IMG/VR virus record: IMGVR_UViG_3300047678_000242
Location: 1 to 43,795 of that record
DNA: 43,795 nt
Strand: one strand, 5' to 3'
Source of the DNA: a virus
Each line of letters opens with the position of its first letter. Positions within the stretch are counted from its first letter, which is position 1. The notes under the pieces were generated by a model. The model did not search any database, had not been told where the DNA came from, and saw only the letters and a list, made by a program, of their open reading frames with translations. This document shows, one piece after another, positions 1-43,795 of this stretch. Both the position numbers and the translations under genes were made by a program.

Positions 1-2
1 TA

Positions 3-695
3 TTGCCGGTGATCCAGCCGCTCCTGGCCAAGGAAGGCACGGCCAGCGGCAACGGTTTCCAGATCATCGTGCGCACCACGCCCGCCAATCTGGCGCAGAT
101 CCGCCAGGTGGTCGCAAGCCTCGACCGGGCGCCGCGCCAACTGGTGATCCATGTGCGCCAGACTTTCGGCGCTGCCGGTGCTGCCAGCGGTGTGGGCGCG
201 CAGGTGACCCTGTCGCCCGGCGACAGCGGCGCACGCGCCAATTTATGGAACAACAGTGGCACCGCGCAGGACAACGTGGGCCAGCAGGTGCGCGTGCTGG
301 AGGGGAACCAGGCCTACATCAACACCGGCACCAGCACGCTTGTGACCCAACGCACCGTCACGCGCACCGTCGGCGGCACCGTCACCCAGGAATCGGTGGT
401 GCCGCGCGACTACAACACCGGTTTCCATGTCACCCCGCGGATCAATGGCCAGACGGTGTTCCTGGACATCGGCGCGGAGCGCAACACCCCGCTGGGCGCC
501 AATGCAGGTCTTGGCAAGGGGGCCGCGAGCGTCAACCGCGTGGTCTCCACCGTGAGCGGCAGGCTGGGCGAATGGATCGAACTGGGCGGCGTCAACCTGG
601 CGCAATCAGCCGAAACCTCCGGCGTGCTGGCGCGCTCTTCGGACGCCGGTTCGCAGGAACGGCGCGTGCTGGTGCGTGTCGAGGAAGTGAAATAG
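3..695 (+). CDS. Secretin-type short-domain (NolW-like) protein, 5' truncated by the window
   Basis: The frame is open from the window edge, so the true start lies upstream. The first ~55 visible residues (PLLAKEGTASGNGFQIIVRT, then a QIRQVVASLDRAPRQL stretch) resemble the N1/short domain of type II/III secretion secretins. The C-terminal part (GFHVTPRINGQTVFLDIGAE) resembles the opening of a secretin-like beta domain, but no full secretin barrel follows. It ends 1 nt before pgsA, so the two are probably co-transcribed. Family assignment is moderate; the exact function in the host is unknown. Confidence 0.6.
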   Translation: MPVIQPLLAKEGTASGNGFQIIVRTTPANLAQIRQVVASLDRAPRQLVIHVRQTFGAAGAASGVGAQVTLSPGDSGARANLWNNSGTAQDNVGQQVRVLEGNQAYINTGTSTLVTQRTVTRTVGGTVTQESVVPRDYNTGFHVTPRINGQTVFLDIGAERNTPLGANAGLGKGAASVNRVVSTVSGRLGEWIELGGVNLAQSAETSGVLARSSDAGSQERRVLVRVEEVK

Positions 696-696
696 C

Positions 697-1275
697 TTGC
701 TAGAACCCCGCATCAACATCCCCAACCTGCTGACCTGGCTGCGGATCCTGCTCATACCGCTGGTGGTGGGCGTGTTCTACACCCCCGATGCCTGGCTCGA
801 CGCGACCGACAAGAACCAGTTGGCCACCTTCATGTTCGTGCTGGCGGCGGTGACCGACTGGCTGGACGGCTGGCTGGCGCGCAAGCTCGACCAGCAGTCC
901 GCCTTCGGCGCCTTTCTCGACCCGGTGGCCGACAAGCTCATGGTCACCGCGGCGCTGGTGATCCTGGTGCAACTGGGGCGTTGCGACAGCATCATCGCGC
1001 TGGTGATCATCGGGCGCGAGATCGCCATCTCGGCCCTGCGCGAATGGATGGCCCAGCTCGGGCGGGCCAGGAGCGTGGCCGTCAACGCGCTGGGCAAGAT
1101 CAAGACCATCGCCCAGATGGTCGCCATACCGCTGCTCCTGTTCCACGACAACTTCATGGGCCTGTTCGAGGCGCGCGTGCTGGGCGAATGGTTCATCTGG
1201 GGCGCGGCCCTGCTGACGCTGGTGTCGATGGTGTGGTACATCAAGGCCGCCTTCGCGCCCACTGATGAAAGTTGA
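697..1275 (+). CDS. pgsA: CDP-diacylglycerol--glycerol-3-phosphate 3-phosphatidyltransferase
   Basis: Membrane enzyme that makes phosphatidylglycerophosphate from CDP-diacylglycerol and glycerol-3-phosphate, the committed step to phosphatidylglycerol and cardiolipin. The CDP-alcohol phosphatidyltransferase signature DG-x2-AR-x8-G-x3-D-x3-D is fully present (DGWLAR ... GAFLDPVADK, residues ~53-75). The rest is made of hydrophobic helices. Length (192 aa) is normal for PgsA. The start is TTG at 697, because no ATG lies before the conserved N-terminus (NIPNLLTWLRILLIPL). The stop overlaps the -35 box of the downstream tRNA promoter. pgsA next to tRNA-Gly and tRNA-Cys is a common host arrangement. 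Confidence 0.95.
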   Translation: MLEPRINIPNLLTWLRILLIPLVVGVFYTPDAWLDATDKNQLATFMFVLAAVTDWLDGWLARKLDQQSAFGAFLDPVADKLMVTAALVILVQLGRCDSIIALVIIGREIAISALREWMAQLGRARSVAVNALGKIKTIAQMVAIPLLLFHDNFMGLFEARVLGEWFIWGAALLTLVSMVWYIKAAFAPTDES

Positions 1276-1302
1276 CACACCCCCTGCGGCTTTTGCTATA
1301 CT
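1272..1302 (+). promoter_or_regulatory. Sigma-70 promoter for tRNA-Gly
   Basis: TTGACA (1272-1277) and TATACT (1297-1302) are separated by 19 nt, slightly long. The mature tRNA-Gly starts 15 nt after the -10 box. The -35 box overlaps the pgsA stop codon. Confidence 0.7.
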
Positions 1303-1316
1303 AGCTTTCTGTCAAG

Positions 1317-1392
1317 GCGGGAGTAGCTCAGTTGGTAGAGCGCAACCTTGCCAAGGTTGAGGTCGCGAGTTCGAGCCTCGTCTCCCGCTCCA
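1317..1392 (+). tRNA. tRNA-Gly (GCC)
   Basis: A 76-nt cloverleaf with a GCGGGAG/CTCCCGC acceptor stem, D-arm AGCTCAGTTGGTAGAGC, anticodon GCC (1350-1352), T-loop TTCGAGC and encoded CCA end. It is an ordinary host gene. Confidence 0.97.
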
Positions 1393-1404
1393 TGGTTCAA
1401 CAAG

Positions 1405-1433
1405 GGAAAGTCACTACATGACTTTCCTTTTTT
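1405..1433 (+). terminator. Rho-independent terminator after tRNA-Gly
   Basis: A 9-bp perfect stem (GGAAAGTCA / TGACTTTCC) with a 5-nt loop is followed by six T. It separates tRNA-Gly from tRNA-Cys, so the latter probably depends on read-through or its own weak promoter. Confidence 0.85.
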
Positions 1434-1473
1434 GTTTGTGCCATGATCGTAAGCGCCATCGTGTGGCCCCGGC

Positions 1474-1547
1474 GGCGGAGTAGCAAAATGGTTATGCAGC
1501 GGCCTGCAAAGCCGTGTACGCCGGTTCGATTCCGGCCTCCGCCTCCA
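1474..1547 (+). tRNA. tRNA-Cys (GCA), prophage integration target
   Basis: A 74-nt cloverleaf with a GGCGGAG/CTCCGCC acceptor stem, anticodon GCA (1506-1508), T-arm CCGGTTCGATTCCGG and encoded CCA. Its 3' 47 nt (1501-1547) are duplicated at the far end of the prophage, so integration left this copy intact. Confidence 0.97.
1501..1547 (+). repeat. attL core (tRNA-Cys 3' half)
   Basis: Identical to 42256-42302 over 47 bp. The identity begins in the 3' part of the anticodon stem-loop region and ends at the CCA; bases before and after differ between the two copies. Confidence 0.95.
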
Positions 1548-1583
1548 ACAGAATCAAATACTTAGCGGCGTGAAATTCGCTGC

Positions 1584-1615
1584 GTTTCGCCAGAATGGCG
1601 AAACAGTTTCGCCAT
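1584..1615. repeat. GTTTCGCCA arm-like repeats, left end
   Basis: GTTTCGCCA at 1584-1592, its inverse TGGCGAAAC at 1596-1604 (a 9-bp inverted repeat with a 3-nt centre) and GTTTCGCCAT at 1606-1615. The same 9-mer appears twice near the right end. This position relative to att is what is expected of arm-type integrase or excisionase sites. Confidence 0.6.
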
Positions 1616-2073
1616 CAGGACGATTGTGCGGCCCAGGCCGAGCGCATTTGTTCGTCATCAGGCCGGCCCGCCAGCCAGTGCGCATAGGCCGGCCCGTCGA
1701 ACGCCGCCAGGTCTGCCAGTGGCTCGGTGGCTACCAGCTCGGCCATCACCGAGCAGTGCGGACGCCAAAGCCACGGCTCGCGTCCCGCCAGGCTCATCCA
1801 ATCCTCCACCCGGCTGTACCACACCAGCGCGATGCCGATCGGCTCGCCATGGGCCGCCTGCGCGTCTTGGATGGCCGCACGCGCGGTCTGGAGCGCCTGC
1901 GCGCGCCATTCCACTAGCTGGACCATCCGGTCAGCCACGTCGGCCGGCACCTGGCGTTGGCCGGACTCCCATAGATTCCACGCCCGCTCGGACGCCTCGC
2001 CGACGAGCGCTGCCGCCTCCGGGCGCGAGAAAAACAAAAGGCGCCGTAGCGCCTCCAGCTCGATGCCGGTCAT
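1615..2073 (-). CDS. YdiL/DUF1870-family regulator, Aca2-like
   Basis: 152 aa. Residues 1-55 (MTGIELEALRRLLFFSRPEA, then an ERAWNLWESGQRQVPADVAD stretch) match the helix-turn-helix pattern of the YdiL/DUF1870 family: an ELQALR-type first helix, then a W-x-x-W-E-x-G core and a P-x-D-V turn. Anti-CRISPR-associated Aca2 repressors belong to this family. The later part (VEDWMSLAGREPWLWRPHCS, then a MAELVA stretch) also aligns with the family's second half. A ~25-residue C-terminal tail is extra relative to typical 115-125 aa members. It starts directly after the stop of the upstream 102-aa gene, so the pair is translationally linked. Expected role: autorepression of the operon from the palindrome at 2435-2452. 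Family match is fairly sure; the Aca role is inferred. Confidence 0.7.
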   Translation of the reverse strand: MTGIELEALRRLLFFSRPEAAALVGEASERAWNLWESGQRQVPADVADRMVQLVEWRAQALQTARAAIQDAQAAHGEPIGIALVWYSRVEDWMSLAGREPWLWRPHCSVMAELVATEPLADLAAFDGPAYAHWLAGRPDDEQMRSAWAAQSS

Positions 2074-2382
2074 CTAGATCTCGATCTCGAAATGTGCCCC
2101 GCCGATGTTGCTCCAGCCCGCGAAAGCGGCCTGATGGCCAGCACGCTCGGCTTCTTCCCACCGATCAATGATGGCGCAGTCCAAAAATGACGATCCTGCG
2201 GGCAGTGGAGATTCACCGTAGTGAGTGAAAACGCGCATGTAATCGGCGTAAGCCTGGGCCACTTTGCCCTCTCCGCCAAGGGCGGCCTCAAGCGCTTCGC
2301 AAAAACGTTCGGTGGCGGCCTGCCGCTCGTCGGCGGTGACGCCGCGCAGATTGGTGAGGGTGGCGCTGTAGGTGGTGGTCAT
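2074..2382 (-). CDS. Unknown 102-aa protein; candidate anti-CRISPR
   Basis: No family is recognised. The protein is small and acidic (ends GAHFEIEI), with a helical first half (VTADERQAATERFCEALEAA) and no membrane segment or signal. A GGGAG ribosome site lies 6 nt before ATG. It is the first gene of a two-gene operon whose second gene is an Aca2-like regulator abutting it without a gap. In known loci, small unrelated proteins in exactly this place are anti-CRISPRs. The operon sits alone between attL and the integrase, a usual place for accessory genes, and has its own promoter. The function is inference from position only. Confidence 0.5.
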   Translation of the reverse strand: MTTTYSATLTNLRGVTADERQAATERFCEALEAALGGEGKVAQAYADYMRVFTHYGESPLPAGSSFLDCAIIDRWEEAERAGHQAAFAGWSNIGGAHFEIEI

Positions 2383-2430
2383 GCTGATCTCCCGGGGAGG
2401 TCGGTCTGCACTATTGCTGACCGTGAAATC

Positions 2431-2459
2431 ATTATGTTCCGAATTCGGAACAATGTCAA
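2431..2459 (-). promoter_or_regulatory. Promoter with embedded 18-bp palindromic operator
   Basis: Read on the minus strand: TTGACA (2454-2459), exactly 17 nt, then CATAAT (2431-2436). The perfect palindrome TGTTCCGAATTCGGAACA (2435-2452) fills the spacer and touches the -10 box, so a bound dimer would exclude RNA polymerase. It drives the 102-aa gene and the Aca2-like gene, and the latter is the natural candidate repressor. Confidence 0.75.
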
Positions 2460-2496
2460 CGATTATTTTTCAACTTTCGATTGAGCGGCGCAACAA

Positions 2497-3579
2497 TTAG
2501 CTTTTACGTCTCAACGCACTAACCCGCTCCCCCCGCCGCTCCCGCACATAGTCGGCCGTCATGGCCTCTGTGCTGTGCCCGAGCAGCTTTCGCGCGCTGG
2601 CCATCGACTCGCTGTCGGTGGCGGTCTTGGCGCGCAGATCCCGCAGCTGGAACCGTGTCCACGGTTCGCCCTTCGACAGCGCCTCGGCCTCGGCCGCTGC
2701 CCGTGCTTTGTCGAACTGGCTGCGAAAATACCCGAACTGTTTCAACGGCTGGCCCGACGGGTCGGCCACGATCGTCATGCCCACCACGCCGCGCGCGCGG
2801 ATGCGCTCCAACAGCGTGGCCAGCTCGCCGGCCACCTCGATGCGCAGCTTCGCGCGCGTCTTGCCCTGCTGCACCTCCAGCGCGCCCTCGCGAATGTGGT
2901 CCCAGCGCATCTTGCGCACGTCGGCGGGGCGCTGGCCGGTGAGGTAAGCCAGGTCGAGCACGTCGCGCACCACCGGCCCGGCGTGCTTGTACACGCGCGC
3001 CAGGTCGGCGTCGCTGACGTAAATGTCGCGCGACTCGTTCACCTTCATCTGCCGCAGGATGCCGGCCAGCGGATTCGGCGCTGTCATGTAGCCGCGCGCA
3101 CGTGCCCAATTGCACACCACCGACAGGTACTTGAGTTCCTTCTTGCCCGTCACCTGGCTGGAGCGGTCGTCGAAATAGCGCAGCATGTGCTCGGGCCGCA
3201 GCGCGTCGATGGTGGCGGCGCCGAACACCGGCTCCAGCTTGGCCCAGTACTTGGCCCGGTCAGCCAGCGTGCGCACCGATAGGCCGCTTTTCGCGCGATT
3301 CTCGGCCCATTTGAGGTACCGAGCGTGCACGCCCGTCACCGAGCGCTCGTCGGCCGCCAGCGGCGCCTCGGCGCGCGGCTTGCCCTCGAGCGCGGCCCAC
3401 TGGATTTTGGCCTGCGTGAGATCCGAGCCCAGCGGCGTGAGCTTACGTTTGCCAGCGGCGTCGCGCGGGTGCTCGTAGAAGAAATACTCGCGCACCACCC
3501 CGCGCCTGGTCGTGCGCGATCGGCGCACCATGCGGCGCGGTAGGTCGGAGTGGGCGAGTTTGGGCGCGGCCATCGGCAT
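2497..3579 (-). CDS. int: Phage tyrosine-recombinase integrase
   Basis: 360 aa. The N-terminal ~60 residues are basic and arm-binding-like. A core-binding domain follows, then the catalytic domain: Arg in YLTGQRPADVRKMRW, an L-R-D-L-R-A box (Arg in place of the more common His of HxxR), KLLGHS with its His, and the nucleophile Tyr in MTADYVRERRG near the C-terminus. It catalyses recombination between the 47-bp tRNA-Cys core and the bacterial site. It is the last gene of the long leftward operon, 1 nt after the DUF4224 gene. The start is the first ATG; a second ATG two codons later is possible. Confidence 0.93.
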   Translation of the reverse strand: MPMAAPKLAHSDLPRRMVRRSRTTRRGVVREYFFYEHPRDAAGKRKLTPLGSDLTQAKIQWAALEGKPRAEAPLAADERSVTGVHARYLKWAENRAKSGLSVRTLADRAKYWAKLEPVFGAATIDALRPEHMLRYFDDRSSQVTGKKELKYLSVVCNWARARGYMTAPNPLAGILRQMKVNESRDIYVSDADLARVYKHAGPVVRDVLDLAYLTGQRPADVRKMRWDHIREGALEVQQGKTRAKLRIEVAGELATLLERIRARGVVGMTIVADPSGQPLKQFGYFRSQFDKARAAAEAEALSKGEPWTRFQLRDLRAKTATDSESMASARKLLGHSTEAMTADYVRERRGERVSALRRKS

Positions 3580-3580
3580 A

Positions 3581-3802
3581 TCATGCCACCTTATCGAAAG
3601 CGGGGAAGGTCACTCCCTGCTGGCCGTTCGTCGGGTCGACGCCTGCCAGCTTCATGCGCACATACCAGCGGCCCACAATGGGCTCTCCGGCGGCGTTCAG
3701 GGTGTAATGCCACCGCACGGCGTTCAGCCACTCGATGATCGCGCCTTTATGATGTCGGCCGGCGATCTCGCGCAGCTCGTCTTGAGTGAGGGCTTCGGTC
3801 AT
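3581..3802 (-). CDS. DUF4224 family protein, possible excisionase/integration accessory
   Basis: 73 aa. The opening LTQDELREIAGRHHKGAIIE, then the WLNAVRWHYTLNAAGEPIVG stretch fits the DUF4224 pattern (LT-x-x-E-L, a helix-turn-helix-like segment, then G-x-P-x-V). Such proteins commonly precede phage integrases. It ends 1 nt before the integrase start and overlaps the reverse transcriptase stop by 4 nt, so it is co-translated with both. A directionality-factor role is plausible from position but is not shown by sequence. Confidence 0.7.
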   Translation of the reverse strand: MTEALTQDELREIAGRHHKGAIIEWLNAVRWHYTLNAAGEPIVGRWYVRMKLAGVDPTNGQQGVTFPAFDKVA

Positions 3803-5202
3803 GTCCGATACGCCTTGGTGAGATCAGCATCAACGCAATGCCCACGCGCCCGCACCAAGTTCGCCAGCCGCGCCCGGTCGACGTGGCTGGCCGGCACCTG
3901 ACGCAGAAGGCCGAAGTAGCTGTTGGCCGATGTGAAGACATCCTCGGCCGGCATGGTGGCCAGGCGCTGCAGGCCGGCACGCACGGTGCGCCGGCGGGTG
4001 GTGTGGTGCCATGGCTTGATCAGGTGGCCAACGAAGTCCACGCCGCGCTCGATCGGCTGCAGGATGGTCTTGCGCGGGTTGAGCTGCAGGTGCAGCTCGC
4101 GCGGCAACCAGGTGGTGATGTCGGCCAGCCAGGCGTTGAGCTGCTGGGGCGACTCGTGCAACAGGATGAAGTCGTCGACGTACCGGATGTAATGACGCAC
4201 CTGCAGGCGGTGCTTGACGTGCTGGTCGAGCGCATCGAGCAGCACGTTGGCGAAGAACTGGCTGCTCAGGTTCCCGATCGGCAGGCCATGGTCAGCGGAC
4301 TGAGATCTCAAGCGCTTGTGCGGCGGTACCAGTGCGAGCTGGCGGGCACGGCTCTGCAGGTGCACGTCGGGCCGGGGATCGTGAAACAGGATCGTCTCGG
4401 CCAGATCCATCCACCATGGCTCATGGATGCGCCTGGCCAGCAGGCCGCGCAGGATGGCCTTGTCGATCGAGACAAAGAAGTTGGCCAGGTCGCACTTGAG
4501 GTACCACGCCGGCCTGCGCCAGTTGGCAGTGATCGAGCGGATTTTCGCGGCCAGGCGGTTGCCGGCGTACAGCGTGCCGCGGCCGGGAATGCAAGCGCAC
4601 GAGTCAGCAATGAATCCCGCGTGGAAGCGCGGCGCGACGTGGTTGTACAGCAGGTGGTGCACGATGCGGTCGACGAACGGTGCGGCCCACACTTCGCGTG
4701 GCTTCGGCCGGGTGATGACAAAGCAGATTGAGCGGCCGGGCGCGTAAGTGCGGTCCTGCAAGGATTGATACAGCCGCCACAAGTTGGCCTCCTGGTGCGC
4801 CTCGAAGGCGCGCGCGGAGGGCGTCGTGCGCTTGTGCTGCCGACAATCAATGTAGGCCTGCACAAGGGTGCTGAAAGAAAAAGCAGCATGGGAAGAAGGC
4901 GCTTTCGTCTGCGGACGAGCACCACCGGATACTCGTTGTCCTTGTGGTTGTTGTTCTGGTTGCCGTTGTTGAAGCTCTGCAGCCAGGCCCACGAGTCGTT
5001 GCCGGCGTTCTGCGTCGATCACACTATCCACGTCGTCCGGCCGAAGATCCGGAGTGCGATCGATCAGCGGGGAAACTGCGCCGGACGCGGCCTGGCCAGA
5101 GAACAGCGAAAGCTGGCCAGCGGTATCCGTGGTGCGCATGTCGGTGGCCACCTCATTTTCCAATGCGGTGGCCAGCGGTGTGACCAGATGAAAATCAGGC
5201 AC
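3799..5202 (-). CDS. Diversity-generating retroelement reverse transcriptase
   Basis: Copies the template-repeat RNA into adenine-mutagenised cDNA that replaces the variable repeats. Motifs counted from the GTG at 5202: motif A Asp in YLKCDLANFFVSID (~238), the DGR-type motif 4 GLPIGNLSSQ (IGxxxSQ rather than QGxxxSP, ~306-315) and catalytic YVDD (341-344), then a thumb with HLQLNPRKT. The conserved RT fold begins near residue ~108 (FSFSTLVQAY, ~4880). The frame before that runs through the template repeat (residues ~62-100). The GTG at 5202 overlaps the avd stop by 8 nt, which suits translational coupling. The only later start before the RT core is a GTG at 4863 without a clear ribosome site. 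The RT identity is secure; the N-terminus is uncertain. Confidence 0.92.
   Translation of the reverse strand: MPDFHLVTPLATALENEVATDMRTTDTAGQLSLFSGQAASGAVSPLIDRTPDLRPDDVDSVIDAERRQRLVGLAAELQQRQPEQQPQGQRVSGGARPQTKAPSSHAAFSFSTLVQAYIDCRQHKRTTPSARAFEAHQEANLWRLYQSLQDRTYAPGRSICFVITRPKPREVWAAPFVDRIVHHLLYNHVAPRFHAGFIADSCACIPGRGTLYAGNRLAAKIRSITANWRRPAWYLKCDLANFFVSIDKAILRGLLARRIHEPWWMDLAETILFHDPRPDVHLQSRARQLALVPPHKRLRSQSADHGLPIGNLSSQFFANVLLDALDQHVKHRLQVRHYIRYVDDFILLHESPQQLNAWLADITTWLPRELHLQLNPRKTILQPIERGVDFVGHLIKPWHHTTRRRTVRAGLQRLATMPAEDVFTSANSYFGLLRQVPASHVDRARLANLVRARGHCVDADLTKAYRT
4908..5018 (-). repeat. DGR template repeat (TR)
   Basis: On the minus strand this segment matches the ends of both target genes but carries nine AAC codons at the variable positions (QNAGNDSW, then FNNGNQNNNHKDNEYP in the target frame). 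Compared with VR1 it differs at 10 sites and compared with VR2 at 7 sites; every one is an A in TR on the RT-coding strand. It lies between avd and the RT core, the usual TR place, but here also inside the extended RT reading frame. Confidence 0.95.
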
Positions 5203-5599
5203 GGCCAGGATCGCCTTGACGGTCCTGGAACAGACCCGGTTGCTGGGGTGCGCCCCGTTCCTTCTCCGACCGCCGCCACCCGTTGGCCTGCATGCCGATC
5301 GACTGGGTGCGGCCGATGATCCTGGCGTAGTGGGCCGGCGGGATGTAGCGCTGGTCCCGGCAGATCCGCGTCAGGAGTTCGATCACTTCCAGCCGCTCCA
5401 GGAGCTGCAGCAGGTGCGGCTCTTTCTCCTGCGCCATGTTGGCCGCGCGGACGTGGAGGTCAAGCTCGATGCAGGCGTCGATGATCTTCTCGCCGAAAAC
5501 GCGCTTGGCGTCCCGGCGCATGTTCAAGATCACGTCACCCGCTGCGCTCAGCAGGTCATAGCAGTCTGCGTAAATATCGAGGGCGGTGTGGAGAGCCAT
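5195..5599 (-). CDS. avd: DGR accessory variability determinant (Avd)
   Basis: 134 aa, mostly helical. The pattern (IYADCYDLLSAAGDVILNMR ... FGEKIIDACIELDLHVRAAN ... ERLEVIELLTRICRDQRYIP) is that of the Avd four-helix bundle, related to 23S rRNA intervening-sequence proteins. The last ~20 residues look disordered. Avd forms a basic pentamer that binds the RT and the TR RNA and is needed for mutagenic homing. It stands between the VR1 target gene (36 nt upstream) and the TR/RT, the canonical DGR order. Confidence 0.9.
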   Translation of the reverse strand: MALHTALDIYADCYDLLSAAGDVILNMRRDAKRVFGEKIIDACIELDLHVRAANMAQEKEPHLLQLLERLEVIELLTRICRDQRYIPPAHYARIIGRTQSIGMQANGWRRSEKERGAPQQPGLFQDRQGDPGRA

Positions 5600-5635
5600 G
5601 CTGCGAAAAGCCTCAAAAATTATCGAATGAACGAA

Positions 5636-6151
5636 TCAGCGAATGGGTACTCTGCGGACGAGCACCACCGGATACTCGTCGTCCTTGTGGTTGAGGTGCT
5701 GGTAGCCGTCGTAGAAGCTCTGCAGCCAGGCCCACGAGTCGAGGCCGGCGTCCTGCGTCGAGGTCCAGTGCCATTCCTTCTGGTAAGCGTCTGAACAGTT
5801 CGCGAAAGCGATGCGAGCCTCCCGGCGCGAGGCGATGTAGTAGTCGCGGTGCCCCTCGCACTCGACCAGGGTGGCGCGGCTGGCGATCTCGCTGCCGGCA
5901 TCGCGCATGGCCAGCGTGTTGGCCATGCCGTCGAATTCACTCTCCGCGGCCTTGACGTTCTTGAGCGGACCCCATTTGCCCTTGATGAAAATGCCGGGCG
6001 GTTTCACCAGGCAGTAATCAGGCTGGCCGGGCAGGCCCTTGACGATGCCCAGCAACACGCCGCCCTGGCCAGGCCACTCGGCGCCTATCCGCGGCGTGAT
6101 CATCCGCTCGACATTTTCCGGCCGCTGCGCGGCGGGTTTTGCTCGTGCCAT
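5636..6151 (-). CDS. DGR target protein 1 (C-type-lectin-like, variable C-terminus)
   Basis: 171 aa from the ATG at 6151, which has an AAGGAG site 6 nt upstream. A short N-terminal part leads into a DUF1566/formylglycine-enzyme-like C-type lectin fold (AMRDAGSEIA ... HRDYYIASRREARIAF ... EWHWTSTQDAG). The C-terminal ~37 residues are VR1 (LDSWAWLQSFYDGYQHLNHK, then DDEYPVVLVRR). It is clearly a paralogue of the next target gene (TLAMRDAGSEIA versus TVAMAEAGSEVA). No signal peptide, lipobox or tail-protein domain is visible, so its location and ligand are unknown. Upstream in-frame codons overlap the neighbouring gene's VR and are not needed. Confidence 0.88.
   Translation of the reverse strand: MARAKPAAQRPENVERMITPRIGAEWPGQGGVLLGIVKGLPGQPDYCLVKPPGIFIKGKWGPLKNVKAAESEFDGMANTLAMRDAGSEIASRATLVECEGHRDYYIASRREARIAFANCSDAYQKEWHWTSTQDAGLDSWAWLQSFYDGYQHLNHKDDEYPVVLVRRVPIR
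5651..5761 (-). repeat. DGR variable repeat 1 (VR1)
   Basis: Aligns without gaps to TR 4908-5018. It has ten substitutions, at the sites matching TR 4937, 4951, 4952, 4955, 4961, 4967, 4970, 4999, 5000 and 5009, all at TR adenines. Eight of nine AAC codons are changed (to Asp, Leu, Tyr, Asp, Tyr, His, Leu, Asp). The GC-rich 3' end of the repeat (initiation-of-homing side) is unchanged. Confidence 0.95.
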
Positions 6152-6182
6152 GAAATGCTCCTTCAATGATCGAATGGGTGAA

Positions 6183-6803
6183 TTAGCCGATGACCACTCT
6201 GCGGACGAGCACCACCGGATACTCGTTGTCCTCGTGGGTGTCGTTCTGGTCGCCGTTGCTGAAGCGCTGCAGCCAGGCCCACGAGTCGTGGCCGGCGTTC
6301 TGCGTGGAGGTCCAGTACCACGCGGCCTCGAGCGCTTCGGCACCGCCCTCGCGGAAGGCCTCCACGGTGGTCTGTGCGGGCAGATCCGGCGTGTAAGGCG
6401 CGGTGGGCGGGCAGGCGTTCAGGTTGATGCCGGCGCGTGCATAGCAGTCGTTCTTGCGCGTGGTGGGCTTGAGGTTGCGATACACCAGCTCCATCTCGTC
6501 GATGGCGGGGATGTACCAGTCGGCGTGGCCGGCGATGCTCCTGGCCAGCGCCCACTTGGCGACTTCACTGCCGGCTTCGGCCATGGCCACGGTGTTGAGC
6601 CAGCCGTCGTGATAGCTCAGGGCGCCGGTGACCGTCTTGGTCGACTGATTCCAGGCGGTGGGGGCGTGGCGCCCTTCGGCCTTGGGCGCCAGGATGATGG
6701 CGTGCACATTGCCGTTGATGGCGACCTGGCCGGCGAAGAAGCCGCCTTCGAAGGGCGAGCCGATGGCGGGGGTGTCGATGGTGCGGGGTGCGGGTGCGTT
6801 CAT
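6183..6803 (-). CDS. DGR target protein 2 (DUF1566/C-type-lectin-like, variable C-terminus)
   Basis: 206 aa with an AGGAG site before ATG. The N-terminal ~60 residues contain a beta-rich segment (GGFFAGQVAINGNVHAIILA). The C-type lectin-like region follows (TVAMAEAGSEVAKWALARSI ... ADWYIPAIDEMELVYRNLKP ... AAWYWTSTQNAG) and ends in VR2 (HDSWAWLQRFSNGDQNDTHE, then DNEYPVVLVRR). The WTSTQ ... W-A-W ... YPVVLVRR frame is the usual scaffold around displayed variable residues. It lies 29 nt after the ParB-like gene, in the same leftward operon. No export signal or virion-attachment domain is seen, which is unusual for a phage DGR target. Confidence 0.9.
   Translation of the reverse strand: MNAPAPRTIDTPAIGSPFEGGFFAGQVAINGNVHAIILAPKAEGRHAPTAWNQSTKTVTGALSYHDGWLNTVAMAEAGSEVAKWALARSIAGHADWYIPAIDEMELVYRNLKPTTRKNDCYARAGINLNACPPTAPYTPDLPAQTTVEAFREGGAEALEAAWYWTSTQNAGHDSWAWLQRFSNGDQNDTHEDNEYPVVLVRRVVIG
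6198..6305 (-). repeat. DGR variable repeat 2 (VR2)
   Basis: Aligns without gaps to TR 4908-5015 with seven substitutions (TR 4943, 4948, 4952, 4961, 4969, 4976, 5000), all at adenines of the RT-coding strand. The changes give Asn to His, Ser to Arg, Asn to Ser, Asn to Asp (twice), Asn to Thr and Lys to Glu. Confidence 0.95.
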
Positions 6804-6832
6804 TGCGTTCTCCTGATGGGATGGGACTGCGG

Positions 6833-8782
6833 TTAAGTCGCGCTGGCCAGCAGCGCGTCAGCTTCGGTGGGCTCGTCGACGGCGGGATCAACGGGCTCGG
6901 GTGTGGCGCGCGACTTCTTCGCCTGCGCGGTCTTGCCGGGTTTTTCGTCTTCTGATCGGGCCGCGACAGCGGCCTTCTTCTTCTGTTTAGAGCCGTTCGC
7001 CTTTGCTTCCCCGACCGCTTTTGCCAGCGCAGCCCCGACAGCGGGTTGCGCTGTAGCCGCCGCCTTGGTGCGCGCTTGCGCAGCGGGTTTAGGGGTGGAA
7101 GCCCTTTTCTTCGCAGGCGCCATGATGAGTCGACGCATTCCGGCAAAGTCCACATCGGCGCGCGCCGCGGCTTCGTGCAGATCCTCGGGCGGTTTGTTGT
7201 TGTAGGTGTTCACAAAGCATGTGCCCACCAGCGCGCAAGCCACCATGAAGCCGCCCAGTTCGGCGCCATCCATCGCGGCCAGCTTTGCCTTGGCCTGGTC
7301 GAAGTTCTCGAACTTGCCGAGATCCTTGTCCCACTCCAGTACCTCGCAGAGCCTTCGCCGGCTGTCGCTGCCGGCGTCGTGCCACATCGCATTCGCCAGG
7401 AGCAGCAAGGTGTCGAAGTCGAGCGGGATCGTCTTGATCGTCGCCCGCAGAATGGCGATGCGCGCCTCGCTTTCAAGCCGCGCTTTCTTCTCTGCAGAAC
7501 GGGCCTTGTCCAGGTGCTCATCGCCGCTGCTGCGCGAATCCATCAGGCCCTTGGCCCTGAGCAGGCGCTTCGTGGCCTCCACGTCGACCATTTCGCGCAC
7601 CTGCTTGTTGAACGGGTTCTCGATCAGCGTGATCGGCACCTCGTCGCCCAGCGTTTTCTTGAGGTCGATCTCCTTGCTGCCGGTCCAGAACTTCTGGCCA
7701 GCAGCCTGGTAACCGTCGATATGGCTGCTGTGCTCGTACTTGACCAGCTTCTTCGCTTCGGCGCCGGCGATCACCTTGGTGCCCTCTGTCTTCGCGGCCA
7801 GGATCAGCCGGGCGCTGTGAGCCTCGGTCTTGGCGCGGTAGCATAGCGGGTCGGTACACATGTCCGGGCCCTGCACGTCGTGGAACAGATCCCGTGCCGC
7901 ATGCGTGCGTTTCGGGCACGGGCCGCACGGGCCCGCGATCGGGATCACGGCGCTCGAGGCGTTCTTGTTGTTCGACGGTGGCCGCATGTAGTCGGCCGCC
8001 TTGATGTCGAACGGCGCCTTGGCGATCGGCAGCATGTAGTGCTCGCGCACGTGCTTCGCGGCCTCGCGCGCCGACATCGGCTCATCCTGGTTGTTCCACT
8101 TGCCGTGGATGATTTCCTTCATCGCCTGCGGCTGCAGGTCGTGCGGGATGCGGGCGATCAGCAGCGCGGTGCTGGCCGTGAGCTGGTCGGCGAAGAAAGC
8201 ATCGCGGCATTCGGTGCGCAGGTCGTTCAGCTTGAGCCGGGCATAGATGGTCTCCTTGCTCACGCCCACCTCCTCGGCCAACTGGTCGACCGTGAAGCCA
8301 TGGTCGCGGATCATCGCGGCGTAACCCTGCGCCTCCTCGAGCTCGTGCAGATCGTCGCGCTGCAGGTTCTCGATGGTCTGGATGCGCAGCACATCGATGT
8401 TCGACAGCGCGCGCACCAGTGCCGGGATGTGCGTGCGGCCGGCGATCATGCTGGCCCGGTACCGCCGCTCCCCGGCGACGATCTCGTACATGGTGGCGCC
8501 ATCGTTCATGGCCGCGATGACGGCTGCCTTGCGGCTGTTGTGGCCGCCGTGGTCGATCTGGTATGCCAGGCGCGCTTCGCCCACCAGTGGCCGCACCAGG
8601 ATCGGCTGCAACACGCCTTGTGCCTTGATGGTGGCGGCCAGTTCGGCCAGCGTCTCCTCGTTGAAACGCTTGCGCGGGTTGGTGGGCGAGGGCACCAGGG
8701 CCTCAATGGCGAGATCGGCGAACGACTGCTCGATTTTGAGCGGGGCCGGCGCGATCTCGGCGGGTGTGGTGGGTGCGTTCAT
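6833..8782 (-). CDS. ParB/RepB/Spo0J-family DNA-binding protein
   Basis: 649 aa, longer than chromosomal ParB. The ParB N-terminal fold spans ~24-145, with an insertion of about 30 residues at ~67-97, the CTP-binding box GERRYRA (104-110) and ENLQR (138-142). A helix-turn-helix follows (FTVDQLAEEVGVSKETIYAR, 163-182). A Cys-rich segment near 295-330 (CGPCPKRT ... DMCTDPLCY) may bind zinc. The C-terminal ~110 residues are Ala/Lys-rich and probably disordered. No ParA is encoded in the prophage, so a partition role alone is doubtful. A copy of the TGCARACGTNTGCA palindrome lies in its own leader. It may be a DNA-loading or regulatory clamp for phage DNA. Confidence 0.85.
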   Translation of the reverse strand: MNAPTTPAEIAPAPLKIEQSFADLAIEALVPSPTNPRKRFNEETLAELAATIKAQGVLQPILVRPLVGEARLAYQIDHGGHNSRKAAVIAAMNDGATMYEIVAGERRYRASMIAGRTHIPALVRALSNIDVLRIQTIENLQRDDLHELEEAQGYAAMIRDHGFTVDQLAEEVGVSKETIYARLKLNDLRTECRDAFFADQLTASTALLIARIPHDLQPQAMKEIIHGKWNNQDEPMSAREAAKHVREHYMLPIAKAPFDIKAADYMRPPSNNKNASSAVIPIAGPCGPCPKRTHAARDLFHDVQGPDMCTDPLCYRAKTEAHSARLILAAKTEGTKVIAGAEAKKLVKYEHSSHIDGYQAAGQKFWTGSKEIDLKKTLGDEVPITLIENPFNKQVREMVDVEATKRLLRAKGLMDSRSSGDEHLDKARSAEKKARLESEARIAILRATIKTIPLDFDTLLLLANAMWHDAGSDSRRRLCEVLEWDKDLGKFENFDQAKAKLAAMDGAELGGFMVACALVGTCFVNTYNNKPPEDLHEAAARADVDFAGMRRLIMAPAKKRASTPKPAAQARTKAAATAQPAVGAALAKAVGEAKANGSKQKKKAAVAARSEDEKPGKTAQAKKSRATPEPVDPAVDEPTEADALLASAT

Positions 8783-8802
8783 GGGGTTCCTTTGCAGACG
8801 TT

Positions 8803-8816
8803 TGCAGAGTCAGGTA
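8803..8816. promoter_or_regulatory. Dispersed palindrome copy 1 (TGCAGACGTTTGCA)
   Basis: Near-perfect dyad in the 35-bp gap just upstream of the ParB-like start codon. Same 14-bp motif as at 16547, 18195, 20892 and 28750. Its place suggests an operator or loading site for the ParB-like protein. Confidence 0.6.
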
Positions 8817-8817
8817 A

Positions 8818-9195
8818 CTACTCGATCCGCCAGCAGCGCACGCCGCCGGTCACGTTGTGGCAGATGAACTTCTTGCCGGGAACCAACTTTTTTGCGGCGT
8901 ACACCTGATGGGCGCTTTTCGCGCCCGGGATCAAAAACGATTCGTGCAACGCCAACGCCTGCAGCACGGGCGTCAGGCGTGGGGGTCCACCGCGCCCGCC
9001 CGGCATGGGAATGCCGCTCTCGATCTTGACGCCGTTCACCACACGTTCCACCGTGCGTGAGCCGGCAGGCGGGGCGTCGGCTTCTTCCTCGCCGGGGGGG
9101 GGCGTGCGGACGCCCAGTGAGGCAAGCGACTTCTTCGGCGGCCCATCGAGCAATCGGACGGAACGCGTGGGGATGGATTTGGCAGGCTTGGCCAT
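8818..9195 (-). CDS. Hypothetical phage protein with GGVRCWRI C-terminus
   Basis: 125 aa from ATG 9195 (AAAGGA ribosome site). The first half is Pro/Gly-rich and probably unstructured. The second half (LALHESFLIPGAKSAHQVYA ... GKKFICHNVTGGVRCWRIE) resembles a short compact domain found in many small phage proteins of unknown function, ending in a conserved V-x-x-W-R-I/V strand. It lies directly upstream of the ParB-like gene in the leftward operon. Function unknown. Confidence 0.65.
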   Translation of the reverse strand: MAKPAKSIPTRSVRLLDGPPKKSLASLGVRTPPPGEEEADAPPAGSRTVERVVNGVKIESGIPMPGGRGGPPRLTPVLQALALHESFLIPGAKSAHQVYAAKKLVPGKKFICHNVTGGVRCWRIE

Positions 9196-9288
9196 GAGGG
9201 TCCTTTCAGTGAAAGCGCCGGGCGGTACGCCAGGCGCGGGTGAGGTTGAAACTGAGAACGGGGTCGCGCCAGAAGCGGAGCGCAAGGA

Positions 9289-9516
9289 TCAGGCGACGCA
9301 TGCGGGCCTCGCCGACTTGACAGCGTGGTCGCGCCGCGTCACCGCCTCATGCCGCGGCCCGGTCTCGAACCGGGGCGAGCGCACAAAGGTGTAGATCGCC
9401 CAGCGGCTGGTGAAGTCGACCGGCCGGTTGTCCGGGCACAAGTCACCGTCTTCCTCGGCCAGGCGCTGCAGGTTTTCGGCGAAGGTGACGCCGCGCACGA
9501 TCAGGCCGGTGCTCAC
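9289..9516 (-). CDS. Hypothetical small early protein
   Basis: 75 aa starting at a GTG that overlaps the upstream stop in a GTGA junction, which decides this start. The sequence (GLIVRGVTFAENLQRLAEED ... SRWAIYTFVRSPRFET) is not recognised. It belongs to the chain of short overlapping leftward genes. About 90 nt without a convincing gene follow, before the 125-aa gene. Confidence 0.55.
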   Translation of the reverse strand: MSTGLIVRGVTFAENLQRLAEEDGDLCPDNRPVDFTSRWAIYTFVRSPRFETGPRHEAVTRRDHAVKSARPACVA

Positions 9517-9695
9517 GCGTTCACCGCTTCGCGCCATTCCGGCCGCGTCCAAGGGGTGAGAAACCAGCGGCTGCCATCGAACACCAGGCGCTGGCCGGAG
9601 GCCTGCGCGCTGCGTGCGATGTCGTACACGCGCGCCTCCGGGTTGCAAACGAGCGGAATTCGCGCCGGACGTGGCGCGGTCGGTTGAGCATTCAA
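9513..9695 (-). CDS. Hypothetical small early protein
   Basis: 60 aa with a TTG start at 9695 that overlaps the upstream stop by 4 nt (TTGA). It is preceded by AGGGAGAA with 5-nt spacing, which supports this start. The ending (GQRLVFDGSRWFLTPWTRPE) is rich in aromatic residues. No family recognised. Confidence 0.55.
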   Translation of the reverse strand: MNAQPTAPRPARIPLVCNPEARVYDIARSAQASGQRLVFDGSRWFLTPWTRPEWREAVNA

Positions 9696-10036
9696 GGCGT
9701 TCTCCCTGCCCGTTCGGGCGAAAGTGGGTCGGTGATGAGCTGGCACCGGGTGGCCAGCAGACCGTTGACGTTGCGGATGGTGATCACCGCGCTGTCGCCG
9801 GGTTTCGGTGGGGCCGTGCAGGCCTGAAAGGTTTGCAGCGTGCGCACCTGGTGCGCCACCGCGTCGATGCGGCTGGTCAACCAGCTGGAGGTGATCAGGC
9901 CGCCCACCAGGGCGCCGATGCACATCGCGGCCGCGCACAGCACCACGCCCCATATGCCAGCCGCGGTGGTGCCAGGGATCTCGACGATCATGCCGGGCTG
10001 GGGAAGTTCGCCGATGTCGCGGTTGGTTCGGGTCAT
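9692..10036 (-). CDS. Small membrane protein, early operon
   Basis: 114 aa from ATG 10036. One clear membrane helix (IWGVVLCAAAMCIGALVGGL, ~30-50) is preceded by a short polar N-terminus and followed by a soluble tail with two Cys residues. An inner-membrane location is likely. Function unknown; membrane proteins in leftward early operons sometimes act in exclusion or host takeover, but nothing here shows that. Confidence 0.6.
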   Translation of the reverse strand: MTRTNRDIGELPQPGMIVEIPGTTAAGIWGVVLCAAAMCIGALVGGLITSSWLTSRIDAVAHQVRTLQTFQACTAPPKPGDSAVITIRNVNGLLATRCQLITDPLSPERAGRTP

Positions 10037-10046
10037 GGTCGGCTCC

Positions 10047-10274
10047 TCAGTCATGGAAATACTCGACGGCGGTGGGGCGGGGACGCACCATGTCGAGCGC
10101 CTCACGCGCATGGCGCGGAAGACAACGCCGCTGCGAATTCACGACCGCCAGCACTGAGCGCGCAAGGGCAAGCTCGCGGAGCATCCGGTCCAGCTTCATT
10201 GGGTCAGCAGATTCCGCGCGCAGGCGCTGGGTCACGGCGGAAAGTTCGGGGGCGGTGAGTACGCGTGACGTCAT
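10047..10274 (-). CDS. Hypothetical small early protein
   Basis: 75 aa from the ATG at 10274, chosen because it overlaps the upstream stop in an ATGA junction. Mostly helical and basic (VTQRLRAESADPMKLDRMLR, then an ELALARSVLAVVNSQRR stretch). No family recognised. Confidence 0.6.
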   Translation of the reverse strand: MTSRVLTAPELSAVTQRLRAESADPMKLDRMLRELALARSVLAVVNSQRRCLPRHAREALDMVRPRPTAVEYFHD

Positions 10275-10453
10275 TCCATGCGCTCCAGATCCTTGGCCTG
10301 ACGCGGCCACGCCTGGCTACCGTCGTCAAGCTCGATGCGATAGAAATGCTCGATGCCGGCCAGGCCGAACGGCACCTCTTCAATCACGTGACCGGGTTGG
10401 CGCGTCTTGCGGTCGAGCACGCGGGCGCCGAGGCAGAGCGCGGTGGTGGTCAT
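10271..10453 (-). CDS. Hypothetical small early protein, KOW/SH3-like
   Basis: 60 aa. The pattern LGARVLDRKTRQPGHVIEEV ... FYRIELDDGSQAWPR looks like a small SH3-like beta barrel of the kind found in many short phage proteins. ATGA-type overlaps occur with both neighbours. Function unknown. Confidence 0.6.
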   Translation of the reverse strand: MTTTALCLGARVLDRKTRQPGHVIEEVPFGLAGIEHFYRIELDDGSQAWPRQAKDLERME

Positions 10454-10668
10454 ACCGGCGGCTCCAGCTGGAGTTCATCGAATCGGAACGGCTGCGGCTC
10501 ATCGATCGCGCCGGGCAGGGCGACGTAATAAAACTCGGTGCCGTCGAGCACGCGCGTCCAAACCACCACGCCATGGCCACCTGCGCGATACACCGGATCA
10601 AGGGCGCCGGAGGTCGGCGGAACGATGACGCGCTCGCCTACGTCGAAGGCGGGGAAGGTGATGGTCAT
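10450..10668 (-). CDS. Hypothetical small early protein, SH3-like
   Basis: 72 aa. F-D-V-G-E-R-V-I-V-P followed by HGVVVWTRVLDGTEFYYVAL suggests another small beta-barrel of the same general type as the next gene, so the two may be diverged tandem copies. It overlaps both neighbours by 4 nt. Confidence 0.6.
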   Translation of the reverse strand: MTITFPAFDVGERVIVPPTSGALDPVYRAGGHGVVVWTRVLDGTEFYYVALPGAIDEPQPFRFDELQLEPPV

Positions 10669-10979
10669 GCGTCACCCCGCACCGGCAAGCTATTCTTCAA
10701 CTCCGCGATTTTTTCACCGAGGAGTTCACATGTCGCCGCATCCAGACTTTCCTGCACTGATTGCCGCGCTTGATCAAGCAGAGCGCGCCCTGCCGTACGA
10801 AGCAAGGGCAAGCATGCCTCCCGCAGTCGGCAAGGAGTACGTCGGTCTGATTGAAGCGATTCTGAAAACTCGGCTGCGCGCTGAAAAACTTCAGGCGCGA
10901 GTTCGAACGTGACCATGAGGGCGCCTCTGTCGGTCACTTCCGAGAAGGTAATGCGCAGGTGGTCGACCGTGTCGCTCAT
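10665..10979 (-). CDS. Hypothetical early protein
   Basis: 104 aa from ATG 10979, overlapping the upstream stop by 4 nt. A beta segment (LRITFSEVTDRGALMVTFEL) is followed by helices (LDQARQSVQESLDAATCELL, then GEKIAELKNSL). Family unknown. A plus-strand frame with a good ribosome site overlaps its 3' part (see rejected items). Confidence 0.6.
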   Translation of the reverse strand: MSDTVDHLRITFSEVTDRGALMVTFELAPEVFQRAAEFSESLQSDRRTPCRLREACLPLLRTAGRALLDQARQSVQESLDAATCELLGEKIAELKNSLPVRGDA

Positions 10980-11239
10980 TGCGCCACCTCGAACCATGCC
11001 GCGACGGACAATGCCAGGCGCGAGCGCAATTCGGTGCGACGCGGAAATGCGGCATCGCGAAGCGTATCGACGGTACGCCTCACATCGGCGGGCCATCCCT
11101 CACAGCGCACGATTTCAAGGCCACGGGCCAGTGCGGTGTTCAGCTGGTTGAGTTCGTCGCGCGCGTGGCAGTCGTACCAGCGGCACGCCGCCTGAAACGG
11201 GTCATGCCCGAGTGCTATGAAATCGCTGATGGTGTCCAT
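10976..11239 (-). CDS. Hypothetical early protein, first gene of the leftward operon
   Basis: 87 aa, mostly helical (DPFQAACRWYDCHARDELNQ ... VDTLRDAAFPRRTELRSRLA). A GGAGG ribosome site precedes ATG. It is the first gene after the operator-controlled promoter at 11266-11306, so it would be the first leftward product made on induction. Family unknown. Confidence 0.65.
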   Translation of the reverse strand: MDTISDFIALGHDPFQAACRWYDCHARDELNQLNTALARGLEIVRCEGWPADVRRTVDTLRDAAFPRRTELRSRLALSVAAWFEVAQ

Positions 11240-11265
11240 GTGGCCTCCGAGATGAATTCGGAGGC

Positions 11266-11306
11266 ATTAAACCATAGTTGAATTTAGGAAGTCAACTATG
11301 GTTTAA
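11266..11306 (-). promoter_or_regulatory. pL-like promoter with two repressor operators
   Basis: Two 16-bp dyads of the type TTMAAC-N4-GTTKAA lie at 11267-11282 and 11291-11306, with centres 24 bp apart. Together they form a perfect 15-bp inverted repeat (11267-11281 / 11292-11306). On the minus strand TTGACT and TTTAAT (11266-11271) sit 18 bp apart, each inside one operator. It drives the 87-aa gene and onward to the integrase. Confidence 0.75.
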
Positions 11307-11313
11307 AACACAC

Positions 11314-11781
11314 TCATTCCTTGCGCCGGGCGGCGCGAAAATCCCACGGTGCGATGGGGTTCGGATCGCGCCAGAGGCCGCGCCGGCCGTCCCTGGCGAT
11401 CTCTTCGGCGGTAGCGATTGCGGGGTCCGTGAGATAGCGGCGAAATGCCCACGCGTAGCCACTGCGGACCATGCTCAGACTGGCATCGCGGCCACGGCAT
11501 TTCACGCGCGCGATCGTGCGACCGTAGCGGTCTTCGCTGCGCGGAGTCAGGACGACTGGTTGATGCTGGCAGGCCGCCGTTAGCCGGCGGGTCGCTGCCG
11601 CTGCGAAGGGCTGGCCGAGTTCGGGGGCGTCGATCTCCGCCAGGCGCACGTGCACGATCGTGTCATCGCAGCGCGCCTGCAGCGTGTCGCCATCGTGGAC
11701 GGAAATCACCACGCACGCGAGTGCGTGCGCGGACCCGCAAAGCAGGGTGCTACTTAGAGCCCACCATCTTGCCCAGCGCAT
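11314..11781 (-). CDS. Exported thermonuclease-like (SNase) protein
   Basis: 155 aa from ATG 11781. A Sec signal peptide (MRWARWWALSSTLLCGSAHA, cut near ALA) is followed by the staphylococcal-nuclease fold: VVISVHDGDTLQ, the active-site cluster VRLAEIDAPELGQPF (Arg, Asp, Glu), then RYGRTIARV with the second catalytic Arg. It would cleave DNA/RNA in the periplasm or outside, in a Ca-dependent way. Its start lies 31 nt inside the upstream zinc-ribbon gene, so the two are coupled. Position downstream of the repressor suggests expression in the lysogen. Confidence 0.85.
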   Translation of the reverse strand: MRWARWWALSSTLLCGSAHALACVVISVHDGDTLQARCDDTIVHVRLAEIDAPELGQPFAAAATRRLTAACQHQPVVLTPRSEDRYGRTIARVKCRGRDASLSMVRSGYAWAFRRYLTDPAIATAEEIARDGRRGLWRDPNPIAPWDFRAARRKE

Positions 11782-12052
11782 GGCCGGCCTTTTCTGCAGG
11801 CGTGCGCGTGTCGGCGCCGGGCTGCAAGTCAGCAACCAGTTTCTTGCCCATCGGGGAATCGACCGGCACCAGGTCGTTGCTGCGGCATCCTTTGCAGCCG
11901 GTGGTGCGCGAGGCATGGCGCCAGATCGAGTAAATCAAGCCGGGCAGGATCATGCAGAAATAGAGCGCGATTTCAAGAATCAGCGAGCCCTTGGTGTTGG
12001 TGGTGCTCGCGCCGATCGTCCCGCAGTTCCTGCAGATGAATTGTTTGGCCAT
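11750..12052 (-). CDS. Zinc-ribbon membrane protein
   Basis: 100 aa. CxxC (FICRNCGT) near the N-terminus and CKGC (TTGCKGCRS, ~52-55) can form one zinc ribbon. Between them lies a hydrophobic helix (ILEIALYFCMILPGLIYSIW, ~26-45). The C-terminal ~35 residues are polar. Similar proteins are found in many phages and bacteria without a known function. It follows the repressor on the same strand after 115 nt and overlaps the exported nuclease gene. Confidence 0.7.
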   Translation of the reverse strand: MAKQFICRNCGTIGASTTNTKGSLILEIALYFCMILPGLIYSIWRHASRTTGCKGCRSNDLVPVDSPMGKKLVADLQPGADTRTPAEKAGHALGKMVGSK

Positions 12053-12167
12053 ACGAAATCCCCTGCTTAAGAACGACGTTTGGAATTTTGACGCGGTGCG
12101 AAGCGTAGCACGGTGCTTTGCGAGATGGTCACGTCTAGATCTAGGCTCATTTGAAAAGGCACGCGGA

Positions 12168-12554
12168 TCACGCGGCCTGTTGATCGTCCGGTGATTGTGA
12201 GTTGATCAACGTCAACGCCATGTTTTCAATAGCCGCTCTCTGGGTGTCGTTCATTTGCTCCATGGCCTTGAGCACGGTGGCGGCGGTCTTCGAGGTGGCG
12301 TAGGTCCGAATCTTGGGCGGCGTACCGAACTCCAGCCAGGCGGGGTCGTGCGACGTGAGCTGCGACACGATCACCAGGTGCCTGCCTTCGAGGTCATCGG
12401 TCTGGCCGTTGAGCCACTTATAGACGGCCTGAACGCTGACGCCGCACTCTTGCGCGGCTGTGCTGACGGAGGTGCCGCTATCGTCGAAAGCTGCCTTGAG
12501 GCGTAGCGCGAGAGTGTCCATGAAAGTGAGCATAGCGGACAGGGTTTCAACCAT
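12168..12554 (-). CDS. CI-like repressor (short XRE-type, no peptidase domain)
   Basis: 128 aa. A helix-turn-helix near residues 29-52 (VSTAAQECGVSVQAVYKWLN, then GQTDDLEGRHL) is typical of phage repressors. A helical C-terminal part (KTAATVLKAMEQMNDTQRAA) may dimerise. It lacks the LexA/CI-type autocleavage domain, so induction would need another mechanism. ATG 12554, with AAAGGA 8 nt upstream, lies inside an operator. It faces the Cro-like gene across the paired operators and probably represses both early promoters. A later Met (MDTLALRLKAAF) is an alternative start. Confidence 0.8.
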   Translation of the reverse strand: MVETLSAMLTFMDTLALRLKAAFDDSGTSVSTAAQECGVSVQAVYKWLNGQTDDLEGRHLVIVSQLTSHDPAWLEFGTPPKIRTYATSKTAATVLKAMEQMNDTQRAAIENMALTLINSQSPDDQQAA

Positions 12555-12586
12555 AGTTGCAATCCTTTCTTAAACTGTGGTTTAAT
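12546..12586 (+). promoter_or_regulatory. pR-like promoter with two repressor operators
   Basis: Dyads TTCAACCATAGTTGCA (12546-12561) and TTAAACTGTGGTTTAA (12570-12585) have centres 24 bp apart, the same spacing as at the leftward promoter. On the plus strand TTGCAA (12557-12562), 18 nt, then TTTAAT (12581-12586) would start RNA very close to the cro ATG at 12594. Confidence 0.75.
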
Positions 12587-12593
12587 CCGGCGC

Positions 12594-12773
12594 ATGAAAA
12601 CCGCTGACGCTATCGCCGCCTTCGGATCGATCGCCCTGCTGGCTGAGGCTTTGCGCATTTCGAAGCAGGCCGTCTACAAGTGGGGCGACGACGTGCCGGA
12701 ACTGCGCGCCTATCAAATTCGTGCCTTGATCACCGAACGCGCGAAGGGTGTCGCGCACGATCTCGCCGCATGA
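12594..12773 (+). CDS. cro: Cro-like repressor
   Basis: 59 aa. KTADAIAAFGSIALLAEALR, then ISKQAVYKWGDDVPELRAYQ is the characteristic Cro/YdaS-type pattern (A-I-x-x-F-G ... A-V-x-x-W-G-x-x-V-P-E-L-R-A-x-Q). It is the first rightward early gene, divergent from the CI-like gene. It would bind the same operators and favour lytic growth. The ribosome site is poor, and the mRNA may be nearly leaderless, as the promoter's expected start is at or just before the ATG. Confidence 0.85.
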   Translation: MKTADAIAAFGSIALLAEALRISKQAVYKWGDDVPELRAYQIRALITERAKGVAHDLAA

Positions 12774-12835
12774 CCCTGTTTGTCTCCTCGCCGCGAACCG
12801 CACCGACCTCCTCCCGGTGCGGAAAGGCGGGCTTG

Positions 12836-12874
12836 CCGGCCGGGCCTGCACGGGTCCGGCCGGTTCTTTCTTTT
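12836..12874 (+). terminator. Terminator-like hairpin after cro (tR1-like)
   Basis: An 11-bp stem (CCGGCCGGGCC / GGTCCGGCCGG with one G-T pair) and a 6-nt loop are followed by TTCTTTCTTTT. A second 8-bp hairpin (12798-12805 / 12815-12822) lies just before. The place after cro is where lambda has tR1; an antitermination step is possible. Confidence 0.6.
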
Positions 12875-12885
12875 GGGGTGTGAAC

Positions 12886-13122
12886 GTGTCGCTCGAACGC
12901 AAAGACATCCGCGCAAAGCTTTGTCCGGATAAGCATGCCGAACTACAGATCATCGCGGAGTGCGATGGGCGGGACATGGGTGAAATCGTCGAAGAGGTCA
13001 TCTGTGCATGGATCAAGCAGCGGGTCGATGCAGCCACTCTATTGACGGACCGCCTGGCGCGCTTGGGAAAACCCGGGAATAACCGGGAATTTCCGGGAAA
13101 AACCGGGAACGGTCGGGACTGA
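12886..13122 (+). CDS. Small early protein, ribbon-helix-helix-like
   Basis: 78 aa from GTG 12886 (GGGGTG 5 nt upstream; GTG 12880 is an alternative). The core KDIRAKLCPDKHAELQIIAE ... GEIVEEVICAWIKQRV has the strand-helix-helix layout of MetJ/Arc-type DNA-binding proteins. The C-terminal tail (KPGNNREFPGKTGNGRD) is encoded by six near-identical decamers and may owe its composition to them. Function unknown. Confidence 0.55.
   Translation: MSLERKDIRAKLCPDKHAELQIIAECDGRDMGEIVEEVICAWIKQRVDAATLLTDRLARLGKPGNNREFPGKTGNGRD
13061..13120 (+). repeat. Six tandem 10-bp repeats (consensus NNCCGGGAAN)
   Basis: Decamers at 13061, 13071, 13081, 13091, 13101 and 13111 share the core ccGGGAa in strict 10-bp register (the first and last are degenerate). 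This puts them on one face of the helix, as expected of protein-binding iterons. They lie 0.4 kb before the primase/helicase gene. Confidence 0.6.
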
Positions 13123-13135
13123 GGGGAAAAGTCAG

Positions 13136-13288
13136 ATGCAATCCCTCGCCAGATCCTCTGTTGCGTCGCCACACCACACCCGGCACAGCCCTCCCGGGCC
13201 GCAGTGTGGCGGCGATCGGCACGTCTGTTCTGTGCGCCTGCGTCCTCAGTGCGGCGCCGCACCTGCTATGTCCGGTGGTGAGGCATGA
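13136..13288 (+). CDS. Possible 50-aa early protein
   Basis: ATG with GAGGGG 10 nt upstream; it ends in an ATGA overlap with the next gene. Cys/His/Pro-rich (SPHHTRHSPPGPQCGGDRHV), unlike a folded domain. Supported by spacing and coupling only; it fills an otherwise empty 160-nt gap. Confidence 0.4.
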   Translation: MQSLARSSVASPHHTRHSPPGPQCGGDRHVCSVRLRPQCGAAPAMSGGEA

Positions 13289-13524
13289 GCCCGCAAGAAG
13301 AAGAAACCCTCACCCTGGCTGCCATCACCAAGCTGGGTGAGCCCACCGCGCACGAGATCGCCCAGGAGGTCGGCTGCGAAACGCTGCGGCACACGCTGGG
13401 CCGGTTGATGGATGCCGGCCGGATCGAGCGCTTTCGTGAGCGGTCGCGGTCGACGCCGGAGGCCTGGGTCTGGTGTTTCCGGCTGAAGGTGCGCCGGCAG
13501 TTGGCGGAATCGAAGGCCGCCTGA
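13285..13524 (+). CDS. Small winged-helix-like protein
   Basis: 79 aa. ETLTLAAITKLGEPTAHEIA, then QEVGCETLRHTLGRLMDAGR has the helix-turn-helix plus wing pattern of MarR/ArsR-like folds (helix, P-T-A-x-E-I-A, recognition helix, then RIER wing). It is placed directly before the primase/helicase (3-nt gap), so it may be a replication or regulatory accessory factor. No known family assigned. Confidence 0.6.
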   Translation: MSPQEEETLTLAAITKLGEPTAHEIAQEVGCETLRHTLGRLMDAGRIERFRERSRSTPEAWVWCFRLKVRRQLAESKAA

Positions 13525-13527
13525 CGC

Positions 13528-15942
13528 ATGACTACTCTGCACGATGCCACCGAGCAAATGCTCGGCTGGGGCATGCCGCCCTTTCCGAACGGGCACCCGC
13601 GTCTGTCGAATCGTTTCGAGCGCTACGGGCCGAAGAAGCGCGCGTTTTACAAGCTGTCCGAAATCCGCTCGAAGGGCGGCACGTTCGTGGTGGTGGGCGT
13701 GTTTGGCGACTGGGGCCGGATCGATACGCAGAAGATCGAGGTCGACTGGAAAGGCATCGCGGCCGAAGAGCGCGCCGAGATCGAGGCCAACTGGAAGGCC
13801 GCGCAGGCCCGCGAGGAAGCAAAGCGGGTTGAACGTGCGGAGCTGGCCGCCAACCGGGCCAAGCTGCAATGGAAAGCGGCAGCGCAGGTAGGCGAGTCGC
13901 CCTACCTCACCCGCAAGGGCGTGCCGCTGCCGGCCGGCACGGGCATTCGCAATCTCAAGGTGTTCACCGATGGCACGCTGCTGGTGCCGGCGCTCACGCA
14001 CCCGGGTGGCCTCAAGGAAAAGCCGCGCCTGGTGGGCGTGCAGAAGATTGCGGCCGATGGGTCCAAGCGCTTCAACAAGGGCATGGAAAAGGCCGGAGCG
14101 TTCTGCCGGCTCGGACCAGGGCCGAAGGGCAAGGGGCCGATCCTGGTGGCAGAGGGCGTCGCCACGGCGCTTTCGATCGGCCTGGCGCTGGAGTGGGCGT
14201 ATCCGGTGGTGGTGGCGTTCGATGCGTACAACCTGGAGCACGTGGCGCGTGCGCTGCGCTCGTTGTACCCGGAGCATCCGCTGCTGTTTTGTGCGGATGA
14301 CGACTACCTCACCGAGGGCAACCCGGGCGTGAGCCGGGCCAAGCGTGCGCGGGATCTCGCGATGCCGGCCGCGGTGGTGATGCCTCTCTTCAAGTTGCGT
14401 GCGGCAGCCGGTGATGACGCGCCAAAGTGGACCGACTTCAACGATCTGCACCAGGCGGAAGGCCTCGAGGCCGTGGCCACGCAGATCGGCGATGCGTTGC
14501 GCTTCATGGTCAAGGCGTCGGCAGAAGCTTCCACCCCGGATGCCGCTGGCGCCGGCGGTGGGTCTGCGGATGGCGGTGGCGGCAGTGGCGGTGATGAGGG
14601 CCCGCCCAAGTGGTACAAGGGCATGCTCACCAGTGACAACGGCTACAAGGCCAACTGGCAGAACGTGGCCTATGCCATGCAGCACAATCCACTGCTCAAG
14701 GGCCTGGTGGGCGTGGATGAATTCCAGACTTGCCTGGTGGCGCTAAGGCCGCCGCCTTGGGCCGTCAATGGCCTGGCCAATCCCAAGCTCTACCCGCGAG
14801 AGTGGACGGATGCGGATGATGCCGAGCTGGGCATGTGGATGTCGTTCTCCCAGTATCCGCGCCTGGTGCTGTCCGGTGTCGACGGGTACCGCGCCGGCAT
14901 CAACGCCGCGGCGTTGAAGTGCAAGACGCACCCGTTACGGCAGTGGCTCAAGGGGTTGAGATGGGATGGCGAAAACCGGCTCGATGGCTGGATCGTCAAC
15001 GTCTGTTCGCCCAAGATGGAATTCGCCACCAGCCCGGAATACATCCGCCTGGTGAGTCGCTGGTTTTTGATCGGCGCGGTGATACGCATCCTGCGGCCGG
15101 GCTGCAAGCTCGATCACGCGCCGATCTTCGAGGGCGCGCAAGGGCAGGGCAAGTCGACGCTGCTCTCTGTGCTGGGCGGCGACTACTTCGCCGACACGCC
15201 CTTCGTGATGGGCGAGACCAACGCCTACCTGGCGTTGAAGGGTAAGTGGATCTACGAGATCGCCGAACTGGATAGCTTCAACCGCTCGGAGCAGACGCGG
15301 GCCAAGGCGTTCATGTCGTCCTCCAAAGACACGTACCGGGCGCCCTATGAGCGGCGCACCGCCGATCACCTGCGCCAGTGCGTGTTTGCTGGTACGACCA
15401 ACGCGCACGAGTATTTCAAGGACGCCACGGGCAACCGGCGTTACTGGCCGGTGCGGGTCGGTGGTATCGACCTCGATGCCCTGCGCGAGATCCGCGAGCA
15501 GCTGCTGGCCGAAGCCGTGCACTTCGCTGAAGCCGGTGAGCGCTACTGGCCCACTGGTGATGAGCAGCGCGAGATTTTCAGCCCGGAGCAGGAATCGCGC
15601 GAGATCGCCGATTCGCGCAAGCATGTGCTGGCCCTCTGGCTCGATGGGCTGGATCGGCATGGCAACACGCTCATGGGCGTGGATCGGCGCGATCGCGTCA
15701 CCGTAGCCGATGTGCTCTTCGACCACTGGAAGGTCGAGTACGCCAAGGTGGACAACGCGAAGGGCATGGAGACCAAGGCGGGGCAGTTGCTCAACGAGCT
15801 GGGATGGCGGCAGGAACGCGAGACCGGCGGCCGGCGGATTCGCTACTACATGCGGCCTGAGCCTGAAAAAGCCCAGGAAACAGGCGATGCGCCAGCGAAT
15901 GCTGGGGGCGATCAACAGGAGACGGGTTATGCACCGTTTTAG
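13528..15942 (+). CDS. Toprim-VapE replication protein (primase/helicase)
   Basis: 804 aa. The N-terminal ~300 residues carry a Toprim-type region: PILVAEGVATALSIGLAL (~205-222) with the Glu, and FCADDDY (~253-259) with the Asp cluster. After a Gly/Ser-rich linker (~338-358), the C-terminal half is the virulence-associated-E family, a superfamily-III-like ATPase with Walker A GAQGQGKSTLL (~535-545), IYEIAELDSFNR as Walker B region and TTNAHEYFKDATGNRRYWPV. It likely primes and unwinds phage DNA. It is the main replication gene, flanked by two repeat clusters. Confidence 0.88.
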   Translation: MTTLHDATEQMLGWGMPPFPNGHPRLSNRFERYGPKKRAFYKLSEIRSKGGTFVVVGVFGDWGRIDTQKIEVDWKGIAAEERAEIEANWKAAQAREEAKRVERAELAANRAKLQWKAAAQVGESPYLTRKGVPLPAGTGIRNLKVFTDGTLLVPALTHPGGLKEKPRLVGVQKIAADGSKRFNKGMEKAGAFCRLGPGPKGKGPILVAEGVATALSIGLALEWAYPVVVAFDAYNLEHVARALRSLYPEHPLLFCADDDYLTEGNPGVSRAKRARDLAMPAAVVMPLFKLRAAAGDDAPKWTDFNDLHQAEGLEAVATQIGDALRFMVKASAEASTPDAAGAGGGSADGGGGSGGDEGPPKWYKGMLTSDNGYKANWQNVAYAMQHNPLLKGLVGVDEFQTCLVALRPPPWAVNGLANPKLYPREWTDADDAELGMWMSFSQYPRLVLSGVDGYRAGINAAALKCKTHPLRQWLKGLRWDGENRLDGWIVNVCSPKMEFATSPEYIRLVSRWFLIGAVIRILRPGCKLDHAPIFEGAQGQGKSTLLSVLGGDYFADTPFVMGETNAYLALKGKWIYEIAELDSFNRSEQTRAKAFMSSSKDTYRAPYERRTADHLRQCVFAGTTNAHEYFKDATGNRRYWPVRVGGIDLDALREIREQLLAEAVHFAEAGERYWPTGDEQREIFSPEQESREIADSRKHVLALWLDGLDRHGNTLMGVDRRDRVTVADVLFDHWKVEYAKVDNAKGMETKAGQLLNELGWRQERETGGRRIRYYMRPEPEKAQETGDAPANAGGDQQETGYAPF

Positions 15943-16156
15943 CGTGGGAGACCGGGCGCGGATCGTCTGGGACCTGAACATCGAGGAGCGGCTTTGCACA
16001 GTGCTGAAGGTGGACCGCCTGGGTGTCGACGTCGAAGTGATCGGCGCTCCAGTGGGTGGTGTGAAGCCGCTGCAGCGATTCACGCAGCGCAAGGATGGCC
16101 GCCTGATCGCCGCCGGCTGGCATTGGGCCTGTGGGTTGCCGGAGTTAAAGCCATGA
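15929..16156 (+). CDS. Hypothetical protein, SH3-like
   Basis: 75 aa, overlapping the primase/helicase end by 14 nt, with AGGAGA upstream. FSVGDRARIVWDLNIEERLC, then TVLKVDRLGVDVEVIG suggests a small beta barrel. Function unknown; probably co-translated with the replication protein. Confidence 0.6.
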   Translation: MHRFSVGDRARIVWDLNIEERLCTVLKVDRLGVDVEVIGAPVGGVKPLQRFTQRKDGRLIAAGWHWACGLPELKP

Positions 16157-16308
16157 GGGCCGGCCGACCTTTTGAGGTTGGACGGCATTCCCGGGCAGGT
16201 TGGACGGCGGAAAGCGTTGCGGGACAACGCTCGTCCAACCTGCCCGACCTCGCCCGACTCAAAACGCCGGGGCATCGTAGGGCAATGCGTGCAGGCGCGT
16301 ATGCGTAG
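16153..16308 (+). CDS. Possible 51-aa protein over the stem-loop region
   Basis: The ATG overlaps the upstream stop (ATGA). The sequence is Arg/Gly-rich and contains the large inverted repeat, so the frame may be open only by base composition. Weakly supported. Confidence 0.35.
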   Translation: MRAGRPFEVGRHSRAGWTAESVAGQRSSNLPDLARLKTPGHRRAMRAGAYA

Positions 16309-16394
16309 TGCGTGCACGTGAGGACGGGCGCCCGCCTGCATCGCGCGCGCGCTCATGGAGAAAAAAGGTCGGGATAGGTTGGGAGGTTGGACGG
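16174..16394. repeat. AGGTTGGACG repeats around a large stem-loop; candidate origin
   Basis: AGGTTGGACG occurs at 16175-16184, 16197-16206, inverted at 16232-16241 and at 16384-16393. Copies two and three form the base of a hairpin: a 14-bp perfect stem (16193-16206 / 16232-16245), a 6-nt bulge, then a 7-bp stem (16213-16219 / 16225-16231) with a 5-nt loop. Repeats plus a strong cruciform after the replication gene resemble a phage origin. Confidence 0.55.
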
Positions 16395-16589
16395 ATGAAA
16401 TTGTCGAGAGAGCAAAAGCACCAGGTCAACCGGGCAGTGCACGGTTTGACAGAGGAAATCCGGGCGCACATGACCGATGAAGCCCGCCAAGCGCTCGAGC
16501 GCGGCACGTTCAATGCCGATTGGCGGCCGGCCTGGTGGCCGATCGCTGCAGACGTTTCCACAGACAACGCGGGGCTCGCCGATGGCTAA
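16395..16589 (+). CDS. Hypothetical small protein
   Basis: 64 aa with GGGAGG 9 nt before ATG. KLSREQKHQVNRAVHGLTEE, then IRAHMTDEARQALERG is helical and charged. Family unknown. It contains a copy of the dispersed palindrome near its end. Confidence 0.55.
   Translation: MKLSREQKHQVNRAVHGLTEEIRAHMTDEARQALERGTFNADWRPAWWPIAADVSTDNAGLADG
16547..16560. promoter_or_regulatory. Dispersed palindrome copy 2 (TGCAGACGTTTCCA)
   Basis: Same 14-bp motif with two imperfect positions, inside a small early gene. Confidence 0.45.
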
Positions 16590-16836
16590 GCCCGGCAGTC
16601 TGCGTGAGGTGATGCCCTGGACGGCATCGATCATCGATGAGTGGCGCGAGGCGTTCGGTATCGAGGCCGTCAACCAGATCATCGCCGCCGGTACCGCCGG
16701 CAAACCCGGCTTCCATGCCACTGAGAACGGCGTCGAGATCGGCACGCCGATGCAGTGGGACGCCGATCGCGCCGTGAAAGTGGGCGACATGGTGCTCGGC
16801 CAACCGAATGTGAAACAACCTCGAAAGGGTGGATGA
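16582..16836 (+). CDS. Hypothetical protein
   Basis: 84 aa, overlapping the previous gene by 8 nt and the next start in an ATGATG/TGA junction. LREVMPWTASIIDEWREAFG, then IEAVNQIIAAGTAGKPGFHA is a helix followed by a Gly-rich loop; the end is beta-like (VKVGDMVLGQP). Not recognised; it lies in the late part of the rightward early operon. Confidence 0.55.
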   Translation: MAKPGSLREVMPWTASIIDEWREAFGIEAVNQIIAAGTAGKPGFHATENGVEIGTPMQWDADRAVKVGDMVLGQPNVKQPRKGG

Positions 16837-17408
16837 TGGCAAAACGAATGTGGCTTCCAGCAACCCTCGACCAGGCGACCCATCAGCGCCTCGAGAACTG
16901 GGGCGATGTTTTTGGCGCACGATCGCCTGGCAGGATCAGCAAGGTCCGTAATGCCGATGGCGTCATGGAACGGGTCGAACGGCACTCGCTGACCTCGGGA
17001 GGCATCGAGACGCAATATCGCGCACCAGGTGAACAGGTGATGCGTGTGGTCAATCCGTGGGCAGCGGATGTGGATGCGGAAGATGCCGGCCTGGTGAACC
17101 GCGTGATCATGCACCCGGAGTTTCCTGCCTGGCACCGGCGCTTCCTGGTGGGTCACTACCGTGATGGCGCCAAGCCGGAAAAGCTGCATCGCGAACTGGG
17201 CATCCGCTGGCGTGAATACCTGCGTTACCAGTCTGCAGCCGTCCTGGTCGCGAAAAATCGCTTGACAGCCCTTGAAGCCCGGCTTTATGCTCCGCTCCAC
17301 AATTTGCCATCCGCCAGCAGTCGTGGTGTGCCAGAGGTCCGAAGTTCGGAGGCCTCGGCACCTCCGAAGCAAGCGACCGATGTCAAAAAAGCAGCCCTCG
17401 CAGCGTGA
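16836..17408 (+). CDS. Late-regulator candidate (Q-like by position)
   Basis: 190 aa (one Met longer if it starts at 16833). The centre (RVVNPWAADVDAEDAGLVNR, then VIMHPEFPAWHRRFLVGHYR) looks like phage proteins that stand last in the early operon. The stretch KLHRELGIRWREYLRYQSAA resembles the sigma-factor-like helix-turn-helix seen in some Q-type antiterminators. A promoter lies inside its 3' end and a terminator right after it, as with lambda Q, pR' and tR'. The role is inferred from this layout; sequence evidence alone is weak. Confidence 0.5.
   Translation: MAKRMWLPATLDQATHQRLENWGDVFGARSPGRISKVRNADGVMERVERHSLTSGGIETQYRAPGEQVMRVVNPWAADVDAEDAGLVNRVIMHPEFPAWHRRFLVGHYRDGAKPEKLHRELGIRWREYLRYQSAAVLVAKNRLTALEARLYAPLHNLPSASSRGVPEVRSSEASAPPKQATDVKKAALAA
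17262..17291 (+). promoter_or_regulatory. Candidate late promoter (pR'-like)
   Basis: TTGACA (17262-17267), 18 nt, TATGCT (17286-17291), inside the 3' end of the preceding gene. It is followed by an 8-bp hairpin (17345-17352 / 17361-17368) and a terminator at 17393-17430. Confidence 0.6.
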
Positions 17409-17430
17409 GCTCCGGGGGCTTTTTGTTTTT
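17393..17430 (+). terminator. Terminator before the late genes (tR'-like)
   Basis: AGCCC ... GGGCT stem enclosing a GC-rich loop, followed by TTTTGTTTTT. It ends the rightward early operon, and late transcription would need to pass it. Confidence 0.65.
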
Positions 17431-17438
17431 CGGTCAAG

Positions 17439-17513
17439 CGCGGGGTAGCCAAGCGGAAAGGCGCCGGCCTCATAAGCCGGCCATCGTGGGTTCGATTCCC
17501 ACCCCCGCAACCA
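17439..17513 (+). tRNA. Phage tRNA-Met (CAT), initiator-like acceptor stem
   Basis: A 75-nt cloverleaf with anticodon CAT (17471-17473), T-arm GTGGGTTCGATTCCCAC and encoded CCA. The acceptor is CGCGGGG / CCCCGCA followed by ACCA, so the first pair is a C1-A72 mismatch, the hallmark of initiator tRNA-fMet. However, the anticodon stem is CCGGC/GCCGG, not ending in three G-C pairs, and the D-stem has C11-G24, both elongator-like. It stands between the early terminator and the late genes. Confidence 0.9.
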
Positions 17514-17548
17514 AAAGATGTGTCCGCATATCCCCTGAGCCCGCGACG

Positions 17549-17580
17549 GACCGGTGCGCAAGAATGCCTGCGCACCGGTC
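17549..17580. other. Strong 12-bp inverted repeat
   Basis: GACCGGTGCGCA (17549-17560) and TGCGCACCGGTC (17569-17580) with an 8-nt loop, between the tRNA and the first late gene. No T-tract follows, so it may be an RNA-processing or transcription-pausing structure. Confidence 0.55.
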
Positions 17581-17606
17581 GCGGCGGGCGAAGGTCTGAG
17601 ATCGCC

Positions 17607-18185
17607 ATGCCCGCCATCACCGTCCGTGACAACATGCGCGACGTGCTGGCCGGCATGCGCTCAATGACGCAGGATGTGACGCAACGCGCTACCGTCCTGG
17701 CGCTGAATCGATCCATCGATCGCGCATACACCGAAGCTGCAAGAGAAGCACGGGGTGTCGGGTACAACGTCCGCATAGGTGACATCAAGGCCCTGTTACG
17801 GCGGAACAGGGCAAGCGCGGCCAGCCAGATCGCCACCCTGACAGCAAGCGGCAAGCCAATACCGCTGATCAAATACGGCGCCCGGCAGACCAGCCGCGGT
17901 GTCACAGTGCAGGTGCTCAATGGCCGAAAGCTGATCCCTGGTGCGTTCATCGCCACCATGCCATCGGGCCATACCGGCGTGTATGTACGAGATCCGCATG
18001 CCAAGCACAAGAAGGTCAAGCGGGCCGGGCACACGAGCTGGCATGCATTGCCCATCCGTGAGTTGTTCGGGCCATCGGTGCCTGACATGTTCGTGAACTA
18101 CCAGGTGTCGCAGTCCATCATGGATCTGATCGATGCCGAGTTCACCAAACGTTTTGAGCATGAGCTGACCAGGCTCAGCAAGTAG
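17607..18185 (+). CDS. Phage tail protein, GpZ (minor tail Z) family-like
   Basis: 192 aa. The start pattern (VRDNMRDVLAGMRSMTQDVT, then a QRATVLALNRSIDRAYTEA stretch) and the region GYNVRIGDIKALLRRNRASA match the prophage minor tail protein Z family, thought to act in tail completion. Unusually, it is placed ahead of the terminase rather than beside the head-tail joining genes. The start follows the strong stem-loop. Family fairly certain. Confidence 0.75.
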   Translation: MPAITVRDNMRDVLAGMRSMTQDVTQRATVLALNRSIDRAYTEAAREARGVGYNVRIGDIKALLRRNRASAASQIATLTASGKPIPLIKYGARQTSRGVTVQVLNGRKLIPGAFIATMPSGHTGVYVRDPHAKHKKVKRAGHTSWHALPIRELFGPSVPDMFVNYQVSQSIMDLIDAEFTKRFEHELTRLSK

Positions 18186-18194
18186 CCGGCTCAT

Positions 18195-18208
18195 TGCAGA
18201 CGTATGCA
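18195..18208. promoter_or_regulatory. Dispersed palindrome copy 3 (TGCAGACGTATGCA)
   Basis: 14-bp motif in the 142-bp noncoding gap between the GpZ-like gene and the small terminase gene. Nothing else was recognised in that gap; a cos or packaging site is possible there but not demonstrable. Confidence 0.6.
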
Positions 18209-18327
18209 CCGCCAAACTTTTCGGGTCCTTCCCAGCACGCCACGCCGCGCAATCGAAGACCCCGGTTTTCGCGCAGATGTTGATGGTGCCGTGGGGTGTG
18301 TAAGTCGGGCAGGGTGAGGACGGTCAA

Positions 18328-18897
18328 GTGCGCATCAAGGGTCAGGAAAACATCGCCGCGGTGTTCGGTGTTGCGCCGAAGACGATCGTCGAGTGGCAGG
18401 AGCAGGGCTTCCCGATCGCGTTCCAGGGTCAGCGCGGCATCGCCAGTGAGTACGAGTCCGAGGCCTGCATCGAGTGGCTGGTGAAGCGCGAGGTGGGCAA
18501 GGTGCAGGGCGCCGAGTCACCGAAAGATCGCCTTGACCGGCTGCGCGGCGACGAAGCCGCCATGCGGATCGCCGAGAAGAACGGCCAGCTGGTACCGGTG
18601 GAGACCATCGAGCCGGCCTGGACCGAGATGGTGTTATCCGCCCGAAACTTTCTGCGCGCTGCGCACGATCGCCTGGCCCACCTGCTGGAGGCGACGCCAG
18701 GCGTAGACGCCAAACGCGACCTGCTCGCAGAGACTTTCGATGAGTTCCTCGGCAAACTTGCCAAGCACGAGCCCGGCGACGACGCCGACAGCGGCGCCCG
18801 ATCCGCTGATCGCGATGATGCGCCGGGTGCGCGCGCGCTTCGCACCGCCGCCGAAGATGACGGTGGACCAGTGGGCGGAGAAGTATCGCCGGCTTAG
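18328..18897 (+). CDS. Terminase small subunit (Nu1-like)
   Basis: 189 aa from GTG 18328 (GTGAGGA upstream). The N-terminal winged helix (QENIAAVFGVAPKTIVEWQE, then QGFPIAFQG) is that of Nu1-type small subunits that bind the packaging site. A helical dimerisation region follows (RDLLAETFDEFLGKLAK), and the C-terminus is charged and overlaps the large-subunit gene. Together with the GpA-type large subunit it would cut and package DNA, probably with cohesive ends. Confidence 0.85.
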   Translation: MRIKGQENIAAVFGVAPKTIVEWQEQGFPIAFQGQRGIASEYESEACIEWLVKREVGKVQGAESPKDRLDRLRGDEAAMRIAEKNGQLVPVETIEPAWTEMVLSARNFLRAAHDRLAHLLEATPGVDAKRDLLAETFDEFLGKLAKHEPGDDADSGARSADRDDAPGARALRTAAEDDGGPVGGEVSPA

Positions 18898-20962
18898 CAG
18901 CGACAACTCCGCGATGCCGGGCCGCTTCAGCCTGGCCATTACGCCGTACCTGCGCGGCATTTTGAAGTGCATCAACGACCGCCCGGTGCGCAAGGTCGTG
19001 TGCCAGAAGTCGGCGCAGGCCGGCTGGACTGATGGCGTAATCAACAACTTGATCGGCTACGTTATTCACATGGCGCCGGCGCCGATGATCGTGTTGTTCC
19101 CGAAGGACCAGGTCGCCAAAGACTTCAACCAGGAGAAACTGGTGCCGATGGTCGAGGCCACGCCGGTCCTGGCGGAGATCGTCGAGACCAAGACGCGCAG
19201 CGCGGCCAACACGCAGAACCGCAAGAAGTTCACCGGTGGCTTCCTCAAGCTGGTGGGCTCGAACAGCACGGGCGGCGTCAAGTCCACGCCGGCCAAGATC
19301 GTCGTGGTCGAAGAGCCCGACGACTGCAACCTCAACATCAAGGGGCAGGGCGACTCGATCAAGCTCCTGGAAGAGCGGGTCAAGACCTACCACGACCACA
19401 AGGTCATCGCCGGCGGGACGCCCTCGATCGCCGGCGTCAGCTCGATCGCTGCCGAGATGGACGCCAGCGACAAGCGCGTCTTTGAAGTGCCGTGTCACGA
19501 CTGCGGCGAAGCGCACGTTCTTACCTGGGACAACGTCCACTGGGATTCGGACGAATCCAGGCCGCACCCCGTCAACGGCACCGCGAGGCCCGAGACGGCG
19601 CACTACATCTGCCCGCATTGCGGATCGGTCTGGAACGACACGCAGAAAAACCGCAACGTGCGCCGCGCTGAGGCCGCGGGATTCGGCTGGCGTGCCACGG
19701 CGGAATTCCGCGGCGTTGCTGGCTTCTACCTGAACGAGCTCCTGAGCCCGTTCGCTGAGTCCAGCTTCACCCGCATGGTCGAGAAGTACCTCGAGGCGGT
19801 GCACGAAGCCAACCTCGGCGAGCTGGGCGCACTCATCGCTTTCTGGAATTCGTCCCTCGGCCTGCCCTGGCAGTACCAGACCGACCTGCCGGACGAAAAG
19901 CTCCTGCAGGAGCGCGCCGAAGACTACGAGGAATTCACGGTCCCCTGGGGCGGCCTGGTCCTCACCGCCGGCGTCGATGTGCAGCACGATCGCCTGGCGG
20001 TGGTCATCCGCGCCTGGGGCCGTGGTGAGGAAAGCTGGCTCGTGTACTGGGGCGAGATCCATGGCCAGACGGTGGTAGCGGAAGCCGGTGCCTGGCCCGA
20101 CCTCGATGTCCTGCTGGATCGCGAATTCGCGCACGTCGGCGGTGCCCGGCTGCGCATCAAGGCCGTGAGCGTCGACAGTTCGGATGGCGTGACCAATGAC
20201 GCCGTTTACACCTACGTGCGTAAGCGCCAGGGCCGCCGCTTCATGGCCGTCAAGGGCGCCAGCGATACCGACAGTGGCCGCGAGATTTTCGCGCCGCCGA
20301 AGACGGCGATCGACACCAACCGGCAGGACAAGGCGCACCGCTATGGCCTGCGCCCTTACATCGTCGGCACCAACCGGGCCAAGGATCTGCTGCTCGAAGG
20401 CCGGCTCAAGTTGAAGGGCACCGGCCCCGGGCGCATGCACTGGTACAAGACCGTGCGGCCCGACTACTGGTCGGGCCTCCTGGCCGAAATCAAGGCGCCG
20501 CACCGCACCTTGAAGCACCGCAAGGTGTGGCAAAAGAAGTCCGGCGTCGCCAACGAGCCGCTGGATTGCGAGATCTACGCGTTTCACGCAGCCCGCTCGC
20601 TCAAGCTCAACCTGTTCCGCGAGTCGAACTGGTTGGCCTTCGAGCAAGCCGTGCGGCAACTGTCGCTCCTGGAAGCCGCTGGTGTGCCAGCCCCCCAGCC
20701 CGACGACAAGACTTCTGCAGTCCCTGCAAGGAGCGCCCCGTCGAGAGACGCCGCACCGCAGAAGGTGGAAGCAGCCTCGCCCGAAGTGGCCACTGGTCAA
20801 CCCGATGGGGAACCGGCAGCTACGGACGGCGAGGCGGATGCCGCTGCGACGGTCGCCCAGCAGCTCGCCCGACAGATCAAACGGCCGCCTGTGCAAACGT
20901 CTGCACCCAAGCCGAGGCCACAACAACCCCAGCCGCAAGGCTACTCCATCACCACCTGGTAG
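18740..20962 (+). CDS. Terminase large subunit (GpA family)
   Basis: 740 aa. GpA-type ATPase/nuclease: VVCQKSAQAGWTDGVINNLI (Walker-A-like region), KIVVVEEPDDCN (Walker B), a zinc-binding pair CHDCGE ... CPHCGS, and nuclease-domain Asp residues in AGVDVQHDRLAV. The last ~100 residues are Pro/Gln-rich and carry a copy of the dispersed palindrome. The first ATG (18740) overlaps the small subunit by 158 nt; the ATG at 18815 (MMRRVRARF) fits the GpA N-terminus better and is a likely true start. Confidence 0.93.
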   Translation: MSSSANLPSTSPATTPTAAPDPLIAMMRRVRARFAPPPKMTVDQWAEKYRRLSSDNSAMPGRFSLAITPYLRGILKCINDRPVRKVVCQKSAQAGWTDGVINNLIGYVIHMAPAPMIVLFPKDQVAKDFNQEKLVPMVEATPVLAEIVETKTRSAANTQNRKKFTGGFLKLVGSNSTGGVKSTPAKIVVVEEPDDCNLNIKGQGDSIKLLEERVKTYHDHKVIAGGTPSIAGVSSIAAEMDASDKRVFEVPCHDCGEAHVLTWDNVHWDSDESRPHPVNGTARPETAHYICPHCGSVWNDTQKNRNVRRAEAAGFGWRATAEFRGVAGFYLNELLSPFAESSFTRMVEKYLEAVHEANLGELGALIAFWNSSLGLPWQYQTDLPDEKLLQERAEDYEEFTVPWGGLVLTAGVDVQHDRLAVVIRAWGRGEESWLVYWGEIHGQTVVAEAGAWPDLDVLLDREFAHVGGARLRIKAVSVDSSDGVTNDAVYTYVRKRQGRRFMAVKGASDTDSGREIFAPPKTAIDTNRQDKAHRYGLRPYIVGTNRAKDLLLEGRLKLKGTGPGRMHWYKTVRPDYWSGLLAEIKAPHRTLKHRKVWQKKSGVANEPLDCEIYAFHAARSLKLNLFRESNWLAFEQAVRQLSLLEAAGVPAPQPDDKTSAVPARSAPSRDAAPQKVEAASPEVATGQPDGEPAATDGEADAAATVAQQLARQIKRPPVQTSAPKPRPQQPQPQGYSITTW
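20892..20905. promoter_or_regulatory. Dispersed palindrome copy 4 (TGCAAACGTCTGCA)
   Basis: 14-bp motif inside the disordered C-terminal coding region of the terminase, encoding Gln-Thr-Ser-Ala-Pro, as does copy 5. Confidence 0.55.
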
Positions 20963-20965
20963 CGC

Positions 20966-21529
20966 ATGAACATCCCCTCCGAAATCATCGCCGGCGACAG
21001 CGACAGCTGGAAAGACGGCGCCTGGACGGACACGGACGGCACCCTCTACCAGTCCACCGGCTACACGCTCACCTATGCGCTGCGCGGCCCTTCCGCGGCG
21101 GTAGACCTTACGGCCACGCCTGACGGCACCGGCTGGAAGACCAGTCTCTCCACTGCCACCAGCGCCGGCATGACCGCCGGGTTGTGGTTCTGGGCCGCCT
21201 ACATCACCGCCTCCGGCGTGCGCATCACCGCCGGCCAGGGTGAGCTCACCGTCACCGCCAACCTGCAGACCGCCACCACCGGGTACGACGGTCGCACGCA
21301 AGCCGAAAAAGCGCTGGCCGATGCCGAGACCGCGCTGGCCACCTTTCGCAGCACCGCCGGCCGTATCAAGAAGTACACCATCGGCAGCCGCACCGCTGAG
21401 TACGAAACGGCCGCCGAGCTCCTGCAGGTCATCCAATACTGGCGTGGCCAGGTCGCCAATGAGCAGAACGCCAAGCTCATCGCGCAGGGCCTCGGCAACC
21501 CACGGCAAATGTTCGTGAGGTTCACATGA
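20966..21529 (+). CDS. Head-tail joining-type protein (gpW position)
   Basis: 187 aa between terminase and portal, where lambda has gpW. The N-terminal ~100 residues are a beta-rich Ig-like region (YTLTYALRGPSAAVDLTATP ... AYITASGVRITAGQGELTV). The C-terminal part (GRIKKYTIGSRTAEYETAAE, then LLQVIQYWRG) resembles the gpW-like hairpin-and-helix. It overlaps the portal start (ATGA). Confidence 0.6.
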   Translation: MNIPSEIIAGDSDSWKDGAWTDTDGTLYQSTGYTLTYALRGPSAAVDLTATPDGTGWKTSLSTATSAGMTAGLWFWAAYITASGVRITAGQGELTVTANLQTATTGYDGRTQAEKALADAETALATFRSTAGRIKKYTIGSRTAEYETAAELLQVIQYWRGQVANEQNAKLIAQGLGNPRQMFVRFT

Positions 21530-23214
21530 GCATCACCTGGCAAGCCCCTGGCACGCGCGCGACCGCCTTCGTTCCGGCCAAGCGCGAAGCCATCGCCGCT
21601 GGTGCGCCCTGGTACAACGCAGACCGCGTGCGCCAGGCCGGCAGCGTCGTCCTGCGCGAGTGGAACCACCAGCGCAGCGCCGCCCGCCAGGCAGCCATGA
21701 ATCCGCAGCAGCGCCTCTACGCCGCCGCCCGGCTCGATCGCCTGAATGCCGACTGGACCGTCGTCGGCACCAGCGCCGATACCGAGATCGCCACCAGCCT
21801 GCGCACCCTGCGGGCCCGGTCGCGTGCGCTGATCCGCGACAACGACTACGCCAAGAACGCCGTCCGGATCATCACCAACAACGTCATCGGCACCGGCATC
21901 GGCCTGCAGGCCCTGGTGCAAACCAGCCGCGGCCGGCTTGTCGACAACGTCAACAGCCAGATCGAGGACGCCTGGGCCACCTGGTCGCAAGCCAAAAGCT
22001 GCCACACCGCCGGCAAGCTTGGCTGGGCCGACATCGAGCGCCTGTGCATCCGCCAGCTGGTCGAAAACGGCGAATTCATCCTGCGCAAGATCCGCCAGCC
22101 GTTTGGTGACAGCCAGATCCCGCTCGCCGTCGAAGTCATCGAAGCCGACCGCCTGCTCGACAACTGGTCCGGCCACAACGCACCGAACGGCAACGTCATC
22201 CGCATGGGCGTCGAGATGGACCAGTGGATGCGCCCGCAGGCCTACTGGTTCCACCCCAACCACCCGGGCGACTTCCAGTTCACGGTGTTCGACCCAGCGC
22301 GCTTCATCCGCGTGCCGGCCGATGAGATCGAGCACCACTTCCTCATCGAGCGCTGGCCGCAAGCGCGAGGCGTGCCGTGGTTCCACACCGCCATCCTGCG
22401 GCTGCACAACATGGGCGGATATGAAGAGGCCGAGATCATCGCCGCCCGCGCCAGTGCCGCGGTGATGGGCATCATCCAGGCGCCCGAAGCCATCGCGCCG
22501 GACGCCGTCGTCGACCAGCAGCGCGTCATGAACATGCAGCCCGGCATGATGCTGCAGCTCCTGCCCGGCGAACAGTTCGAAGGCTTCAACCCCAGCCGGC
22601 CCAACACCGGCATGGATGCCTTCATGCGCCTCATGCTGCGCGGCGTCGCGTCGGGCGTGGGCGTCAGCTACGAAAGCCTTAGCCGCGACTACAGCCAGAG
22701 CAACTACAGCAGCTCGCGCCTGGCGCTGCTCGATGACCGCGACCTCTGGCGCGTGCTGCAAGGCTGGTTCATCGCCAACGTGCGCGTGCCGCTGCACAAC
22801 GAATGGCTGCAGGCCGCCATCATGGCGGGCCAGGTGCGCGCGGACGACTACTTCACCAACAAGGCCAAGTATCAGAACGTCCGCTTCAAGCCACGCGGCT
22901 GGCAGTGGATCGACCCCACCAAGGAAGTCAACGCATTCAAGATCGCGGTGCGCGCCGGCTTCATGACCGTTGCTGATGTCATCGCCCAGACCGGCGGTGG
23001 CCAGGACGCCGAAGACGTCTTCAAGGCCCGCCGGCAAGAGCTGGACATGATGGCCGAACAAGACCTCGTGTTCGACACCGATCCCGCGCAGGTCGACGAG
23101 AAGGGCATCGTGCAAGCCACGCCCGTGCCCGAAGAAACCGAAGACGGCCCGGCCAAGGGTGAAACCTCGGCGGAAGACGCCAACGAATCCGCCGGCGACG
23201 GCGCGCAGCAATAG
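21526..23214 (+). CDS. Portal protein, lambda family
   Basis: 562 aa. RDNDYAKNAVRIITNNVIGT, a LFDGxx-like wing region, GGYEEAEIIAARASAAVMGI, GEQFEGFNPSRPNTGMDAFM and SYESLSRDYSQSNYSSSRLA are typical of the lambda-type (gpB) portal. It forms the ring through which DNA enters and leaves the capsid. Acidic, disordered C-terminus. Followed after 11 nt by the putative fibre gene instead of a protease. Confidence 0.95.
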   Translation: MSITWQAPGTRATAFVPAKREAIAAGAPWYNADRVRQAGSVVLREWNHQRSAARQAAMNPQQRLYAAARLDRLNADWTVVGTSADTEIATSLRTLRARSRALIRDNDYAKNAVRIITNNVIGTGIGLQALVQTSRGRLVDNVNSQIEDAWATWSQAKSCHTAGKLGWADIERLCIRQLVENGEFILRKIRQPFGDSQIPLAVEVIEADRLLDNWSGHNAPNGNVIRMGVEMDQWMRPQAYWFHPNHPGDFQFTVFDPARFIRVPADEIEHHFLIERWPQARGVPWFHTAILRLHNMGGYEEAEIIAARASAAVMGIIQAPEAIAPDAVVDQQRVMNMQPGMMLQLLPGEQFEGFNPSRPNTGMDAFMRLMLRGVASGVGVSYESLSRDYSQSNYSSSRLALLDDRDLWRVLQGWFIANVRVPLHNEWLQAAIMAGQVRADDYFTNKAKYQNVRFKPRGWQWIDPTKEVNAFKIAVRAGFMTVADVIAQTGGGQDAEDVFKARRQELDMMAEQDLVFDTDPAQVDEKGIVQATPVPEETEDGPAKGETSAEDANESAGDGAQQ

Positions 23215-23225
23215 GAGCAAAAGGC

Positions 23226-25634
23226 ATGACGATCTATGTGACCTTGAATCTCCGCCATCTCGGCGTGGACTATGCGCCCGGAACTTACAGCCTGACGCCG
23301 GCGCTGGAAGCGGACATGATTTCCCGCGGCCTCGCAACTCGGGTACCCGGTGCTGCGGCGGCCAACGCAGGACTTTCCGCGCTGAGCCCGGATGCGACGG
23401 CGAGCGGTGCAGCATTTAACGAACGACTGCTGAACGCACTCTTGGCGGCTGCGGGAGCGATTAATGTCAATGCGGGCTTCGGCTCGTACTGTTGCGCGAA
23501 TACCTTGTTTCTCGAGAGTAACACGTGGCTGTATCTGCCCCCCAGCTTTGAGCTGTTGGGGTCGGGCTCGTATCGCAAGACCATGTTCACCACCAGTAAC
23601 GCGGCCTGGTATGACGATGCGGCCGTGATCGGTGGTGTGGCGATTCTGTGCGCCACTGATTCCGGGGGCATTGATGGCGTTGGAACGGTGCGTTGTTTGA
23701 CCAAAACGCTGTACTACAAAGCGTGCGGCGATAAAGAAGGCGCGGGCGTGGCGATCGCGGCCGGTACTGGTGCGCAGGGAACTGGCACGGCTCGCTACGA
23801 ACTGGTCAGCGGAGATGGTGTACGGAAGCTCTACGTCACGGCTTCCTACACCAGCCTGAGCGACGGCACCAGCCAAGTGCGAGTGCATTCGTCAAGCGGC
23901 GCCAAGGCGGTGACCTGGACTCGCGTGGCGCAGACGGGAAATACGGACGGCTACATCACGGTTAACGAAGCGGCCCATGGCCGCAAGAGCGGTGATGCGG
24001 TGGGCCTATTCGGTACCGGCTTGGTAGGCCAGGCGCATATCCGCACAGTGATTGACGCTAACACCTACGACATTGTCGACAACACGCGAGCCGTACAAGC
24101 GAGCCCGTTGCCTGGCGCCGTGTTTGGACGTCGAAATATCATCGTGACCGGGCCGGGCCGGATCAACTATGGCATCACATCGGCCGCTTCGACGCAAAAC
24201 CTTCGCTCCATCAGCGATGCGCACGCCGTGTTGGCGTTGTGCGTGTCGGACTTTCAGTGGTTTGCCGAGATCCGCAACCCCAAGAAGTACGGCATCTACG
24301 CCCAAGTCACCGAGGGCTTCAAGTGCAACTTCCCGTTCTATGCCGGGAAGGACATCGCCAGCCCGATCACCAGCACGGCCGCATTCCAGTTGAACGGCAA
24401 GAACAACAACTCGGTATGCACGGCCTGGGGGCGGTCTACCGATACGATCACTGCACTGTGCCTGTCGGACTATCCGACCCAGTGCTTCTTCTTGTCATCG
24501 GACTGGGGTGGTACAAACACCTTCAACACCACGATCAAAGACCTTGTTGCCGAGGATGGGCACCTCGACGTCGTGCGCTTCGCCGGTGCGGCCGGTCAGA
24601 AGTACATCAACACCAAGATCATCAATACCTACGCCCGCGTGGATGCGACAACGCAAGCGATTATCGAAGGCATCGTGGACGCCAATTTGCACAACTATGG
24701 CGACTCCTGCTTTGACGGCCTGTTTATAAAGGGTCTAAGTGCCGACAAAACGGGTGATGGAACCAACCAGGTACGCCTTGTGTCCCTCACGGCCGCTGGT
24801 TCAAACAAGTCGAACAACGTCGTCATTGAAGACGTGGAAGTTAGTTTCCCATGTGACCAGCAGTACTCCCCGGCCATCAGCATTTCCGGCGGTACTTGGG
24901 GAAGTGTCACGGTTCGCGGTGCTTACAACCGTGTCGGCACCAAATTCCAGGGATACTTCTTTGCGCTCGGGTACGACGGCGCGGCTGTGGTCGACCGCAT
25001 CACGCTGGAAAAGAACACGCTTACCTTTGACAACACGATTCGCGCGGGCCGCACGACATGGCCGTCCAACTTCTTCACAGACGTGACCAACGCGAATACA
25101 GTGGATACGCTCATCGTCCAGGGCAACGTGATTACCGACACGTCGCCATCCGGGACCAAATGTGAAGCCGTTTCCCACGCGACCGGCACAAAAGCCAACG
25201 TCAAGGTCATCGGCGGCAATCGCTTTGTCGGGTTGAATATGGGAGTCAGGCAGGCGGTCTCCGATCCCAATTGCAAGTACACGATCACCGACCTGGACAT
25301 GACCAGCATGTCTTATGTATTCACGACGGACACTGGTTTCAGCGAACTGCGCGTTGGCAACATAACCTGGGATAGCGGCTCGATTTATAGGCCCTTCCAG
25401 ATCAACCAGACTTCCGGCAGCGCGAGCAAAATTCGCTCAATAGGCGGCTTGAGTGCGGCACCTGCGGCCGGTCACGTTGTGAGCATCGGTTCGATCAACC
25501 CCGACTGCAATGGCGCAGATTTGGTATGCGACACCACCAAACTTGCGGCGGTGCGTGGCAATCAAGTGCGTTCGCTCGCAACGGGCGACGTGGTTATGTA
25601 CAACAGCGGCGCTACCTGGGCGGCCATCGCTTAA
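23226..25634 (+). CDS. Large beta-helix-like fibre/spike protein inserted in the head module
   Basis: 802 aa with AGGAGCAAAAGGC before ATG. The first ~45 residues (VTLNLRHLGVDYAPGTYSLT, then PALEADMISRGLATRV) resemble the short virion-protein module found beside portal/capsid genes. The remainder is Gly/Thr/Asn-rich with repeated short strands (INVNAGFGSYCCANTLFLES, RNIIVTGPGRINYG, NVVIEDVEV), as in right-handed beta-helix tailspikes and glycan depolymerases. Codon and base use looks less GC-biased than in its neighbours, which suggests a later acquisition. It is closed by its own terminator. It may be a head fibre or decoration; binding or cleaving polysaccharide is inference. Confidence 0.65.
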   Translation: MTIYVTLNLRHLGVDYAPGTYSLTPALEADMISRGLATRVPGAAAANAGLSALSPDATASGAAFNERLLNALLAAAGAINVNAGFGSYCCANTLFLESNTWLYLPPSFELLGSGSYRKTMFTTSNAAWYDDAAVIGGVAILCATDSGGIDGVGTVRCLTKTLYYKACGDKEGAGVAIAAGTGAQGTGTARYELVSGDGVRKLYVTASYTSLSDGTSQVRVHSSSGAKAVTWTRVAQTGNTDGYITVNEAAHGRKSGDAVGLFGTGLVGQAHIRTVIDANTYDIVDNTRAVQASPLPGAVFGRRNIIVTGPGRINYGITSAASTQNLRSISDAHAVLALCVSDFQWFAEIRNPKKYGIYAQVTEGFKCNFPFYAGKDIASPITSTAAFQLNGKNNNSVCTAWGRSTDTITALCLSDYPTQCFFLSSDWGGTNTFNTTIKDLVAEDGHLDVVRFAGAAGQKYINTKIINTYARVDATTQAIIEGIVDANLHNYGDSCFDGLFIKGLSADKTGDGTNQVRLVSLTAAGSNKSNNVVIEDVEVSFPCDQQYSPAISISGGTWGSVTVRGAYNRVGTKFQGYFFALGYDGAAVVDRITLEKNTLTFDNTIRAGRTTWPSNFFTDVTNANTVDTLIVQGNVITDTSPSGTKCEAVSHATGTKANVKVIGGNRFVGLNMGVRQAVSDPNCKYTITDLDMTSMSYVFTTDTGFSELRVGNITWDSGSIYRPFQINQTSGSASKIRSIGGLSAAPAAGHVVSIGSINPDCNGADLVCDTTKLAAVRGNQVRSLATGDVVMYNSGATWAAIA

Positions 25635-25653
25635 CCGCCATCCCCTCGATTCC

Positions 25654-25689
25654 GGCCGCCCGTGCCTCGCACCGGCGGCCTTTTCTTTT
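25654..25689 (+). terminator. Strong terminator between the fibre and capsid genes
   Basis: GGCCGCC / GGCGGCC stem (7 bp), one C-C mismatch, then GTGC/GCAC with a 3-nt loop, followed by TTTTCTTTT. The ribosome site of the capsid gene begins directly after the T-tract. Confidence 0.8.
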
Positions 25690-25701
25690 GGAGCATTCCA
25701 C

Positions 25702-27891
25702 GTGAAACAAAAGCGCAAGCTCGAAGACGGCCAGGCGTTGAAGCCGCTGGTCCGTTCGCTGCCGTTCGTGGCGCGTGCGGAAGATCCGGCGGACTCTGCC
25801 CTTGACACGGAAACCCGCACGCTGCGCATCACCTTCAGCAGCGAAGAGCCGGTCCCGCGCTGGTTCGGCGACGAGGTCCTGTCGCATGCACCAGGTGCTG
25901 CGGATCTGTCGCGCGCCGCGGCCGGCGCCTGCCCGCTGCTCTTCAACCATGACATGGATGACGTCATCGGCATCGTCGAAGAGGCCGGGGTCGGCGCCGA
26001 TCGGCGCGGCTACGCCACCGTGCGCTTCGCCAAGACGGCGCGCGGCGACGAAGTCATGGGCATGGTCGCGGACGGGATTTTGCGCAACGTCAGCTTCATG
26101 TACCGCGTCAACAAGTACCTCATCGAGAGCGATCCCAACGATCCCGATGACGACATCTACACGGCCACCAGCTGGACCGTGTACGAAATTTCGATGGTCA
26201 GCGTGCCGGCCGATGCCTCCATAGGTGTCGGCCGGTCGCTGGCCAACGAAGAAACCGGGGTGCGGATCGAGTTTATCGACAAGACCCGCGCACCGACTCA
26301 ACCCCCGGCACCCGCTGCCATCTCTTCCGGAGAAATCATGAAACGCAAACACGTACTGCAAGAAGCCCACCAGGGCGACGCGGGTGCGGGTGGCGGCGGT
26401 GCTGCCGCCCTGCCTGACGCCGCCACCATGAGCCGCATCGCTCGCGCCTTCAAGACCGGCAATTTCGCCGGCCTGTCGGTGGCCGATCGTGCCGCGCTCG
26501 ACAACCTCGATGCCGACGTGCGGCCGCCCGCGCCTGGTGCCGGCCCGACCGCGCAAGACGAGCGCGCGCGCATCGTCGAGATCGGCGCGATGTGCCGCGA
26601 GCACAAGCTCGATGACGCTTTCCGCGAAAAGCTCATCACCGACGGTGTCGATATCGGCACCGCCCGCGGCCTGGTGCTCACGCAACTCGGCAACCGCGGC
26701 ACGCAGGCGCCGCTCTCCAACGCCCACAACCCCGACCTCACGGACAAGGAAAAGCGCAACTGGTCGCTCATCCGCGCCGTGGCCGCCGTGGTCAACGGCA
26801 GCTGGGAGAAGGCCGGCTTCGAGCGTGAAGTCTCGCGCGAAATCGCCAAGAACGTCGGCCGCGACCCGGCCGAGCGCTCCTTCTTCATGCCCATGGACCT
26901 GCCGTTCGCACCGTCCGAACAGCATGCCCGTGCCTGGCGCATGGCCGGCGGTGGCAGCCGCGTGATGCAGCAGCGTGCGCCGTATCTGGTCGGCACCGCC
27001 GGCCAGGGCGGTAACCTGGTGCAGACCCAGTTGCTGGCTGACAGCTTCATCGAGGTCCTGCGCAATACCATGGTCACCCCGATCCTCGGTGCGCGCATGC
27101 TCACTGGCCTGGTCGGCAACGTCGACATCCCGCGCCAGATCACCGCCACCGGCACCTACTGGGTGGGTGAGTCCTCGGCCCCGACCGAAGGCGAAGCCAC
27201 CTTCGACAAGGTCTCGCTGCGGCCCAAGACCATCGGCGCATTGAGCTCCATGTCCCGTCTCATGCTGCTGCAGGCCACGCCCGCGATCGAGATGATCGCC
27301 CGCGAAGACCTGATCGCGGTCATGGGCCTGGGCGCGGATCTAGCGGCGCTGTCCGGTACCGGCGCGTCGAACCAGCCCACCGGCATCGTCAACCAGTCGG
27401 GCGTAGGCTCGGTGGTCGGCGGTACCAACGGCGCGAACCTCACGTTCGACCACCTCATCAGCCTGTACAGCGCACCGCGCATCGCCAACGCGCCGCTGGC
27501 CAACATGGCCTTCGCCATGAACGCCAAGGCCTACGGCTACCTGGCCACCCTCAAGGCCTCCACCGGTCAATACCTGTGGGACCCGCAAGGCGGCCTCACG
27601 CAGGCCTCGCCGGACAAGGTCAAGGGCTACGGCTACGCCGTCTCCCAGCAGCTGCGCAGCACGCTCACCAAGGGCAGCAGCTCGGGCATCTGCTCGGAGC
27701 TCCTGTTCGGCAACTGGCTCGAGCTGCTCATCGCCATGTGGGGCATCACCGAGATCGCCGTCAACCCGTTCGACTCCACCGGCTTCAAGCAGGGCGACGT
27801 GTGGGTCCGTGCGTTCCAGACCATGGACATCGGCGTGCGTCACGGCGCGTCGTTCGCGATCATGTCGGACGCCCTCACGCCTGGCTTCTAA
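25702..27891 (+). CDS. Prohead protease-major capsid protein fusion (HK97 type)
   Basis: 729 aa from GTG 25702 (GGAG upstream). Residues ~1-190 are an S78 prohead protease: catalytic His in LLFNHDMDDVIG, Ser in YEISMVSVPADA. After ~215 comes an HK97 major capsid protein: helical delta-like region, then QGGNLVQTQLLADSFIEVLR ... GARMLTGLVGNVDIPRQ ... YWVGESSAPTEGEATFDKV ... IAVNPFDSTGFKQGDVWVRA. No stop separates them. An internal ATG at 26338 (residue 213) has CCGGAGAAATC before it, so free capsid precursor (517 aa) may be made by re-initiation. Confidence 0.92.
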   Translation: MKQKRKLEDGQALKPLVRSLPFVARAEDPADSALDTETRTLRITFSSEEPVPRWFGDEVLSHAPGAADLSRAAAGACPLLFNHDMDDVIGIVEEAGVGADRRGYATVRFAKTARGDEVMGMVADGILRNVSFMYRVNKYLIESDPNDPDDDIYTATSWTVYEISMVSVPADASIGVGRSLANEETGVRIEFIDKTRAPTQPPAPAAISSGEIMKRKHVLQEAHQGDAGAGGGGAAALPDAATMSRIARAFKTGNFAGLSVADRAALDNLDADVRPPAPGAGPTAQDERARIVEIGAMCREHKLDDAFREKLITDGVDIGTARGLVLTQLGNRGTQAPLSNAHNPDLTDKEKRNWSLIRAVAAVVNGSWEKAGFEREVSREIAKNVGRDPAERSFFMPMDLPFAPSEQHARAWRMAGGGSRVMQQRAPYLVGTAGQGGNLVQTQLLADSFIEVLRNTMVTPILGARMLTGLVGNVDIPRQITATGTYWVGESSAPTEGEATFDKVSLRPKTIGALSSMSRLMLLQATPAIEMIAREDLIAVMGLGADLAALSGTGASNQPTGIVNQSGVGSVVGGTNGANLTFDHLISLYSAPRIANAPLANMAFAMNAKAYGYLATLKASTGQYLWDPQGGLTQASPDKVKGYGYAVSQQLRSTLTKGSSSGICSELLFGNWLELLIAMWGITEIAVNPFDSTGFKQGDVWVRAFQTMDIGVRHGASFAIMSDALTPGF

Positions 27892-27920
27892 CCCGGGCTG
27901 ACAACACCGCTGCAACTGTC

Positions 27921-27940
27921 GCCCCCGCGAAAGCGGGGGC
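27921..27940. repeat. REP-like hairpin (GCCCCCGC-GAAA-GCGGGGGC)
   Basis: Perfect 8-bp stem with GAAA loop, followed by CCAGTCTTTT. The extended sequence encodes D-W-A-P-A-F-A-G-A-T on the minus strand, the known signature of a widespread proteobacterial extragenic palindromic repeat. It lies between the capsid gene and the next gene and may slow or end transcription there. Confidence 0.65.
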
Positions 27941-27970
27941 CCAGTCTTTTCCCCTCATCAGGAGAACACC

Positions 27971-28312
27971 ATGAAATTCAAGATCCGTGTGGGCTACGTG
28001 GCCCACGTCGCCGAAATGGTCGAAGTGGCCACCGGCCAATTCGAACGCCAGACCCAGAGCTTCTACGAAGGCCAGGTCGCCGACCTCACGGCCGACCAGG
28101 CGCTCGATCACCTGCACAAGCTCGAGCCGATCGGCGCCGATGCCGTCAAATTCTGCGAATCCAAGTTCGCGCTCGTGCAGGACGTCGCCGCGGCTGGCGA
28201 ATCCAACCTCGCCGCCCTGGTCGCCGCCGGTGTCGCGCAGGCCCTGCAGGCGCTCGGCATCACCGCCGCCTCGATCGCGGCCGGCGCCGCTGCTGCTGCA
28301 CCCGCCAAGTAG
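27971..28312 (+). CDS. Hypothetical head-module protein
   Basis: 113 aa with AGGAG upstream. A beta start (MKFKIRVGYVAHVAEMVEVA) is followed by helices and a long Ala-rich tail (AGAAAAAPAK). Placed after the capsid protein, where many phages carry a small head protein of unknown role. Family not named. Confidence 0.6.
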   Translation: MKFKIRVGYVAHVAEMVEVATGQFERQTQSFYEGQVADLTADQALDHLHKLEPIGADAVKFCESKFALVQDVAAAGESNLAALVAAGVAQALQALGITAASIAAGAAAAAPAK

Positions 28313-28314
28313 TC

Positions 28315-28602
28315 ATGGCCTGGGTTGAGGATCTCGACGCCTTCATGGGTGATTTCGGTGTCGCCTGCAGCAAGGGCGGCACCGCGTTCACAGGCGTGCT
28401 CGACACGCCCGACGAGACCCTCAACCTGGGCGGCGTGAACATGCTCTCCACCATGTACGCGCTGCAGGTCAAGACCGTCACCGCCACTGCCCTGAGCATC
28501 GCCACCGGCGACACCCTCACCGTGGGCGGCGGTACCTACATCGTGCGCGACGTCATGCTCGAAGACGACGGCGCGTTCAGCAAGCTTACGCTCTCCAAAT
28601 AG
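28315..28602 (+). CDS. Head-tail joining protein (gpFII-like)
   Basis: 95 aa. LDAFMGDFGVACSKGGTAFT, then GVLDTPDETLNLGGVN ... GDTLTVGGGTYIVRDVMLED, then GAFSKLTL has the beta-barrel pattern of the ATP-binding/FII-type head-tail connector family. Order and size fit. Starts 3 nt after the previous stop. Confidence 0.75.
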   Translation: MAWVEDLDAFMGDFGVACSKGGTAFTGVLDTPDETLNLGGVNMLSTMYALQVKTVTATALSIATGDTLTVGGGTYIVRDVMLEDDGAFSKLTLSK

Positions 28603-28610
28603 GGGCTCCC

Positions 28611-28790
28611 ATGGCCAAGACCTACACCATCCGCGCTGGCGCTTCCTTCTGCGTCGAAGGTGGCATGGCGCTCGAAATCCGCACCGGTGGCCAGACCATC
28701 GAGCTCGATGACGACGTCGCCGCCCTGCATGCCGACAAGCTCGAACCGCTGCAGACGTCTGCACCCGTCGAAGCTGACCCGGCCGCCTGA
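28611..28790 (+). CDS. Hypothetical 59-aa protein
   Basis: ATG after GGGGCTCCC. MAKTYTIRAGASFCVEGGMA, then LEIRTGGQTIELDDDVAALH is a compact beta pattern seen in small proteins of tail-connector modules. Its end includes the perfect palindrome copy at 28750-28763. Confidence 0.6.
   Translation: MAKTYTIRAGASFCVEGGMALEIRTGGQTIELDDDVAALHADKLEPLQTSAPVEADPAA
28750..28763. promoter_or_regulatory. Dispersed palindrome copy 5 (TGCAGACGTCTGCA)
   Basis: The only fully symmetric copy of the 14-bp motif, in the 3' end of the 59-aa gene. Confidence 0.6.
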
Positions 28791-28795
28791 CCATC

Positions 28796-29227
28796 GTGGC
28801 CTCCCTTCGCGAACAGATCCTCGCGCGCATGCAGGCCGCGCTGGTGGCGGGCAGCACCGGTGCCGGCAGCAACATCTTTCGCGATCGGGAAGTCTCGCTC
28901 ACCCGCAGCGTCTCGCCGGCCATCGTCCTCATGCCGCAAACCGAGGATGCCGAAGAATTCGGCCAGACGGTGCAGCAATTTCGCTTCATGGTCGCCGTCG
29001 AAATCTTCGTGCGTGGCGACCCGTGGTCCCAGCTGGCCGACAGCGTCGCCACCGCTGTGCAGCAGATCCTCATGAACGACGCGCCGCTCTCCGCTCTGGT
29101 CTCGCGCCTGCGCTACCGCACCGCCACCTGGAACGGCGAAGAAGCCGACCGCACCGCCGGCGTCCTGGCGGCCGTCTACGAAGTGCACTACCTCGCGAAA
29201 GCGAACGATCCCGCTGCAGCACCCTGA
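28796..29227 (+). CDS. Tail terminator/completion protein (gpU-like)
   Basis: 143 aa from GTG. SLREQILARMQAALVAGSTG, then AGSNIFRDREVSLTRSVSPA ... FMVAVEIFVRG ... RLRYRTATWNGEEADRTAGV follows the minor tail protein U pattern: N-terminal helix, I-x-R-x-R segment, then central strands and ending beta strand. It caps the tail tube at the head end. Position between connector and tube protein agrees. Confidence 0.75.
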   Translation: MASLREQILARMQAALVAGSTGAGSNIFRDREVSLTRSVSPAIVLMPQTEDAEEFGQTVQQFRFMVAVEIFVRGDPWSQLADSVATAVQQILMNDAPLSALVSRLRYRTATWNGEEADRTAGVLAAVYEVHYLAKANDPAAAP

Positions 29228-29258
29228 GCCGTTTTTACTCTCCTGAAAGGACAACACC

Positions 29259-30020
29259 ATGTCTCAATACGCCTTCGGCGCCGGCATCCTCTGGGGCACC
29301 GCGCTTCTCGATGCCAGCGGCAACGCCATCGCCAACCCGTCGCCCGTGCAGTTCGGCGAACTGCAGGACGTTTCCCTCGACATCAGCTTCGACACCAAGA
29401 TGCTGCATGGCCAGAACCAGTTCCCGGTCGCCATCGGCCGCGGCAAGGGCAAGATCAGCGGCAAAAGCAAGTTCGCGCGCCTGAACGGACGCATCCTGAA
29501 CGACCTGTTCTTCGGCCAGACCTTGTCCAACGGCATCCTGTCGGACGTGTATGACACCACTGGCGCGGCCATCCCCACCACGCCATTCACCATCACGCCC
29601 ACCGTGCCCAGCTCCGGCACCTGGTCGGCGGACCTCGGCGTGCGCAATGCCAACGGCGTGCCGATGACGCGCGTGGCCAGCGGCCCTACCACCGGGCAAT
29701 ACTCGGTCTCGGCCGGCGTGTACACGTTTGCGGCTGCGGATACCGGTCTCACAGTGTTCATCAGCTACCAGTACACGGCCACCAGCACCAGCGCCAAGAA
29801 GTCCACGGTGGTCAACCTGCCCATGGGCTACGCGCCGTCGTTCAAGTGCGACCTCTACATGCCCTACCAGGGCAAGAGCCTCATCTGCTCGCTGCCCAAC
29901 TGCATCGGCTCCAAGCTGCAGCTGGCCACCAAGCTCGATGACTTCTTCATTCCCGAGTTCGACTTCGAGGGCTTTGCCGACAGTTCCGGCAACGTCATGA
30001 CCTGGGCGACGACCGAGTAA
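29259..30020 (+). CDS. Major tail (tube) protein
   Basis: 253 aa with GAAAGGACAACACC before ATG. Beta-rich (FGELQDVSLDISFDTKMLHG ... VAIGRGKGKISGKSKFARLN ... VVNLPMGYAPSFKCDLYMPY), typical of siphovirus tube subunits. A central insert (~100-175, YSVSAGVYTFAAADTGLTVF) resembles an Ig-like surface domain and recurs in the J-like protein. Followed by the G/GT chaperones, as in lambda. Confidence 0.82.
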   Translation: MSQYAFGAGILWGTALLDASGNAIANPSPVQFGELQDVSLDISFDTKMLHGQNQFPVAIGRGKGKISGKSKFARLNGRILNDLFFGQTLSNGILSDVYDTTGAAIPTTPFTITPTVPSSGTWSADLGVRNANGVPMTRVASGPTTGQYSVSAGVYTFAAADTGLTVFISYQYTATSTSAKKSTVVNLPMGYAPSFKCDLYMPYQGKSLICSLPNCIGSKLQLATKLDDFFIPEFDFEGFADSSGNVMTWATTE

Positions 30021-30355
30021 TGGTCAAGATCCCCGGCGTCACCCTCAACCTGGCCGGAACGGACTGGCAAATCCCGCCGCTCCGGCTGGGCGACCTGGAG
30101 CGCATGTCGAAAGACCTGGCCGCCTTCGACGGCTCCACCGTCACCGGTGCCTCGGTCGCGGTGGTGATCGACGCCACCTTCGCGGCGTTGAAGCGCAACT
30201 ATCCCGACCTCACCCGCGACCAGGTGGCCGACATGCTCGATGTGGCCAACATGCTCGAGGTGATGCAGGCCGTGATGGACATCTCCGGCATGAAGCGCAA
30301 GGAGATCGAGGCGGGAAACGCATTGGGAAAGACGGTGAGCCCGGCGAGCACTTAA
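30020..30355 (+). CDS. Tail assembly chaperone G
   Basis: 111 aa; its first base is the last base of the tube gene stop. Mostly helical after a beta start (LNLAGTDWQIPPLRLGDLER ... ATFAALKRNYPDLTRDQVAD). It stands between tube and tape measure, where lambda has gpG. Some ribosomes are expected to shift -1 at 30325-30331 to make the longer GT form. Confidence 0.8.
   Translation: MVKIPGVTLNLAGTDWQIPPLRLGDLERMSKDLAAFDGSTVTGASVAVVIDATFAALKRNYPDLTRDQVADMLDVANMLEVMQAVMDISGMKRKEIEAGNALGKTVSPAST
30325..30331 (+). promoter_or_regulatory. Programmed -1 frameshift site GGGAAAG
   Basis: The heptamer sits in the frame G GGA AAG (X XXY YYZ), the very slippery sequence used for lambda G/GT. A second heptamer, GGGAAAC (30313-30319), is in the same phase upstream. 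After slipping, the frame stays open to 30594. Confidence 0.85.
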
Positions 30356-30594
30356 GCTGGCCGCGGCTCTACGCCCGCATCTGTGCCAACACCGGCTGGA
30401 CCTGGACCTATGTCCGGGAAGAGCTGGACATTCCCTCGCTTGAGGCCCTGCAGGCCGAATGGCGCGACTGGCCGCCCGTGCATCACCTGGTGGCCGCGTA
30501 CCTCGACTACAAGCCGCCGCCGGACGATTCGGCCAAGTCCGCCGAAGAGCAGGCGCTTGAGCTGATGAGCATGTTTCCCGGCGCCCCGCAGTGA
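30331..30594 (+). CDS. T extension of the GT tail assembly chaperone (made by -1 frameshift)
   Basis: 87 aa read after the shift (DGEPGEHLSWPRLYARICAN, then a TGWTWTYVREELDIPSLEA stretch), giving a GT protein of about 191 aa with the 104 residues before the site. There is no independent start codon with a ribosome site. The W-x-W and helical end (EEQALELMSMFPG) suit T domains that contact the tube protein, while G binds the tape measure. Confidence 0.8.
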   Translation, partial: DGEPGEHLSWPRLYARICANTGWTWTYVREELDIPSLEALQAEWRDWPPVHHLVAAYLDYKPPPDDSAKSAEEQALELMSMFPGAPQ

Positions 30595-30614
30595 ACACCC
30601 TCTGAGATACCTCC

Positions 30615-32960
30615 ATGGCTGACAACAACAAGAAAGTCGAGTACCAGGTTTCCGCGGACCCTTCGGGGTTCGAGGCGGCCATGGGCAAGGTCGCCAGTGG
30701 TGCCACGGGTGCAGCCGACAAGGTCGCCAGCGAGTTCAAGAAGATCGGCAGCGTCTTCGAGGAAGTGCAGAAGAAGCTCTTGTTGCTGGCCGGCGTGGTC
30801 GCCGGCGGGGCGTTCTTCAAGGAAGCCATCAACGAATCGAACAAGCTCACCGGCGAAGTGATGGGCCTGGCGCGCACGCTCGGCATCACGGCCGAAGAGG
30901 CCTCGGTGCTCAACACCGCGTTGAACGATATCGGTACCGATTCCGAGACCTACACCGGCGCCTTCCAGAAGTTCGCCCAGCAGATCAAGAAGAACGAAGA
31001 CGGCCTGAAAGAGATGGGCCTCAAGACGCGCGACGCCAACGGCAACCTGCGCGACTCCAACGAGCTCTTCACCGAAGCGCTCGGCATGGTCAAGCAGTAC
31101 AAGCCAGGTCTCGACCAGACCACGGCCGCGATGACGCTCTTCGGCAAGTCCGTCGACGACGCGATGAAGCTGCAGAAGCTCAACAACGGCGTCCTCGAGG
31201 AGGCCAAACGCAAGAACGAGGAGCTCGGCCTCACCATCACGCAGGGCAATGTCACGGCAGCCAAGGAATACAAGGCCGCCATGAATGACGTGGGCGACGT
31301 GATGCTGGCCGTCAAGAAGGTCATCGGCGATGCGGTCATGCCGTTCTTCACCGAGCTGGCCAACTACTTCGCGTCCACCGGGCCTTACGTGGTCGGCATA
31401 TTCCGGGGCGCGGTCACCGGCCTGATGTTGGTGTTTCGCAGCCTGCAGCTGGCCGTGCGCGTGGTTGTGGCGGTGATCGCTGAATCGTTCAACACCATGA
31501 TCGACCTGGCGAAGATCGCCGGCGAGGGGCTGCGTGCGGCTTTCAATCTGGATGGTGCTGGCGTCCAAAAGGCATGGGACCAGTACAAGGCGCGGTATGT
31601 CCAAGGTTTCACCAACGTAGCCACGGAAATCAAGACGGTCTGGTCGGATGCCGTCACCGACATGACCAACGACACCGAGCGCATCTGGGGCAAGGGTGCG
31701 GCCGTGAACGCGCCGAAATCCGGCAACAAGCGCATGGGCGACTTCGGCAAAGCCGGTGGCGCTGCCAAGGATGAGCCCGACAAGCGCTTCGCCGAATGGA
31801 AGGCCGCGCTCGAGCAAACCAAGGAAGCCGAGAACAATTTCTTCAAGACCGATCTGGCCATGGAGGAGGGCTACTGGCAGAAGAAGCTCGCGCTGGTCAC
31901 CGGCAACACCGAAAAAGACCTGCAGGTCCGCCGCCAGATCAACCACGAGCTCTACCAGATCCACAAGGAAATGGCGGTGCAGGACCGCCAGCTCGCTGAG
32001 GAAGACATCGCCCAGACCAAGCGCTTGGGCGACCAGAAGATCGCGCTGGAACGCGAGCGCCTGGGCCTGCAGACCGAGCTGGGCGTGATCACCAAGGAAC
32101 AGGAGCTGCGCTCCCTGCAGGAGTACATCAACCGCGAATACGCGCTCGATCTCCAGGCCCTGCAGGACAAGCTCAAGCTCTACGAGATGGATCGGGTGGC
32201 ACGCCAGAAGATCCTGAACGAGATCGAGATCCTCGAAGGCGAGCACCGCGCCCGGCTTCAAAAGGGCAACGACGCCATCCTGGTCGAGCAGAAGAAACAG
32301 ATCGACCAGATGCTGGCGCCCATCACGGCCGCGCTCGAAAAGTCGATCACCGGCGTGATCATGGGCACGCAGACCCTGCAGAAGGCGCTGAAGAACATCC
32401 TGCAGTCGATCCTGGGTGAGTTCATCAGCATGCTGGGCAAGAAAGCCGCGATGTGGCTTTCGACTGAAGTCCTGATGACCACCGCCACCGCTGCCGGCAC
32501 GCAGGCCCGCACGCAGGCGGAGGAGGCCGCGCAGGGCACCTCGCTGATGGGCATGGCGGCCAAGGCCATCAAGTCGATCCTGAACAGCGCCTTCGAGGCC
32601 TTCGCAGGCATCTTCGGCTTTCTCTCGCCGTTGATGGGGCCAGCTGCCGCCGGTCCGGCCGCTGCCGGCATGGCCACGGTGGCTGGGGTGGCGGGCTCGA
32701 TCCTTTCCGCGCGCGGCGGTTACGACGTGCCGGCCGGCATCAACCCGATGACGCAGCTGCACGAGCGTGAAATGGTGCTGCCGGCCGAACAGGCGGACGC
32801 GATCCGCGGCATGGCCGCTGGTGGGGGCGGGGGCGGTGACAGCCACTTCCACTTCCACACGCCCGACCCGCAGTCGTTCGCGCGCTGGCTCAAGAACAAC
32901 GCGTCGTCGATGTCGCCGGCGCTGCGTTCGCTCAACCGTAACTTCACGCCCTCCCGATGA
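30615..32960 (+). CDS. Tail tape measure protein
   Basis: 781 aa, the third-longest frame of the late region. The start (QVSADPSGFEAAMGKVASGA) is followed by long helices, hydrophobic segments (~250-285, MLVFRSLQLAVRVVVAVIAE) and coiled coil (~395-545), then a Gly/Ala-rich end and a conserved RGGYDVPAGINPMTQLHERE, a VLPAEQADAIR stretch typical of tape measures. It sets tail length and is injected with the DNA. Fairly short, so a tail of roughly 110-120 nm would be expected by the usual ratio. Confidence 0.93.
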   Translation: MADNNKKVEYQVSADPSGFEAAMGKVASGATGAADKVASEFKKIGSVFEEVQKKLLLLAGVVAGGAFFKEAINESNKLTGEVMGLARTLGITAEEASVLNTALNDIGTDSETYTGAFQKFAQQIKKNEDGLKEMGLKTRDANGNLRDSNELFTEALGMVKQYKPGLDQTTAAMTLFGKSVDDAMKLQKLNNGVLEEAKRKNEELGLTITQGNVTAAKEYKAAMNDVGDVMLAVKKVIGDAVMPFFTELANYFASTGPYVVGIFRGAVTGLMLVFRSLQLAVRVVVAVIAESFNTMIDLAKIAGEGLRAAFNLDGAGVQKAWDQYKARYVQGFTNVATEIKTVWSDAVTDMTNDTERIWGKGAAVNAPKSGNKRMGDFGKAGGAAKDEPDKRFAEWKAALEQTKEAENNFFKTDLAMEEGYWQKKLALVTGNTEKDLQVRRQINHELYQIHKEMAVQDRQLAEEDIAQTKRLGDQKIALERERLGLQTELGVITKEQELRSLQEYINREYALDLQALQDKLKLYEMDRVARQKILNEIEILEGEHRARLQKGNDAILVEQKKQIDQMLAPITAALEKSITGVIMGTQTLQKALKNILQSILGEFISMLGKKAAMWLSTEVLMTTATAAGTQARTQAEEAAQGTSLMGMAAKAIKSILNSAFEAFAGIFGFLSPLMGPAAAGPAAAGMATVAGVAGSILSARGGYDVPAGINPMTQLHEREMVLPAEQADAIRGMAAGGGGGGDSHFHFHTPDPQSFARWLKNNASSMSPALRSLNRNFTPSR

Positions 32961-33565
32961 GCCAGGTCGTCTTCCCCTCGTTGCCCGGGCTGGAATGGAA
33001 TGCCAACGCGCGGCCGGAGTTCTCCACCCGCGTCAAGCGGGCGGTGTCCGGTCGCGAGCTGCGCGCCGCCTTCATGCAGTACCCGCTGTGGAACTTCGGC
33101 CTCAGTTACGCGGTGCTGCGCGCCAACGTGGCCTGGGCGGAGCTGCAGACCCTGTGCGGGTTTTTCCTGGCACGCCAGGGCATGTTCGACTCGTTCCTCT
33201 ACGCCTGGGACCAGGACTACACCGTCACGGATGCGCAGTTCGGCATCGGCGATGGCACCACCACGCAGTTCCAGCTCACGCGCAGCTTCGGCGGATTCGT
33301 CGAGCCGGTGCAAAACGTCAACGTGCTCACCAACATCAAGAAGGCCGGCGTCACGCAGGCCAGCCCGGCCAACTACAGCGTCAACAGCACCGGCCTGGTG
33401 ACCTTCACCACGGCGCCGGCCGCTGCAGCATCGCTCACCTGGACCGGCACCTACTACTACCGGGTGCGCTTCCTGCAGGACGTGGCCGATTTCAACGCCT
33501 TCATGAAAGACCTGTTCGAGCTCAAGAAGCTGGAATTCGTCGGCGCCGTCGGCAACAAGGTCTAG
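32957..33565 (+). CDS. DUF2460 distal tail protein
   Basis: 202 aa, ATGA overlap with the tape measure stop. VVFPSLPGLEWNANARPEFS, RVKRAVSGRELRAA, PLWNFGLSYAVLR and the RVRFLQDVADFN ending are diagnostic of DUF2460 (TIGR02217), a distal-tail hub protein also found in gene transfer agents. Confidence 0.88.
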   Translation: MSQVVFPSLPGLEWNANARPEFSTRVKRAVSGRELRAAFMQYPLWNFGLSYAVLRANVAWAELQTLCGFFLARQGMFDSFLYAWDQDYTVTDAQFGIGDGTTTQFQLTRSFGGFVEPVQNVNVLTNIKKAGVTQASPANYSVNSTGLVTFTTAPAAAASLTWTGTYYYRVRFLQDVADFNAFMKDLFELKKLEFVGAVGNKV

Positions 33566-33567
33566 CC

Positions 33568-34419
33568 ATGAAAAGCGTCTCCGGGCCGCTGTTGACGCTG
33601 CTCAACGGCAACCAGCAATTCAGGCTGTGCGATCTGTACACCATCACCCTGGTGGGCGGTGGCGCGTATTACCTCACGTCGTGGGATGTGGACGTGCCGT
33701 GGAACGGCCACACCTTCCTCTCGGCTTCCGCGGTGATCACCCGCACCCGGGTGCGCACCGTCATCGGTGTCGAAGTCGACGAGCTCACGCTCACCGTCGC
33801 ACCGGCCGCCAGCTTCACGATCTCCGGCGTGCCGTTCCTGCAGGCGGTGCGCATGGGCCTCTTCGATGGCGCTTCGGTGCAGCTGGAGCGGGCTTACATG
33901 ACCGCGCCGCCGGTGGTGGTGGGCACGCTGCTGCACTTCATCGGCGCTGTCAGCGAAACCCGGCCCGGCCGCACGCAAGCGGAAATCAAGGTCAAGAGCG
34001 AGCTCGAACGGCTCAATATCCAGATGCCGCGCCGGCTTTACCAGGCGCCGTGCCTGCACACGCTGTTCGATGCCGATTGCGGGCTCACCAAGGCGACCTA
34101 CAAGGTCAGCAGCACCGCCAGCGCGGGCAGCACCACCAGTGCGGTGAATGTCAGCGTGGGCAATGCCGCGCCGTATTTCAGCCTTGGCACGATCACGTTC
34201 ACCAGCGGGGTGAATGCCGGCGTCACGCGCACCATCAAACAGCACAGCACCGGCGTGTTCGCGTTGATCCAGCCGCTGCCGGCCGCACCGGCTGCCGGTG
34301 ATGCGTTCGACGCCTACCCGGGCTGCGACAAGCAACAGAGCACCTGCACGACCAAGTTCTCCAATGTCGTGCACTTCCTTGGCATGCCGTACGTGCCGAT
34401 TCCCGAGACGGCGATCTAG
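33568..34419 (+). CDS. BR0599/DUF2163-family tail protein
   Basis: 283 aa. LYTITLVGGGAYYLTSWDVD, the beta-rich hub region and C-terminal C-L-x-T-L-F-D-x-D-C-G-L plus GCDKQQSTCTTKFSN(V)xxFLG match the phage BR0599 / DUF2163 family. The conserved Cys (CLHTLFDADCG, GCDK, STC) may bind an iron-sulfur cluster or zinc, as in lambda gpL. Second hub protein of the baseplate. Confidence 0.88.
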   Translation: MKSVSGPLLTLLNGNQQFRLCDLYTITLVGGGAYYLTSWDVDVPWNGHTFLSASAVITRTRVRTVIGVEVDELTLTVAPAASFTISGVPFLQAVRMGLFDGASVQLERAYMTAPPVVVGTLLHFIGAVSETRPGRTQAEIKVKSELERLNIQMPRRLYQAPCLHTLFDADCGLTKATYKVSSTASAGSTTSAVNVSVGNAAPYFSLGTITFTSGVNAGVTRTIKQHSTGVFALIQPLPAAPAAGDAFDAYPGCDKQQSTCTTKFSNVVHFLGMPYVPIPETAI

Positions 34420-34887
34420 ATGGACATCCAGGCTGTGTGTGAAGTCCTCGAAGCGAACGCAACCGCGCGCGAGCAGGTCCTGCGCGAGGCCTATACCTGG
34501 CTTCGCACGCCCTGGCACCACATGGCGCGCATCAAGGGCGCCGGGGTGGACTGCGGCATGCTGCTGGCCGAGGTGTACGCCGCGGCCGGCGTGGTCGAGC
34601 CGCTGCCGCCGTTCGAGCACTACGCGCAGGACTGGATGCTGCACCGCTCGGAAGAGCAGTTCACTGCCTGGCTGGAAAAGTACTGCCACCAGGTGGCCTC
34701 GCCGGCGGCTGGCGATATCGCCCTGTTCCGCTTCGGCCGCACGGCCAGCCACGCGGCGATTGTGATCGAGTGGCCGATGGTCATCCATGCGTACCGGCAT
34801 GAGGGCGGCGTGGTGGTATCGGACGCCTCGAAGGGCCGCTTGACGGATCGCGTGGCGGCGTTTTATTCGCCCTGGGGTACGGCATGA
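34420..34887 (+). CDS. NlpC/P60-family tail peptidase
   Basis: 155 aa, starting at the base after the previous stop. Catalytic Cys in GVDCGML (~45-48), His in ASHAAIV (~109) and a following His (VIHAY). Such enzymes cut peptidoglycan during tail entry or assembly (lambda gpK-like). It is unlikely to be the endolysin, because it lies in the tail-hub cluster. Confidence 0.88.
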   Translation: MDIQAVCEVLEANATAREQVLREAYTWLRTPWHHMARIKGAGVDCGMLLAEVYAAAGVVEPLPPFEHYAQDWMLHRSEEQFTAWLEKYCHQVASPAAGDIALFRFGRTASHAAIVIEWPMVIHAYRHEGGVVVSDASKGRLTDRVAAFYSPWGTA

Positions 34888-37800
34888 GTGGGTTGTTCGG
34901 CGGCGGCAAAAGCGAAACCATCGCCACGGAAGAGCCGCGCATCGGCGCCTTGCGCTACAACACCAGCGCCTACGGCCTGCCGATCCCGCTGGTGTGGGGT
35001 AAGACGCGCATCCCCGGCAACCTCATCTGGTACGGCGATTTCGTGGCCACGCCACACACCACCTCGCAAAGCTCCGGCGGCGGGGGCGGCGGCAAGGGTG
35101 GCGGCGGTGGCGAAACCACCAGCACCAACACCACCTACACCTACAGCACCAGCCTGGCGTTCGGCTTGTGCGAAGGGCCGATCACCGGCATCGGCAGCGC
35201 CTGGCAGGACAAACAGTTCTACCAGGGGCCGTACGCCAACACCGTGGTGTCGCAGGAAACCGGCACCGTACCGGCCAGCGGGCCCTACACCATCACCGGA
35301 GCGCATGCGGTCGCGTACGTGTCCGACCTGGGGGCCGAAAAGGCCTTGCTCGATGCGGACGGCGCCACCTACTACTCGCCGCTCGCGGCCGGGGTGGACT
35401 ACACCGTCTCGGCCGGGGTGTATACCTTCGATGCGTCGCTCGCCAATGTGGCGGTGCGGATCTCGTACAACTACAGCGCCGGCAGCGCGCTCTCGGCGGC
35501 ACAGCACATCGGGTTTTCGGACTTCAGCGGCAGCTATTCACAGTCGGCCTGGTCCTACCTCACCACCTACCATGCCGGCCAGGACCTTGCCTATCGCGGC
35601 CTGGCGTACGAGGCGGCGGCGAATTTCGCGCTGGGTAATTCGGCCAACCTGCCGAACATGTCGTTCGAGGTCAAGGGCGCACTGCCGTACAACGCCGGGA
35701 CGATCGATGACGCCAACCCGGTGGACGTGGTCACCGACCTGCTGACCAACGCGCACTACGGCGCCGGCTTCCCATCGGGCAAGCTGGCCAGCTGGTCGGC
35801 CCTGTCGACCTATTGCGTCGCCAACGGCATTTTCATCAGCCCGGCATACGCAGAGCAGGCCGAAGCGCAGCAGCTGCTCACCGACCTGGTGCGCATCGCC
35901 AACGGCGGCATTTTCTACAGTGAAGGGCTGCTCAAGTGCGTGCCGTTCGGTGACGCGACCATCACCGGCAACAGCGTCACCTTCACGCCCAGCCTCACGC
36001 CGCTGTACGACCTGACCGACGACGACTTCCTGCCCAATGGCGACGCCGATCCGGTCATCTGCACACGCACCACGCCGGCCGATGCGTTCAACAGCGTCAG
36101 CGTGGAATTCAACGACCGCGCCAACCAGTACAACGTGGCCACGCTCGAGGCGCGCGACCAGGCCAACGTCGAGATCTACGGGCTGCGGCCGATGCAGCCG
36201 ATCAAGGCGCACGAGATCTGCGACGCGTCGATCGCCCGCGCCTTCGCCCAGCGGGTTCTGCAGCGCGTGCTGTACATCCGCAACACCTTCGAATTCCGGC
36301 TGGCGTGGAACTACGCCCACCTGGAGCCGATGGACATCGTCACCCTGACCGACAGCGGCCTCGGGTTGAGCCGTGCGCCGGTGCGCATCATGTCGATCGA
36401 GGAAGACGAAGACGGCGAGCTCTCCGTGGTGGCCGAAGAAATGCAGATCGGCAGTGCCAGCGCCTCGCTGTACACCCCGCAGGTAGGCGGTGGGTATGCC
36501 AACGCCTACAACGTCTCGCCCGGCTCGGTGAATGTGCCGGTGCTGTTCATGGCGCCCGGGCGCATGACGGTGGGCGGATACGAAATGTGGATGGCCGTCT
36601 CCGGCCAGACGCCCGCCAGTTGGGGCGGCTGCCAGGTGTGGATCGCCACCGACCCGGCCGGCCCGTTCAAGCTAGCCGGCTCGATCTACGGCCCGTCGCG
36701 GCACGGTGTGCTGGCCAGCACTTTCGCGGCCGGCAGCGACCCGGACACCGTCAACACCGCCGCTGTCGACCTGACGCTCTCGCATGGCACGCTCGCCGGC
36801 GGCACGCTGGCGGACGCCAACAACAACAGCACGTTGTCGTGGATCGAGGGTGAGCTCATCAGCTTCCAGACGGCCACGCTCACCAGCGCGTACCACTACA
36901 CGCTGGGCACCACCATCCGGCGCGGCGTGTACAACACGGACGTCGGCTCGCACGCCGTCGGCCAGCGCTTTGTGCGGCTCGATGCGGCCATCTTCAAATA
37001 CGCCTTCGACCCCGCGCTGATCGGCAAGACGCTGTATGTGAAGCTGCCCAGCTTCAACATTTACGGCAACGCGCTCGAGGACCTGGCGGCCGTGCAGGCC
37101 TACACCGCCGCGATCGCGCAGCCGATCGGCGCGCCGTCGGACGTCACCGGCTTTTCGGCGCAGCAGTCGGCCGGCAATGTCATCTTCAGCTGCGACCAGC
37201 TGCAGGACCAGAATCTCGATTCCATCGAGGTGCGGCTGCTCGATGTCGGCGACACGGTGTGGGGGAATGGCATTCCGCTCACCAGCATCCTGCGCGGCAA
37301 GACCAGCACCAGCGCGGCCGTGCCGGCGGGCACCTGGACCTTTCTGGCCAAGGCGCGCGACCTGTCCGGCAAGTACTCCAAGAACGCCGCGCGCGTCGAC
37401 CTGACCGTCCTGCGCGATGGGTTCACCACCATCGTGAGCCGGCAGGACGCGCCCGATTGGCTGGGCACGCTCACCGGCTTCGTCAAGACCGTCAACAACG
37501 CGCTGATCCCGGATTCGACTAAGGCCGCGAACCTGCACACCAACGCCGAATTGTTCGAGCAGTTCGTGCCGTACCCGGTGGCCACCTGCACCTACGTGAC
37601 GCCGGAAATCGACAAGGGTCTCGATGCCTCCGCACGGATCTGGGCCGACATCGTCTCCACGCTCGGCCGCGGCGTCACCACGGGCACTGCCAGCCCGGTC
37701 AACAAGATCGACTACAAGCTCGCCGCCGGCGCCTACGACGGCTTCGAGAACTGGATCATCGGCACGGCGAATTTCCGTTACCTGAAGTCGGAAATCGTGT

Positions 37801-38087
37801 TGACGCCGGCCATCGGCAAGGCGGTGATCACCGGCTTCAGCACGTGGGTGGACAACGCCGCTTTCACGCAATCCGCTGGCGGCCTCACGGTGGCGGCGGG
37901 CGGCAGCGCGTTCAGTTTTCCGGTGCCGTTCCACCTGGTGCCGCTGGTACAGCCGCGCAATGAGGGCGCGACGCCGCTCCTGCCCACCGCCACCGGCATC
38001 ACCACCACCGGCGTGACGCTGCACCTTTTCAATACGTCGGCCGCCGATGTGGGCGGTACCGGCGGCTACGACGCCACCGGCGTTTAG
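34884..38087 (+). CDS. Tail tip/host-specificity protein (J-like)
   Basis: 1067 aa, the largest protein. The N-terminus (GALRYNTSAYGLPIPLVWGK, then TRIPGNLIWYGDF) is followed by a Gly-rich loop (SSGGGGGGKGGGGGETTS) that is characteristic of J-type central tip proteins. Next are hub domains (FGLCEGPITGIGSAWQDKQF; RVLYIRNTFEFRLAWNYAHL), fibronectin-like modules (~700-850) and a beta C-terminus that would contact the receptor. Overlaps NlpC by 4 nt. Confidence 0.88.
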   Translation: MSGLFGGGKSETIATEEPRIGALRYNTSAYGLPIPLVWGKTRIPGNLIWYGDFVATPHTTSQSSGGGGGGKGGGGGETTSTNTTYTYSTSLAFGLCEGPITGIGSAWQDKQFYQGPYANTVVSQETGTVPASGPYTITGAHAVAYVSDLGAEKALLDADGATYYSPLAAGVDYTVSAGVYTFDASLANVAVRISYNYSAGSALSAAQHIGFSDFSGSYSQSAWSYLTTYHAGQDLAYRGLAYEAAANFALGNSANLPNMSFEVKGALPYNAGTIDDANPVDVVTDLLTNAHYGAGFPSGKLASWSALSTYCVANGIFISPAYAEQAEAQQLLTDLVRIANGGIFYSEGLLKCVPFGDATITGNSVTFTPSLTPLYDLTDDDFLPNGDADPVICTRTTPADAFNSVSVEFNDRANQYNVATLEARDQANVEIYGLRPMQPIKAHEICDASIARAFAQRVLQRVLYIRNTFEFRLAWNYAHLEPMDIVTLTDSGLGLSRAPVRIMSIEEDEDGELSVVAEEMQIGSASASLYTPQVGGGYANAYNVSPGSVNVPVLFMAPGRMTVGGYEMWMAVSGQTPASWGGCQVWIATDPAGPFKLAGSIYGPSRHGVLASTFAAGSDPDTVNTAAVDLTLSHGTLAGGTLADANNNSTLSWIEGELISFQTATLTSAYHYTLGTTIRRGVYNTDVGSHAVGQRFVRLDAAIFKYAFDPALIGKTLYVKLPSFNIYGNALEDLAAVQAYTAAIAQPIGAPSDVTGFSAQQSAGNVIFSCDQLQDQNLDSIEVRLLDVGDTVWGNGIPLTSILRGKTSTSAAVPAGTWTFLAKARDLSGKYSKNAARVDLTVLRDGFTTIVSRQDAPDWLGTLTGFVKTVNNALIPDSTKAANLHTNAELFEQFVPYPVATCTYVTPEIDKGLDASARIWADIVSTLGRGVTTGTASPVNKIDYKLAAGAYDGFENWIIGTANFRYLKSEIVLTPAIGKAVITGFSTWVDNAAFTQSAGGLTVAAGGSAFSFPVPFHLVPLVQPRNEGATPLLPTATGITTTGVTLHLFNTSAADVGGTGGYDATGV

Positions 38088-38098
38088 AGGATCAACGC

Positions 38099-39007
38099 AT
38101 GACAGTGCAGACGTTCACGCAGCCGGACTACGCCGGCGGCACGCAGACCGGCTCGGTCTACCCGACCAACATCGACAAGGCCATCGCCGTCATGGCGCCG
38201 ATCGCGGCAGCCTTCGCGCCGCACGCGACCGCGACGCCAGGCATGACCCTGCAGGTCGACGCGGGCGTGCTCTTCGTGGCCAACGCCATGGTGACGCAGG
38301 CGCAGCAGACCACTGGCGCGATCGCCGCGGCGGCCAGCGGCAAGGTCCGTATCGATCGCGTGGTCATCGACGCCAGCACCGGCGCGGTCAGCGTGATCAC
38401 CGGCGCGGAGGTTGTCAGCAGCCCGGTGGCGCCCACCATCCCGGTGGGCAAACTGCCGATCTGCCAGGTGGGCAACATCGGCAGCGCGACCACTGCGCTG
38501 ACCAACAGCATGATCACCGACGAGCGAGTCGGCGCCGGTGCCGGCAGCAGTGGCCTGCCGGCCGGCACTGTGGTGCACGTGGCGCAGAACACCGCGCCCA
38601 GCGGGTTCGTCAAGGCCAATGGGGCAGCGATCTCGCGCACCACCTACGCGACGTTATTCGCGGCGATCGGCACCACCTACGGCGTGGGCGATGGGTCCAC
38701 CACCTTCAACGTGCCGGACCTGCGCGGCGAGTTCGTGCGCGGCTGGGATGACAGCCGGGGCGTGGACAGTGGTCGCGCCATCGCCAGCAGCCAGACCGAT
38801 GCCTTCCAGGGCCACTGGCACGAACTGCGTGCCGATGGCACTGGCGCCGGCAGTGGTGGCGGCTACATGGGCCTGCAGTCAGGCGGCTCAAGCCTGATGG
38901 CGCAGGCGGTCAAGGCGCCCAACAGTGACGGTACCAACGGCACGCCACGCACGGCGGCGGAAACCCGGCCGCGCAACGTCGCGCTGCTGGCCTGTATCAA
39001 GTACTAG
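38099..39007 (+). CDS. Tail fibre with collar domain
   Basis: 302 aa. An N-terminal beta region with AVTxx-type repeats is followed by the phage tail collar domain (NTAPSGFVKANGAAISRTTY, then ATLFAAIGTTYGVGDGSTTF), NVPDLRGEFVRGWDDSRG and a Gly-rich tip with QGHWHEL, ending RPRNVALLACIKY. The H-x-H motif suits metal binding in the tip. It carries no copy of the DGR variable repeat, although such collar/tip proteins are common DGR targets elsewhere. Confidence 0.88.
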   Translation: MTVQTFTQPDYAGGTQTGSVYPTNIDKAIAVMAPIAAAFAPHATATPGMTLQVDAGVLFVANAMVTQAQQTTGAIAAAASGKVRIDRVVIDASTGAVSVITGAEVVSSPVAPTIPVGKLPICQVGNIGSATTALTNSMITDERVGAGAGSSGLPAGTVVHVAQNTAPSGFVKANGAAISRTTYATLFAAIGTTYGVGDGSTTFNVPDLRGEFVRGWDDSRGVDSGRAIASSQTDAFQGHWHELRADGTGAGSGGGYMGLQSGGSSLMAQAVKAPNSDGTNGTPRTAAETRPRNVALLACIKY

Positions 39008-39015
39008 GGGATACC

Positions 39016-39426
39016 GTGAAAATCGCAAACTACCACCCGGGCACGGGCCATCTCATCAGCCTGACCGATGCCGATCAAAGCCCGCTCGAGCCGGGCGTGT
39101 TCCTGGTGCCGGCTGCCGCGACAGCGAAATTGCCGCCGGAGTTCGATCCTGCTACCCAACTGGCAATTTTTGCCAATGGGGATTGGCGCATCGAGCCGAT
39201 TCCGGTACCGCCGGCGCCGGAGTCGCCGCCGCCCAAGACCCAGCGCGAGATCGCGCTCGAGGCGATCGTCGCGCTTGAAGCGGAGCAGTATCGGCGCATC
39301 ACCGCCCGGGCCCAGCGTGAGCTGTACCTGGGCATATTCGCCGCGCTAGGCATGACACAGCACCCGGCGTTCGCCCAGCTCAAGGCGCTGGACGATGCCA
39401 TCAAAGTGGAAAGGGTCAAGTTATGA
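39016..39426 (+). CDS. Tail fibre assembly protein-like
   Basis: 136 aa from GTG. The first ~60 residues (NYHPGTGHLISLTDADQSPL) are beta-like. A Pro-rich linker leads to a helical end (REIALEAIVALEAEQYRRIT, then ARAQRELYLGIFAALG). Size, layout and place directly after the fibre are those of fibre chaperones (Tfa-like). Confidence 0.65.
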   Translation: MKIANYHPGTGHLISLTDADQSPLEPGVFLVPAAATAKLPPEFDPATQLAIFANGDWRIEPIPVPPAPESPPPKTQREIALEAIVALEAEQYRRITARAQRELYLGIFAALGMTQHPAFAQLKALDDAIKVERVKL

Positions 39427-39758
39427 GTCTCGCTGTGACCCGCTTGATCACCTTCCTCGGCTCGCTCGCCATCCTGTGGCTGCCGTTCGGCCTGGCATCG
39501 CTCCTGGCAGTGCCGATCGCACTGGCCGGGCTCGTCACCTGGCTGGCCAGCGGCCGTGCTTACGACTACACCAAGAACCTCCTGGGCGGCATGGACCGCT
39601 GTGCCTCCGGCCTGCTGGGGCTCGAGGCCCGCTACACCGTCTCCGCGCATTGCGGTGTGATGACGCGCGCCTGGCTCAAGCCGCTGCGCGCGCTTCTCGA
39701 TGTGATCGCGCCAGGCCACTGTGAAGGGGCCGCCAAACAGGAGGGATTGCTGCCATGA
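39423..39758 (+). CDS. Membrane protein of the lysis cassette
   Basis: 111 aa, overlapping its neighbours by 4 nt each. Two adjacent hydrophobic segments (LITFLGSLAILWLPFGLASL, then LAVPIALAGLVTWLAS) are followed by a soluble, Cys-containing tail. Small two-helix proteins at this place occur in many phages of Betaproteobacteria; function not known. Possibly holin-related. Confidence 0.6.
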   Translation: MSLAVTRLITFLGSLAILWLPFGLASLLAVPIALAGLVTWLASGRAYDYTKNLLGGMDRCASGLLGLEARYTVSAHCGVMTRAWLKPLRALLDVIAPGHCEGAAKQEGLLP

Positions 39759-40063
39759 ACCTGCCCGAGATCGAATGGGCCAAGTTGTTGGCGGCCATCG
39801 GCGGCGCGCTGATTTCGATGGTGAAGTGGCAGGGCACCCTCATCGAGCGCGGCACGATGGGCGGCGCCGGCGTGCTGGTGTCTTACTTCGCCAGCGACGC
39901 TGTTTCCAGCTACACGCATGTGCCGCCGGGCCTGGCGGGGTTTCTGCTGGGTCTGTTCGGCATGGCCATTGTGGCCAAAGTGTGGGACATGATCGCCGCG
40001 GTCAACGGTACCAAAGTGGTGGGCGATCTCTGGGAAATCGCGCTCGGGAGGTTGCGGAAATGA
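39755..40063 (+). CDS. Putative holin
   Basis: 102 aa. Three hydrophobic stretches: WAKLLAAIGGALISMV, GGAGVLVSYFASDAVSS (weak) and GLAGFLLGLFGMAIVAKVWD. A short charged C-terminus (ALGRLRK) follows. Layout and neighbours (membrane proteins, DUF5675, Rz/Rz1) suggest the hole-forming protein that times lysis. Overlaps the next start. Confidence 0.65.
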   Translation: MNLPEIEWAKLLAAIGGALISMVKWQGTLIERGTMGGAGVLVSYFASDAVSSYTHVPPGLAGFLLGLFGMAIVAKVWDMIAAVNGTKVVGDLWEIALGRLRK

Positions 40064-40416
40064 TGGAATTTCTAGCCATTCTTTCGTTGTGCCTGGTGGC
40101 GATGCTGTCGCTGCTGGCGGTGGTATCGGATGTGGTGCGCGACAACCTGGTCGAGCGCATCGGCCTGGCGGCGATCTGCATCACCGCGCTGGGGCGCGCG
40201 GTCGTGGTGCACATGGAGGGTGCGATGCCGGTGTCCTCCCTGCTGCTGTTCATCGCGCTGGGCGTGTACGCGCTGGGCAGCGCCTGGGAAAAATTGCGGC
40301 TGTATTTGAAGCGCAGCGCGGAAAAACGCGCGCGCCTGCCCGAGCCCTTCAACCTGGCCGCCGGCCAGGATCAGAAACCAATCGCCTGGCCATGGCCGGG
40401 TGAACCGGGAGATTGA
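40060..40416 (+). CDS. Second membrane protein of the lysis cassette (holin/antiholin-like)
   Basis: 118 aa from ATG 40060 (GGAGG upstream; an adjacent ATG at 40063 is possible, so two starts three nt apart could give holin/antiholin forms). Helices at ~3-22 (FLAILSLCLVAMLSLLAVVS), ~30-46 and ~53-73 (PVSSLLLFIALGVYALGSAW), then a basic, Pro-rich soluble tail. Which of the three membrane proteins here is the holin cannot be settled by reading. Confidence 0.65.
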   Translation: MMEFLAILSLCLVAMLSLLAVVSDVVRDNLVERIGLAAICITALGRAVVVHMEGAMPVSSLLLFIALGVYALGSAWEKLRLYLKRSAEKRARLPEPFNLAAGQDQKPIAWPWPGEPGD

Positions 40417-40417
40417 C

Positions 40418-40495
40418 ATGTGGATCGAATTGGTACTCGGCGCCGTAATCGTCGGCGCCATCGTGCTGGCGGCCTGGGTGGTTAGCAAGCCATGA
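40418..40495 (+). CDS. 25-aa single-helix membrane peptide
   Basis: ATG with GGGAG 6 nt upstream and an ATGA overlap with the next gene. Almost all of it is one membrane helix (LVLGAVIVGAIVLAAWVV), with a KP end. Small peptides like this are common in phage lysis regions. Confidence 0.6.
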   Translation: MWIELVLGAVIVGAIVLAAWVVSKP

Positions 40496-40950
40496 CCGAT
40501 ACCATCCTCACCCTGCAGCGCGCGCCCACGTACAAGGAAGCCACCTTCGGCGGGCTGTCGATCGACGGCACCTGGTTCTGCCACACGCTCGAAGACGCGA
40601 TCCGCGAGATCCCCGGCCAGCCGGTGGAGTCGTGGAAGATCCACGGCAAGACCGCGATCCCGTCTGGCCGCTACCGCGTCACGCTCGAGTACTCGCCGAA
40701 GTTCGGCGCCGACACCATCACCCTGCAGGGTGTTCCTGGTTACATCGGCGTACGCATGCATGGCGGCAATACGGTCGACGACACCGACGGCTGCCCGATC
40801 GTCGGCACCACCATCGACCGCGAGGCTCCCCGCATCGCCGGTGCGCAGATCAGCGGCATCCTGCTCGCGCTGAAAGCGCGGGTTCGGGTGGCGCTGAATA
40901 GGGGCGACGTGTGGATCGATATCGTCAACCCGCCGGAGCAAACGCAATGA
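40492..40950 (+). CDS. DUF5675 family protein, endolysin candidate
   Basis: 152 aa. Starts LTLQRAPTYKEATFGGLSID and contains IPSGRYRVTLEYSPKFGADT and IGVRMHGGNTVDDTDGCPIV, a G-x-H/D-x-x-GC-type motif shared by DUF5675. The motif HGGN...D-x-D-G-C recalls catalytic patches of cell-wall enzymes. No lysozyme, amidase or other known endolysin is present elsewhere, so by position this is the best candidate. The enzymatic role is inference. Confidence 0.7.
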   Translation: MTDTILTLQRAPTYKEATFGGLSIDGTWFCHTLEDAIREIPGQPVESWKIHGKTAIPSGRYRVTLEYSPKFGADTITLQGVPGYIGVRMHGGNTVDDTDGCPIVGTTIDREAPRIAGAQISGILLALKARVRVALNRGDVWIDIVNPPEQTQ

Positions 40951-41219
40951 CACCACTCTCGATTAACTTGCAGGGCGACAACGCGTGGCCCGAACTTGTC
41001 GAGCCCATGAAACTCGGCGAGGTCCACCACGTGCCGATGACGCACGTGGCGCGGCTGCCGATGGGCACGGTGCGTGGCAAGTCTACCGTCATCGTGCGCG
41101 GCACGCTGCCCGACGGCCGCACCGTGGTGCTGGAAACGACGGCCGCGCTGTTCATTAATGCGGCCAAGGCGATCGAGGCGCGCGAACAGATGGAGGCGGG
41201 CAATGCCGCTCACAACTGA
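40947..41219 (+). CDS. Hypothetical protein of the lysis region
   Basis: 90 aa, ATGA overlap with DUF5675. LGEVHHVPMTHVARLPMGTV ... IVRGTLPDGRTVVLETTAAL is a beta-barrel-like pattern ending in a helix (INAAKAIEAREQMEAG). Similar small proteins accompany phage lysis genes; function unknown. Confidence 0.6.
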   Translation: MTPLSINLQGDNAWPELVEPMKLGEVHHVPMTHVARLPMGTVRGKSTVIVRGTLPDGRTVVLETTAALFINAAKAIEAREQMEAGNAAHN

Positions 41220-41508
41220 CCCGAACGACCCGCGTCTGGGCCATGGCGCCGACACCGCGCCGCGCCCGCAAAACGAGGTCTATCTCGTACTCAGTGACGA
41301 CGAGCTGGCCAAGGGCTACGTGCGGCCGTTCCGCGACGAGTATCAGCACCAGGCATGCGGCGGCGTCACAAAGATGGGTTTCACGCTCTCAGCAACCTAT
41401 GCCCGCGATCCCAAGTTCTACGGCTCAACCTACTGCGTGCACTGCAGGATGCATAAGCCGGTTGGCGAGTTCACCTGGACCAAAGACGGCGCGGTGGTGG
41501 GCTCGTGA
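41203..41508 (+). CDS. Hypothetical protein with CxxC motif
   Basis: 101 aa, overlapping the previous gene by 17 nt. A conserved-looking segment (VRPFRDEYQHQACGGVTKMG ... DPKFYGSTYCVHCRMHKPVG) has Cys-His pairs that could bind zinc. Proteins with YC-x-x-C-x-x-H-x-P-x-x-E-F are found in many phages, without a known role. Confidence 0.65.
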   Translation: MPLTTDPNDPRLGHGADTAPRPQNEVYLVLSDDELAKGYVRPFRDEYQHQACGGVTKMGFTLSATYARDPKFYGSTYCVHCRMHKPVGEFTWTKDGAVVGS

Positions 41509-42134
41509 TCGCCTTCCTGATTGGCCCCATCGGCCGCTGGGTCGGCATCGCGCTGCTGCTGGCTAGCGTCATCGGCGGCGTGTACCTCAAGGGCCGCGTC
41601 GACCAGCGCCACGCCGACAACCAAACGCACCTGGCCGAGCTGGCCAAGCTCTCGGCCGAGACGCTCGAACGCGAGCAGGCCGCCGGCAAACTCGCCGCCG
41701 ATGTCGCCGCGGCCCACGGCGCGGCTGTGCAGCAGATCCAGCGCGACAACGACATCCTGCGCGGCCAGATCCGCACAGCCAGGCTCACCGCCACCGTCAC
41801 CCCGAAAGAGGCCGCAAATGACCCCGCAAAAAAGGACACGCAAGCCGGCCCACAACTGGTCGACGTGGATGATCTTGTGTTCGGCCTTGACTATCTCGGC
41901 CTGTGGAACCGCGCCTACGGTCCAGCCGGCCAAGTCGTTCCTGGCGCCCGGCAACCTGGTGGTGGCGTGCCCGCGCCTGGAACCGCTCCAGCCGGACCAC
42001 CCCGCTGGGATCAGTCCGCGCGCGATTCTCGACCGGCACGCGGCCGACCAGGCGGCCTACCGGACCTGCAGCGACCGGGTGGACGGCTGGATGCGCTGGT
42101 ACTCCGGGCTTCCGAAGTGATGGCCAGCCGGTAG
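41505..42134 (+). CDS. i-spanin (Rz-like)
   Basis: 209 aa from GTG. One N-terminal membrane anchor (FLIGPIGRWVGIALLLASVI, then GGVYL) is followed by a periplasmic helical coiled coil (NQTHLAELAKLSAETLEREQ ... DNDILRGQIRTARL), as in Rz. The part after ~105 is the frame overlapped by Rz1 and is Pro/Gly-rich, so it is shaped by that gene. It spans the periplasm with Rz1 and fuses the membranes at the end of lysis. Confidence 0.8.
   Translation: MIAFLIGPIGRWVGIALLLASVIGGVYLKGRVDQRHADNQTHLAELAKLSAETLEREQAAGKLAADVAAAHGAAVQQIQRDNDILRGQIRTARLTATVTPKEAANDPAKKDTQAGPQLVDVDDLVFGLDYLGLWNRAYGPAGQVVPGARQPGGGVPAPGTAPAGPPRWDQSARDSRPARGRPGGLPDLQRPGGRLDALVLRASEVMASR
41818..42120 (+). CDS. o-spanin lipoprotein (Rz1-like), nested in Rz
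   Basis: 100 aa in the +1 frame, entirely inside the Rz frame. Positive N-terminus, hydrophobic segment and lipobox (WMILCSALTISAC, Cys ~32), then a Pro-containing region and AILDRHAADQAAYRTCSDRV, then DGWMRWY, which is common in Rz1 proteins of this phage group. Outer-membrane partner of Rz. Nesting is as in lambda. Confidence 0.8.
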   Translation: MTPQKRTRKPAHNWSTWMILCSALTISACGTAPTVQPAKSFLAPGNLVVACPRLEPLQPDHPAGISPRAILDRHAADQAAYRTCSDRVDGWMRWYSGLPK

Positions 42135-42140
42135 AAAAGT

Positions 42141-42212
42141 GTTTCGCCATCGGTTTTTGAACCTTGTAGAATCAAAGGCTTACAACGCCCATTTTTTGGG
42201 CGATGGCGAAAC
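42141..42212. repeat. GTTTCGCCA arm-like repeats and hairpin, right end
   Basis: GTTTCGCCAT at 42141-42150 and its inverse ATGGCGAAAC at 42203-42212, matching the three copies near attL. Between them lie a 6-bp hairpin with T5 loop (42186-42191 / 42197-42202) and AGAATCAAA (42168-42176), a 9-mer also found just inside attL (1550-1558). Confidence 0.6.
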
Positions 42213-42255
42213 AATTCCGGGCGTAACCTATTGGATTCAGTAGGAAAAAGTTCAA

Positions 42256-42302
42256 GGCCTGCAAAGCCGTGTACGCCGGTTCGATTCCGGCCTCCGCCTC
42301 CA
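42256..42302 (+). repeat. attR core (tRNA-Cys 3' fragment)
   Basis: 47 bp identical to the 3' part of tRNA-Cys (1501-1547), without the 5' half, so it is not a functional tRNA. It marks the right end of the prophage. Confidence 0.95.
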
Positions 42303-42306
42303 CTCC

Positions 42307-42382
42307 AAAAATGGGGTCAGACCCCTTTTCTTCCGCATCTGCGAGAGCCATTGCAAAAATGGGGTCAGACCCCTTTTTTCGC
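42307..42382. repeat. Two GGGGTCAGACCCC hairpin repeats
   Basis: GGGGTCAGACCCC at 42313-42325 and 42361-42373, each with an A-tract before and a T-tract after (AAAAAT ... TTTT). This short element is common in beta- and gammaproteobacterial intergenic DNA, often linked with REP-associated transposases. It can also act as a two-way terminator. Host DNA, directly next to attR. The rest of the gap up to the epsA-like gene (42383-42805) shows only the CRP-like site. Confidence 0.65.
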
Positions 42383-42643
42383 AAGCGCCCGGTCCGGGTT
42401 GGCCGATCTTCCCGGCGGACAAAATTGCCCGGCTTTTCTGCGGCAGCCTAATGCCGCGTGGCAATTCGGCCGATAAGCCATATGAGGCATGGTTTCTGCA
42501 ATGATTCGTTTGCGCAGGCGTCTTTCGGCAATACGCCTGAAACATCGTATGCGCAAAATGATCAGTTCCGCCCGGGAAGCTTGTTTGTTCCGAGGCCCTT
42601 GTGCAGAGTGGGGAACATGCAAATATCGCCAAGAATCGTCCGT

Positions 42644-42663
42644 AATGTGACACAGGTCACATT
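42644..42663 (+). promoter_or_regulatory. CRP-type binding site upstream of the epsA-like gene
   Basis: AATGTGACACAGGTCACATT is a 20-bp near-perfect dyad containing the full CRP half-sites TGTGA and TCACA with the standard 6-bp spacing. A weak -10-like TTAAAT (42713-42718) lies about 60 nt downstream without a -35 box, as in class I activated promoters. Confidence 0.7.
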
Positions 42664-42805
42664 GCACCGCGATTTCACCAACACGGGCCATGCGGGGGCA
42701 AGAACCCTTGTGTTAAATAGAGGTATTGCGATTGGCAGGGCCGCCCGGAGCGTGAAATCTGGCGGTACTGCCGTGCGCGGACGCCGGAATCCAAACACCA
42801 ACAAC

Positions 42806-43651
42806 ATGCCCCGTTTTTCCTCACTTTCAGACGAGGACCTGAAGCGCTACCTGGGTCTGGTTGAACAGTCCCTGCGGGTGCGCCGCCATTTCGACCTGCT
42901 GCTGTGGCTGCAGGGCGACGTGCAGAGGTTCTTGCCGCACGAGATCATGCTGGCCGGGTGGGGTGATTTCCGGCTCGGCATGATCGCCCACGACATCGTG
43001 TCCGCGCTGCCGGGTGTGCGCACGGCACGCACCACGGTGGACTCGGTTTCACCGCTGCTCTCGGGCCTTTTCGAGCGCTGGATCGAGCTTGGCCGGGTGC
43101 CCTACGTGATAAAAGCCGGCGAGGCCGGATTTCCCACCGCGCTTGAATCCGCCGAAGGCGGGGAGGGCGGGGACGGCGGCAAGGACGGTGATGGCGTGGC
43201 CGGCGAACTCGGCGTTGCGCTCAAGTCCGCCCGCTCCGCCCTGATCCACGGCATATGCGACGAGCGCGGCCGCCACGACTGCCTGTACGTGCTGTTTGCG
43301 CGCGGCGACGTGCATGACGAACGCGCCCGCAAGGTGATGGACTTGCTGTTACCCTACCTGGACACCGCCTTGCGCCAGGTGCCCCAGCTGCGCAGCGACC
43401 CCGGCCCTGCTGCGGACGAGGCCGCCGGCGAGCATGCCGACGCGTGCGAGCACGGCCTGTCGGACCGCGAAATGGAAATCATGGCCTGGGTGAAACTGGG
43501 CAAGACCAACCAGGAAATCGGCATGATCCTGGACATCAGCGCCTTTACCGTGAAAAACCACCTGAAACGCATTTTCAAGAAACTCGGGGTATACAACCGC
43601 ATGCAGGCTGTGTCACGCTTCGAGGCAATGATTTCGCATGCACCAACCTGA
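42806..43651 (+). CDS. epsA: EpsA-like LuxR-family regulator of exopolysaccharide genes
   Basis: 281 aa from ATG 42806. The N-terminal domain (VRRHFDLLLWLQGDVQRFLP, then HEIMLAGWGDF ... DIVSALPGVRT) is characteristic of the EpsA regulators found with exosortase (XrtB/PEP-CTERM) polysaccharide loci. A low-complexity Gly/Asp/Glu linker (~113-130) follows. The C-terminus is a LuxR helix-turn-helix (LSDREMEIMAWVKLGKTNQE, then an IGMILDISAFTVKNHLKRIF stretch). It is followed by an overlapping epsB-like gene. An earlier in-frame ATG at 42458 would add low-quality sequence across the CRP site and is not favoured. Confidence 0.85.
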   Translation: MPRFSSLSDEDLKRYLGLVEQSLRVRRHFDLLLWLQGDVQRFLPHEIMLAGWGDFRLGMIAHDIVSALPGVRTARTTVDSVSPLLSGLFERWIELGRVPYVIKAGEAGFPTALESAEGGEGGDGGKDGDGVAGELGVALKSARSALIHGICDERGRHDCLYVLFARGDVHDERARKVMDLLLPYLDTALRQVPQLRSDPGPAADEAAGEHADACEHGLSDREMEIMAWVKLGKTNQEIGMILDISAFTVKNHLKRIFKKLGVYNRMQAVSRFEAMISHAPT

Positions 43652-43795
43652 GTTCGCCATGGCCACCACGCGCAACACCGCGCGGCGCGCGCCGGGCCAT
43701 ATCGCCACCGACGACTTCTTGTCCGCCATCGAGGCCATGCTCGACCCGGGCGTGCTGGTGGCCACCCTGTGGGGGCTGGCGCTGTGGTTCGAAGG
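43638..43795 (+). CDS. EpsB-like undecaprenyl-phosphate sugar phosphotransferase, start only
   Basis: The frame is cut by the window end. It starts at ATG 43638 (14-nt overlap with epsA) or ATG 43659. After a basic N-terminus (MATTRNTARRAPGHIATDDF) the first membrane segment begins (PGVLVATLWGLALWFE). In eps loci the gene after epsA encodes the initiating sugar transferase. With only ~50 residues this rests mainly on context. Confidence 0.5.
   Translation, partial: MHQPEFAMATTRNTARRAPGHIATDDFLSAIEAMLDPGVLVATLWGLALWFE

What the first reader, a model, noticed from the sequence alone, without database searches (positions are those of the whole stretch)
1615..2382. Candidate anti-CRISPR operon: unknown 102-aa acidic protein plus Aca2-like regulator
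A small protein of no recognised family is directly followed, without a gap, by a YdiL/DUF1870 regulator of the Aca2 type. It is on its own promoter, in the accessory-gene site between attL and integrase. This is the guilt-by-association signature by which many anti-CRISPRs were found.
Basis: partly seen in the sequence, partly recalled or inferred. Interest (0 to 1): 0.85.

Follow-up and report, generated by a model that had tools for sequence, protein, structure and literature searches.

The report
Aca2-controlled phage operon carrying SOS-family protein
A prophage carries a tiny self-regulated gene pair whose switch is a true relative of a known anti-CRISPR switch, but whose working gene resembles bacterial genes that appear to be switched on by DNA damage, so calling it an anti-CRISPR is not yet justified.

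Summary
The pair is real: a 102-aa ORF (2382-2074, minus) whose stop abuts a 152-aa Aca2-family gene (2073-1615). The regulator is Aca2-like by Pfam, PDB sequence, predicted fold, tree and the conserved Arg30. A perfect palindrome TGTTCCGAATTCGGAACA fills the spacer of the only sigma-70-like promoter, where phage ZF40 has TGTTCGCGATTGCGAACA. Twenty-two viral contigs encode close relatives of this regulator; many share the palindromic promoter and a leader RNA hairpin, but their upstream genes differ (20 cargo ORFs, 17 families). So this is an Aca2-type locus with exchangeable cargo.

The cargo is not an orphan. It is a divergent member (leave-one-out E 2.4e-14) of an undescribed Burkholderiales family found on chromosomes, plasmids and phages; 14 of 17 members, not the window, have a LexA-type box within 100 nt of the start. 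It occurs with Aca2 only here. The phage appears to have moved an SOS-family gene from LexA to Aca2 control. I found no similarity to a known Acr, and no Cas1 in 5 host-family genomes. Anti-CRISPR activity is possible (about 12%); an early effector on host DNA-damage functions, or another counter-defence protein, is likelier. All function is inferred.

The parts
2074..2382 (-). cargo gene, 102 aa, divergent member of a LexA-linked Burkholderiales family (predicted b-a-a-a-b)
   Evidence: leave-one-out 49.0 bits, E 2.4e-14; pLDDT 87.2
1615..2073 (-). Aca2-type HTH regulator, 152 aa, R30 conserved
2431..2459 (-). sigma-70-like promoter TTGACA-N17-CATAAT
   Evidence: sequence
2435..2452 (.). operator: perfect 18-bp palindrome TGTTCCGAATTCGGAACA inside the promoter spacer
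   Evidence: 0.02 expected per window for TGTTCN8GAACA; also in ZF40 and Pm86
2402..2423 (-). leader RNA hairpin (outer stem CGGUC/GACCG, inner GCA/UGC, loop AUAG)
   Evidence: same hairpin in 9 of 9 leaders
2388..2399 (-). Shine-Dalgarno region, predicted to be paired
1501..1547 (+). attL core inside tRNA-Cys (1474-1547)
42256..42302 (+). attR core
2497..3579 (-). tyrosine integrase upstream of the operon
   Evidence: PF00589, 7.3e-10

Best explanation
This is an Aca2-type, self-limiting, one-cargo operon at the integrase end of a Burkholderiales prophage. SHOWN by sequence: a strong promoter with a palindrome in its spacer; a leader hairpin; the cargo gene; and, abutting it, an Aca2-type repressor. 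The same set with other cargo genes recurs in other phages. INFERRED from work on ZF40 Aca2: on entry the promoter fires unrepressed, cargo and repressor are made, and the repressor dimer then closes the promoter (and perhaps the leader RNA), giving a short burst. SHOWN: the cargo belongs to a family that elsewhere mostly sits behind LexA-type boxes, alone on chromosomes or beside umuDC on mobile elements. INFERRED: the phage captured an SOS-family gene and swapped its LexA control for Aca2 control, so that the protein appears at infection rather than after DNA damage. There it most likely acts on a host DNA-damage/SOS, replication or division function to the phage's benefit, comparable in logic to the plasmid SOS-inhibition (psi) genes found in anti-defence clusters. 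How likely: anatomy about 0.9; change of control about 0.75; SOS-directed action about 0.35.
For: Regulator. Operator in the same place as ZF40. Sister loci with the same regulator and different cargo; leader hairpin 9 of 9. Cargo family; leave-one-out 49.0 bits, E 2.4e-14 over 715 segments. LexA-type box within 100 nt in 14 of 17 members, strict form 9 of 17, against 48 and 1 of 1217 background windows. umuD/umuC next to members in L047/L073, L074 (umuD only) and L043. psi locus beside an aca9-acr locus: PMC7648647, passage.
Against: No function is known for any member of the cargo family. The window copy is the most divergent of 16 (49.7 bits against 84-130) and may do something new. A LexA-type box shows regulation, not function. 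Most chromosomal members have no repair gene as a neighbour that I could name. The predicted fold gives no informative PDB match. Repression and RNA binding were not testable.
Confidence: 0.5

Rival explanations
1. The cargo is an anti-CRISPR: it blocks a Cas complex early in infection and Aca2 limits its expression.
For: Aca2-type regulator, operator and position; hypervariable small cargo in sister loci, as in acr loci; ZF40 acrIF8-aca2 has the same layout.
Against: No similarity to known Acr models or solved Acrs; the family is LexA-linked and mostly chromosomal; no Cas1 in 5 host-family genomes; only 35 of 1223 Aca2-like proteins had an upstream acr (PMC9410906).
Confidence: 0.12
2. The cargo counters another defence (restriction, abortive infection, retron or similar), with its SOS ancestry incidental.
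For: Aca-type loci also hold other anti-defence genes (PMC7648647 passages); one sister cargo is an LPD29 protein and one a ParB-like protein.
Against: No direct link of this protein or its family to any defence system (PADLOC: one weak hit, 0.016).
Confidence: 0.25
3. The cargo is a lysogeny or host-takeover protein: an antirepressor or division inhibitor, retained by the prophage for induction or host control.
For: Two relatives lie beside repressor-like genes in prophage-type loci with double LexA-type boxes (L070, L071); LexA-linked small proteins of phages and hosts often have such roles (recalled).
Against: Many relatives stand alone on chromosomes; the window copy has no LexA-type box, which an induction switch would be expected to keep.
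Confidence: 0.12
4. Coincidence: a host YdiL-like regulator beside an unrelated ORF.
For: DUF1870/YdiL proteins are widespread and often without acr (PMC9410906).
Against: Phage-type Aca2 by sequence and tree, operator in the promoter, stop abutting start, and 20 of 24 sister loci with an ORF ending within -10 to +4 nt of aca2.
Confidence: 0.01

Closest known systems
acrIF8-aca2 operon of Pectobacterium phage ZF40
   Same: small gene plus Aca2 in one operon, palindrome TGTTC-N8-GAACA in the core promoter, Aca2 R30 (PMC8434428 passage), leader hairpin followed by a hairpin at the ribosome site
   Different: regulator 152 aa against 116 aa, 34% identity; cargo unrelated to AcrIF8 by the searches made and related to a LexA-linked family
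betaproteobacterial-type phage Aca2 loci (L036, L040, L086-L107), not named in the papers I saw
   Same: regulator 37-56% identical, similar operator and leader in many, abutting small cargo
   Different: none of the other cargoes belongs to the 102-aa family
LexA-linked 102-aa family (e.g. Acidovorax phage Aval gp48c, Polaromonas plasmid pH6NP1 gene next to umuD)
   Same: full-length homology, same length
   Different: window copy has no LexA-type box and is followed by Aca2 instead
YdiL / SO3848
   Same: same two-domain fold (Foldseek 1s4k 7.0e-6, 2ox6 1.1e-7)
   Different: far weaker sequence similarity (1s4k E 0.022); ydiL stands alone in print (PMC8434428 passages)

Membership tests
Aca2 regulators | Aca2_YdiL domain over the curated cut-off | tested here: met
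   59.5 bits, cut-off 23.8
Aca2 regulators | closer to Aca2 than to YdiL in sequence | tested here: met
   7ezy 1.4e-14, 8w35 7e-11, 7b5j 2.1e-10, 1s4k 0.022; no YdiL row in the tree
Aca2 regulators | N-terminal HTH plus C-terminal dimerisation domain | tested here: met
   model pLDDT 94.5, Foldseek 7ezy TMt 0.85
Aca2 regulators | Arg30 in the recognition helix | tested here: met
   R30 in the window and in 12 of 12 rows of A11
Aca2 regulators | inverted repeat overlapping the core promoter | tested here: met
   18-bp palindrome in the -35/-10 spacer
Aca2 regulators | represses its own promoter | not testable with these tools
   needs a reporter or binding assay
Aca2 regulators | binds leader RNA (recalled; paper not held) | not testable with these tools
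   a conserved hairpin is predicted; binding not tested
Aca2 regulators | lies downstream of a validated acr | tested here: inconclusive
   no Acr model matches the cargo; Acr families share no common signature
anti-CRISPR proteins | inhibits a CRISPR-Cas system | not testable with these tools
   plating or plasmid interference assay needed
anti-CRISPR proteins | host lineage carries CRISPR-Cas | tested here: inconclusive
   Cas1 in 0 of 5 genomes of the family and 0 of 3 of the genus of the nearest relative; the true host genome is not held
LexA-linked 102-aa family | full-length sequence homology | tested here: met
   leave-one-out profile, 49.0 bits, E 2.4e-14, profile 5-99
LexA-linked 102-aa family | LexA-type box upstream (a property of 14 of 16 relatives, not required for homology) | tested here: not met
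   no CTGN10CAG within 100 nt of the window start

The most novel reading that the evidence does not exclude
Betaproteobacterial phages carry a standard Aca2 cassette (palindromic promoter, RNA leader hairpin, repressor) into which unrelated early counter-host genes are exchanged. In this phage the exchanged gene is a captured SOS effector, moved from LexA to Aca2 control, which disarms or redirects the host DNA-damage response, or a defence tied to it, at the moment of infection. The cassette's promoter and leader would then be a sequence bait for finding new counter-defence genes without any Acr homology.
Probability: 0.25. Interest if true: 0.82.

Novelty: new variant of a known kind. Interest (0 to 1): 0.6.

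Why it matters
Guilt by association with aca genes is a main route to anti-CRISPRs. Here the association is real at the level of regulator, operator and leader, yet the cargo traces to a DNA-damage-linked family. That suggests Aca2 cassettes serve a wider range of early phage functions than CRISPR evasion. The conserved promoter and leader give a testable handle on many unknown phage proteins, and the LexA-linked family is an unstudied candidate part of the Burkholderiales SOS response.

Tried and rejected
Single-protein searches with the 102-aa protein found nothing in phages, viral contigs or genome contigs; the family was reached only through whole-genome search and profiles. Weak Pfam, PADLOC and PHROGs hits (ESX-1_EspG 0.057, DUF1414 0.24, PDC-M07B 0.016 and others) were rejected as below cut-off or not shared between members. 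PDB Foldseek (best E 1.0) and the second look (best Z 4.6) gave no usable fold match; that does not show a new fold. BFVD gave two uncharacterised phage proteins (E 0.0077 and 0.038). Aval gp47c is not Aca2-like (E 0.047 over 46 residues; no Pfam hit). Rows dropped: L072 (27.7 bits) and L058/G100 (E 5e-4, a 501-aa frame) as doubtful members; L047 (same protein as L073, contig end) and L049 (same as L048) from the LexA count; L101 (partial). Leader-pattern hits that look like chance or stand without Aca2: L108, L110, L117, L119, L120, L121, with L109, L114 and L122 unclear. Taxonomy, tandem repeats, Rfam and covariance models were not used. Papers: PMC8434428 part 1 of 4 and passages; PMC9410906, PMC7648647 and PMC11239489 passages; all others as search listings. 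The 2024 Aca2-RNA paper and the 2019 Aca2 paper are not held and are recalled.

Full report
WHAT IS THERE. The window is an IMG/VR record of 43,795 bases holding a prophage in host DNA: 47 identical bases of the 3' end of tRNA-Cys stand at 1501-1547 and 42256-42302. A Burkholderiales metagenome contig (L005), which encodes a regulator 79% identical to the window's right-hand host gene, has the same tRNA-Gly/tRNA-Cys pair, an identical tRNA-Cys and no prophage there. Between attL and the integrase (3579-2497, PF00589) lie two minus-strand genes. The first is 102 aa (2382-2074); its TAG stop is followed directly by the ATG of the second, 152 aa (2073-1615).

THE REGULATOR IS AN ACA2. Pfam PF08965 Aca2_YdiL 4.7e-16; tblastn in phage records gives 5 records, Pasteurella phages and ZF40, whose gene neighbourhood is the acrIF8-aca2 place (gene names recalled and from PMC8434428). 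Against solved structures the best are Aca2 of 7ezy (1.4e-14) and ZF40 (7e-11 to 2.1e-10), with YdiL at 0.022. The model (pLDDT 94.5) matches 7ezy (1.3e-8) and 7b5j (1.9e-7), and also YdiL and SO3848, which share the fold. Arg30, needed for ZF40 Aca2 autoregulation (PMC8434428 passage), is kept in the window and in 12 of 12 rows aligned. In a tree of 25 rows the window sits with L089 and L099 (support 90/89), apart from the ZF40 group (no YdiL row; the bootstrap had not settled).

PROMOTER AND LEADER. One promoter-like site was found on 1540-3000, TTGACA-17-CATAAT (2459-2431; shuffle mean 0.2). Its spacer holds the perfect palindrome TGTTCCGAATTCGGAACA (2435-2452), whose last two bases reach into the second hexamer. 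ZF40 has TGTTCGCGATTGCGAACA directly before TATAAT. TGTTCN8GAACA occurs once in the window (0.02 expected) and, of 62 loci then held, in 3: the window copy, ZF40 and Pasteurella phage Pm86. The leader carries a hairpin; nine leaders were aligned and all nine fold with the same inner GCA/UGC stem and 4-6 outer pairs of differing sequence (each alone was reached by 5 to 49 of 500 flank shuffles, so modest singly). In seven of the nine the ribosome site pairs with an upstream CUC; in the window it pairs with GAUUUC; in L116 neither. Folded alone, the longer leader stretches are not exceptional in energy (z -1.89, 0.51 and -1.24 for window, L040 and ZF40). Of the nine, L113 was found only by the leader pattern, and L112 and L116 lie on contigs also found by protein (L098, L100). 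That Aca2 binds leader RNA is recalled; a held paper describes an Aca2-RNA complex (PMC11239489, passages).

SISTER LOCI. A search with three close regulators gave 22 viral loci. Of 24 loci examined (21 viral, L036, L040, window; L101 is partial), 20 have an ORF of 45 aa or more ending within -10 to +4 nt of aca2; the four without are L096 (31 nt available), L103, L106 and L107; the one in L091 is doubtful. L086, L087 and L088 are one sequence. A GTTC-N-GAAC palindrome upstream of the cargo is seen in the window, L040, L086-L088, L092, L095, L097 and L098, and L113 and L116; L094 and L105 have a variant, ACTTCC..GGAAGT; in L089, L099 and L102 I saw none, and several others are cut by contig ends. 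Twenty cargo ORFs fall into 17 families by BLAST. No NCBIfam, Pfam or PHROGs hit names an Acr; one is LPD29 and one ParB-like.

THE CARGO HAS A FAMILY. Pfam, NCBIfam and PHROGs give nothing over cut-off. Whole-genome search found relatives in 1 of 399 genomes of the order (35-37%); profile search found matches in 9 of 399 (one of them doubtful) and 1 of 229 of the class. Others: Polaromonas plasmid pH6NP1, a Variovorax megaplasmid, Acidovorax phage Aval and four viral loci. A profile of the 15 other members finds the window protein at 49.0 bits, E 2.4e-14, among 715 window segments, next best E 3.2; it is the most divergent member. The model is b-a-a-a-b (pLDDT 87.2). A LexA-type box (CTG-N10-CAG; its meaning in this group is recalled) lies within 100 nt of the start in 14 of 17 members, the strict CTGTN8ACAG in 9, against 48 and 1 of 1217 background windows. 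The three without are the window, L043 (behind trfA, with a box before umuD) and L044 (box 768 nt before the long reading frame; start uncertain). umuD follows in L047/L073, L074 and L043; others stand near ordinary chromosomal genes or phage repressor-like genes, named by eye from translations. Of all loci held, the family and Aca2 occur together only in the window (L001 is a copy of the window).

READING. The anatomy says Aca2-type cassette with exchangeable cargo. The ancestry says SOS-linked gene that lacks the LexA-type box of its relatives and has come under Aca2. Together they favour an early effector on host DNA-damage or related functions. A printed parallel exists: an aca9-acr locus beside anti-restriction genes and a plasmid SOS-inhibition locus (PMC7648647, passage). 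Against anti-CRISPR: no Acr similarity, no Cas1 in 5 family genomes (the true host is not held and the genomes may be incomplete), and the low base rate of 35 of 1223 (PMC9410906), which counts only acr genes known or predicted at that time. For it: the regulatory set is just that of acrIF8-aca2, and Acr proteins seldom resemble each other. No function has been measured for any member of the family, as far as I saw. Searches for papers on Aca2 with LexA and SOS, on the LexA regulon in Betaproteobacteria, on anti-CRISPR with SOS and LexA, on Aca2 with acr in prophages, and on umuDC with LexA boxes in Comamonadaceae listed none whose title or shown abstract describes this family or pairing; I did not read those papers in full.

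Noticed in passing
window 3581-6343, minus strand: Diversity-generating retroelement-like set beside the operon: reverse transcriptase (3799-5202), bAvd-like protein (5195-5599, just below cut-off) and an Lcl_C-type candidate target (5636-6343).
   Followed up: no
window 1584-1623 and 42141-42216: GTTTCGCCA / TGGCGAAAC repeats in inverted pairs next to both attachment sites, perhaps integrase arm sites.
   Followed up: no
L122 2490-2521; L114 340-368: Leader-like hairpin and ribosome site before a phage gene without the DNA palindrome; possibly RNA-only control by an Aca2.
   Followed up: partly
L070, L071: Family members with two LexA-type boxes beside S24/CI-like repressor genes in prophage-type loci.
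   Followed up: no
window 42300-42377 and L005 after 1287: Repeat around ATGGGGTCAGACCCC directly outside attR, also at the empty site of L005.
   Followed up: no
L105, L094: Variant operator ACTTCCGAATTCGGAAGT / ACTTCCGAAATCGGAAGT; the core of the L105 site equals the window's, suggesting operator drift within the Aca2 group.
   Followed up: no

Follow-up and report, generated by a model that had tools for sequence, protein, structure and literature searches.

A diversity-generating retroelement in the leftward operon of a temperate-phage clade, predicted to diversify two stand-alone lectin-like proteins that are probably not tail proteins

The window analysed, the whole 43,795-bp stretch of IMG/VR record IMGVR_UViG_3300047678_000242, is a prophage record that includes host flanks. 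The prophage is bounded by a perfect 47-bp repeat, whose first copy, the attL core (1501..1547, plus strand), is the 3' part of a tRNA-Cys and whose second copy is the attR core (42256..42302, plus strand). On the minus strand, the order is an HTH repressor-like gene, an SNase gene, a ParB-like gene, Target 1 (T1), Target 2 (T2), Avd, the template repeat (TR), the reverse transcriptase (RT), an excisionase-like gene and the integrase. The repressor-like gene (12168..12554) is placed at the head of this leftward block according to weak HTH matches and strand organisation. The ParB-like protein (6833..8782; Pfam ParB_N, E 1e-25, and HTH_ParB) is encoded upstream of the targets in the same operon. 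Downstream of the RT are found the DUF4224/excisionase-like gene (3581..3802; phrog_4764 excisionase, E 5.7e-20) and the tyrosine integrase (2497..3579; Pfam PF00589, phrog_1). The rightward genes encode a VapE-type primase, terminase, portal, capsid, tape measure, tail and lysis functions.

An earlier note on this DNA had described a complete diversity-generating retroelement (DGR) in one leftward cassette, and this was borne out: RT, Avd, TR and two targets all lie on the minus strand within 3799-6803. The RT core (3799..4914) matches phrog_1423 (E 2.8e-112) and the BPP-1 RT structure 8ub7 (E 1.2e-36), shares 64% identity with the RT of Burkholderia phage Magia, and carries in its translation both DGR-type motifs named in that note, IGNLSSQ and YVDD. 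Avd, of 134 aa (5195..5599), matches the phrog_3206 Avd family (E 1.4e-25), and its Pfam bAvd match (E 4.4e-9) falls slightly below the cut-off. The TR (4907..5017) is the sole full-length source repeat, with adenine-directed mismatches in both variable repeats (VRs). Among the Padloc models, only generic RT models matched the RT and none matched the targets.

VR1 (6197..6307, minus strand) lies at the C-terminus of T1 and VR2 (5650..5760, minus strand) lies in T2. Over the whole repeat, 77 of 79 non-adenine positions in VR1 and 78 of 79 in VR2 are identical to the TR. Within the 110-bp core, all 10 mismatches of VR2 (Fisher p=1.4e-6) and 7 of the 8 in VR1 (Fisher p=6.7e-4) occur at TR adenines, making 17/18 when pooled. 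The same bias can be seen throughout the clade, where 1047 of 1085 mismatches in 82 TR/VR pairs from 39 loci, and 1114 of 1164 in a second set of 43 loci outside the first count, occur at TR adenines. When the whole window was scanned for the TR pattern, only the TR and the two VRs came up, with no VR in the tail genes; thus no tail gene is a target of this DGR.

Both targets were subjected to homology search and structure prediction, as the earlier note had proposed. T1 (6183..6803, minus strand; 206 aa) is a stand-alone Lcl_C/DUF1566 protein with a C-terminal VR, supported by Pfam Lcl_C (E 1.9e-11), phrog_4245 (E 6.7e-31) and the family alignment. T2 (5636..6151, minus strand; 171 aa) is a stand-alone Lcl_C-like protein that matches phrog_4245 (E 6.1e-22) and, weakly and below the cut-off, Pfam Lcl_C. 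Among DGR targets, DUF1566 is a frequent domain (PMC6642488). The AF2 model of T2 (pLDDT 93) has a C-type-lectin fold, with the C-terminal domain (DUF1566) of Legionella pneumophila Lcl, 8q4e, as the closest solved structure (TM-score 0.66 on the target); C-type lectins rank after it. Lcl itself is a bacterial surface protein and not an early phage protein. In a viral structure library, the T2 model finds small DUF1566 proteins and D3 Orf68, as well as tail-like proteins, which it matches at their lectin ends. The fold search with the T1 model (pLDDT 80, below 50 in the VR region) gave no usable match, and the lectin fold was thus obtained by structure prediction for T2 only. T1-type and T2-type proteins are nevertheless homologous (hhalign probability 99.9), and this profile match together with Pfam Lcl_C supports a C-type-lectin fold for T1 also. 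The two targets agree with their earlier description as C-type-lectin-like proteins with VRs.

The targets of the clade are stand-alone proteins of about 115-220 aa. No signal-like or transmembrane-like stretch was found in them, and no trimerisation stalk, collagen or baseplate domain occurs in any short target. Three targets with a hydrophobic window above 1.6 were considered as membrane proteins and rejected; the stretch is the conserved GGFYAG core and not a signal or membrane segment. The claim that neither target has a virion or export domain thus stands, as no virion, export or membrane feature is detectable.

A structured RNA of the RT-15 family (RF03018; 5012..5239, minus strand; cmscan 133 bits, E 2.4e-31) extends as far as the 5' end of the TR. 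The same placement was observed in 8/8 other clade members tested, and RT-15 was not found in the outgroup locus L032. The open frame of the RT in this prophage runs on upstream through the TR to 5202 or beyond, and the RT frame is open through the TR in 38 of 39 clade loci. RT homology starts at the 3' end of the TR, with the RT-15 RNA on its 5' side, and in 19/39 loci there is no in-frame ATG, GTG or TTG between the TR and the RT core. A protein-coding cause for the conserved sequence upstream of the TR was rejected, since the counts of synonymous and non-synonymous changes in the RT frame (60/21) do not stand out from those in the remaining frames (63/17 and 60/18). As no coding signal is seen in the RT frame upstream of the TR, an RNA-level reason is preferred.

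Directly after each VR, and spanning the stop codon, lies an array of octamers with A/C-T-T at an 8-bp period. The array 3' of VR1 (6160..6183, minus strand) consists of ATTCACCC ATTCGATC ATTGAAGG and that 3' of VR2 (5613..5644, minus strand) of ATTCGCTG ATTCGTTC ATTCGATA ATTTTTGA. At least 3 consecutive units follow 62 of 75 clade VRs (0.2 expected) and 1 of 36 TRs, and the array recurs at 70/86 VRs of a second set. A GC-rich hairpin with a GRNA loop has been proposed as a conserved DGR requirement (PMC3240598). Downstream of the VR, such a hairpin was found in 0/74 clade VRs, including both examined here, and is present in the outgroup loci L034, L035, L039 and L040. Other GC hairpins occur in some clade members (18/74). 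The octamer array and the RT-15 RNA beside the TR suggest that the target site is marked, and the template RNA organised, in a different way.

The comparison with the BPP-1 DGR (mtd-avd-brt) displays both sides of this relationship. The two systems have in common an RT (about 30% identical), Avd, TR, C-terminal VR, adenine mutagenesis and a target with a C-type-lectin fold. However, the BPP-1 target is a tail protein, whereas here two targets without tail domains lie in an early operon. The structured RNA spacer of BPP-1 is 3' of the TR (PMC12875486), while the RT-15 RNA is 5' of it, and the hairpin/cruciform that follows the BPP-1 VR (PMC3240598) is replaced here by the octamer array, with no GRNA hairpin.

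More than 80 related loci carry one to three such targets and the DGR. Besides isolated phages, the RT searches yielded 37 viral loci and 5 bacterial ones, and the order targets, Avd, TR, RT is kept in nearly every locus with enough sequence. Exactly two VRs were found in 37 of 43 further loci. Burkholderia phage Magia (gp44-gp47, gp57) likewise has short lectin-fold targets in the block from repressor to integrase. Its announcement already noted the DGR and two short target ORFs, gp47 and gp57 (PMC7883833), without clade-wide, operon or RNA conclusions; a further VR was found here in gp46. Pseudomonas phages Haboob, phPA-G, LPPA56 and Cruim01 and Shewanella phage QDWS share both cassette and position with this prophage, have RTs 58-64% identical to the one here, and have targets mostly annotated as hypothetical. 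In the literature searched, which did not extend to subscription papers and supplements, no paper was found on the early-operon clade, the octamer array or the RT-15 link.

The position of the cassette is as constant as its anatomy. In five annotated isolated temperate phages (Magia, Haboob, LPPA56, Cruim01 and QDWS), the DGR lies in the leftward block, with the repressor and recombination genes on one side and the integrase on the other; wherever tail genes fall within the stretch shown, they are on the other strand. In Magia and Cruim01, an extra target adjoins the repressor gene. A search with the T1 alignment yielded 80 loci; 63 have a same-strand RT, most of the others being short on that side, 22 have a same-strand integrase and 3 an integrase on the opposite strand, and 12 have a same-strand repressor. 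None of the 80 loci was matched by the tail queries, whose limited sensitivity very divergent tail proteins could escape. In a PHROG scan of 111 flanking proteins, integrase, repressor, RecE/RecT/Bet and ParB were the commonest matches listed, and no tail family was among the first 25. The sole recurring virion-structural family nearby, phrog_19855, was set aside, since in the cases opened its matches were RecE nucleases. No match to the DGR region of Cruim01 was found among the plasmids searched. The early or lysogeny operon placement proposed in the earlier note therefore recurs across the clade, and its presentation of this one locus as unusual was overstated, the arrangement being typical of the whole clade.

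The stated distance of more than 30 kb from the tail genes holds on the linear prophage map and fails on the excised circle. With the tail-fibre gene ending at 39007, attR at 42302 and the RT at 3799, and with the att repeat bounding the prophage, circle formation leaves about 5.5 kb between the RT end and the tail-fibre gene end. On this circular form, the lysis genes, att and the integrase separate the two. The location of the cassette in a leftward block, opposite to the tail genes, is the stronger argument, and this transcriptional argument outweighs map distance.

Near-identical natural pairs support recent diversification in relatives of this prophage. Over 7.4 kb, loci L017 and L018 differ at only 14 sites, as do L027 and L030 over 10.5 kb; in each pair all of these are TR-adenine positions in a single VR, so that 28/28 differences occur at such positions and none elsewhere. 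In L098 and L107, the VRs differ at 36 adenine sites and 1 other, and 11 of 8425 sites differ elsewhere. Between the isolated phages Haboob and phPA-G, 25/25 VR differences are at TR adenines, with 0/105 differences in the TR and 66/2846 elsewhere. Several other locus pairs are identical throughout, some being the same contig fetched twice. A catalytically dead RT and fixed VRs had been named beforehand as signs against activity; the RT is intact with its motifs, and the VRs vary between near-identical clade members. For the DGR of this prophage itself, the intact parts suggest activity.

Homologues of the targets are also found outside the DGR loci. Homologues of the first Haboob target were found in 42 Pseudomonas phage records, of which most gave no RT match, and these orphans persist in many P. 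aeruginosa phages, including the jumbo phage PA5oct. In D3, the homologous gene, orf68, is the first gene after cI. No DGR RT was detected alongside it or the other orphans, which are presumably no longer diversified in cis. The PA5oct copy sits in the terminal-repeat region and is absent from the listing in PMC6950013. In D3, U9, D14O and PA5oct, the orphan VR differs from that of Haboob mostly at TR-adenine positions (15/19 in D3, 19/20 in PA5oct). Judged by this pattern, the orphans look like alleles that were once diversified by a DGR and later kept without it. Their retention suggests a function independent of ongoing mutation.

Taken together, we consider it likely, with a probability of roughly two in three, that a functional DGR of this temperate-phage clade diversifies two stand-alone proteins of C-type-lectin fold from a leftward operon, and that the targets are intracellular variable binders and not tail receptor-binding proteins. 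As in other DGRs, RT and Avd would make cDNA from the TR RNA, placing random bases opposite its adenines, and this cDNA would replace one VR at a time, thereby giving each phage lineage its own binding surface. This surface would work within infected or lysogenic cells and neutralise a range of factors from the host or from rival phages, with counter-defence, host takeover or exclusion as putative uses. Recombination genes of the same block may, speculatively, help cDNA uptake. Expression timing, intracellular location and ligand class of the targets are what we infer here.

In the best surviving alternative, the targets act early in the lytic cycle as counter-defence or host-takeover proteins, made on infection or induction and varied to fit diverse host proteins. 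It is quite possible, at rather less than even odds, in view of an early block shared with RecT/RecE/Bet, ParB and methyltransferase genes and of the terminal-repeat location of the PA5oct orphan, although no known counter-defence homologue was found. Less probable, and on balance unlikely, is that the lysogen makes them as superinfection-exclusion or defence factors, with a variable repertoire that binds proteins or DNA of incoming phages. The operon does begin at the repressor, the extra targets of Magia and Cruim01 adjoin the repressor gene, fast change of rival phages would reward a DGR, and for cellular DGRs such a role has been suggested in general terms (PMC10053308); against this, the targets match no defence model, and homologues exist in PA5oct outside any lysogeny module.

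It is more doubtful still that the targets are virion components, either minor tail-tip or ejected proteins, encoded outside the tail module and varying host attachment as in BPP-1. Most phage DGRs whose targets have been assigned are known to serve attachment, and in a global survey the viral DGR targets of three clades were mostly tail proteins, with many unknowns (PMC8144416). Tail-fibre-like proteins share the fold, the 679-aa protein of the sister locus L032 ends in the same lectin domain, this domain is fused to tail-like proteins elsewhere, and the circular map brings the DGR near the tail-fibre gene. Small proteins without a virion domain can also be minor virion parts. However, the cassette is in the early operon in every annotated relative, homologues lie away from tail genes, the D3 copy directly after cI, and the short targets have none of the stalk, collagen or baseplate domains sought. 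A decaying or inactive cassette with old VR differences is very improbable given the intact RT, Avd, TR and targets, the clean adenine-directed differences and the active close clade members, even though no near-identical relative of this prophage was present among the sequences compared.

The reading of the targets as intracellular binders has a wider form, to which we give slightly less than an even chance. A widespread temperate-phage clade may evolve non-virion binders inside the cell by a structurally distinct DGR, with its 5' RT-15 RNA and octamer array, as an antibody-like repertoire against host defence or rival-phage proteins, and phages that lack the RT, one jumbo phage among them, may have acquired the evolved alleles. 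Where a phage DGR has an assigned role, this is chiefly seen as the diversification of host attachment, and the clade described here comprises over 80 loci in early or lysogeny operons. Isolated temperate phages among its members, such as Haboob, LPPA56 and Magia, allow a direct test in culture of whether DGRs have targets outside the tail. As dozens of related phages share this arrangement, some phages seem to use targeted hypermutation beyond the host-binding tail.

As seen directly 3' of both variable repeats (VRs) of the diversity-generating retroelement (DGR), a tandem octamer array carries A/C-T-T every 8 bp (6160-6183 and 5613-5644). The array follows the VRs throughout the clade of related temperate-phage loci, and none is found after the template repeat (TR). 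In other phage DGRs a GRNA-loop hairpin is present, whereas the octamer array stands in its place in this clade. At the TR itself, the reading frame of the reverse transcriptase (RT) stays open (4907-5202, minus strand). It is open across the entire TR in 38 of 39 loci, and in about half of the loci no normal start codon lies between the TR and the RT core, suggesting that the TR may lie within the RT coding sequence.

Two RT-less phages, D3 (orf68, L051:5968-6528) and the jumbo phage PA5oct (L056:3033-3524), carry orphan target genes, which differ from a DGR-borne copy mostly at former template-adenine positions. Extra VR-bearing targets of Magia (L046:5761-6141) and Cruim01 (L050:10287-10886) lie several kb upstream of the DGR, near the immunity repressor gene. 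The target of a sister DGR, whose RT shares 47% identity, is 679 aa long (L032:3349-5388). It joins a long N-terminal repeat region to the same C-terminal lectin domain and is possibly a tail-type relative.

A leftward candidate anti-CRISPR operon (1615-2459, minus strand) begins with a near-perfect sigma-70-type promoter (TTGACA-17-CATAAT), the perfect palindrome TTCCGAATTCGGAA sitting between its hexamers. A 102-aa ORF without known relatives (2074-2382, minus strand) and an Aca2/YdiL-like HTH gene (1615-2073, minus strand) follow. Elsewhere in the prophage, a tRNA-Met gene (17439-17513, plus strand) lies between replication and packaging genes.

The Rfam RNA RT-15 (5012-5239, minus strand) corresponds to the region directly 5' of the TR in the clade. 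This DGR-linked position suggests a role for RT-15, an orphan RNA family.
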